From assembly GCA_021808545.1 (NCBI GenBank), contig JAKBBM010000018.1, positions 1 through 37,238 on the forward strand: 37,238 bases of DNA, written 5' to 3'. The notes under the pieces were generated by a model. That model was not told where the DNA came from. It did no database searches and was given only the letters and a program-made list of their open reading frames with translations. A program made the translations under genes and the position numbers. The stretch comes from Pseudomonadota bacterium (GTDB lineage: Bacteria; Pseudomonadota; Alphaproteobacteria; Acetobacterales; Acetobacteraceae). Numbering within the stretch: the first letter of the stretch is position 1; every line of letters begins with the position of its first letter. Positions 1 through 37,238 of the stretch are shown here, piece by piece.

Positions 1-1257
1 GCCGAATGGGGCCGCAAGGAAATTGAGATGGCCCAGGACGAGATGCCGGGGCTGATGGCGCTGCGCGCGGAATTCGGCAAGGACAAGCCGCTGAAGGGTG
101 CCCGGATCGTCGGCTGCCTGCACATGACCATCCAGACCGCCGTGCTGATCGAGACACTCACCGCCCTGGGAGCCTCCGTCCGCTGGTCGTCTTGCAATAT
201 TTTCTCGACCCAAGACCATGCCGCCGCCGCCATCGCCGCCGCCGGCATTCCCGTTTTTGCCTGGAAGGGCATGAATGAGGAGGAATTCTGGTGGTGCATC
301 GAGCAGACGGTGAAAGGCCCGGATGGCTGGCTGCCGAACATGATTCTGGACGATGGCGGCGATGCCACCCAGCTCATGCATAATAAATATCCCGAGCTGC
401 TGGCCGATGTGCGCGGCCTCTCGGAAGAGACGACGACCGGCGTGCACCGTTTGTGGGAAATGGCCAAGGCCGGCACGCTGAAAGTGCCCGCGATCAACGT
501 GAATGACAGTGTGACCAAGTCGAAATTCGACAATCTGTATGGCTGCCGCGAGAGTCTGGTGGATGGCATCCGCCGCGGGACCGACGTGATGATGGCCGGC
601 AAGGTTGCCGTGGTCGCGGGGTTTGGCGATGTCGGCAAGGGCTCGGCCGCGAGCTTACGCAATGCCGGCTGCCGCGTGAAAGTGTGCGAGATCGACCCGA
701 TCTGCGCCCTGCAGGCGGCGATGGAAGGTTATGAGGTCGTGACCATGGAGGAGGCGGCGCCGGAGGGGGATATTTTCGTCACCGCCACCGGCAATGTCGA
801 TGTCATCACCATCGACCATATGCGCGCGATGAAGCACCGCGCCATTGTCTGCAATATCGGCCATTTCGACTCCGAAATTCAGATCGAGAGCCTGCGCAAT
901 CTTAAATGGGAGAACGTGAAGCCGCAGGTGGACGAGGTGGTGTTCCCCGATGGCAAGCGGCTGATCGTGCTCTCCGAGGGGCGGCTGGTTAATCTTGGCA
1001 ACGCCACCGGCCATCCGAGCTTCGTGATGTCGGCGAGCTTCACCAACCAGGTGCTGGCGCAGATCGAGCTGTGGACAGCCCCGGCCGGCAAGTATGAGAA
1101 CCAGGTTTATGTGTTGCCGCGCCATCTGGACGAGAAAGTGGCCGCGCTGCATCTGGCCAAGGTGGGCGCGAAGCTGACCCAGCTGACGCCAAAACAGGCT
1201 GAGTATCTGGGCTTGCCGGTGCAAGGCCCGTTCAAGCACGATCTGTACCGCTACTAA
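1..1257 (+). CDS. ahcY: Adenosylhomocysteinase (5'-truncated by window edge)
   Basis: S-adenosylhomocysteine hydrolase splits SAH into adenosine and homocysteine, closing the methyl cycle in the cytosol with bound NAD. The reading frame is open from base 1 and encodes AEWGRKEIE ahead of the ATG at 28. That stretch belongs to the family's conserved N-terminus, so the ATG at 28 is internal and the true start lies outside the window. Family landmarks, numbered from that ATG, are the substrate-domain segments [12 protein letters not shown] (53-64) and [15 protein letters not shown] (158-172), the NAD-binding glycine motif [10 protein letters not shown] (198-207) and the C-terminal PFKHDLYRY tail that reaches into the neighbouring subunit's cofactor site. 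The stop codon shares one base with the next gene's ATG (TAATG), so the two are probably translationally coupled. Identification is very secure. Confidence 0.97.
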
Positions 1258-1670
1258 TGCGCAAGCGGGGCGCCATCCTGGCCCTGTTGGGGCTGGGGCT
1301 GCTGCTGGGCGGCATGGTGTTTTTCGCCGCCATCATGGCGCCCCTCGTTTTCACGCATCTGCCGCTGCCGGTGGCGGGGCCGTTCATTCGCGCAGCCTTT
1401 CCCTGGTATTATCTTTATATGCTGGTCTGTAGCGGGCTCGCGGCCTTGGGGCTTGGGCTGAGCCGGGATGTCTGGCCGGCGCTGATCATGCTGGTCATCG
1501 CCGGGCTGACCGTCTGGCTGTGGGCCTATTTCCTGCCCGTGCTGGATGCGCTGCGCCAGGCGGGCAATGAGCCCGGATTCGCGCGCGGCCATGCGATCGC
1601 CACCTGGATCGATGGCGGGGAATTATTCGCGGTGTTTTTGCTGTTCATCCGCGCCGCCGCCAGGGGTTAA
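1257..1670 (+). CDS. DUF4149/TMEM205-like integral membrane protein
   Basis: A 137-residue inner-membrane protein with about four hydrophobic segments (roughly residues 5-28, 46-66, 71-92 and 116-134). The first helix with FFAAIMAPLVF, the AGPFIRAAFPWYY segment and the late FARGHAIATWIDGGELFAVFLLF segment follow the pattern of the DUF4149 (TMEM205-like) family, whose biochemical role is unknown. The ATG overlaps the ahcY stop codon by one base, so it is probably co-translated with ahcY. Its last 48 bases overlap tail-to-tail with the glycosyltransferase gene on the other strand. The family call is by motif pattern only; function is not inferred. Confidence 0.7.
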   Translation: MRKRGAILALLGLGLLLGGMVFFAAIMAPLVFTHLPLPVAGPFIRAAFPWYYLYMLVCSGLAALGLGLSRDVWPALIMLVIAGLTVWLWAYFLPVLDALRQAGNEPGFARGHAIATWIDGGELFAVFLLFIRAAARG

Positions 1671-3047
1671 GCCCAAAGCCGGGCCGCAAACCAGCCCGGC
1701 ACAATGCATGCGCGCCGCCACGGCGCGGCTGGCTTCATCCACCCTTAGCGCCACGCGCACTGTATCGGGGTTGTCTGGCAGTTTTGCCCCTGGATGGATC
1801 AGCAAGATCCGCATGTCATCGGGGGCGGCCGCGATAAAGGGGCCGGGTACGCCAACCCCGTCATTGCCAAAGGGCAGCAGCACCAGCGCGCCGGCGTAAC
1901 GCGCGGCCAGATGCGCCGCCCGCGCCTGTGGCTGCATGGTGGCGGGTGCGAGCCCCAGCCCGGCAATGGCGCCCGCCTGCACGGTTAAAAACAGCGCCAG
2001 AAGCCAGCGCGGCAAGGCCGGGGCCAGCAGCAGCGCCACCCAGGGCATGGCAAAGCCGAGATAGCGGATTTCGATGGGGGAATTGTTGAACACAACCCCC
2101 AGTAGCAACAGGCCCAGCGGTGTGGCCAGGGCCAGCAGCGCGAACAGCCCGGCCTGTTCATGCCGCCGCCGCGCCACATGCCACAGCCCAGCCAGAAACA
2201 GCCCCGCCAAGGCGAGGATAACCGGCACCTCCGCCCACCCGGCATAAAGCGGCAAGCCGCCGAACCAGGCGGCCCCGCCATCACGCGCCAGCCTCGCCAG
2301 CGCATGGGGCAGGGAAAAGGCGGCGAATTGCCCGGCCCGTGAGTCGCGCTGGGCGAGGAAGAAAAACAGATCCACCGGCAGGAACAGCGCCATGCCGCCC
2401 ATGGCGATGCAGGCCGCGCGCCATTGGCGGCGCCAGAGCAGCCACAGCAAGGCCGCCCCGGCGGTGAACACGGCGAGATAATTGGTAAAGCTTGCGGCGC
2501 CAAAGGCCAGCCCGCCAGCCAGCGCATGGTTGCGGCTATTTTGCTGGGCGGCGCCAAACAGGGCCAGCACGCCCAGCATGTCGAGCAGCTGGGCCAGCGC
2601 GAAATCCCGCGCCACGATGCCGGTATAGGCAAACCCGTAAGAGAGCAGGGTGAGTGCGAGGGCGGGCCCCACCGGCACGTTTGCCCGCCGTGCGAGCCGC
2701 GCCAGCGCCAGCAGCGTGCCCAGCGTGAACAGGACCGAGAGGCCGCGCGCCGCCAACCAGGATGGCCCGGTCAGCCGCCGCCAGAGTTCCAGCGCCCAGA
2801 AATAGAGCGGCGGATGCACATCGCCCATTCGCAAAGCCGTGGATATCTGCCCAAACCCGGCATGGCCCGCATAAAGCTCGCGCGCGGCGCCGGCGGTGAA
2901 GATGCCATGCGGCCAGGACGGGCGGGCGTGCCCGGCGGTAAGGAAGAGGGAATAGGCCTCGTCATATTCCGGGGCGCGGTGCCAGGCGATCAGCAGCAGT
3001 ATGATGGCCGCCAGGCCTAAAAACAGCGCCTCCCGGCTTTTACTCAT
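1623..3047 (-). CDS. GT-C membrane glycosyltransferase (ArnT/PMT-like, GT39-type)
   Basis: A 474-residue polytopic membrane protein with about ten hydrophobic helices. The first periplasmic loop carries YDEAYS (28-33) followed by a DVHPPLYFW motif, the acidic-loop signature of lipid-phosphate-sugar-dependent GT-C enzymes such as ArnT and protein O-mannosyltransferases. These enzymes move a sugar from a polyprenyl-phosphate donor to an acceptor on the periplasmic face. Donor and acceptor cannot be told from sequence; lipid A, glycan or protein acceptors are all possible. It is the last gene of the tsaD-rlmJ-gpsA run and its ATG overlaps the 3' end of gpsA by 8 nt. Its own 3' end overlaps the convergent DUF4149-like gene by 48 nt. 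Confidence 0.72.
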   Translation of the reverse strand: MSKSREALFLGLAAIILLLIAWHRAPEYDEAYSLFLTAGHARPSWPHGIFTAGAARELYAGHAGFGQISTALRMGDVHPPLYFWALELWRRLTGPSWLAARGLSVLFTLGTLLALARLARRANVPVGPALALTLLSYGFAYTGIVARDFALAQLLDMLGVLALFGAAQQNSRNHALAGGLAFGAASFTNYLAVFTAGAALLWLLWRRQWRAACIAMGGMALFLPVDLFFFLAQRDSRAGQFAAFSLPHALARLARDGGAAWFGGLPLYAGWAEVPVILALAGLFLAGLWHVARRRHEQAGLFALLALATPLGLLLLGVVFNNSPIEIRYLGFAMPWVALLLAPALPRWLLALFLTVQAGAIAGLGLAPATMQPQARAAHLAARYAGALVLLPFGNDGVGVPGPFIAAAPDDMRILLIHPGAKLPDNPDTVRVALRVDEASRAVAARMHCAGLVCGPALGLTPGGGADEQQKHRE

Positions 3048-3996
3048 CCCTCAGCGCCCGGTTCATCAGCGCGGCCACGGTTTCGGGCACGGTCGTGGCG
3101 CCGCTCAGCAGGCTGGTGACCGCATTGGTAATCGGCACCTCAACCCCGGCCTGCTGGGCGCGGGCGGCCAGGGCGGGTGCTGTCATCACACCTTCCGTCA
3201 CGGCACTGCGCCGCGCCAGAATGTCCGCCAGCGTTTCGCCGCCGCCCAGCGCGACCCCCAGCGAATAATTCCGGCTGGCCTGGCCGGTGCAGGTCAGCAG
3301 CAGATCGCCCAGGCCCGAAAGGCCGGAGACGGTTTCTGGCTGCCCGCCCAGCGCCGCCGACAGCCGCGCGATTTCGGCCAGCCCGCGCGTGATCAGGGCC
3401 GCGCGCGCATTCTCGCCCAGCCCGGCCCCCATCGCCACGCCGGCGGCAATGGCGATGACATTCTTGGCAGCGCCGCCCAAGGCCGCGCCCATGATGTCGG
3501 CGCTGCCATAAAGCCGCAGCGTGGGCGTGCGCAGGGCGGCCATAAGCCGGGCGCGCAAGGCGGCATCGGGCGTTGCCAGCACGGTGGCCGCCGGCAGCCC
3601 GGCCGCCACCTCATGCGCGAAATTCGGGCCGCTCAGCACCGCCATGGGCCTCGGGGCGGCAATTTCGGGCGGTAATTGCAGCGTGTCGCGCTCCAGCCCC
3701 TTGCAGCACAGCACCAAAGGGGCCGGCCCGGCGGGCAAGGCGGCAAGGCTCGCGCGCAAATGCTGCATCGGCACCGTAAGCAGCAGAATGTCGGCCGCGG
3801 GCAGGCTATGCGTGACCGTGAGACTGGCGGGCAGCTTGGCGCCCGGCAGGCGCGGATTTTCGCGCGCGCGCGCCATGTGCGCCGCGCGTTCGGCATCGCG
3901 CGCCCAGAGTGTTACCGGCTTGCCCGCCCGCGCGAACAGAATGGCAAGGGCCGTGCCCCAGGCGCCGGCGCCGATCACGGCGATGCGTTCATTCAT
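3040..3996 (-). CDS. gpsA: Glycerol-3-phosphate dehydrogenase [NAD(P)+]
   Basis: Reduces dihydroxyacetone phosphate to sn-glycerol-3-phosphate, the backbone for phospholipid synthesis. The 318-residue length is normal. The N-terminus has the Rossmann signature IGAGAWGTALA (8-18). CCKGLERDT (97-105) and LSGPNFAHEVAAGLPAA (121-137) are classic GpsA blocks. The catalytic lysine is K178 in GAAKNVIAIAAG, and GLSGLGDLLLTCT with the following SRNYSLG forms the C-terminal substrate-binding signature. The start overlaps the rlmJ stop by 8 nt, and the stop overlaps the glycosyltransferase start by 8 nt, so it sits inside a translationally coupled operon. Confidence 0.96.
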   Translation of the reverse strand: MNERIAVIGAGAWGTALAILFARAGKPVTLWARDAERAAHMARARENPRLPGAKLPASLTVTHSLPAADILLLTVPMQHLRASLAALPAGPAPLVLCCKGLERDTLQLPPEIAAPRPMAVLSGPNFAHEVAAGLPAATVLATPDAALRARLMAALRTPTLRLYGSADIMGAALGGAAKNVIAIAAGVAMGAGLGENARAALITRGLAEIARLSAALGGQPETVSGLSGLGDLLLTCTGQASRNYSLGVALGGGETLADILARRSAVTEGVMTAPALAARAQQAGVEVPITNAVTSLLSGATTVPETVAALMNRALRDE

Positions 3997-4801
3997 GGAT
4001 CACCTCCTCCATCGCACAAGACCAGCCCGGCTCGCCCAGCCTTTCGCCGCAGGCTTGCAAAATAAGCTCAGCCTCCCGCGCAAAGCCATAAGGCGGGTTG
4101 ACAATAAGCAGCCCGCACCCGTTCAGCCGCGTGGGGTCGGTATCCGGGCGGCGCAGGAATTCCACGCAGAGCACGTCGCGCAAGGGGGTGAGCTTCAGGC
4201 TCTCGAAAAACGCGCGCACCGGGGCGCGATGCTTAATGGGGTACCAGAGCGCGAACAGGCCCGAGGGAAATTTTTTCCAGCCGGCCAGCAGCGCGGTCCC
4301 GGCGGTGGCGAATTCATCCGCGCGCTCAAAGGGCGGGTCGATCAGGATCAGCGCCCGCTTTTCCGGCGGCGGCAGGAAGGCGCCGATGGCCTCATACCCA
4401 TCGCGCTCATGCACGGCCACGTTGGGCTGGCCGCGCATGGTCCGGCGCAGGGTGGCGGCATCCTCGGGGTGTAGTTCGCAGGCAATCAGCCGGTCCATCG
4501 CCCGCAGGCAGCCAGCGGCAAGGCGGGGTGAGCCAGGATAAAGCCCAAGCTCTTGCACCTTGGTCACATAGGCGGCCAGGTCCAAAGGCGGATCATCCAG
4601 CAGCCGGCCGATGCCATCGCGCCACTCCCCGGTTTTTTCCGCCTGTTCGGCCGCCAGATCGTAACTGCCGATGCCGGCATGCGTATCGAGCAGCAGGAAG
4701 GGTTTATCCTTGCGCTGCAGGGCCGCGATCAGGCGCAGCAGCAGGGCGTGTTTCATCACGTCGGCGAAATTTCCGGCATGGTAGATGTGCCGGTAATTCA
4801 T
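3989..4801 (-). CDS. rlmJ: 23S rRNA (adenine(2030)-N6)-methyltransferase
   Basis: A SAM-dependent methyltransferase that makes m6A2030 in 23S rRNA. The 270-residue protein starts MNYRHIYHAGNFADVMKH, the hallmark N-terminus of RlmJ (formerly YhiR). LLDTHAGIGSYDL (37-49) matches the family's SAM-region block, and the amino-methyltransferase motif IV is DPPFE (155-159). The YPGSPRLA motif (88-95) is also family-specific. The ATG overlaps the upstream tsaD stop by 4 nt, and the 3' end overlaps gpsA by 8 nt. No feature suggests a different specificity. Confidence 0.93.
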   Translation of the reverse strand: MNYRHIYHAGNFADVMKHALLLRLIAALQRKDKPFLLLDTHAGIGSYDLAAEQAEKTGEWRDGIGRLLDDPPLDLAAYVTKVQELGLYPGSPRLAAGCLRAMDRLIACELHPEDAATLRRTMRGQPNVAVHERDGYEAIGAFLPPPEKRALILIDPPFERADEFATAGTALLAGWKKFPSGLFALWYPIKHRAPVRAFFESLKLTPLRDVLCVEFLRRPDTDPTRLNGCGLLIVNPPYGFAREAELILQACGERLGEPGWSCAMEEVIHE

Positions 4802-5844
4802 CGCGCCAGCTCCGCCAGGGGCCAGCGCGGCCGACAGGGGGCGGCCAGATCATCCAGCAGCCCGTGCGCGCGCCGCTCCAGCCCGGCCCAGGCGACCATT
4901 ACCGCATTGTCGGTGCATAGGCGTTGGGGCGGGGCGATAAGCGGCAGATCATGCGCCGCCGCAACCGCGCCCAGGTGCGCGCGGATGGCCGTATTGGCCG
5001 CTACCCCGCCCGCCACCACAATGGCGTTTGCCCCCGGCAGCAGGGCCAGCGCATGGGTCAGCCGGTCGGCCAGAATATCGGTGACAGCGGCCTGAAAACT
5101 GGCCGCGATATTGGCGGCAAGTGGGCGCGCCAGGGCGCCGGGCGGGGCCGCCGCCACCGCCTGGGCCACGGCGGTTTTAAGACCGGAGAAGGAAAAATCG
5201 CACCCCTCGCGGCGCAGCAAGGGGCGTGGCAGGGCAATGGCGGTGGCATCGCCCTCGCGGGCCAGCGCCTCCAGTGCGGGGCCGCCCGGATAGGGCAGGC
5301 CAAGCACCTTGGCGGATTTATCGAAGGCTTCGCCCACCGCATCATCCAGGCTGGTGCCAAGCAGCCGGTAGCGCCCCACACCCTCCACCGCCACGCATTG
5401 GCTATGCCCGCCCGAGAGCAGCAGCAGAAGGTACGGAAAAGCGGGCTGTGTTGCGGCCAGGCCCGGCAGGCGCGCGGTCAGGGCGTGCGCCTCCAGATGA
5501 TTGATGGCGAGATAAGGCAGCCCCGCCGCGATGGCCGCCCCCTTGGCATAGCCGGTGCCCACCAACAGTCCGCCAATCAGCCCCGGCCCCGCCGTGGCGG
5601 CAATGGCGCCCAGATCGGCAAAGCAAAGCCCCGCCTCATGCAACGCATCGCGCACGAGCGCGTTAAGGGCGGCCAGATGCGCGCGGGCCGCGATTTCGGG
5701 CACAACCCCGCCAAAGGCGGCATGATCGGCGATCTGGCTCAGCACGCGCTCGGCCAGAATGGTGCCATCGGCCGCCAGGATGGCGGCGGCCGTCTCATCG
5801 CAGGAACTCTCTATGCCTAAAAGGGGCGCATCTTTTCTTTCCAT
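4798..5844 (-). CDS. tsaD: tRNA N6-adenosine threonylcarbamoyltransferase
   Basis: TsaD transfers the threonylcarbamoyl group onto A37 of ANN-decoding tRNAs (t6A), working with TsaB, TsaE and TsaC. I choose the ATG at 5844 (348 aa, MERKDAPLLGIESSCDETAA), because an upstream in-frame GTG at 5883 would run into the divergent hemC start. The metal-binding HxxxH is NHLEAH (H116 and H120). Other landmarks are TAGPGLIGGLLVGTGYAKG (84-102), LLLLSGGHSQ, YPGGPALE, FSFSGLKTAV, VVAGGVAANTAIR and the C-terminal CTDNAVMVAW. It is the first gene of the minus-strand operon and overlaps rlmJ by 4 nt. Its start lies only 23 nt from the hemC start on the other strand. Confidence 0.96.
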   Translation of the reverse strand: MERKDAPLLGIESSCDETAAAILAADGTILAERVLSQIADHAAFGGVVPEIAARAHLAALNALVRDALHEAGLCFADLGAIAATAGPGLIGGLLVGTGYAKGAAIAAGLPYLAINHLEAHALTARLPGLAATQPAFPYLLLLLSGGHSQCVAVEGVGRYRLLGTSLDDAVGEAFDKSAKVLGLPYPGGPALEALAREGDATAIALPRPLLRREGCDFSFSGLKTAVAQAVAAAPPGALARPLAANIAASFQAAVTDILADRLTHALALLPGANAIVVAGGVAANTAIRAHLGAVAAAHDLPLIAPPQRLCTDNAVMVAWAGLERRAHGLLDDLAAPCRPRWPLAELAR

Positions 5845-5867
5845 GTCGACCGCTCTAGACCACGTGC

Positions 5868-6854
5868 GTGAAAACCGTAACACCCCCCATCAAGCCGCAT
5901 GTCCGTAACCTGCCATTGAAGGTGGGCACGCGCGGCTCTCCGCTCGCGCGCGCGCAGACCGCGACTTTCCTGAACCTGCTGCAAAGCTTTTGTCCCGTGC
6001 TGCGCGGCATGGACGTGTTTGAAGAGCATGTCATCGTTACCACCGGCGATGCGGTGCAAAATCGCGCTTTGGCCGAGATTGGCGGCAAGGGGCTGTTTGC
6101 CAAGGAAATCCACGAATCGCTGCTGGCCGGGCGAATCGATTTCGCGGTGCACAGCCTGAAGGATCTGGAGACTGATCTGCCCCCTGGCATCGCGCTGGCC
6201 TGCACGCTCAAGCGCGAGGATGCGCGAGATGTGCTGATTTTACCCCCCAATGCGCCCGCGCCTGACCCGGCCGACCCCTATGCCGCCTTGCCCTTGGGGG
6301 CGCGTGTCGGCTCGGCCAGCGTGCGGCGCCAGGCGCAGATGAAATATGCGCGCCCCGACCTCAACTTCACGCTGCTGCGCGGCAATGTCGGCACGCGGCT
6401 GGGCAAGGTGGCGGCGGGCGAGGTGGATGCCACATTGCTCGCCTATGCCGGGTTGCGGCGTTTGGGCCTGGCCGCGCATGCCAGCCTGGTGCTGAGCCCC
6501 GAGCAGATGGTGCCCGCCGCCTGCCAAGGCATTGTGGGCATTACCGTGCGCACGGCCGATAGCGAGTTGCTCTCCCTGCTCTCGGGCATCGAGGATCCGG
6601 AGGCCAAAGCGGTGGCGACGGCCGAGCGCGCCCTGCTGGATGCGCTGGATGGCTCCTGTCGCACGCCGATTGGCGGGTATGCCCGGCTGCTGGAGGATGG
6701 CAGCCTGCATCTGACCGGGCTGGTCGCGCGCGCCGATGGCGGGTTCTTGCTCAAACGCGCGCTGAGCGGGGTGGTGGCCGATGCCGCGCGGCTGGGCCGG
6801 GAGCTTGGCCTGTCGCTCAAGGCGGATAGTCCTGAGGATATTTTCGCACCGTGA
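5868..6854 (+). CDS. hemC: Porphobilinogen deaminase (hydroxymethylbilane synthase)
   Basis: Polymerises four porphobilinogens into hydroxymethylbilane in tetrapyrrole synthesis. The protein is 328 aa from a GTG at 5868; no ATG lies between this and the conserved LKVGTRGSPLARAQT block (17-31). The catalytic aspartate lies in FAVHSLKDL (D99). GARVGSASVRRQAQ (145-157) and LLRGNVGTRLGKV (169-181) line the active site. The dipyrromethane cofactor cysteine is C264 in LDGSCRTPIGGYA. No clear Shine-Dalgarno sequence precedes the GTG, so the exact start is less certain than the identity. It heads a tightly packed operon with hemD, the mitofilin-like gene and hemY. Confidence 0.96.
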   Translation: MKTVTPPIKPHVRNLPLKVGTRGSPLARAQTATFLNLLQSFCPVLRGMDVFEEHVIVTTGDAVQNRALAEIGGKGLFAKEIHESLLAGRIDFAVHSLKDLETDLPPGIALACTLKREDARDVLILPPNAPAPDPADPYAALPLGARVGSASVRRQAQMKYARPDLNFTLLRGNVGTRLGKVAAGEVDATLLAYAGLRRLGLAAHASLVLSPEQMVPAACQGIVGITVRTADSELLSLLSGIEDPEAKAVATAERALLDALDGSCRTPIGGYARLLEDGSLHLTGLVARADGGFLLKRALSGVVADAARLGRELGLSLKADSPEDIFAP

Positions 6855-7519
6855 AATTGCTGGTGACGCGGCCCGAGCCTGGAGCAAGCGCCACCGCGGC
6901 GCGTCTGGCGGCCATGGGGCATGAGCCGGTTTTGCTGCCCTGTCTGGCCATTACGCTGTTGCCCGCACGCCTGCCGCCGCATCCGGGCGCGTTGGTGGTA
7001 ACCAGCGGCCAGGCCGTGCCGGCTCTGCCCGCTCGGTTGCACCATGTGCCGGCCTTTTGCGTGGGCGATGCCACGGCGGCCAAGATGCGCGCGGCGGGCT
7101 TCACCAGGGTGGAGAGCGCGCATGGCAATGCGGCCGATTTGTTCCGGCTGATCATGGCGCGGCGCGTGCCGGGGCTGCATGTGCTGGCGGTGGGCGAGCG
7201 GCAAGGGCTGGCGCTGGAAAAACGCTTGCGTGAGGCGGGTGTGGCGGTGTTGCGGCGTAAGCTCTACCGGGTGACCCGCCCGCGCGCCTTGCAAGCCGAC
7301 ATGGCGGCGTGCCTGCAAGCGGGCGGGGTGGATGGCGCGTTGTTTTACTCGGCCGAGACCGCGCGCGCCTTTACCGCGCTATGTCCGCCTGGTACCCAGG
7401 ATATGACCGCCTACGCGCTGAGCGACAATGTGGCCGCAGCGCTGGAAAGCTTGCCCTGGGGGCAAATCCGTGTCGCATTAGCGCCGACGGAGGCTGATTT
7501 GATGGCAGTGCTGGCATGA
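6851..7519 (+). CDS. hemD: Uroporphyrinogen-III synthase
   Basis: Cyclises hydroxymethylbilane with inversion of ring D to give uroporphyrinogen III. The 222-residue protein begins MKLLVTRPEPGASATAARL, the characteristic HemD N-terminus, followed by GALVVTSGQAVPALP and later FCVGDATAAKMRAAGF and GNAADL, which fit the second lobe. HemD proteins conserve little beyond such blocks, so position right after hemC is strong supporting evidence. Its GTG start forms a GTGA overlap with the hemC stop, and its own stop overlaps the next ATG by 4 nt, indicating tight translational coupling. Confidence 0.9.
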   Translation: MKLLVTRPEPGASATAARLAAMGHEPVLLPCLAITLLPARLPPHPGALVVTSGQAVPALPARLHHVPAFCVGDATAAKMRAAGFTRVESAHGNAADLFRLIMARRVPGLHVLAVGERQGLALEKRLREAGVAVLRRKLYRVTRPRALQADMAACLQAGGVDGALFYSAETARAFTALCPPGTQDMTAYALSDNVAAALESLPWGQIRVALAPTEADLMAVLA

Positions 7520-8406
7520 GCGAGACAGAACCCGAAACCGGAACGCAAAACGCGGCCGAAACGGCGGCCGTAACCGAAGCAGAGGCGAAAACGGCGCCGC
7601 ACCCGGCAAAGCCGCGCCGGGCGGTGTGGCCGGCGGTGTTTGGGGTTGGGTTTTTGCTGCTGGCTGGCGGCGAGGGGTATTTGTGGGTCCAGCAGCGCGC
7701 GCGCAGCGCCGATTCCACCAGCCTTGCCGTGCTGCGCGCCCAGATCCAGGATATGCACGCCACCCTGGCGGTGCTCGCCAAAACCATGCCGGGGCCGGAT
7801 AATCTGACCACCCAGGCTAATCTGGCGCAGAAATTCGCGGCTCTTTCGGCCGAGGTGAATGCGATCCAGGGGCAAGTTGCGGCCGATCATGGCCAGATTT
7901 CGATGATGCAGGCCAATGCCATCAATCTGGGCGCGCTCACCCAGCGCATGGCATTGCTGAACGTGCTGGAGACCGCGCGCATGGCCTTGGCGGCGGGCCA
8001 GCCTTTGGGCACGATTCCAGGCGCGCCGCCGGCCCTGACGCGCTTTGCCGATACTGCCCCGCCCACGCTGGCGGGCCTGCGCCAGTCTTTTGCCGCCGCC
8101 GCCCGCGCGGCCAAGGCGGCCAGCGTCTCGGCCAACGGGCAGAGTGGCTTTTGGGCCCGTGCCCGCGCGCGGCTGGAAGGGATCATCACGGTGAGCGAGG
8201 GCAGCCATGTTTTGTTCGGCCCACCCGCCACAGCCGCACTGAACCAGGCCCGCGCGGCGCTGGAAGCGGGCGATCTGGCGGGAGCTGTGGCCGCGCTCAA
8301 CCAGCTCAACCCCCCGGCCCAGGCGGCGATGCAAGGCTGGCTCGCCCAGGCCAAGGCGCTGCTGGCCGCGCGCCAGGCGCTGCTCTCCATGGCCCAGGGC
8401 GCCTGA
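7516..8406 (+). CDS. Mitofilin/Mic60-like inner-membrane protein (COG4223 type)
   Basis: A 296-residue protein with an Ala/Glu/Thr-rich cytoplasmic tail (1-34), one membrane helix (about 37-57) and a long Ala-rich helical periplasmic region (about 65-290) predicted to form coiled coils. In alphaproteobacteria this position between hemD and hemY is typically held by homologues of mitochondrial Mic60/mitofilin, which shape inner-membrane folds and contact the outer membrane. The C-terminal part, with AALEAGDLAGAVAALNQL and a terminal helix, fits the mitofilin signature region. Its ATG overlaps the hemD stop. It may also be annotated as HemX-like, but no methyltransferase domain is present. The family call rests on architecture and synteny. 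Confidence 0.75.
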   Translation: MSETEPETGTQNAAETAAVTEAEAKTAPHPAKPRRAVWPAVFGVGFLLLAGGEGYLWVQQRARSADSTSLAVLRAQIQDMHATLAVLAKTMPGPDNLTTQANLAQKFAALSAEVNAIQGQVAADHGQISMMQANAINLGALTQRMALLNVLETARMALAAGQPLGTIPGAPPALTRFADTAPPTLAGLRQSFAAAARAAKAASVSANGQSGFWARARARLEGIITVSEGSHVLFGPPATAALNQARAALEAGDLAGAVAALNQLNPPAQAAMQGWLAQAKALLAARQALLSMAQGA

Positions 8407-8409
8407 TCC

Positions 8410-9615
8410 ATGGTGCGGGTGTTTAAATTCCTGATCCTTCTGGTTGTGCTCTTGGTGCTTGCCTGGTGGGTGGGAGGGCTGCCAGGCACGGTTGAGGCGC
8501 ATGTTGGTGCTTATGAGATCACCACCTCCACCCCGGCTTCTTTGCTGATTCTGGTGCTGATCGCGCTGCTGCTGACCATTTTGTTGCGGGTGCTGGGCGG
8601 GCTGCGCCGGGCGCCGCGGAACCTGTCCCTCTGGCGGGCAAGCCGGCGGGCCGAACGTGGCGAGCAGGCGCTGTTGCGCGGCACCGTGGCGCTGGCGGCG
8701 GGCGATATCCGCGCGGCCCAGCATGATGCGCGGCAAGCGGGGGCATTGCTGGGCGCAACCCCGCATGTGCTGTTACTGCGCGCGCAGATCGCCATGATGG
8801 CCGCCGACAAGGGGGGCGCGCACGAGGCGTTTACCCAGCTGGCCCAGCACAAGGCGTTGAAATTCATAGGGATTCAGGGCCTGCTGCGCGAAAGCCTGGG
8901 CATCGGCGACCATGAAACCGCACGGGCGCATATTCAGGCGGCGGAGGAAGCCTATCCCGGTGCCGCCTGGACCCGCGCGCGGCGGCTGGAGCTGGCCGTG
9001 CGCGAGCAAAATTATCCCGCAGCCCTGGGGCTGACCCAGGATAAGGCGCAGATCGCTGCATTGGCCACGGCGGCGGCCCAAGCCAGCACCGATCCGCGCC
9101 AGGCGCTGCATTTTGCCCGGCAGGCGGTAAAGGCCGATCCCGCCTTGGCCCCGGCCGTGGTGGCTCTTGCGGCTGCGCTGCGGGCGCTGGATAAGCCAGG
9201 GGCGGCGCGCAAGGCGCTGCTGGCGGGCTGGGGGGTCGCGCCGCACCCGCTGCTGGCGCAGGCTTGGTTCATTCCAGATGCAACCGTGCTGGAACGCGCG
9301 CAGGATGCCGCAAAGCTTGCCGGCGCCAATCCCGGCCATGCCGAATCGGAATTATTGCTCGCGCAAACGGCGCTGGCGGCACGGCTGACGGGCGAGGCCG
9401 CGCGCCATGCCGAGGCCGCCTTGGCCGCCGATGCCGGGAATGCCCGCGCTCAGAATGTGCTGGACCAGTTGCACGGCCAGCCCGCAATGGCAGCACCCGA
9501 GCGTTGGGTGTGCGGCGCCTGCCACCAGCCTGCGGACCATTGGGCCGCGGTCTGCCCCGCCTGCGGTGCCGTGGGAGCCCTTGCATGGGCCGCGCGACCG
9601 CCGGGTGCGGGCTAA
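8410..9615 (+). CDS. hemY: HemY-type TPR membrane protein with C-terminal zinc ribbon
   Basis: A 401-residue protein with two N-terminal membrane helices (about 5-22 and 43-62), the HemY_N arrangement, followed by Ala-rich helical repeats of TPR type covering most of the rest. It is the HemY of the hemCDXY operons, not the protoporphyrinogen oxidase of the same name; no FAD motif is present. Its role is poorly defined and is thought to be structural or in coordinating late haem steps. The C-terminus carries a four-cysteine knuckle, C368-x2-C371 and C382-x2-C385, that looks like a rubredoxin-type zinc ribbon. The gene starts 3 nt after the mitofilin-like gene and ends 22 nt from the convergent WD40 gene. 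Confidence 0.85.
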   Translation: MVRVFKFLILLVVLLVLAWWVGGLPGTVEAHVGAYEITTSTPASLLILVLIALLLTILLRVLGGLRRAPRNLSLWRASRRAERGEQALLRGTVALAAGDIRAAQHDARQAGALLGATPHVLLLRAQIAMMAADKGGAHEAFTQLAQHKALKFIGIQGLLRESLGIGDHETARAHIQAAEEAYPGAAWTRARRLELAVREQNYPAALGLTQDKAQIAALATAAAQASTDPRQALHFARQAVKADPALAPAVVALAAALRALDKPGAARKALLAGWGVAPHPLLAQAWFIPDATVLERAQDAAKLAGANPGHAESELLLAQTALAARLTGEAARHAEAALAADAGNARAQNVLDQLHGQPAMAAPERWVCGACHQPADHWAAVCPACGAVGALAWAARPPGAG

Positions 9616-9628
9616 TCCCGCATTTCCG

Positions 9629-9646
9629 GCGGGTTAGCTAACCCGC
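9629..9646. repeat. Perfect 18-bp palindrome between convergent hemY and WD40 genes
   Basis: GCGGGTTAGCTAACCCGC reads the same on both strands and can fold as a 7-bp stem with an AGCT loop. It spans the last codons and stop of the WD40 gene. It lacks a following T-tract on the plus strand; on the minus strand T-rich sequence lies before rather than after it. A role as a bidirectional transcription end or mRNA 3' stabiliser is possible but unproven. Confidence 0.45.
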
Positions 9647-10645
9647 AAAATCCACCAGCCCGGCAAAGCCGGTCTCGGTGCCCAGCAGCAGATGGCTACC
9701 CGTGCCGTTCCAGGCCAGGGCGGTTACGGCGCCGCGCCCCGGGCCGCAGACCGGCAAGACCTTCTCGCGGGCAATATCGATCATCAGGACCAGCCCGGTA
9801 TCGAACCCGGCGGCCACCACCTCATGCTCCGGGTGGCAGGCTACGCGGCGCACAATGCCATCGCCCATGCCCAGCTCGGTGGGGGCCTTGCCCATCGGCC
9901 CGCCTCCAAAAAACGGCCACAGCACCACGCTCTCGGCCCCGGCCGTGGCCAGCCAGCGCCCCGAGCGGGTAAAGCCGATGGATTCCGTTTTGGCCGGATA
10001 GCCAGACATGCGCATATGTTTGCCCTCGGGCAGGGTCCAGCCATGCAGGGCGTTTTCCTGCATCGTCGTCACCAGCGCCGCACCCGCCGGATGCAGGGCG
10101 ATGCCGGTATGGCTGCCCTTCCATTCCAGCCGTCGCGCCTCGCTCGCCGAACTGGTGAACCAAAGCGACGCCCCGTTATAATGAGAGGCGGCGATGCGCT
10201 TGCCCTTGGTATCGAACACAATGCCCGAGACGGTGGAAGGGTGGACGAGCTCGCGCAGTTTTTCCCCCGCCCCGGTAAAAAGCTGCACGTTGCGCCCCAC
10301 AGCGGCGGCCAGCAGTGGCGCCTTGCCGACGAAGGCGGCGACATGCTCAACCCATTTGCCGCCGAATTTGGCGATTTCGGTGCTATCCTCGGCCGTGACG
10401 CGCAATAGCCGCCCGTCATCGCCGCCGCTCAGAAACCCGCCCAGCGGGTGGGGGGCCAAGCTTAGCACAGCCCCTTCATGCGCGGGGCGGGTGGTAAAGC
10501 CATCGCCGGTGAACAGGCGCAGCGTGCCATCGCCCAATGCAATGCAGGGTTGTGCGTTGTGCGAGGCAAAGCAGGCGGCAGTGACATAGGCGCCAAATTC
10601 AGCCGTCTGCCCGCGGGAATTCAGCAATTGGTCGAGGTCGGACAT
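9638..10645 (-). CDS. WD40-repeat beta-propeller protein
   Basis: A 335-residue soluble protein without signal peptide or membrane helix. It contains about seven degenerate WD40-type blades, recognisable from repeated patterns such as AHEGAVLSLAPHPLGGFLSGGDDGRLLRV and the later GRGAVTALAWNGTGSHLLLGTETGFAGLVDF, with the GH/WD positions partly eroded. Such propellers are usually protein-interaction scaffolds; no enzymatic residues are evident and no partner can be named. It is transcribed away from the cytochrome-porin gene, sharing a 125-nt intergenic region with it. The purine-rich AAGGAG lies only about one nucleotide before the chosen ATG, which is unusually close, so the start is not fully secure. 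Confidence 0.75.
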   Translation of the reverse strand: MSDLDQLLNSRGQTAEFGAYVTAACFASHNAQPCIALGDGTLRLFTGDGFTTRPAHEGAVLSLAPHPLGGFLSGGDDGRLLRVTAEDSTEIAKFGGKWVEHVAAFVGKAPLLAAAVGRNVQLFTGAGEKLRELVHPSTVSGIVFDTKGKRIAASHYNGASLWFTSSASEARRLEWKGSHTGIALHPAGAALVTTMQENALHGWTLPEGKHMRMSGYPAKTESIGFTRSGRWLATAGAESVVLWPFFGGGPMGKAPTELGMGDGIVRRVACHPEHEVVAAGFDTGLVLMIDIAREKVLPVCGPGRGAVTALAWNGTGSHLLLGTETGFAGLVDFAG

Positions 10646-10695
10646 GCTCCTTCTGTGCCCAAGCCGGGCGGTGGCGGCAAGGGGGCGTTCAATAT

Positions 10696-10709
10696 TTGAG
10701 TGAAATCAA
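10696..10709. promoter_or_regulatory. Putative FNR/Anr-type box upstream of cytochrome-porin gene
   Basis: TTGAGTGAAATCAA matches the CRP/FNR-family consensus TTGAT-N4-ATCAA at nine of ten defined positions. Its centre (10702.5) lies about 68 nt before the ATG at 10771. Placing it at -41.5 would put transcription start near 10744 with a weak CAATAA element at about -10, a class II activation geometry. It could also act on the divergent WD40 gene. This is inference from consensus; no binding data are available. Confidence 0.5.
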
Positions 10710-10770
10710 TGTGGCGTATGCCATGATGAACCAATAAGAGGAAAATTCGCGGGATGATCAGGAGGCTGTA

Positions 10771-12123
10771 ATGAAGAGGGATTTATTGAAAGGCGCTGCG
10801 ACCAGCGCCCTGGTGTTGGCGGGTTTGGCCGTGGGCCGGCCAGCGCACGCCATTCCCGCCTTCGCGGCGCAAACCGGGCTGCCTTGCGCCGCCTGCCATA
10901 TCGGCTTTCCGCAGCTCACCCCGTTTGGCCGCATCTTCAAAATGGAAGCCTATGTTCTGGGCACCCATGACTACCCCTCGTTGCGCAATTTTTCGGCCAT
11001 GGTGCAGGCCGGCTTTACCCATGTGAAGGACAAGGTGCCAGGCGGGCTGGCGCCGGATTTTCCGAGCAATAATGCCTGGTCGGCGCAGCAAACCAGCCTG
11101 TTTTATGGCGGTGTGCTGGATAAAAAGCTTGGTCTTGGCGCCTTTATCCAAGGCACGTACGATGGTGTGGGTCATCAATTTTCCTGGGATAATACAGATA
11201 TACGCTTTGCCCAGGGCGCGAAGCTGCTGGGTAAGCCGATGATTTACGGCTTTACTTTCAATAACTCCCCAGGGCTGACCGATTTATGGAACACGCTGCC
11301 AGCCTGGGGCTATCCGTTCATTCCGCCGGCCTTGGGGGTGGGCAATACCGCCTCCATTCAGATTAGCGCGCTGGCTCAGGCCGTGGCCGGGGTAGGGGGG
11401 TATGTGGCGGTGAATGCAACCCCCGCCAATCTGCTTTATGGCGAGGTGGATTTATACAAAGCATTGCCCGACCATACGGCCTATGCGCTCGGCGCTGGGC
11501 CCGAGGCCGGTGTGGCCGGCGCCATTCCCTATTGGCGCTTTGCCATCCAGCATAGTCTGGGCGAAAATTCGATTGAGTTCGGCACGTCGGGGTTGGTCGA
11601 TCACCCCTATCCCAGCGGGCTTAAACATGGTCCGACAGACGATATCACCGATCTTGGCGTGGATACGCAATTCCAGCATATCTCGGCCAATCAGGCGATT
11701 TCGTTGCAGGCCTCTTATTTCCATGAGGCGCAGCATTGGGGCGCGAGTTATCCGCTGGGCGATACCGCCAATCTGAACGATTCGCTGAATATGGAGACGG
11801 TCACGGTCTCTTATTTGTGGCACCAGCTGTTCGGCGCCACTGAATCTTTCAACAATATTGACGGTACGGCTGATTCCGGCCTGTATAACCTGGATTCGGC
11901 CAATGCCAACGGTAAGCCGAATACGCAAAGCTTCACGACAGAGTTGGATTATTACCCATTCAACCGCGGCGGGCCAAAATTCTTCCCCTGGGTGAATGCG
12001 AAATTCTTTGTCGAGAATACATTCTACACCCAGTTCAACGGGCGGGCGCATAATTATGACGGCAATGGCCGCAATGCCTCGGCCAATGACGTGCTGTTCA
12101 CCGGCATCTGGCTGGTGTTCTGA
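10771..12123 (+). CDS. Cyc2-like monoheme c-type cytochrome fused to outer-membrane beta-barrel
   Basis: A 450-residue exported protein preceded by a strong AGGAGG ribosome site (10760-10765). The signal peptide is about residues 1-27 (MKRDLLKG, hydrophobic core, then AHA). It is followed at once by a single haem-attachment motif C39-A-A-C42-H43, set in IPAFAAQTGLPCAACHIGFP and then QLTPFGRIFKMEAYVLG. This block matches what I know of Cyc2-type fused cytochrome-porins, which pass electrons across the outer membrane, for example in Fe(II) oxidation. The remaining ~390 residues are rich in alternating aromatic/polar strands and end in ...TGIWLVF, a terminal phenylalanine typical of BAM-assembled barrels. 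Related proteins also occur in organisms not known to oxidise iron, so the electron donor or acceptor is unknown. Confidence 0.7.
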   Translation: MKRDLLKGAATSALVLAGLAVGRPAHAIPAFAAQTGLPCAACHIGFPQLTPFGRIFKMEAYVLGTHDYPSLRNFSAMVQAGFTHVKDKVPGGLAPDFPSNNAWSAQQTSLFYGGVLDKKLGLGAFIQGTYDGVGHQFSWDNTDIRFAQGAKLLGKPMIYGFTFNNSPGLTDLWNTLPAWGYPFIPPALGVGNTASIQISALAQAVAGVGGYVAVNATPANLLYGEVDLYKALPDHTAYALGAGPEAGVAGAIPYWRFAIQHSLGENSIEFGTSGLVDHPYPSGLKHGPTDDITDLGVDTQFQHISANQAISLQASYFHEAQHWGASYPLGDTANLNDSLNMETVTVSYLWHQLFGATESFNNIDGTADSGLYNLDSANANGKPNTQSFTTELDYYPFNRGGPKFFPWVNAKFFVENTFYTQFNGRAHNYDGNGRNASANDVLFTGIWLVF

Positions 12124-12133
12124 AGCTGCCAGC

Positions 12134-12163
12134 ACGGGCCGGGGGTGGCGTGCCCTGGCCCGT
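12134..12163 (+). terminator. Possible hairpin terminator after cytochrome-porin gene
   Basis: ACGGGCC (12134-12140) pairs with GGCCCGT (12157-12163), with further G/C pairing possible in the loop. It lies 11 nt after the stop codon at 12123. No U-tract follows, so it is either a Rho-type or stabilising hairpin rather than a clear intrinsic terminator. The rest of the gap to 12231 holds a 13-bp palindrome and the spuC ribosome-binding site. Confidence 0.35.
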
Positions 12164-12180
12164 ATGGCGTGAAATTATCT

Positions 12181-12193
12181 TGAAGGCCCTTCA
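12181..12193. repeat. 13-bp palindrome upstream of spuC-aguBA
   Basis: TGAAGGCCCTTCA is a perfect palindrome around a central C, located 39 nt before the spuC ATG. Its position fits an operator for the agmatine/putrescine operon, but it matches no regulator consensus that I recognise. Confidence 0.25.
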
Positions 12194-12231
12194 GTCTGCC
12201 TGCTTAGATACTCCTGATTCAGGAGAGAGCC

Positions 12232-13605
12232 ATGTTGGATGATCTGAAGATGGACTGGCCGGCGCTGGATGCGGCGCATCACCTGCATCCATTCACCGAC
12301 CATAAAAGCCTGCATAAAGCGGGTGTGCGCGTTATCAGATCGGCTCAGGGTGTTTATTTATATGACAATAAGGGCAATCGCCTGCTGGATGGCATGGCCG
12401 GGCTGTGGTGCGTGGCGGCGGGCTATGGCAGGGCGGAGTTGGTTGAAGCCGCCGCCGCGCAAATGGCAAAATTACCCTATTACAATACGTTTTTTAAAAC
12501 CACGAATGAACCAGCGGTAAAGCTTGCCGCGCGTTTGGCGCATATCGCGCCGCGCGGACTCTCGCATGTGTTTTTTGCGTGTTCCGGTTCCGAGGCGGTG
12601 GATACCGCCATCCGCACCGCGCGCGTGTACTGGCAGACGCGCGGAAAGCCGGCCAAGCGCATCATCATCGGCCGGGAATATGGCTATCATGGCTCGACCA
12701 TGTTGGCGGCCGCCGCCGGCGGCATGGTGGATATGCACCGCCAGGCGGGCGATCTGCCGGACTTTGCCCATGTGTTGCCGCCTTATTGGTACGAAAAAGG
12801 CGGACAGATGGGCGAATCGGAATTCGGCCTTTATGCCGCGCGGCAGTTGGAAGCCAAAATTCTTGAATTGGGGGCGGAAAATATCGCCGCCTTTATCGGC
12901 GAGCCGGTTCAGGGGGCGGGCGGCGTGATCATTCCGCCATCAACCTATTGGCCGGAGGTTAACCGTATTTGCAAGGCGCATGATATTCTGCTGATCGCCG
13001 ATGAGGTGATTTGCGGGTTTGGGCGCACGGGGCGGATGTTTGGCTCTGACTATTTCGGCATTGAGCCCGATATCATGACCATGGCCAAGGCGATGACCTC
13101 GGGCTATGTGCCGCTCTCGGCAGTGATGCTGCATGACCGTGTCGCGGAGGTGATGATCGACGAGGCGGGGGAGTATTATCATGGCTTCACCTATTCCGGT
13201 CATCCGGTTTCCTGCGCCGTGGCGCTGAAGAATCTCGATATCATTGAATCCGAAGGGTTGGTTGCGCGCGCAGACATGATGGGCGAGATACTGCGCGGGA
13301 AGCTGAACATCGCCCTGGCGGATCATCCTATGGTGGGCGAGATTCGCGGCGTCGGGCTGATCGGCGCGATCGAGCTGACGGCGGATAAGCGCACGCGCAA
13401 GCCCTTTGCCAAAATCGGGCGCGTGGGCACGATCTGCCGCGATTTTTGTATTGAAAACGGGCTGGTCATGCGCGCGGTGCGCGATGGCATGGTATTCGCC
13501 CCGCCGCTTATTATTTCTGAATCCGAAATAGATGAAATGGTCGCATTGGCCAAAAAATCAATCGACCAGACCTATGAAATCGTGAAGTCGGAGATGGCGC
13601 TGTGA
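12232..13605 (+). CDS. spuC: Putrescine-pyruvate class III aminotransferase
   Basis: A 457-residue PLP enzyme of aminotransferase class III. Family blocks closely resemble Pseudomonas SpuC: HPFTDHKSLHKAG (19-31), LLDGMAGLWCVAAGYGRAEL (51-70), LPYYNTFF (81-88), FIGEPVQGAGGVIIPPSTYW (221-240) and GFTYSGHP. The PLP lysine is K286 in TMAKAMTSGYVPL and D257 in IADEVICGFGRTG contacts the pyridine nitrogen. It is expected to transfer an amino group from putrescine to pyruvate, giving 4-aminobutanal and alanine. The substrate call is strengthened by aguB and aguA directly downstream, which together make putrescine from agmatine. A good ribosome site (AGGAG) precedes the ATG. Other omega-amine substrates such as cadaverine or spermidine are possible. 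Confidence 0.85.
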   Translation: MLDDLKMDWPALDAAHHLHPFTDHKSLHKAGVRVIRSAQGVYLYDNKGNRLLDGMAGLWCVAAGYGRAELVEAAAAQMAKLPYYNTFFKTTNEPAVKLAARLAHIAPRGLSHVFFACSGSEAVDTAIRTARVYWQTRGKPAKRIIIGREYGYHGSTMLAAAAGGMVDMHRQAGDLPDFAHVLPPYWYEKGGQMGESEFGLYAARQLEAKILELGAENIAAFIGEPVQGAGGVIIPPSTYWPEVNRICKAHDILLIADEVICGFGRTGRMFGSDYFGIEPDIMTMAKAMTSGYVPLSAVMLHDRVAEVMIDEAGEYYHGFTYSGHPVSCAVALKNLDIIESEGLVARADMMGEILRGKLNIALADHPMVGEIRGVGLIGAIELTADKRTRKPFAKIGRVGTICRDFCIENGLVMRAVRDGMVFAPPLIISESEIDEMVALAKKSIDQTYEIVKSEMAL

Positions 13606-13612
13606 GGGGATT

Positions 13613-14509
13613 ATGAGGCTTGTTACCGTCGCCACGGCGCAAATGGCTTGTACGCCTGATTCCGCCACGAATATTGCAAATGCCGAGCGCCTGGTGCGGG
13701 CGGCGGCCAACCAGGGTGCGCGGATTATCCTGCTTCAGGAATTGTTCGAAACAACCTATTTCTGCCAAGATATGATTCATGAGCGTTTCGCGCTGGCCCG
13801 GCCCTTGGCCAATAATGTGGCGGTGAAACATTTTATCCCCCTCGCGCGGGAGCTTGGCGTGGTGCTGCCCATCTCGGTGTTTGAGCGCGCCGGGCAGAAT
13901 TTTTTCAACACGGTCATGATTATCGATGCCGATGGCGCGGTGCTGGGCCATTACCGCAAATCCCACATCCCCGACGGGCCGGGCTATGCTGAGAAATTCT
14001 ATTTTTCCCCCGGCGATACCGGCTTTAGAGTGTGGGAGACGAAACATGCCCGCATAGGGGTTGGCATCTGCTGGGACCAGTGGTTCCCCGAATGCGCGCG
14101 GGCAATGGCGCTGATGGGGGCGGAGATTTTGCTCTACCCCACCGCCATTGGCTCCGAGCCGCAAGACCCAATGCTGGATTCCGCGGGCCATTGGCAGCGC
14201 ACCATGCAGGGCCATGCCGCGGCCAACCTCACGCCGCTGCTGGCTGCCAACCGCATTGGCACGGAAGCGGGGGCGGCGGGTAGCGCCATCACTTTTTACG
14301 GCTCTTCCTTCATTGCCGATTGGTCAGGGGCCAAAATCGCCGAGGCGAACCGCACGGAAGAAGCCGTTCTGAGCGCGCGGTTCGATCTGGATGAAATCGC
14401 GCAAATCCGTGCCGCCTGGGGCGTGTTCCGCGACCGTCGACCAGATCTCTATGCCCCGTTGCTCACGTTGGATGGCACGACCAAAGCCCCCTTGGTGAAG
14501 CCATGGTAA
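13613..14509 (+). CDS. aguB: N-carbamoylputrescine amidase
   Basis: A 298-residue nitrilase-superfamily hydrolase that converts N-carbamoylputrescine to putrescine, CO2 and ammonia. The catalytic triad is visible as E43 ([13 protein letters not shown]), K116 ([13 protein letters not shown]) and C153 ([12 protein letters not shown]). The blocks [15 protein letters not shown] and [21 protein letters not shown] are typical of the AguB branch rather than beta-ureidopropionase. It begins 7 nt after spuC behind a GAGGGG ribosome site, and its last 7 nt overlap aguA, so the three genes form one operon. Confidence 0.94.
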
Positions 14510-15582
14510 CGCCGCGCGCGGCGGGCTTTTCCATGCCGGCGGAATGGGCGCCACATGCGGGCTGTTGGATGATCTGGCCCGAGCGGCCCGATAATTGGCG
14601 CTTGGGCGCCAAGCCGGCGCAGGCGGCCTTTGCCGCCGTGGCGGCGGCGATTGCGCGCACCGAGCCCGTGACGATGCTGGTGAGCGCGGTGCAATTCGCC
14701 AATGCGCGCGCACATCTGCCAGAGGCCGTGCGCGTGGTGGAAATGAGCACGAATGATGCCTGGGCGCGCGATGTGGGGCCGAGCTTTTTGCGGGGGCCGC
14801 ATGGCGCGCTGGGTGGTGTGGAGTGGCCGTTCAATGCCTGGGGCGGGCTGCAAGGCGGGCTTTATTTTCCATGGGACAAAGACGATCAGGTAGCGGGTAA
14901 GATTTTGGAGCTTGAACGCGCGCGGCGTTTTCGCGCCCCTTACGTACTGGAAGGCGGGGCGATTCATGTGGATGGCGAGGGTACGGCGCTTGCGGTCGAG
15001 CAATGCGTGCTCAACGCCAACCGTAACCCGCACGCCTCTCGCGCCGACATGGAACAAATGCTGATGGATTACCTGGGGGTTGAGCGGGTCATCTGGCTGG
15101 CATGTGGCGTGCCGGAAGATGAGACGGATGGGCATGTCGATAATCTGGCCTGTTTCGTGCGGCCGGGGATTGTGCTGCTCTCTTGGTGTGAGAACCCGGC
15201 GGATGCGCATTACGAGGTCTCTCGCGCGGCCGAGGCGCGGCTTTTGGCGGCGCGTGATGCGCGCGGCCGCAAGCTGAAGGTGGCGCGAATTCCAATGCCC
15301 ACGCCCTTATTCATGCGCGATGACGAGGCGGCTGGGATCGATCCAACTCCCACGGGCATGCGCCGTGCGGCGGGCGGGCGGCTCGCGGCCTCTTATGTCA
15401 ATTTTTATATCGCCAATGGCGCAATCATCGCACCCAGCTTTGATGTGCCCACCGATGAGACGGCCCGCGCCGTGCTGGAGAGCCTGTTTTCGGACCGCGA
15501 GGTGATCATGCTGCCAGGGCGGGAGATTTTGCTGGGCGGGGGCGATATTCATTGCATTACCCAGCAGCAGCCAGCCTTATGA
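14503..15582 (+). CDS. aguA: Agmatine deiminase
   Basis: A 359-residue member of the guanidine-group-modifying (Porphyromonas-type peptidyl-arginine deiminase) fold that hydrolyses agmatine to N-carbamoylputrescine and ammonia. Signature elements are [15 protein letters not shown] (82-96), [14 protein letters not shown], the DETDGHVDN block and the nucleophile C351 in [13 protein letters not shown] near the C-terminus. Its start overlaps the end of aguB by 7 nt. No arginine decarboxylase is present in the window, so agmatine must be imported or made elsewhere. The last 6 nt overlap the convergent alkB gene. Confidence 0.95.
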
Positions 15583-16203
15583 GGCCCGGCGCAGGGTCAG
15601 ATTCAGGCGCGCGCGGCCGGTAAGCGGATGGTCCCCCTCGCGCAGCGGCGCCACACCGTGGAAATTGAGCCGCGTGGCCCCGCCCCAGACCACCACATCG
15701 CCGCTGGTAAGCGGAAATTTCAAAGGCTTGTCCGTCCGCCTGGCCCCGCCCCATAAAAAAACAGCCGGCAGACCAAGTGAGACCGAGACAATGGGCGCGC
15801 TCAAATCCGCCTCGTCGCGGTCCTGGTGCAGCCCCATGCCAGCCCCTGGCGCGTAACGGTTGATCAGGCAGGCATCCGGCACGAAACTGGCAAAGCCGGC
15901 GGCGGCGGCCGCGCGCGCGGCCAGGTCCAGAAACAAGGGCGGCAGGGGCGGCCAGGGCGCGCCGCTTTGCGGATCCTGCGCGCTGTAGCGGTAGCCGCGT
16001 TCATCGCTCACCCAGCCCAAGCTGCCGCAATTGGTCATCGCGGCCGCCATGCGCCGCCCGCCAGGTGTGTGCATGATACGCCAGGGCGCTCGCGCCGCCA
16101 CGGCCAGGGCGGTTGCAACCAGCGCGGCCGCGTAAGGGTTGGCAAAGCCGGGCAGGCAGGTCAGCTCCGGGGGCTGTGGTGTGCCGAACAGGTCCGGCGT
16201 CAT
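15577..16203 (-). CDS. alkB: AlkB-type DNA oxidative demethylase
   Basis: A 208-residue Fe(II)/2-oxoglutarate dioxygenase that removes methyl lesions such as 1-methyladenine and 3-methylcytosine from nucleic acids. Iron ligands are H126 and D128 in [10 protein letters not shown] and H182 in LNFHGV. The 2-oxoglutarate-binding arginines are in RLNLTLR (R199, R205). [30 protein letters not shown] and SGDVVVWGG are canonical AlkB blocks, and the length is close to that of E. coli AlkB. It starts 6 nt after the HIG1-like gene and probably shares its transcript. Confidence 0.94.
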
Positions 16204-16209
16204 TATGCT

Positions 16210-16398
16210 TCAGCCTGTCAGCATCAATGCCACCACCAGTGCCACGGCCAGGGCCTGTAGGGTCACGCGCCAGCGCATCAGCCGGTTGGAGACGCGCGGA
16301 TCGCGCCCCGCCTTGGCCATGCCCAGCACGCCGGTTAGCATCACCGCCACCACAGCCACCAGGTCGAGCCCCAGAAGGATCGTGAGAAAGGTTTTCAT
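16210..16398 (-). CDS. HIG1-like twin-transmembrane protein (62 aa)
   Basis: A 62-residue protein, MKTFLTILLGLDLVAVVAVM at its N-terminus, with two membrane helices (about 3-26 and 45-61) joined by a basic loop containing AKAGRDPRVSNRLMRWRV. Small alphaproteobacterial proteins with this hairpin and the S/N-x-K/R-LMRWRV loop are annotated as HIG1-domain or twin transmembrane proteins; mitochondrial HIG1 proteins associate with cytochrome oxidase supercomplexes. The start at 16398 is the natural methionine for the family, although the frame stays open farther upstream. A TATAAT element lies 7 nt upstream of the ATG, hinting at a leaderless transcript. Function here is unproven. Confidence 0.75.
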   Translation of the reverse strand: MKTFLTILLGLDLVAVVAVMLTGVLGMAKAGRDPRVSNRLMRWRVTLQALAVALVVALMLTG

Positions 16399-16405
16399 TC
16401 CGCCG

Positions 16406-16411
16406 ATTATA
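16406..16411 (-). promoter_or_regulatory. Candidate -10 element for HIG1-like/alkB transcript
   Basis: On the minus strand TATAAT lies just before the HIG1-like ATG (16398). With normal spacing, transcription would start at or beside the A of the ATG, giving a leaderless mRNA. The -35 region is poor (TGGGCA at 16-nt spacing). Low to moderate confidence. Confidence 0.35.
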
Positions 16412-16480
16412 CGCGCTTGCGCCGATTTGCCCATCCGCCCCCCGATTGACTTTCCCGCGCAACCGCGTTGAGGCTCACCC

Positions 16481-18664
16481 ATGCGCTTGTTGATTGTTCT
16501 GCTGCTGGGTTTTGGCCTCATCTCCCCCGCGATGGCGGCGCGTCCAATGCTGGCGCAAATGACTGGGGCGTCTGCGCCAGCACAGCCGGCCGCCGCGCCG
16601 CAAGAGCCGGCGGGCGCCATTATCCCCGGCTCGCCTTTGGCAGCGCTCACCGGCGCTACGCCGCTGCCAGCCCCCCCGCCCGCACCGTTTGGCACGGACA
16701 GGCTGGCATTTTCCGTCTCGGGTACAATTGGCCATGCCCTGCTGCGCGCCAGTGGCGATTTTTTGGCCGCCATGCGCGCCGCCACCCAGCTTGCCCCGGT
16801 GCTGGACTGGTTGCGCGCCAGTGCCGCCAGCCCCGCGCGCCGGGCCGAGGCCGCCGCGATTGGGCTAGGGCTTGCCGCTGTTTTTCTGCCGGCTCTGGCT
16901 GTGGATCTGCTCTTGCGTCTGGGGCTGCGCGGGGCGGGCCATTGGTGCGCGGACCGGGCCAGCGCGCCGGGCGCCGCCAAGGCGGGTATGTGGCGCGGCT
17001 GGGGGCGGCGGCTGGGTTATGGGGTGTTGCGGCTGCTGCTGGCTTTATTGCCGCTGGCCGGGTTTTTGGTCATGCTCGTGCTTCTGCTCAGCGCCGGGCT
17101 TTTGGCCACGCGTGGGGCGCATCTGGCTGTTATCGGCATTGCCAACGCCTATCTTGTCTGCCGCATGGGACTGGAAGTGCTGCGGTTTGTATTGGCACCA
17201 CGTGATCCGGGCTTGCGCCTTGCCGGCTTGAGCGATGGTGGCGCCCGCGCGGCCGCGCGAGGCGGGCTGATGCTGCTGGCCACGGGCTTTGCCGCTTATG
17301 GGCTGATCTCGGTGGCCGAAATTTTAGGCTTGCCGCGTGCCGGCACGGCGGTGCTGTTGCGCCTCGCGGCTTTGCTGTTCGATCTTGAGATCGTGCTGTT
17401 CATTTGGCGGCTTCGGGCTGTGGCTGGGCGGTGGATTGCCGGGCCGCCGGCTGCACAAGGCGGGTTTGCCATGCTGCGCCGGCGTTTGAGCGTGGTTTGG
17501 CATTATCTTGCCATGGCCTATGTGCTTGCACTCTGGGTGGCCTGGGCGGGCGGGGTGCCGGATGCGTTCGTCCGTTTGCTGCGCGGGGTGGCGGTGTTGC
17601 TTGTGGTGCTTGTTCTGGGCCGTTTGGCTTGGAGTGCTAGCCTGGCGCTGCTCGCGCGGGCCTTGCCACCCGGCGGCGCGGGCGAGGCGCCGGATTCTTC
17701 CCCATTGCGTGCCCGCGCCCGTGCGTACAATCCGCTGGCGCGCTTTACTATCCGTCTCACGATCGGCCTTCTGGCGCTGTTACTGCTTTTGCAGGGCTGG
17801 GGGGTGGATGTGTTCGGCCTCCTGTCCCGCGATCCGGTAAGCCGGGCCTTGCTGGGCGCGCTGGGCGCGATCGCCATGATTATCATCCTGGCACTGGTTT
17901 TGTGGGAGGGGATTAATTTCGCCCTCAATGCCCGGGTTGAGAGCTTGTCCGCCACCGGGCGCGCGCGCCAGGCTTCGCGCCTGCGCACGCTGCTGCCCAT
18001 GCTGCGCGCCTCGATCGGTGTTGTCATCTTCACCGGCGCGGCGCTGTTCAGCCTGACCAAGATTGGCCTAAACGCCGCTCCGCTGCTGGCGGGTGCTGGG
18101 GTGGTGGGTATCGCCGTCGGCTTTGGCAGCCAGAAGCTGGTGCAGGATGTCATCACCGGCCTGTTCCTGCTGCTGGAGGATGCCATGCAGGTGGGGGATG
18201 TGGTGTCGCTGGCTGGCATGTCCGGCACGGTGGAGCGGCTCTCCATCCGCACCATCCGGCTGCGCGGGTTTGACGGTTCGGTCAATATCATTCCCTTCTC
18301 GGCTGTTACCGCCGTGACCAACATGACGCGCGATTTCGGCCTCGCGCAGATTGCCATCACGGTTGGGTATCAGGAGAATCTGGAGCGTGTGCGCGCCGAG
18401 ATGACCGCCATCGCCAGCGCCATGCGCGCCGAGCCGGGTTGGGGGGCGATGATCCGCGACGATTTGCAGATTTTCGGGCTGGATTCGTTTGGCACCCTGG
18501 GGCTGGTCATTACCGGGCAGATCCGCACCGGCCCTGGCCAGCATTGGGCGGTGCGGCGTGAATTTTATGCCCGGGTGCAAAAGCGTTTTGGCGAGGCGGG
18601 CATTACCATCCCCAACCCCCTGCAAGCCGCGCCAGCGGTGGTTCTGGCCGGAGGGAATGGATAA
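16481..18664 (+). CDS. Large MscS-family mechanosensitive channel (YbiO-like)
   Basis: A 727-residue inner-membrane channel. A signal peptide (about 1-19, ...ISPAMA) is followed by a Pro/Ala-rich periplasmic segment, then about ten membrane helices. The conserved MscS core lies at about residues 500-720. The pore-lining TM3 contains the Gly/Ala-rich LLAGAGVVGIAVGFGSQKLVQDVITGLFLL stretch, followed by the beta-domain GDVVSLAGMSGTVERLSIRTIRLRGFDGSVNIIPFS. Length, signal peptide and extra helices resemble E. coli YbiO. Such channels open under hypo-osmotic shock to release solutes. A GAGG ribosome site lies about 7 nt before the ATG. The stop codon is one base from the convergent MFS gene's stop. 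Confidence 0.93.
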   Translation: MRLLIVLLLGFGLISPAMAARPMLAQMTGASAPAQPAAAPQEPAGAIIPGSPLAALTGATPLPAPPPAPFGTDRLAFSVSGTIGHALLRASGDFLAAMRAATQLAPVLDWLRASAASPARRAEAAAIGLGLAAVFLPALAVDLLLRLGLRGAGHWCADRASAPGAAKAGMWRGWGRRLGYGVLRLLLALLPLAGFLVMLVLLLSAGLLATRGAHLAVIGIANAYLVCRMGLEVLRFVLAPRDPGLRLAGLSDGGARAAARGGLMLLATGFAAYGLISVAEILGLPRAGTAVLLRLAALLFDLEIVLFIWRLRAVAGRWIAGPPAAQGGFAMLRRRLSVVWHYLAMAYVLALWVAWAGGVPDAFVRLLRGVAVLLVVLVLGRLAWSASLALLARALPPGGAGEAPDSSPLRARARAYNPLARFTIRLTIGLLALLLLLQGWGVDVFGLLSRDPVSRALLGALGAIAMIIILALVLWEGINFALNARVESLSATGRARQASRLRTLLPMLRASIGVVIFTGAALFSLTKIGLNAAPLLAGAGVVGIAVGFGSQKLVQDVITGLFLLLEDAMQVGDVVSLAGMSGTVERLSIRTIRLRGFDGSVNIIPFSAVTAVTNMTRDFGLAQIAITVGYQENLERVRAEMTAIASAMRAEPGWGAMIRDDLQIFGLDSFGTLGLVITGQIRTGPGQHWAVRREFYARVQKRFGEAGITIPNPLQAAPAVVLAGGNG

Positions 18665-18665
18665 G

Positions 18666-19868
18666 CTACAGGGCCGCTGCTTGGGTGGCGGGCAACCGCC
18701 AGAAAGGCAGGGCCAGGCCCACGATGATAATCTGCATGAAGGCGGCGAAGGCCACGCACCCCGCCCAGCCCACACTATGCCACGCGCTGGCTGGCAGGCT
18801 GCCGCCAAAACTGCCGCCAATATAATAGAACGTCACATAAAGCCCGGCGGCGGTGGATTTAGCGCCCCGCGCCGCCTGCCCGATAAAGCCGATGGCCAGC
18901 CCCTGCTGCGCGAAAATGCCGCAGCAAAAGACGACCAGTCCCAGGCAGATGAGCCAAAGCGGGGCGGCCAGTGTGAGGGCCAGCCCGGCCAGTACCGCCA
19001 GCGTCGAGATGCCGAGCATGATCCGGCGGCCCAACCGCGCCGCCAGCCGGGCGGTGAGGGGGTTGATGATCACACCGCCCAGATAGACGACGAAAATGGC
19101 GCCAAGGGCGGCTGGGCCAAGATGATAAGGGGCCACGGCAAGACGGAAATTGATAAAGGTGAATACACAGACCAGGCAGAACAGCACGCCGATTCCCACA
19201 GCATAAGTCGCCAGGAGTTGGGGGTTGGATAAATGCATGGGAAAGGCGCGCAGCGTGCTGGAAATTCTGGTGGTTGGGCGGAATTTGCGCTCGCGCGGCA
19301 GTGCCGTGGAGATAAAAACCGCCACGGCCAGCGTGAGCAGGCCGATCATGATGAAGGCCGCCCGCCAATCCAGCCAGGAGGTGATCAGCCCGGTGAGCAA
19401 CCGGCCCGAAAACCCGCCCATGATGCTGCCAGAGGTATAAAGCCCAGCCAGGCGCAGGGCGGGGGCATGGTCCAGCTCTTCGCCGATATAGGCGATGGTG
19501 ACGGTGAAGATGAAGGGCAGGATCAGCCCTTGGGCGAAGCGGCAGAAGACCAGGAAGATGAGATTCGGCGCGCAGGCGGCAAGCAAGGTGGGGATGACGA
19601 GCAGCAGTGCCGCCCCCCGGATAAAGCGTTTGCGCCCAAACCGGTCTGACAGAATGCCCGCGACCGGCGCCATGGCGGCGGTGGCGAGCAGCGGCGCCGT
19701 GACCGTATAGCCGGTGGCGCCTTCGCTGACATGCAGGGCCGCGGCGAGCACCGGAAGGATGGCTTGGGTACACCACATATTCAGAAAGCAGATGAATCCG
19801 GCGGCGATGATGGCGGCGGTAAGACGCGGGCCGGCGCTAGAACCGGCGTTCGAAGACAGTGATGACAT
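18666..19868 (-). CDS. MFS transporter (DHA1, YnfM-like)
   Basis: A 12-helix major facilitator superfamily transporter, 400 aa when started at the ATG at 19868 (MSSLSSNAGSSAG...). An upstream in-frame start at 19946 would add 26 atypical residues and lengthen the overlap with the preceding gene, so I prefer the shorter form. The cytoplasmic motif A is GILSDRFGRKRFI between helices 2 and 3. The N-terminal CFLNMWCTQAILPVLA stretch resembles the YnfM-type efflux group. Substrate unknown. It overlaps the 3' end of the Wza-like gene by 32 nt, implying co-transcription. No clear ribosome site is visible, consistent with coupled translation. Confidence 0.85.
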   Translation of the reverse strand: MSSLSSNAGSSAGPRLTAAIIAAGFICFLNMWCTQAILPVLAAALHVSEGATGYTVTAPLLATAAMAPVAGILSDRFGRKRFIRGAALLLVIPTLLAACAPNLIFLVFCRFAQGLILPFIFTVTIAYIGEELDHAPALRLAGLYTSGSIMGGFSGRLLTGLITSWLDWRAAFIMIGLLTLAVAVFISTALPRERKFRPTTRISSTLRAFPMHLSNPQLLATYAVGIGVLFCLVCVFTFINFRLAVAPYHLGPAALGAIFVVYLGGVIINPLTARLAARLGRRIMLGISTLAVLAGLALTLAAPLWLICLGLVVFCCGIFAQQGLAIGFIGQAARGAKSTAAGLYVTFYYIGGSFGGSLPASAWHSVGWAGCVAFAAFMQIIIVGLALPFWRLPATQAAAL

Positions 19869-20388
19869 CGCCGGGCAGAACCAATGCAGCAACAGGGGCG
19901 CGGTATTGGGCGATGGTTGCGCCCGCATGCCGCGTGATGCCCACATAACCCTGCTCGGCGCGGTAGGTGAACCCGCCGGCGATGGAAATCGCGGTCAGGA
20001 CAGTCATGCCCGGACGGTATGGATACTGGCCGGGCTTGTTCACCTCGCCCAATATGTAAAACGGCCGGTAGGTGGACACCTCCACCGCGACACCGGGATG
20101 CAGGATCAGCCGCTTTTCGCGCAGCTTGCGGGCGATATGGCGGGCCAGCGCATCCGCACTCAACCCGCTGGCGTGCACCAGCCCGAGCAGCGGCATGTCC
20201 AGCATGCCGCTATCATCAATGCTGTAGGTGCCCGAGAGTTGCGGCTGGTCGTAAATGCGGATGTTGAGCTGATCGCCGGGGCCAAGCCGGTAGGGGCCGG
20301 ATGGCGCTGGCGGCAGAGGCGGCAGGTGCGCGCCCGGCGCGCGCAGGCTGGCGCAGCCGCCAAGCAGGGCCAGCCCTCCCAGGACCAT
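19837..20388 (-). CDS. Polysaccharide export (Wza/GumB-like) lipoprotein
   Basis: A 183-residue outer-membrane lipoprotein of the polysaccharide biosynthesis/export (PES) family. The lipobox is LLGGC with C12 as the lipidated cysteine. PES-domain features include YRLGPGDQLNIRIYDQPQLSG, FYILGEVNKPGQYPY and GDVITVFERRF near the C-terminus. It is shorter than Wza (about 380 aa), lacking the later domains, like the short exporters of some other loci. The first canonical start is the ATG at 20388, which gives a signal peptide without positive charges. An in-frame ATT at 20406 behind AGGGG would add LHRRH and give a more normal lipoprotein signal. No polysaccharide polymerase or chain-length regulator is nearby, and it overlaps an MFS gene. 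Confidence 0.85.
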   Translation of the reverse strand: MVLGGLALLGGCASLRAPGAHLPPLPPAPSGPYRLGPGDQLNIRIYDQPQLSGTYSIDDSGMLDMPLLGLVHASGLSADALARHIARKLREKRLILHPGVAVEVSTYRPFYILGEVNKPGQYPYRPGMTVLTAISIAGGFTYRAEQGYVGITRHAGATIAQYRAPVAALVLPGDVITVFERRF

Positions 20389-20498
20389 ATGCCGCCGATG
20401 AAGAATGGTTTGTCCCCTGTAAAACCTGAGATTGTGGTCATCTTTACCGGACTTCGTAAAAAGCGCAAACAGCGAATCCTTGAATTCCGGAGACCGCG

Positions 20499-21377
20499 AT
20501 GAAACGTCTTTTCGCCGTGCTGCTGCTTATTGCCGTGGCGCTGGGGGCTTGGTGGGTTTGGCATGGCCCAGCCGCGCGGCGGGGGCAAAATTCGCCTGTC
20601 CAGGCGAATGGGGCGAGCCTGGACCCTCAGCCCCTAAGCGCTGCCGAACAGGCGCGCTTTCTGCCGCCGCTTTGCGGCGGGGCCAGTGCGGGCAGCGGCG
20701 GCTATGCGCATGATTGCCAGAGCCTGCCCGGCTATCCGAGTGCCGATTATGGCGGGGCAGGGCTTGGGCTTGGCATCACCCTTACCTCGGTTCTCTACGG
20801 CCATCTCACCAGCGCAACAGATATGCAGGCTTATGTCAGCTATCTGGGCAGTTTTGAGCCGCATGTGAATAATTTTGGCGGCGGCGTGCTGTTTCGCCAG
20901 CAAGGGCAAAGCTGGGTGCGCGTGGGCTGGTATCCGGGCGGGGCTTTGTCGCATTGTTTGGGGCTGAACAGCCAGGGGCGGGCAAAGCTGCTTTGCCGGA
21001 TGGGCTTTACCGGCCAGGGGGAGAGCAACACCACCCTCGCGCTGGTGACCCTGCGGCCTTATGCGCCGGGCGGCGGCCAGCTTGATATCAGTAACCAAAT
21101 CACCGCCAGCGATTTGCGCGATACGTTGAACCCAGAGGCCAATTGCGGCTTGCGCACGTCTGACAAGCAGGCGATTTTGCTGGGAATCGACAAATTAACC
21201 CGCACCGCTACCGGTTTTGCCGCGCAAATCTCTTACGTGCCCGCCGCACAGGCGGCGGCTTCCTGCGCGGCGCATCACTTTGCCGATGCGCCCACGCAAA
21301 CCAAAACCGTGCCGCTGCGCTGGGATGGCACCCGCCTGGTCATGCCGCCAGGGCTGAATTTCGCACCGGCATCGTAA
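20499..21377 (+). CDS. Secreted cysteine-containing protein of unknown function
   Basis: A 292-residue protein with a clean signal sequence or membrane anchor (MKRLFAVLLLIAVALGAWWVWHG, about 1-22), so it is exported to, or anchored facing, the periplasm. The mature part has six cysteines (in PPLCGG, HDCQS, SHCLG, LLCRM, ANCGL and ASCAA) that could form three disulfides. No family is recognised. There are no enzyme motifs or repeats, and the glycine-rich DYGGAGLGLGITLTSVLYGHL stretch is not diagnostic. A GGAG ribosome site lies 7 nt before the ATG. It is followed after 4 nt by the class II aldolase, with which it is probably co-transcribed, although no functional link is evident. Confidence 0.8.
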   Translation: MKRLFAVLLLIAVALGAWWVWHGPAARRGQNSPVQANGASLDPQPLSAAEQARFLPPLCGGASAGSGGYAHDCQSLPGYPSADYGGAGLGLGITLTSVLYGHLTSATDMQAYVSYLGSFEPHVNNFGGGVLFRQQGQSWVRVGWYPGGALSHCLGLNSQGRAKLLCRMGFTGQGESNTTLALVTLRPYAPGGGQLDISNQITASDLRDTLNPEANCGLRTSDKQAILLGIDKLTRTATGFAAQISYVPAAQAAASCAAHHFADAPTQTKTVPLRWDGTRLVMPPGLNFAPAS

Positions 21378-21381
21378 GCGC

Positions 21382-22014
21382 ATGAACAGGTTGCGTGAAC
21401 GGCTGATCGCGGCGGCGCGGGAGATGGCGGCACGGGGGCTCTCGGCCGGGACGTCGGGCAATGTGTCCTTGCGCGCGCCAGAAGGCATACTCATCACCCC
21501 CTCCGCCATGCCGTATGAGGCGCTAACGCCCGAGATGATCCCGATGCTCAAGCCCGACGGCTCGCATGAAGGCCCCTACCGGCCGAGCTCGGAATGGCGG
21601 TTTCATCTGGATATCTACCTTACCCGGCCGGATGTGGGCGGTGTTGTGCATCATCACGCGCCCTACACCACGGCGCTTGCCATGGCCCGGCGCGAGATTC
21701 CGGCCTGCCATTACATGATCGCGCGCTTTGGCGGCGCGCCGCTGCGCTGCGCCGATTATGCGCTGTTTGGCACGGCGGCACTTTCCGCCGCGGTGCTGGC
21801 TGCACTTGAGGGGCGCAGCGCCTGCCTGATGGCCAATCATGGCGGCATCGCCACCGGGCGGGATGTGGAAGCCGCCTTGGCCGCCGCCACCGAGCTTGAG
21901 GTGTTGGCTCAACAATACGCGCTCTCGCTTGCCGCGGGCGGGCCGGTGCTGCTGAGCGAGGCCGAGATTGAGGCCGCCCTCTCGCAATTCGCCACCGCCT
22001 ACCGGCCGCAATAA
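21382..22014 (+). CDS. Class II aldolase/adducin family (FucA-like) sugar-phosphate aldolase
   Basis: A 210-residue zinc aldolase. GTSGNVSLR (23-31) is the phosphate-binding loop, E71 in PSSEWRFHLDIY is the catalytic acid/base and the zinc ligands are H90 and H92 in VHHHAPY plus H153 in ANHGGIATG. This is the L-fuculose-1-phosphate aldolase type, but members also act on ribulose-phosphates and methylthioribulose-1-phosphate, so the exact sugar is not assignable. Neighbours give no pathway clue. The 3' end meets the convergent nsrR gene with only 4 nt between stops. Confidence 0.9.
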   Translation: MNRLRERLIAAAREMAARGLSAGTSGNVSLRAPEGILITPSAMPYEALTPEMIPMLKPDGSHEGPYRPSSEWRFHLDIYLTRPDVGGVVHHHAPYTTALAMARREIPACHYMIARFGGAPLRCADYALFGTAALSAAVLAALEGRSACLMANHGGIATGRDVEAALAAATELEVLAQQYALSLAAGGPVLLSEAEIEAALSQFATAYRPQ

Positions 22015-22018
22015 CGGG

Positions 22019-22465
22019 TTAACTAACGTCTGTTGCCATCAGGCCAAGGCGGCGGCGCAGCGCGCGGCTTTCGGGCCCGGCCACATCGGCCAGCGTGTAT
22101 TTATCCAGCACCGCCAGCAGGGCGTTGCGCGCCTCATCCAGAATGCTCTGCAGACGGCACATGCCGCCAATGGCGCAAAATTGCCCGGCCTGGCATTCCA
22201 CCAGGGCAAGGTCGGGCTCCATGGCCCGCACCACCGCGCCAAGGCTGATTTGTACCGCCGGGTTGCCTAATCGTAGCCCGCCATTGCGGCCGCGAATCGT
22301 CTCAACCAGCCCGGCCTGGCCAAGCTTGTGGACCACTTTGGTCATGTGGCTCTCGGAAATCTCATAGGCGGTGGAAATTTCCGCGATCGAGCCCAGCCGG
22401 TCTGGCGCCAGCGCCAGGAAGATGAGGGTCCGAAGACCATAATCGGTAAAACGGGTCAGGTGCAT
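22019..22465 (-). CDS. nsrR: Rrf2-family nitric-oxide-sensing repressor
   Basis: A 148-residue winged-helix Rrf2 regulator beginning MHLTRFTDYGLRTLIFLAL. The iron-sulfur ligands have the NsrR pattern C91-x5-C97-x5-C103 (VECQAGQFCAIGGMCRL), and D8 matches the extra cluster ligand known from Streptomyces NsrR. The DNA-recognition segment is SESHMTKVVHKLGQAGLVETIRGRNGG (37-63). NsrR loses its cluster on reacting with NO and derepresses genes such as hcp and hmp. It is encoded downstream of hcp and hcr with 24 nt between hcr and nsrR, so it is probably part of the same transcript and autoregulated. Operator-like sequences lie before hcp at 25303-25325 and 25243-25265. Confidence 0.9.
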   Translation of the reverse strand: MHLTRFTDYGLRTLIFLALAPDRLGSIAEISTAYEISESHMTKVVHKLGQAGLVETIRGRNGGLRLGNPAVQISLGAVVRAMEPDLALVECQAGQFCAIGGMCRLQSILDEARNALLAVLDKYTLADVAGPESRALRRRLGLMATDVS

Positions 22466-22489
22466 GGGGTATTCTACCCCGCTTTGCCC

Positions 22490-23518
22490 TCACACGGCCA
22501 GACGTTCGGCGAAGATCCGCTCTGCCGGCACACCTTGCGCCAGGGCTGCGGCGCGCGCCGTGTCCAGCATTTTGGGCGGGCCGCACAGATAAATATCGGG
22601 CATTTCCGTTTGGGCTGCGAGATGCGCGGCCAGCGCCTCGGCCGCGGTGCCGGTAAACCCGTCCCATCCGGGGCTGGGGTGCCAGACGCACAAGGTTATC
22701 TCCAATTGCGGCAGGCCGGCGCGTAGCTCCTCGAACAAGGCGGGGGGCAGCAATTCGGCCTCGCGGTTGGCGGCGAAGATCAGATGGGTGGGCAGGCTGT
22801 CCTGATAATCGGCCAGATGCCGCAGCATCGCCACCAGCGGGGCGGCACCGCAGCCGCCGCCCACCAGCACGCGCGGGCGGGGGCTGGCATCGTCGAGCGT
22901 GAAATGGCCGAGCGGCCCGCGCAAGGAAAGCTCCTCGCCCACACGGGCCCGCGTGCCCAGCCAAGTGGAAAAAGCACCACCGGGCACAAGGCGGATCAGG
23001 AAGTCCAACCGCCCGTCCCAGTTGGGCAGATTGGCCAGCGAATAGGCGCGCCGGATTTCAGTGCCAGGCACAGTGAGTTCCATATATTGTCCGGGGATGA
23101 AATCCGCCGCCCCGCCCAGCTGCGCATCCGGAGTGAGGGTGAGTGTGAGCGCCAGGGCGCCTTCGCCCGCCGGGGTCAGGCTTTCGATTATGGCGCTACG
23201 CGTGATCAGCGGCTGGCGCGCGATTTTGGCATCCTCATAGGGCAGGTCGATGGTAAGGTCGCCGCGCGGCTGGCAGCGGCAGAGCAAAATGCCGCCTTGG
23301 CCGGGGTCGGGCAGGGCGGCTTTGCTGTGAGGGGCCATCTCATACGCGCCCGATTGCGCATGGGCGTGGCATTGGCCGCACTCGCCCGCATGGCACATGG
23401 CAGGCAGGTAAAAGCCGGCCGTCTCGGCGGCACTCAGCACATCCATACCGGCCGGGCAGGCAAATTCCAGGCGCGCGGAATCACGTGTCACCAGGGTGAC
23501 CAGGGCGGTGTCGGCCAT
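22490..23518 (-). CDS. hcr: NADH oxidoreductase, Hcr-type electron donor for Hcp
   Basis: A 342-residue flavoprotein that should pass electrons from NADH to the hybrid-cluster protein. An N-terminal plant-type ferredoxin domain has C42-x4-C47-x2-C50-x29-C80. The FAD site is RAYS (157-160), the NAD-binding loop is GGGCGAAP (220-227) and the late CGPPKML is typical of this reductase family. In E. coli Hcr the ferredoxin domain is C-terminal; here it leads, as in BenC and methane monooxygenase reductases. The role is therefore assigned from its position between hcp and nsrR rather than from domain order. A GC-rich hairpin separates it from hcp. Confidence 0.85.
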   Translation of the reverse strand: MADTALVTLVTRDSARLEFACPAGMDVLSAAETAGFYLPAMCHAGECGQCHAHAQSGAYEMAPHSKAALPDPGQGGILLCRCQPRGDLTIDLPYEDAKIARQPLITRSAIIESLTPAGEGALALTLTLTPDAQLGGAADFIPGQYMELTVPGTEIRRAYSLANLPNWDGRLDFLIRLVPGGAFSTWLGTRARVGEELSLRGPLGHFTLDDASPRPRVLVGGGCGAAPLVAMLRHLADYQDSLPTHLIFAANREAELLPPALFEELRAGLPQLEITLCVWHPSPGWDGFTGTAAEALAAHLAAQTEMPDIYLCGPPKMLDTARAAALAQGVPAERIFAERLAV

Positions 23519-23552
23519 TTTATCGGATCCTTAAAGCGGTTCGGGGAAAAGC

Positions 23553-23578
23553 GCGCGGGGGCCATGCCGCCCCCGCGC
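23553..23578 (-). terminator. GC-rich hairpin with T-run between hcp and hcr
   Basis: Read on the minus strand, GCGCGGGGGC pairs perfectly with GCCCCCGCGC around a 6-nt loop and is followed by GCTTTT. This looks like an intrinsic terminator or attenuator just after the hcp stop codon, and would lower hcr-nsrR transcription relative to hcp or stabilise hcp mRNA. Confidence 0.55.
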
Positions 23579-23586
23579 CATTGGGG

Positions 23587-25224
23587 TCAGGCCGCCTGGC
23601 GGGTGAGGGCGGCGGTGATGTCATCTTGCGCGTTGGTGATGGGCTGCACGCCGAATTTCTCCACCAGCACATTCAGCAAGGCCGGGGTGAGGAAGGCGGG
23701 CAATGAAGGCCCCAGCCGCAAATTGCGCACGCCCAGGGCGAGCAGGGTCAGCAGCACGGCGGCGGCTTTTTGCTCGAACCAGGAGATCACGAGCGAGAGC
23801 GGCAGATCATTCACCCCGCACTCAAACGCCTTGGACAGGGCCAGCGCCACCTGCACGGCGGAATAGGCATCGTTGCACTGGCCCATATCCAAAAGCCGGG
23901 GCAGCCCGCCAATTTCGCCGAAATTCTCCTGGTTGAAGCGGTATTTGCCGCAGCCCAGCGTGAGCAGCATGGTGTCGTCCGGGGCTTGTTCGGCGAACTC
24001 GGTGTAATAATTGCGCCCCGGTGCCGCCCCATCGCAGCCGCCAATGAGGAAGAAATGCCGGATCGCGCCGCTCTTGACCGCGCCGATCACGGTCTCGGCG
24101 GCACTCAGCACCGTATCGCGGCCAAACCCGACCAGAATGGTCTTTTCCGGCGCGGTTTCGGCAAAGCCCGGCAGCGCCTGGGCCGCGCGCACGACCAGGG
24201 CGAGATCGGCATGGGTGAGATGGCGCACCCCCGGCCAGCCAACCGGGCCCATGGTGAAGATGCGGTTGCGATAGGCGGGTTGCGGCTCGATCAGGCAGTT
24301 CGAGGTCATGACGATTGGGCCGGGGAAGGCGGCGAATTCCTGATGCTGGTTCTGCCAGGCGGTGCCGTAATTGCCGGCCAGGTGCGGGTAGGCGTGCAGT
24401 TTGGGATAGCTATGGGCGGGCAACATCTCGCCATGGGTATAGACATTGATGCCGGTATCCTTCGTCGCTTCCAGAATGGCGGCGAGATCGCCCAGATCAT
24501 GCCCGGAGACGAGGATGGCCTTGCCCGCCACCGGCGTGGTGCGCACCTGGGTGGGGGTGGGGCTGCCAAAGCGCCCGGTATTGGCGGCATCCAGCGTTTC
24601 CATCACGGTGAAATTCAGCTGTCCCAGCGCCAGAGCCTCCGCCAGCAGGGTGTCGGCATCCACCGGGTCGGTCGCCAGGAAATCCAGCGCATGGGCAATG
24701 CCGGCACCGATTTCGGGCCGCACCTCGCCCAGCACCTCAGCATGGTGGGCATAGGCGGCAACGCCCTTCAGCCCGTAGAGAACCAGCGCGCGCAGGCCGA
24801 TCACATCCTCGCCCACAATATTCAGCCCCGCCCGCACCGAGGCAATGTCGGCCTGGGCCAGCAGGCCGGCCAGATTGTCGGCGGGCTGGAAGGCGGCGGG
24901 GCCGGCCAATGTTTCGCCCAGCGTGCCACGTAGACGGTCGCGGATGCGCGCGGCCTCGGCGATCAACTCCACGAACCGGACGCGGTTGAAATTCACGTTG
25001 GTGAGGGTGGTGAACAGCCCATACAGGATGAAACTATCCGCCGCCGCGTCGGGCCGGCCTTGCTGGTGCAGCCGGTGCGCGTACTGGCCCAGCCCCTTGA
25101 GCTGATAGATCAGCACATCCTGCAGGTCGGCGGTGGCTTCATCCTTGCCGCACACGCCGCGCGCGCTGGCGCAGCCGGCACCTGTTTCGGTACGGGCGGT
25201 TTGTTCACATTGGAAGCAAAACAT
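23587..25224 (-). CDS. hcp: Hybrid-cluster protein (hydroxylamine reductase / NO reductase)
   Basis: A 545-residue hybrid-cluster protein. The N-terminal cluster cysteines C3-x2-C6-x11-C18-x6-C25 follow the enterobacterial pattern ([2Fe-2S] class) rather than the strict-anaerobe pattern. Hybrid-cluster ligands are all visible: H242 (GHD), E266 (HGEML), C310 (TSNC), the persulfide C397 (GGCDG), C425 (LGCGKYR), C450 (MGQCND), E484 and K486 (WFEQK). The enzyme reduces hydroxylamine in vitro; in E. coli it is a high-affinity NO reductase and protein S-nitrosylase under anaerobiosis. It heads the hcp-hcr-nsrR operon behind a promoter with FNR and NsrR sites. An AAGGA ribosome site lies about 10 nt before the ATG. 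Confidence 0.97.
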
Positions 25225-25242
25225 GGGCGCTATGTCCTTATT

Positions 25243-25265
25243 AATACATAAAAAATTAATGTCTT
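25243..25265. promoter_or_regulatory. NsrR-like imperfect operator in hcp leader
   Basis: AATACATAAAA and ATTAATGTCTT form an 11-1-11 quasi-palindrome around an A at 25254 (half-sites agree at 8 of 11 positions). It lies 19 nt upstream of the hcp ATG, within the probable 5' leader. Its half-sites resemble the better operator at 25303-25325 only partly, so it is a weaker candidate for a second NsrR site. Confidence 0.35.
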
Positions 25266-25302
25266 TTTAGCCGTGGCGCGCGGGCGTGGCGGGGTGGCTT
25301 AA

Positions 25303-25325
25303 AAGATGAATTTAATATGCGTCTT
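25303..25325. promoter_or_regulatory. Putative NsrR operator in hcp promoter
   Basis: AAGATGAATTT and ATATGCGTCTT flank a central A at 25314, the 11-1-11 layout of NsrR operators. Against the enterobacterial half-site AAGATGCATTT, one arm matches 10 of 11 positions and the other 9 of 11. If transcription is activated from the FNR box at -41.5, this site covers about -19 to +3, including the -10 (TATTAA on the minus strand, 25317-25312). Such placement fits direct repression relieved by NO. Confidence 0.65.
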
Positions 25326-25330
25326 TTTAG

Positions 25331-25371
25331 GCGCGAAGCTTTGATTCAGATCAAAACCCGGGGTTTCGCGC
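25331..25371. repeat. Inverted repeat bracketing the FNR box
   Basis: GCGCGAA (25331-25337) and TTCGCGC (25365-25371) are perfect inverted arms that enclose the FNR box. On the minus strand this hairpin begins at the base after the lipoprotein stop codon and could serve as its transcription terminator, although no strong U-tract follows. Confidence 0.3.
25341..25354. promoter_or_regulatory. Perfect FNR/Anr/Dnr-type box upstream of hcp
   Basis: TTGATTCAGATCAA matches TTGAT-N4-ATCAA exactly. Its centre at 25347.5 is about 123 nt upstream of the hcp ATG. At the standard -41.5 spacing, transcription would begin near 25306, downstream of a TATTAA -10 on the minus strand. A low-oxygen FNR protein or an NO-responsive Dnr/NnrR protein of the CRP family could bind; the sequence alone does not distinguish them. 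Confidence 0.75.
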
Positions 25372-26250
25372 TTATTTTGCCGCTTTGGCCTTTTTCAGCA
25401 CCGCGTTTTGCACCACTTGTTGGATGCCGCTGGCGGCTTCCTGGGCGGCGGCGGCGGCCACATCGCCCCAATAAGGCGCGATATCGTGGGGGGAGAGGTC
25501 GTGCAGCTGTGTTACCCGGCCGACCACGCGGTTATTCGTGTCGCGCACCACCCAGTCCAGCTCCACCAGCACCTGCCCGTTCTTGGCCGGGCTGGTTTTA
25601 ATGTGGCCGGTTACGGTAAAATCCGCGTCCTCGGGCTTATCCACCAGCACGTCATCGGCGCCGGGCAGGTCGCGCTTTAGGTTCAGCGGCAGGGCGCTGT
25701 CGCCATCGCCAGGCGCGCCGGTGACCGCGCCGACATAAAGCCGTGCCGGACGGTTTTCCAGCGATTCGGGGTTGCTGCGCTGAATCCGGGCGTTGATCTG
25801 CGCCATCAACCGCGCCAGCGGGGTCGCATCGACCGATGCCGCTTCCTGCAAGGTGGCGGCATCGGCCGCCTGCCAGGCTGCCACGGGCACGGGCGCGCCC
25901 ATCTGCTGGCCATAGGTTTTACCGTTGGGGCCGGTAACCACATAATCCGGCACGACGACCTTATCCTGCCGGTGGGCGGAAACGGCCAGTGTCCAGCCTT
26001 GTTTCAAAGGTGGGCCGGCCACGGTCGGCACGTCGTTTTCGGCCAGTTGATCGGCGAGGTCCTGGGCGAACAAGGCGGCGGCCTGGGGCGGTAAATCAGC
26101 GGCTTTGGGGGTGGGGACCATCAGCACCGGTGCCGGGGGCACGGCAAGCCGGGCCGCTTGCGGGCCGGGATTGCCCCGGAAAGGCTGGGGTAGCGTGCCG
26201 CAGGAGGCCAGGGCCAGCAGCAGCAAGACGGGCAGACCATGTTTCATCAT
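25372..26250 (-). CDS. Outer/inner-membrane lipoprotein of unknown function
   Basis: A 292-residue predicted lipoprotein: MMKHGLPVLLLLALASC with lipobox LASC and lipidated C17. A Pro/Ala-rich linker follows, then a soluble domain of about 250 residues. The frame stays open much farther upstream, but the ATG at 26250 forms an ATGA overlap with the pgeF stop and gives a proper lipoprotein signal. Recognisable stretches such as LAVSAHRQDKVVVPDYVV and VLVELDWVVRDTNNRVVGRVTQLHDL do not identify a family for me. It is the last gene of the hldD-lgt-midA-pgeF run. That Lgt, which lipidates such proteins, is in the same operon may be coincidence. Confidence 0.8.
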   Translation of the reverse strand: MMKHGLPVLLLLALASCGTLPQPFRGNPGPQAARLAVPPAPVLMVPTPKAADLPPQAAALFAQDLADQLAENDVPTVAGPPLKQGWTLAVSAHRQDKVVVPDYVVTGPNGKTYGQQMGAPVPVAAWQAADAATLQEAASVDATPLARLMAQINARIQRSNPESLENRPARLYVGAVTGAPGDGDSALPLNLKRDLPGADDVLVDKPEDADFTVTGHIKTSPAKNGQVLVELDWVVRDTNNRVVGRVTQLHDLSPHDIAPYWGDVAAAAAQEAASGIQQVVQNAVLKKAKAAK

Positions 26251-26978
26251 GCGCGGATCACCGAAATCTGATGGCCGCAGGCGGGCTCGCCACGCAATGT
26301 CCGGCGGCGGTAGGAGAAAAACAGAGCCTCTTCGGCGCAGGTATCGCGCCCCAGAGTTTCCACCTGCACCCCGGCCGCGCGCAGCCGGGCGGCGCAATAG
26401 CCGGGCAGATCGAACCACCAATGGCCAGGCCGGCCGGCGGAAAAGAACCGCGCCGCGGCGGCCCCTTGCGCCAGCACCGAATCGCGCAAATCGGCCCCCA
26501 CCTCGTAACTGGCTTGGGCGATGCACGGGCCGATGGCGGCGCGAATCTCCGCCGCACCCAGCGCGCGCATGGCCGCCACGGTGGCCTCCAGCACGCCCGC
26601 CACGGCGCCTCGCCAGCCCGCATGCGCAGCCCCCGCCACGTTGCCGCCATGCAGCAGCACGGGCGCGCAATCGGCGGTGATGATGCCAAGGGCAAGGCCG
26701 GGCTGGTCGCTGACCAGCGCGTCGGCCATGGGGCCATCCCCCTCGGCCCAGGGCGCGCGCGCCACCGCCACCTCAGTCCCGTGCACTTGCTTGAGCCCCA
26801 GCAGGCAGTCCGGTGCCACCCCCATGGCGGCGGCCACAAGCGCGCGGTTTTGCCGGACATTGGCCGGATCATCTGATGAAAACCCGCAATTCAGGCTGGC
26901 GAACGCACCATTAGACACGCCGCCTTGGCGGGTGAAGAACCCATGCCGCGCGGGCAGGACGCTGGTAAGGTAATCCAT
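26247..26978 (-). CDS. pgeF: Purine nucleoside phosphorylase/adenosine deaminase of the LACC1-YfiH family
   Basis: A 243-residue copper/zinc protein formerly called multicopper polyphenol oxidase. The family hydrolyses or phosphorolyses purine nucleosides, and the E. coli member also edits peptidoglycan precursors. Metal or catalytic residues are H66 (KQVHGTEV), C104 (ITADCAPVLL) and H119 (AAHAGWRGAVAGV). AIGPCIAQASYEVG is another family block. An upstream in-frame start at 27023 exists, but the ATG at 26978 makes an ATGA overlap with the methyltransferase stop and yields the standard N-terminus, so it is preferred. Confidence 0.92.
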   Translation of the reverse strand: MDYLTSVLPARHGFFTRQGGVSNGAFASLNCGFSSDDPANVRQNRALVAAAMGVAPDCLLGLKQVHGTEVAVARAPWAEGDGPMADALVSDQPGLALGIITADCAPVLLHGGNVAGAAHAGWRGAVAGVLEATVAAMRALGAAEIRAAIGPCIAQASYEVGADLRDSVLAQGAAAARFFSAGRPGHWWFDLPGYCAARLRAAGVQVETLGRDTCAEEALFFSYRRRTLRGEPACGHQISVIRA

Positions 26979-27892
26979 CAGGCAAATCCTGGCAAAATGG
27001 GCAGATCGGGCGGGCACAGGCAAAAAACCTTGAACAGGCTGCCCATGGCCTCGGGCGCGGTGAGGCGTTGGACGGCAAGCTGCAAATCACGCGCTTTATG
27101 CGGATGTTTGCGCGCCAGCACATCGCTGCGCTGGTACAGGCCCAGCGCGGTGAGGAAGCTGTTTTGCTTCACCGGCCCTTGGCCGTGCGTTATGCGGAGC
27201 AGGGCGGCAAAATCCACATGCGCGGTAATGTCCGCCAGGCCCGGCTCTTGCAGCGGGTCGGCCGGGGCGCCATCGCGGATGGCCTGCACACTTTCGCCCG
27301 CTTCGCTGGTTGCTGGTCCATAATCGATGAACAGCGCCACCGCGCCGCGCGTGGCAAGCTGGCGGCAAAAATCCAGGGCGGCTTCGTTCACCTCGCGCAC
27401 GCTGCCCACGGGATCGTCGGGCAGGGGGTAATCAGCAGGCTGCTCGGCATAGGCGCCGTTTTCCACGTAACGTTCCATCCAGCCTTGCGGGCGGTGGATG
27501 AACTGGCGCACGGGCAGTGCATCTAAAAACTCATTGGCGAGCAGAATCAGCGGCCCGGGGGGCATTGTCGCCAGCGTCTCATGCCAGGTGGCGTGCGGCA
27601 CGCGGCTGGCTTGTTCGGCCCGCAGCAGGGGCGAGGTTTCGATGAAATGCACGGATGGGGCGGGCCAGACGCGCAGCGCATCTTGCATCAGCACGCCGCG
27701 TCCGGGCCCGGCCTCGGCCAGGATGATGTCTTTGGGCGCGCCCAGCATCTGCCACACCACCTTGGCCCAGGCGCCCAGTAGCTCGCCAAAAACCTGGGTC
27801 AGCTCCGGGGCGGTGATGAAATCGGCGCCGAATGGGCGTGTCGCGTAATAGGCAGCGTTGGCCTTGGCCATGAAATGGTCGAACCGCAGCAC
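26978..27892 (-). CDS. MidA/NDUFAF7-like SAM-dependent methyltransferase
   Basis: A 304-residue class I methyltransferase of the MidA/NDUFAF7 (DUF185) family. Mitochondrial NDUFAF7 symmetrically dimethylates an arginine of complex I subunit NDUFS2. The conserved TRPFGADFITAPELTQVFGELLGAW (18-42) and the SAM-binding EAGPGRGVLMQDALR (60-74) are diagnostic, together with LANEFLDALPVRQF and LFIDYG. It starts at a GTG 3 nt after the lgt stop. Many members have about 40 additional N-terminal residues, so this one is short, but the SAM core is intact. The substrate in bacteria is not established. Confidence 0.88.
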   Translation of the reverse strand: MLRFDHFMAKANAAYYATRPFGADFITAPELTQVFGELLGAWAKVVWQMLGAPKDIILAEAGPGRGVLMQDALRVWPAPSVHFIETSPLLRAEQASRVPHATWHETLATMPPGPLILLANEFLDALPVRQFIHRPQGWMERYVENGAYAEQPADYPLPDDPVGSVREVNEAALDFCRQLATRGAVALFIDYGPATSEAGESVQAIRDGAPADPLQEPGLADITAHVDFAALLRITHGQGPVKQNSFLTALGLYQRSDVLARKHPHKARDLQLAVQRLTAPEAMGSLFKVFCLCPPDLPILPGFA

Positions 27893-27895
27893 GCT

Positions 27896-28699
27896 TTATG
27901 CCGGCCGGCGGCGGAGGGTATAGATAATCAGCCCGCTGCCGATCAGCACCATGGGGATGGACAGCAATTGGCCCATGGTGATGCCAAAGGGCAGGAAACC
28001 CAGGAACCAATCCGGCTCGCGGAAACATTCGCCGATGATGCGCGCAATACCGTAGCCTGCGATGAAAATGCCGGTCAGCAGCCCTGTGCGCCGGCGGATG
28101 GCGGGGAACTGGGCAAAGCTGATCATCACGCAGAACAGCACGATGCCTTCGAGGCTCGCCTCGATCAGCTCGGAGGGGTAGCGCGGCAGATGCAGCGGAT
28201 CGCCCGGATAGACCATGGGGAAGGGAAACCAGGCGGCGGCGGGGCGGCCCCATAATTCATCGTTGATGAAATTGGCGATGCGCCCAAGAAACAGGCCGAT
28301 GGGCACCGCCACCGCGATACGGTCGCCAAAGCGCAGCATGTCTATGCCATTGCGCAGGGAGAACCAGGCGATCGCGATGGTGACACCAAGAAACCCACCA
28401 TGAAAACTCATGCCGCCATCCCACACGGTGGGGATGCGCCAGGGATGGGTGAAGAAGAAGACCGGCTGGTAGAACAGCACATAGCCGATCCGCCCGCCCA
28501 AAATAACGCCCAGCACCGCCCAGGTGAGGAAATCATCCACCTGTAGGCCGGTGGCGGCCTTGGGCTCACGCGCGACCATGTGGCGCACCAGCCGCCAGCC
28601 CAGCAGCAGGCCGACAATATAGGCCAGCGCGTAATAATGGATGAAAAGCGGGCCGATATAAAAGCCGCGGGGGAAATGCGGGAGGATGATGGGGGTCAC
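27896..28699 (-). CDS. lgt: Prolipoprotein diacylglyceryl transferase
   Basis: Transfers diacylglycerol from phosphatidylglycerol to the lipobox cysteine of prolipoproteins, at the periplasmic side of the inner membrane. The protein has 267 residues and seven membrane segments. The Lgt signature is GRIANFINDELWGRP (139-153). The essential histidine lies in MSFHGG (H100) and HYYALAY (21-27) carries the conserved tyrosine. Its ATG overlaps the hldD stop by 4 nt, and midA follows after 3 nt. Confidence 0.97.
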   Translation of the reverse strand: MTPIILPHFPRGFYIGPLFIHYYALAYIVGLLLGWRLVRHMVAREPKAATGLQVDDFLTWAVLGVILGGRIGYVLFYQPVFFFTHPWRIPTVWDGGMSFHGGFLGVTIAIAWFSLRNGIDMLRFGDRIAVAVPIGLFLGRIANFINDELWGRPAAAWFPFPMVYPGDPLHLPRYPSELIEASLEGIVLFCVMISFAQFPAIRRRTGLLTGIFIAGYGIARIIGECFREPDWFLGFLPFGITMGQLLSIPMVLIGSGLIIYTLRRRPA

Positions 28700-29679
28700 C
28701 GGTAGGGGTCCGCCTTTTGTAGGAAATTCTGGATGTAGGCGCTCACCCCTTCCTCCAGCGTGAGGAAGCGGTGGGTGAAGCCGAGTTTGCGCAGCCGCTC
28801 CATTTTGGCTTCGGTGAAGGATTGATACTGGCCGCGCAGGGCCTCGGGCATGTCGATATACTCAATCCGCTCATCCATGCCATTGGCCGCGCACACGGCG
28901 CGCGCGAGGTCGGCGTAAGAGCGCGCGGTGCCGGTGCCGAGGTTATAAATCCCGCCCACTTGCGGCACCTTGAGCAGGAATTGCAGGGCCGCCACCACAT
29001 CATCAATATGGATGAAGTCGCGCTGCTGGGCGCCATCGGCCAGATCCGGGCGGTCTGATTTGAACAGCCGTACCGGCCCGCCGGCCATCAGCTCATCATG
29101 CTTGACCTTGACCACCGAGATCATCTTGCCCTTGTGATACTCGTTGGGGCCATAGACGTTGAAGAATTTCACCCCCGCCCAGGCGGGCGGCGCGTGCGCC
29201 TTGTCGGCCGCCTGCCGCGCGGCCCACAGATCGAAGGCATGCTTGCTCCAGCCATAGAGATTGAGCGGCTTGAGCCGCAAGAGGGCGGGGATGGACATGT
29301 CATCATCGAACCCGGCCGCGCCATCGCCATAGGTAGCGGCGGAGGAGGCATAGATGAAGCGAACCCGATGAGCCGCGCACCAGCTCCAGAGTTTTTGGCT
29401 TAAAGTGACATTGCTGTGCCAGACCAGATCGGCATCGCGCGCCGTGGTTTCGGAAATGGCGCCCAGATGCACGATCGCGGTGAGCCGCAAATCATGATCG
29501 AGAAAGCTGTCCAGCTCTTCGGGGCGCAGCACCTGGCTGGGCGGATGGTTCTGGAAATTCCGCCATTTCTGCCCCTCATGGCCGAGCCAATCGGCAATGA
29601 TGACATCCTCGCCCGCCGCAGCCAGTGCCGCATGCAGATTTGAGCCAATAAACCCAGCGCCGCCCGTGACCAAGATCAT
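28696..29679 (-). CDS. hldD: ADP-L-glycero-D-manno-heptose 6-epimerase
   Basis: Epimerises ADP-D,D-heptose to ADP-L,D-heptose, the donor for the inner core of lipopolysaccharide. The start is taken at the ATG at 29679 (327 aa, MILVTGGAGFIGSNLH), rather than at 29727, which would add 16 unrelated residues and reach into ubiK. Extended-SDR features are the NAD loop GGAGFIGS (6-13), ASSAATYGDG, the catalytic YGWSK, and FNVYGPNEYHKGKMISV. QRDFIHIDDVV and the C-terminal GFTHRFLTLEEGVSAYIQ support HldD over generic epimerases. First gene of the minus-strand envelope operon, 47 nt from divergent ubiK. Confidence 0.93.
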   Translation of the reverse strand: MILVTGGAGFIGSNLHAALAAAGEDVIIADWLGHEGQKWRNFQNHPPSQVLRPEELDSFLDHDLRLTAIVHLGAISETTARDADLVWHSNVTLSQKLWSWCAAHRVRFIYASSAATYGDGAAGFDDDMSIPALLRLKPLNLYGWSKHAFDLWAARQAADKAHAPPAWAGVKFFNVYGPNEYHKGKMISVVKVKHDELMAGGPVRLFKSDRPDLADGAQQRDFIHIDDVVAALQFLLKVPQVGGIYNLGTGTARSYADLARAVCAANGMDERIEYIDMPEALRGQYQSFTEAKMERLRKLGFTHRFLTLEEGVSAYIQNFLQKADPYR

Positions 29680-29726
29680 GCGCCGCGTTATAGGGATAAG
29701 CGTCACAGCAGAGAAGGCCCCAAGCA

Positions 29727-30002
29727 ATGAATGACCGTCCGAAAATTTTTGATGATTTGGCCGGGGTTGCCGGCGGCGCCATTTCCGCGCTGGCGGGCGT
29801 GCGCGAGGAGCTTTCGGCTATGGTGCGTGCCCGGGTGGAGGAGACGCTGCGCCGGCTCGACCTTGTGCGGCGCGAGGAATTCGAGGCGATGGCTGAAATT
29901 GCGCGCCGGGCCAAGGCTGAGGTGGAGGCGTTGGAACGCCGTGTCGCCGCGCTGGAGGTGGAGCCCCCGGAAGAGGACCGGCATGAGGATATTCTGGGCT
30001 GA
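29727..30002 (+). CDS. ubiK: UbiK-type ubiquinone biosynthesis accessory factor (BMFP domain)
   Basis: A 91-residue protein of the BMFP/DUF526 (YqiC, now UbiK) family: an N-terminal amphipathic helix (FDDLAGVAGGAISALAGVREEL, about 8-29) and a C-terminal coiled coil (about 35-80) with REEFEAMAEIARRAKAEVEALERRV. In enterobacteria UbiK binds UbiJ and helps ubiquinone assembly; the family is common in alphaproteobacteria. It is the first gene of a plus-strand stretch leading towards the sdh operon. Confidence 0.85.
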   Translation: MNDRPKIFDDLAGVAGGAISALAGVREELSAMVRARVEETLRRLDLVRREEFEAMAEIARRAKAEVEALERRVAALEVEPPEEDRHEDILG

Positions 30003-30155
30003 ATCAGTGCGAGATTAACAGCTTATGGCGCAAATCTAACAAATATTTAACGCATTTCGGTGGGTTTTGGCGTCTAATTTTGTTGCACCTTAAGTCGAAA
30101 AACCCGACCATCTCCTCGCCGCGTGGGCGTGTGTCCGCGCGGGACGGAGTGTGTG
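30003..30155. other. AT-rich gap between ubiK and first small membrane gene
   Basis: About 150 nt without a convincing gene. The first half is markedly A/T-rich for this genome (several TTAA/ATTT runs around 30010-30085), as expected for a promoter region. The second half holds the GGAG ribosome site (30146-30149) of the next gene. No hairpin with a T-run is evident after ubiK. Confidence 0.4.
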
Positions 30156-30404
30156 ATGAGGCGCGAGGCACGAATATGGCGCCCCTGGATGGGGGCATGG
30201 AGGGCCGGATGCCCTTGCGCGGCGCTGGGCATGTTGATGTTGCAGGTAAGTCTTTTGTTCTGGCCGCTGGCGCTGGGGTGGGCGCGACGGTTTGAACGCG
30301 CGCGCCAGCAGCAGCTTTGCCTTGATCTCATCGCGCAAACCTATGCGCCACTGCGCCAAGCCGCCACAACAAGCCAGCCCAGCTCAGAAGGCGCTCATGG
30401 CTAA
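30156..30404 (+). CDS. Small single-pass membrane protein, paralogue A (82 aa)
   Basis: An 82-residue protein starting at the ATG at 30156, with GGAG six nt upstream; an in-frame GTG at 30123 is less favoured. A basic/aromatic N-terminal part (1-24) precedes one hydrophobic segment, MLMLQVSLLFWPLALGWARR (about 26-45), then a charged helix RFERARQQQLCLDLIAQ and a polar tail. It shares a near-identical core, LQVSLxFWPLA, and overall layout with the next gene, so the two look like a tandem duplication. No known family is recognised, and function is unknown. GC-rich coding pattern contrasts with the A/T-rich flanks. Confidence 0.6.
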   Translation: MRREARIWRPWMGAWRAGCPCAALGMLMLQVSLLFWPLALGWARRFERARQQQLCLDLIAQTYAPLRQAATTSQPSSEGAHG

Positions 30405-30585
30405 GAGATGAGCGTATGTGAAAAAACACGCGCAGTGTATTAATTTTGTATCAATTTGCGTATGGCGGCTCAAATTGAGATTGTCTTGCAAAATTATGCA
30501 AATTCAGAGGGGTTGGAGAAATAATTCTGCTTGACGGAGAGGTTAATGGCGTAAGATGATCGCTTAACCTTTTTGGATATGCTGC
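30405..30585. promoter_or_regulatory. AT-rich spacer with short palindromes between the paralogues
   Basis: A 181-nt A/T-rich spacer. It contains TTGCA-N6-TGCAA (30486-30501), CTCAAATTGAG around 30470-30480 with a CAATTT/AAATTG inverted pair (30452-30477), and GGTTAA (30541-30546) facing TTAACC (30564-30569). These may be operators or promoter elements for paralogue B, but none matches a regulator with confidence. Confidence 0.35.
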
Positions 30586-30837
30586 ATGACCCCCTTCAAA
30601 TTGGCCAAGATTCTTCCCTGTGCCGTGTTTTTTTCCGAAGCGCGGCCAGTGGCGGGCGGCATGGCTTTGCTTTTGCAGGTTAGCTTGGTGTTTTGGCCCC
30701 TCGCGGCGCGTTGGGCGGCGCAAGCGTGCGAACGCGCGGGCATAGAGCGGTTGCTGAATGAATTGTCCGAGACCAACCGCGCGCCAGAAGATCCCTACCG
30801 GTATCCGGCGGTCAAGAAATTTCGCCAGGTCGCGTAA
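30586..30837 (+). CDS. Small single-pass membrane protein, paralogue B (83 aa)
   Basis: An 83-residue protein (MTPFKLAKILPCAVFFSEAR N-terminus) with one hydrophobic segment, MALLLQVSLVFWPLAARWAA (26-45), followed by a charged helix and a tail ending VKKFRQVA. The hydrophobic core aligns with paralogue A almost residue for residue, and both share the ...ER-x-(5-8)-L-x2-L helix after the membrane. Their methionine-to-core distances differ by only one residue, which supports the chosen starts. No clear ribosome site is seen, and no family is recognised. It lies 8 nt upstream of the methyltransferase gene and may be co-transcribed with it. Confidence 0.6.
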   Translation: MTPFKLAKILPCAVFFSEARPVAGGMALLLQVSLVFWPLAARWAAQACERAGIERLLNELSETNRAPEDPYRYPAVKKFRQVA

Positions 30838-30845
30838 ACACCACC

Positions 30846-31535
30846 ATGGCCGCGCCGCAGCGCGAGACGTTGCTTGAGGCCACGGCCCGATTTGTGCGCG
30901 AGATGACCGAACTGTCTTGCGCGCGCTTGAGCCCCGCTATCCGCCTGCATCTGGCCACCGAAATCACCCCGCTCTGGCAGGCGAGCGAGGCTTTTTTGAA
31001 TCAGCATGATATTGCGCCTCCCTTTTGGGCCTTTGCCTGGCCGGGGAGCGAGGCATTGGCCTATTACATCGTCCGCCATCCGGAATTTGTGCGGGGGCGG
31101 CGCGTGTTGGATTTTGCCGCGGGCTGCGGCCTGGCCGCCTTGGCGTGCGCGCGGGCGGGGGCGCTTAGCGTTGAGGCGGCCGAGATCGACCCGCTGGCCT
31201 GTGCGGCCCTGCGGTTGAATGCATCTGCCAATGGGCTGAATATTGATGTCACGTTGGGCGATATTGTCGGCGCCCCCTGCCGCTGGGATGTGATTCTGTG
31301 CGGCGATGTTTGTTATGAGGCGCCAATGACCGCGCATATCCTCCCCTGGCTGGCCGCGTTGGCGGGACAAGCCGAGGTTGTGATCGCCGATCCGGGGCGC
31401 AAATACCGTCCCGCGTCCATGGGTGAGTTTCTGGCCGAGATCGAGGTACCGACCAGCCTGGAGCTGGAAGATAAGCCGCACCGTACAGTGCACCTGTTTC
31501 GCTTGCAGGGTAATGGCGTTATGCGTTCAGAATAA
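30846..31535 (+). CDS. ETF-beta lysine methyltransferase homologue (METTL20-like)
   Basis: A 229-residue class I SAM methyltransferase. PPFWAFAWPGSEALAYYI (58-75) is the hallmark of the ETFBKMT/METTL20 group, and VLDFAAGCGLAALACARAGA (87-106) is the SAM-binding motif I. AAEIDPLACAALRLNASANG and ILCGDVCYEAPM complete the core. Human METTL20 and alphaproteobacterial homologues methylate lysines of electron-transfer flavoprotein beta and can reduce ETF activity. L11 (PrmA-like) methyltransferases are the nearest alternative, but length and the WAFAWPG motif argue against that. It lies upstream of sdhCDAB but is separated from it by a 186-nt promoter region. Confidence 0.82.
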   Translation: MAAPQRETLLEATARFVREMTELSCARLSPAIRLHLATEITPLWQASEAFLNQHDIAPPFWAFAWPGSEALAYYIVRHPEFVRGRRVLDFAAGCGLAALACARAGALSVEAAEIDPLACAALRLNASANGLNIDVTLGDIVGAPCRWDVILCGDVCYEAPMTAHILPWLAALAGQAEVVIADPGRKYRPASMGEFLAEIEVPTSLELEDKPHRTVHLFRLQGNGVMRSE

Positions 31536-31721
31536 AGGATTTTTCTGTGCGTTTTGACGCGGTGGGCGAGGGCTGGCCGCTTTGTGCGCGTTCACCACGG
31601 ATTTGTTACATGCGGCCAGTGCGCAGGGGCGATGCGCGGGCAAGCGTTGACCCGCCCAGGTGCGCAGACTAAGCAACTGCAACATAGTGCCTGAGCATCG
31701 ACCTTAAGTGAAAGGTTTTCC
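31536..31721 (+). promoter_or_regulatory. sdh operon upstream region
   Basis: A 186-nt gene-free region before sdhC. TTGACC at 31647-31652 is a fair -35 element, but the -10 at 17-nt spacing (TAAGCA) is weak, so the promoter position is tentative. AAAGG lies about 8 nt before the sdhC ATG as a ribosome site. I see no FNR-type box or other clear operator. Confidence 0.35.
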
Positions 31722-32153
31722 ATGAAGGATGTCCGCGAAGCCCTGATGGTGGGCCGCAACTCGGAGGGTAAGCTGGTCCGCCGGCCGCTCTCGCCGCATT
31801 TGCAGGTGTATAAGCCGCAAATCTCGTCCGCGACCTCGATTTTTCATCGCATCACCGGCGTCGCGCTGGGAGCGGGGGCCGTTTTGTTCACCGCCTGGCT
31901 GGTGTGCGCCGCCGCCGGCGACTCCGCCTTTTCCGTCATCCAGGCCATTTTTGCCTCATGGATCGGGCTGATCGTGCTGTTCGGCTTCACGCTGGCGCTG
32001 TTCTACCATTTCTGCAACGGCATCCGGCATCTGGCCTGGGACGCGGGCAAGGGCTTTGAACTGCCCGACATGCACCGTTCGGGCCGCCTTGTCATCGGCG
32101 CCACGCTGGTCCTCACAGTGGCCTTCTGGCTCATCGCCTTTCTTGTTGGGTGA
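31722..32153 (+). CDS. sdhC: Succinate dehydrogenase cytochrome b556 subunit
   Basis: A 143-residue membrane anchor of complex II with three helices. RPLSPHLQVYKPQISSATSIFHRITG (21-46) is the SdhC signature preceding helix 1. The haem b ligand is H96 in FYHFCNGIRHLAWD. With SdhD it holds the ubiquinone site and carries electrons from the SdhAB head to the quinone pool. First gene of the sdhC-D-A-B operon; its stop overlaps the sdhD GTG by 4 nt. Confidence 0.96.
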   Translation: MKDVREALMVGRNSEGKLVRRPLSPHLQVYKPQISSATSIFHRITGVALGAGAVLFTAWLVCAAAGDSAFSVIQAIFASWIGLIVLFGFTLALFYHFCNGIRHLAWDAGKGFELPDMHRSGRLVIGATLVLTVAFWLIAFLVG

Positions 32154-32563
32154 AGAACATGCAAAAAGATACCACCCCCTCCATCCATATCATGCGCAGC
32201 CAGCTGGGCCGCGCCCGTGGCCTGGGGGCCGCCAAGCACGGTGCCGCGCATTGGTGGGCCGAGCGCCTGACGGCTGCCGCCCTGCTGCCGCTCTCGCTTT
32301 ATTTCGTGCTCTCGGTGCTGCTGCTCAAAGGCGCTGGCCGCGCGGCCATGGCCGCCTATATGGGCGAGCCCTGGAACGCGGTGCTGTTCCTGCTGCTCAT
32401 CTTCGCCATGTTCTACCATCTCTCGATGGGGCTGCAGGCCGTTATCGAGGATTATGTGCGCAAGGATGCCAAGCGCATCGCCGTGCTCATGCTGGTTAAG
32501 GCCGGCATCTGGTTCCTGGGCCTGGCCGCGGCCGTGTCCGTTCTTAAACTCGCTGTCTCGTAA
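32150..32563 (+). CDS. sdhD: Succinate dehydrogenase hydrophobic membrane anchor subunit
   Basis: A 137-residue, three-helix partner of SdhC. HLSMGLQAVIEDYV contains H90 and, 11 residues on, D101-Y102, the same spacing as the haem- and quinone-site H71 and D82-Y83 of E. coli SdhD. The GTG at 32150 overlaps the sdhC stop (GTGA); the ATG at 32159 is an alternative start 9 nt downstream. Arrangement and length are typical for alphaproteobacteria. Confidence 0.93.
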   Translation: MKNMQKDTTPSIHIMRSQLGRARGLGAAKHGAAHWWAERLTAAALLPLSLYFVLSVLLLKGAGRAAMAAYMGEPWNAVLFLLLIFAMFYHLSMGLQAVIEDYVRKDAKRIAVLMLVKAGIWFLGLAAAVSVLKLAVS

Positions 32564-32578
32564 CGGAAATTTACGCAC

Positions 32579-34390
32579 ATGAACGCGATGTCAAAACCCT
32601 CTATGGGCGCTTATAATATTATCGACCATACTTATGATGTGGTTGTCGTCGGCGCGGGCGGCTCTGGCCTGCGCGCCACCCTTGGCATGGGGGCCGCTGG
32701 CCTTAAGACCGCTTGCGTCACCAAGGTGTTCCCCACCCGTTCGCACACCGTGGCCGCTCAGGGCGGTATCGGCGCCTCGCTTGGCAATATGGGGGAGGAT
32801 GATTGGCGCTGGCACATGTACGACACCGTGAAGGGGTCGGACTGGCTGGGCGACCAGGACGCCATCGAATATATGTGCCGCGAGGCGGTGCCGGCGATTT
32901 ATGAGCTGGAGCATTTCGGCGTGCCCTTCTCGCGCACCGAGGATGGCAAGATCTATCAGCGCCCGTTCGGCGGCCATATGAAGGACTACGGCAAGGAACC
33001 GGCGATGCGCGCCTGCGCTGCCGCCGACCGGACCGGCCATGCGATTCTGCACACGCTCTATCAGCAATGCCTGAAGCATGACGCGGAATTCTTCGTGGAG
33101 TATTTCGCGCTCGACCTGATCATGGATGATGAGGGCGTATGCCGCGGCGTGATGGCGTGGAATCTGGAGGATGGCACCATCCACCGTTTCCGCGCGCAGA
33201 TGGTGGTGCTGGCCACGGGCGGTTATGGCCGCGCCTTCCTGTCCTGCACCTCGGCCCATACCTGCACGGGCGATGGCGGCGGCATGGTGCTGCGCGCCGG
33301 GCTGCCGGTTCAGGATATGGAATTCGTGCAATTCCACCCCACCGGTATTTTCCCCGCAGGCTGCCTGATTACCGAAGGTGCGCGCGGCGAGGGCGGTTAC
33401 CTCACCAATGCCGAAGGCGAGCGCTTCATGGAGCGTTACGCGCCGACCGCGAAGGATCTGGCCTCGCGCGATGTCGTCTCCCGCTCAATGACCATCGAGA
33501 TCAATGAGGGACGCGGCGTTGGCCCGAACAAGGACCATATCCTGCTGCATCTGGAGCATTTGGGGGCTGACATTCTGCATGAGCGTCTGCCCGGCATCTC
33601 CGAGACCGCGCGCGTGTTCGCCGGTGTGGATGTGACCAAGGAGCCGATCCCGGTTCTACCCACCGTGCATTATAATATGGGCGGTATTCCCACCAACTAT
33701 AAGGCCGAGGTGCTGCGCCCCACGGCCGAGAGCCCGGATGCGGTGGTGCCCGGCCTTATGGCGGTGGGCGAGGCGGCTTGCGTTTCGGTGCATGGCGCCA
33801 ACCGTTTGGGCACCAACTCGCTGCTCGACCTTGTGGTGTTCGGCCGTGCCGCGGCGCACCGGGCGGCTGAGATCATCAAGCCCGGCGCCACTCAGGCGCC
33901 ACTGCCGGCAGGCGCAGGCGAAGCGTCGCTCGCGCGCTTCGACAAGACCCGTCATGCCAAGGGCGGCACCAGTGTGGCGCAGCTGCGCGACCAGCTCCAG
34001 CGCACCATGCAGTCCCACGCCGCCGTGTTCCGCAACTCCAAGAGCCTGACAGAAGGCGTGCAGAAGATGCATAAGCTGTGGGATGGGTTGCCGGACATGA
34101 AGGTGGCCGACCGCTCGCTGATCTGGAATTCCGACCTTGTCGAGGCGCTGGAGCTGGATAATCTGATGGGCAACGCCATGTGCACCATGGTGGGGGCCGA
34201 AGCCCGCAAGGAAAGCCGCGGTGCTCAGGCGCATGACGATTATCCCGAGCGCGACGATGAAAACTGGATGAAGCACACCGTGGCCTATTGCACCGATAAG
34301 GGCCAGGTGGATTTGAGCTACCGGCCGGTGAAGATGCAGACCCTGACCAACGAGGTCTCCGTGTTCCCGCCGAAGAAACGCGTTTATTAA
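32579..34390 (+). CDS. sdhA: Succinate dehydrogenase flavoprotein subunit
   Basis: A 603-residue flavoprotein that oxidises succinate to fumarate. The dinucleotide-binding GAGGSG is at 25-30, and the histidine that carries covalent FAD is H56 in [52 protein letters not shown] and [19 protein letters not shown] are standard active-site and FAD blocks. Full length; ends ...PPKKRVY. It starts 15 nt after sdhD and is followed by sdhB after 18 nt containing a GGAAAGGGGA ribosome site. Confidence 0.98.
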
Positions 34391-34408
34391 GGAAAGGGGA
34401 GCACAGAC

Positions 34409-35191
34409 ATGGCTGAATTTACCCTGCCCGCGAATTCCAGGGTCGGCGAGGGCAAGACCCACAAGGCCCCCGCCGGCGCCAAGCGCGTGAAGGCGTTCAA
34501 GGTTTATCGCTGGAACCCGGATGACGGGAAGAACCCGGTGATGGACACGTTCGAGATCGATCTCGATGCGTGCGGCCCGATGGTGCTGGACGCGATCATC
34601 AAGATCAAGAACGAGATCGACAGCTCGCTCACCTTCCGCCGCTCTTGCCGCGAGGGCATTTGCGGCTCCTGCGCCATGAATATCGACGGCACCAACACGC
34701 TGGCCTGCCTTAAGCCGATCAGCGAGGTGCAGGGCGATGTGAAGATCAACCCGCTGCCGCATATGCCGGTGGTGAAGGATCTGGTGCCCGACCTGTCCCA
34801 GCCTTACGCGCAGCTGCGCTCCATTGAGCCCTGGCTGCAGGCCGAGACGGCGCCCCCGCCCGATGCCGAGCGCCTGCAATCCAAGGAGGAGCGCGCCGAG
34901 ATTGACGGGCTGTGGGAGTGCATTCTGTGCTTCTGCTGCTCCACCTCCTGCCCCAGCTATTGGTGGAATGGCGACCGTTACCTAGGCCCCGCCGTGCTGC
35001 TGCAGGCTTATCGCTGGATCGCCGATTCCCGCGATGAGGCGACCGGCAAGCGGCTGGATGCGCTGGAGGACCCGTTCAAGCTCTATCGCTGCCACACGAT
35101 CATGAACTGCACGCAGACCTGCCCCAAGGGACTGAACCCGGCCAAGGCGATTGGCAAGGTCAAGCAGCTGATGCTGGAGCGCCAGGGCTAA
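34409..35191 (+). CDS. sdhB: Succinate dehydrogenase iron-sulfur subunit
   Basis: A 260-residue protein with the three complex II clusters. The [2Fe-2S] ligands are C80, C85, C88 and C100 ([17 protein letters not shown]). The [4Fe-4S] ligands are C171, C174, C177 and C181 ([11 protein letters not shown]), of which C181 may instead complete the 3Fe-4S side as in other SdhB proteins. The [3Fe-4S] region is C228 with C234 and C238 ([14 protein letters not shown]). Electrons pass from FAD through these to quinone. Last gene of the operon, followed by a strong intrinsic terminator. Confidence 0.98.
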
Positions 35192-35255
35192 CAGGCGCTG
35201 TTTGATGGAGTGAGGATTATGATTCAACCCATTGAATAGATTTTAAAGACTTTCG

Positions 35256-35290
35256 AAATGCCGCCTTTTTCCGAAAAGGCGGCATTTTTC
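35256..35290 (+). terminator. Intrinsic terminator of the sdh operon
   Basis: AAATGCCGCCTTTT (35256-35269) pairs perfectly with AAAAGGCGGCATTT (35274-35287) around a TCCG loop and runs into a T-rich end. This 14-bp hairpin lies 64 nt after the sdhB stop and separates sdh from ahpC. Confidence 0.9.
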
Positions 35291-35305
35291 ATTACGTACG
35301 GTTTG

Positions 35306-35326
35306 ATCGTATTTGTCGATTATAAA
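35306..35326 (+). promoter_or_regulatory. Candidate OxyR-type site and -10 of ahpC promoter
   Basis: ATCG-N7-CGAT (35306-35320) is a perfect inverted pair with the 7-nt spacing of OxyR half-sites (ATAG-N7-CTAT), followed directly by TATAAA (35321-35326) as a possible -10. The -35 at 17-nt spacing is poor, as expected for an activator-dependent promoter. Neighbouring tetranucleotides match OxyR only weakly, so the assignment is tentative. Confidence 0.4.
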
Positions 35327-35406
35327 TAAAAATAAAATCAATTTCCTTGGTCTGGCAAAGGCGGCTACAAGGGCTTCCGTCAAGTCCAACTTGCAGGAGC
35401 AAAAAT

Positions 35407-35970
35407 ATGTCTTTGATCAATACCGAGGTTAAGCCCTTTACGGCCCAGGCGTTCAAGAGCGGTAAATTCGTGACCGTTACCGAGGCCGACCTGAAGGGCA
35501 AATGGTCTGTCGTGTTCTTCTACCCGGCCGACTTCACCTTCGTCTGCCCGACCGAGCTTGAGGATTTGGCCGATAATTATGCCGCGTTCCAGAAGCTGGG
35601 CGTTGAGGTTTATGCCGTCTCCACCGATACGCATTTCTCCCACAAGGCCTGGCACGACACCTCCGAGGCTGTGAAGAAGATCGATTATTTCATGGTTGGC
35701 GACCCCACCCATGCGATCTGCCGTAATTTCGAGGTGCTGATCGAGGAAGCCGGTCTGGCCGATCGTGGCACTTTCGTGATCGACCCGGATGGCAAGATCC
35801 AGATTGTTGAGGTGAATGCCGGCGGTATTGGCCGCGATGCGGGCGAGCTGTTGCGCAAGGTCAAGGCCGCGCAATATGTGGCCGCCCACCCGGGCGAGGT
35901 TTGCCCGGCCAAGTGGAAGGAAGGCGAGAAGACGCTTGCCCCCTCGCTTGATCTGGTCGGCAAGATCTAA
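35407..35970 (+). CDS. ahpC: Alkyl hydroperoxide reductase peroxiredoxin subunit C
   Basis: A 187-residue typical 2-Cys peroxiredoxin of the AhpC/Prx1 type that reduces H2O2, organic peroxides and peroxynitrite. The peroxidatic cysteine is C47 in DFTFVCPTE and the resolving cysteine C166 in [10 protein letters not shown]. An upstream in-frame ATG at 35347 would add 20 unrelated residues, so the ATG at 35407 is chosen; it has an AGGAG ribosome site 7 nt upstream and gives the canonical [11 protein letters not shown] start. It is reduced by AhpF, encoded downstream, with a double hairpin between the two genes. Confidence 0.97.
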
Positions 35971-35983
35971 GTTTTTCACGACC

Positions 35984-36042
35984 CTCCCCCAAAAAATGCA
36001 AAAGTTTTTGGGGGAGTGGGGACTTTTTACAAAAAGTCCCCA
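35984..36042 (+). terminator. Double hairpin between ahpC and ahpF
   Basis: Two adjoining perfect 12-bp hairpins. CTCCCCCAAAAA (35984-35995) pairs with TTTTTGGGGGAG (36005-36016). TGGGGACTTTTT (36017-36028) pairs with AAAAAGTCCCCA (36031-36042), leaving only AC as its nominal loop. The A/T tracts sit inside the stems, so either strand could terminate. The arrangement resembles composite intergenic palindromes seen in Acetobacteraceae and may be a dispersed repeat as well as an attenuator controlling ahpF relative to ahpC. Confidence 0.7.
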
Positions 36043-36081
36043 CGACGATCCGCCCCGCATTTTAAAAAACAGGAAGCCATT

Positions 36082-37238
36082 ATGTTGGACGACAGCCTGA
36101 AGGGCCAGTTGCAGGCCTATCTTGCCCGTGTCTCAGCCCCGCTGGAACTGGTGGCGAGCCTTGATGACAGCGCGCTCTCAACCGATATGCGCGGGCTGTT
36201 GGCGGATATCGCCGCGCTGTCGGATAAAATTTCCGTCCGGTTTGATGGTGATGACGCCAGAAAACCATCCTTTGAGATCCGCCGTGTTGGCGCCGACCAT
36301 GGCGTGCGTTTCGCCGGGCTGCCGATGGGGCATGAATTCACCTCCCTCGTGCTCGCCTTGCTGCAAACTGGCGGGCATCCGCCCAAGGTCGCGCCCGAGA
36401 CGATCGAGCAGATCAAGGCGCTGTCGGGCGACTACCGGTTCGAGACGTATTTCTCGCAATCCTGCCAGAACTGCCCGGATGTGGTGCAGGCGTTGAACCT
36501 TCTGGCCATCCTTAACCCGCGCGTCATCCATACCGCGATCGACGGTTCGGCCTTTGCCGATGAGGTCGAGACCAAGCAGGTGATGGCGGTGCCCAGCGTG
36601 TGGCTGAATGGTGAACCCTTTGCCCAGGGGCGCATGGATCTGGAGGAGATCCTGGCCAAGCTTGATACGGGGGCGGCCGCGCGCGAGGCTGAAAAACTCT
36701 CGGCCCGCCCGGTGTTCGACATGCTGGTGGTTGGTGCCGGGCCAGCCGGGGCGGCGGCGGCCATTTATGCCGCGCGCAAGGGCATCCGCACCGGGATTCT
36801 GACCGAGCGTTTCGGTGGACAGGTGCTCGACACGCTGGGGATCGAGAATTTCATCTCCGTCATCCATACCGAGGGGCCGCAATTCGCCGCCGCGTTGGAG
36901 GCGCATACGCGCGAATATGGCGTGGATATTATGAAGGGACAGATGGCCGCATCCCTAACGCCGCCAGCACAGCCGGGCGGGCTGTTTGAGGTGGCGCTGG
37001 CCCAGGGCGGCAGCTTGCGGGCAAAATCGCTGGTGCTGGCGCCGGGTGCGCGCTGGCGGCAGATGAACGTGCCGGGCGAGGCGGAATACCGCAATAAGGG
37101 CGTGGCGTATTGCCCGCATTGCGATGGCCCGCTGTTTAAAGGCAAGCGCGTGGCCGTGATTGGCGGCGGCAATTCGGGTGTCGAGGCCGCGATCGATCTC
37201 GCCGGCATTGTCTCCCACGTCACGCTGATCGAGTTCGA
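36082..37238 (+). CDS. ahpF: Alkyl hydroperoxide reductase flavoprotein subunit F (3'-truncated by window edge)
   Basis: The N-terminal 385 residues of AhpF, which transfers electrons from NADH through FAD and two disulfide centres to AhpC. The N-terminal thioredoxin-like domain carries C128-x2-C131 (QSCQNCPD). The FAD loop is [15 protein letters not shown] (217-231), the redox-active disulfide is C344-x2-C347 (AYCPHCDGP), and the NADH loop is [17 protein letters not shown] (359-375). About 140 further residues expected for the family (roughly 520 aa) lie beyond the window. An AGGAAG ribosome site precedes the ATG. Confidence 0.97.

Follow-up and report, generated by a model that had tools for sequence, protein, structure and literature searches.

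What does a Cyc2-like fused cytochrome-porin do in an alphaproteobacterium of heterotrophic appearance, and with what would it exchange electrons: iron, another metal, or some other extracellular donor or acceptor? The question arises from a gene in the 37,238-nucleotide stretch of DNA analyzed here (hereafter, the window), which is contig 8 of a 2.44 Mb assembly comprising 129 contigs. The assembly is 93% complete, so that absences in the host genome are provisional. The host genome groups with Acidocella, and the gene (Table 1) is the only copy found in it.

The 450-aa protein contains a single CXXCH motif that is located near the N-terminus, behind a stretch that by eye resembles a signal peptide. 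The original prediction recognized this motif correctly but numbered it C39-C43, where C39-H43 is the correct designation. Four residues past the CXXCH, there is a PXL motif (CH-IGF-PQL); the CXXCH...PQLTPFGR.FK context and the terminal Phe that had been adduced in favor of a Cyc2 relationship are both present in the ORF, and the length is above the Cyc2 minimum of 365 aa. Scans of the protein against the Pfam, NCBIfam and PHROGs profiles yielded no family matches, and a PDB sequence search retrieved only chance matches to an endonuclease; because none of these searches returned anything related, the gene is missed when these curated profiles alone are used.

Table 1. Features of the cyc2-like locus (coordinates are those of the window).
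Feature	Position	Strand	Basis
Upstream neighbor, WD40-repeat protein (context, outside the putative conduit)	9638..10645	-	Pfam
Cyc2-like fused cytochrome-porin gene	10771..12123	+	450-aa ORF, ATG start
Putative signal peptide, residues 1-27, ends AHA (AHA/IP)	10771..10851	+	By eye; AF2 helix 2-20
Predicted mono-haem segment, residues 28-58	10852..10944	+	AF2 helices 29-35, 39-42, 51-58
Codon of Ala33 (Arg in the published Cyc2 motif)	10867..10869	+	Alignment and motif as given in PMC8406198
CXXCH haem-binding motif, residues 39-43 (C39-A-A-C42-H43)	10885..10899	+	Sequence; C39, C42, H43 invariant
Predicted beta-barrel, 16 strands, residues 74-449	10990..12117	+	DSSP on AF2 model; Foldseek
Downstream neighbor, class III aminotransferase (context)	12232..13605	+	Pfam, NCBIfam

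The AlphaFold2 model, for which the input was an alignment of 81 sequences, has a mean pLDDT of 90.9 and a pTM of 0.86. As delineated with DSSP, it consists of 16 strands preceded by an N-terminal helical haem segment, in agreement with the barrel that had been predicted to follow this segment. The haem segment itself is modeled with less certainty (average pLDDT of 41 for residues 21-30, 65 for residues 31-40 and 83 for residues 41-50, with residues 21-31 of low confidence). This segment is strongly conserved: P29, Q34, T35, C39, C42, H43, L49, G53, F56 and K57 are invariant among the 81 sequences. H43 is the only invariant His, there is no invariant Met, and M77 is conserved in at least 90% of the sequences; the invariant K57 and the nearly invariant M77 are candidates for the second haem ligand. 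The model contains no haem; if attached at the CXXCH, a c-type haem would be carried by this short N-terminal stretch, which would close the barrel at its periplasmic mouth.

Among the best 50 rows, the Foldseek matches include the 16-strand porins OmpT, Omp32, OmpF, OprP and OprO, with moderate scores (OprP, 2o4v, rank 22, TMq 0.45; OprO, 4rjw, rank 25, TMq 0.47). The phosphate porins OprP and OprO share the 16-strand fold at 10-11% identity but have no haem motif. The MtrCAB, MtoAB and PioAB systems likewise combine an outer-membrane barrel with c-type haem for extracellular electron transfer; however, as described in PMC8406198, they employ a 26-strand barrel and a separate decahaem cytochrome, whereas in the present case, 16 strands and one CXXCH are combined in one chain. 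By architecture, as judged from the sequence and the model, the protein is a Cyc2-type fused cytochrome-porin, presumably, one that resides in the outer membrane.

The closest known systems are the Acidithiobacillus Cyc2, Mariprofundus Cyc2PV-1 and Leptospirillum Cyt572. With these proteins, as far as they are described in the available text of PMC8406198, the window protein shares the signal-peptide-like start, the single CXXCH, the PXL motif, the length of more than 365 aa, the OprP/OprO-like 16-strand porin and the strong conservation of the haem segment. The same source gives the motif AXPXFAR[Q/K][T/Y], five residues upstream of CXXCH, as unique to Cyc2. The corresponding sequence in the window protein is AIPAFAAQT, with Ala33 replacing the Arg. 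A further difference is that the window gene is not part of a cyc1/rus/cox operon. Thus, the assignment to the Cyc2 class holds with respect to the architecture, length, single CXXCH and PXL, but the diagnostic FAR is FAA here.

This replacement is not a peculiarity of a single genome. We constructed a quick tree of 108 rows (105 different), with the motif column removed and the root placed at the midpoint. The window gene groups with L002-L005 and L036 (Acidocella aquatica), the homolog in the latter being 71% identical, inside a clade of 26 rows (SH-aLRT 100) that consists of Acidocella, Acidiphilium and related records. Arg occupies the motif position in 62 of the 108 rows but in none of the 26 (23 different) rows of this clade, which have Ala in 24 cases, Gly in one and Glu in one. 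The clade is nested in a part of the tree where the other 54 rows all carry Arg. In the remaining part (28 rows), the spacing from CXXCH to PXL is longer by two residues, and the motif position is variable, with Arg in 8 rows; in seven Acetobacteraceae loci of this group with the two-residue insertion (L014-L027 and others), the cytochrome gene is located upstream rather than downstream. The reference set of PMC8406198, as described there, was built by dropping the sequences without PXFAR[Q/K][T/Y]; because this motif is required, the Arg-less clade would drop out of the published screen. In other words, the clade fails one defining feature of the strict published motif while being, by sequence and model, Cyc2-like in the other features tested.

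Cyc2 homologs in Acidocella have been reported previously, namely, in Acidocella MX-AZ03 and an Acidocella metagenome-assembled genome (PMC10715153) and in MAG 20 (PMC8357290), with a genus-level mention in PMC10654088; in their available text, PMC10654088 and PMC10715153 tie the Acidocella homologs to the Cyc2 of At. ferrooxidans. The published genes often adjoin a gene for a mono- or di-haem cytochrome (PMC10715153, PMC8357290). We found no mention of the missing Arg in the article text searched, mostly open access, and the available text of PMC10715153 and PMC8357290 mentions neither this replacement nor a relocated partner. Accordingly, the host protein belongs to a type already described, as a variant without the signature Arg.

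Homologs were detected in 27 of the 200 genomes in the search of the order and in 22 of the 31 genomes in the search of the genus, the host genome being included in both counts; two of these 22 hold only fragments. Nine pairwise comparisons involving the window gene gave dN/dS values between 0.08 and 0.19, which are rough given the high dS (0.9-2.3). As judged from these sequence comparisons, the gene is subject to purifying selection and is not a chance ORF.

Pieces or partial copies of the gene were also observed, in L031 (pACRY03), in the A. multivorum plasmid NC_015179.1, and in L028 (G193) and L029 (G149), the latter two genomes each holding a full-length copy besides the partial one. An Acidocella genome, G210, contains a 139-aa mini-ORF in which the haem segment and the final strand remain, whereas most of the barrel is gone (L171:5429-5845, minus strand). 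These shortened copies could be taken to mean that the gene is a relic that lost its partner in the window's clade and is now disappearing, and the lack of an adjoining partner gene in all 6 loci of that clade is compatible with such decay. The low dN/dS, the intact frame and the fixed place between the WD40 and aminotransferase genes make this very improbable.

The WD40, cyc2-like and aminotransferase genes appear in the same order in five other loci (tblastn); judging by start sequences, the arrangement in G209 looks alike, and G208 has the downstream side in common. Past the aminotransferase, the window encodes an N-carbamoylputrescine amidase and an agmatine deiminase (Pfam, NCBIfam). We considered the hemC-hemD-hemY cluster upstream of the WD40 gene as a haem-linked context and rejected it because another gene occupies this place in G087 and G209. 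Scans for promoters and terminators yielded no informative signal. Elsewhere in the window, a gene for an Rrf2-type regulator (22019-22465, minus strand) lies near that for a hydroxylamine reductase (hybrid cluster protein; 23587-25224, minus strand), possibly, a nitric oxide response pair.

Thus, the original prediction was accurate in that the cyc2-like gene lies beside unrelated genes in the window, but this does not extend to the sister clades. In the sister Acidocella and Acidiphilium clades, a gene for a mono-haem cytochrome c follows the cyc2-like gene, starting between -35 and +51 bases from it, at 13 of 14 loci. Of 79 more distant relatives, 27 have a cytochrome c gene no more than 300 bases downstream, compared with 8 of 524 ORFs in the background. 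Under a stricter rule applied to both sides, such a gene is present at 47 of 95 loci versus 1 of 383 in the background; this count takes the first start codon and so misses L006, L007 and L039 that were found by the first count. The partner is not uniform: it is mono-haem in the sister clades, whereas in the other relatives that carry the motif Arg, di-haem cytochromes account for 12 of the 23 downstream partners. Five of the nine plasmid records with a match were examined. Four of them carry an annotated c-type cytochrome immediately downstream, and in the fifth, it is located one gene away on the upstream side. One matching plasmid labeled Acidithiobacillus ferrooxidans (CP084173.1) gives match statistics identical to those of Acidiphilium cryptum pACRY03 (NC_009469.1), which might reflect a mixed culture, a mislabel or a transfer.

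In three genomes (G110, G157 and G202; loci L163, L164 and L166), the pair of cyc2-like and cytochrome c genes directly precedes ccmC, ccmE, ccmF and ccmG-like genes; in G110, ccmH is also located downstream, and ccmB, oppositely oriented, flanks the pair on its other side. The ccm genes were identified with Pfam in G110 and G157 and by alike start sequences in G202. In L163 and L166, a gene for a tri-haem cytochrome precedes the cyc2-like gene. In the host genome, a related cytochrome is encoded on a different contig (L158:6266-6664). Among the 53 cytochromes compared, its best match is an unlinked homolog from G087 (61%), followed by cytochromes that adjoin the cyc2-like gene in loci of the Acidiphilium type (about 50-56%). 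This cytochrome might act in trans as the partner of the window protein.

The position of the cyc2-like gene in the window, as an orphan with no respiratory genes directly beside it, also allows a reading under which the protein is a redox-active porin with another task, that is, protection of the periplasm against Fe(II) or copper, or exchange with humics or a soluble shuttle. The broad spread of the family, with titles from many phyla among the 80 loci that were retained in the search of named genomes, is in line with such a role, as is the location of one of the host's rusticyanin-like genes beside a likely copper ATPase (see below). In contrast, the cytochrome c neighborhood in the relatives points to respiratory-chain electron transfer, and we consider this other task improbable.

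Several candidate electron carriers are encoded elsewhere in the genome. Two of them are rusticyanin-like proteins, one on contig C128 and one on C10; their genes are at L182:8030-8752 and L181:1085-1867, both on the minus strand. With the rusticyanin model, they score 95.2 and 94.3 bits in the genome-wide search and 91.5 and 93.0 bits in the NCBIfam comparison, below the equivalog cut-off of 146.7. The best other genome among 398 Pseudomonadota genomes scores 36.7 bits; with none over the cut-off in the 398, rusticyanin gave no lead to Cyc2 loci of the At. ferrooxidans type. The C128 protein aligns to rusticyanin structures, 2cak among them, at an E value of 2e-15. The copper ligands, as listed for rusticyanin in PMC10654088 (His, Cys, His, Met), are present at rusticyanin spacing, in the alignment with 2cak for the C128 protein and in the sequence of the C10 protein. 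By eye, one of the two genes is located between transporter and Hsp20-like genes, and the C10 gene adjoins that for a likely copper P-type ATPase. Over the 150 residues compared, the C10 copy is identical to that of G217. Such high-potential copper proteins would fit iron as the substrate at low pH, given the potentials in PMC9592645.

Nine of the 38 Acidocella genomes gave rusticyanin-like matches; elsewhere in the order, a match of 86 bits was found in one other genus (G019). Order-wide, the genomes with more than 80 bits (G000, G087, G190 and G019, three of the four being Acidocella) all have a cyc2-like gene. Within Acidocella, a co-occurrence of the two genes is not convincing: 7 of 9 genomes with rusticyanin-like matches carry the cyc2-like gene (one as a fragment), compared with 22 of 31 overall. 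In the article text searched, mostly open access, we saw no report of a rusticyanin-like protein from Acidocella; specifically, the available text of PMC8790237, PMC10654088, PMC5301019, PMC4448039, PMC10050440 and PMC9592645 names no such protein, and the word rusticyanin does not occur in PMC10715153.

Further potential components of the chain include a protein similar to high-potential iron-sulfur proteins (HiPIP) that is over the Pfam cut-off and Iro-like, although under the NCBIfam cut-off. Matches to the COX1 family were found on C67 and C99, where two partial pieces lie at the ends of the contigs, and on C128, as a longer second gene that we take as bo3-type. RuBisCO gave no match in the host genome and was over the cut-off in 3 of the 38 genomes of the genus.

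The direction of electron flow depends, to a large extent, on the bc1 complex. We found one bc1 operon in the host genome, and it appears to be deranged. The Rieske subunit contains NTGTAC and SPCDGS where CTHLGC and CPCHGS are expected, so that residues we take to be the cluster ligands are gone from both motifs; in the alignment of cytochrome b, one His of helix B is replaced and the second His of helix D is not conserved, these being, presumably, ligands of one haem. In all 8 Acidocella Rieske proteins compared, the first Cys/His pair and the second His are missing, although four keep the second Cys. For the Rieske subunit, no match was found in the Acidiphilium-type genomes G068, G149 and G193. 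In contrast, 11 carriers of cyc2-like genes from other genera keep CTHLGC/CPCHGS. G169 (L227), a carrier of the Acidiphilium type, keeps all four Rieske ligands (CPHRGC/CPCHGA). Hence the derangement, which we considered as a rule for all carriers (30 loci), is a lineage trait only, G169 and the 11 others being intact.

Because the only bc1 complex found lacks the Rieske cluster ligands, the host would have few routes for the reduction of cytochrome c, the conduit being among them; and because quinol has no evident route to the periplasmic cytochromes in this case, inward flow is favored in the host lineage. A similar conclusion has been reached before: PMC10715153 reports a deranged Acidocella bc1 and proposes that iron oxidation via Cyc2 bypasses it.

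The same observations bear on the opposite direction of flow, in which the protein would receive electrons from periplasmic cytochromes and serve as the terminal Fe(III) reductase, or a Cr(VI) outlet, in Acidocella and Acidiphilium. The physiology of these bacteria is compatible with this possibility. Fe(III) reduction by Acidiphilium and Acidocella has been reported, with no conclusive iron reductase named in the available text of PMC7142476 and PMC4571130; Acidocella aromatica reduces Cr(VI) (PMC5301019); and, according to PMC8790237, the Cyc2 of At. ferrooxidans has been proposed to act as its terminal ferric reductase. The loss of a conserved positive residue could, moreover, lower the potential of the haem. 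However, with the Rieske ligands and the ligands of one cytochrome b haem missing in the host, and no match to the Rieske subunit in G068, G149 and G193, there is no evident route from quinol to cytochrome c. This objection is weakened by the retention of the Rieske ligands in G169, and the search covered bc1 as the quinol-cytochrome c route. Taken together, these lines of evidence render outward flow possible but rather unlikely. An extension of the same idea is that the Arg-less branch represents a retuned Cyc2 that serves acidophilic heterotrophs as a reversible or outward ferric reductase, the Arg loss having shifted the haem potential, and that in the host lineage, it is wired to the rusticyanin-like proteins, which replace the adjacent cytochrome c; we regard this composite scenario as doubtful.

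On balance, we consider it probable that the window gene encodes a Cyc2-type conduit in the outer membrane that passes electrons from Fe(II) inward, via carriers encoded by unlinked genes, to an oxidase, supplementing heterotrophic growth. A small metal ion that donates one electron, Fe(II) or another, would enter the pore from the outside and reduce the single haem in the periplasmic mouth of the porin. From there, the electrons would pass to the periplasmic carriers, potentially, a class-I cytochrome of the c550 type, the rusticyanin-like proteins and the Iro-like HiPIP, and then to cytochrome oxidase. The electrons from iron would supplement heterotrophic growth rather than sustain autotrophy. 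This scheme draws support from the barrel with its haem segment, the CXXCH motif and length, and purifying selection; from the cytochrome c and ccm neighbors in the relatives and the cytochrome available in trans; and from the pair of rusticyanin-like genes, the HiPIP, the COX1 genes and the deranged bc1.

Several observations weaken the case for the inward conduit. The Acidocella/Acidiphilium clade as a whole lacks the motif Arg, and none of the loci of the window's own clade has an adjoining partner gene. PMC10715153 and PMC8790237 describe Acidocella as reducing Fe(III), although a sentence in the review PMC9592645 lists Acidocella and Acidiphilium after 'iron(II)-oxidizing'. Within Acidocella, the distribution of the rusticyanin-like genes does not follow that of the cyc2-like gene, and the copper ATPase beside the C10 gene could mean that the latter is involved in copper handling. 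Finally, the dead bc1 is not clade-wide, as seen in G169 and the 11 other carriers, and RuBisCO was not found in the host.

Cyc2 genes serve to infer Fe(II) oxidation from genomes, and surveys that use FAR as a filter would miss Acidocella and Acidiphilium, which are possibly iron-active. If functional, the Arg-less conduit would provide a concrete gene for two traits of these bacteria: the reduction of Fe(III) by acidophilic heterotrophs and the supply of electrons to cytochrome c in lineages with a dead bc1 complex.
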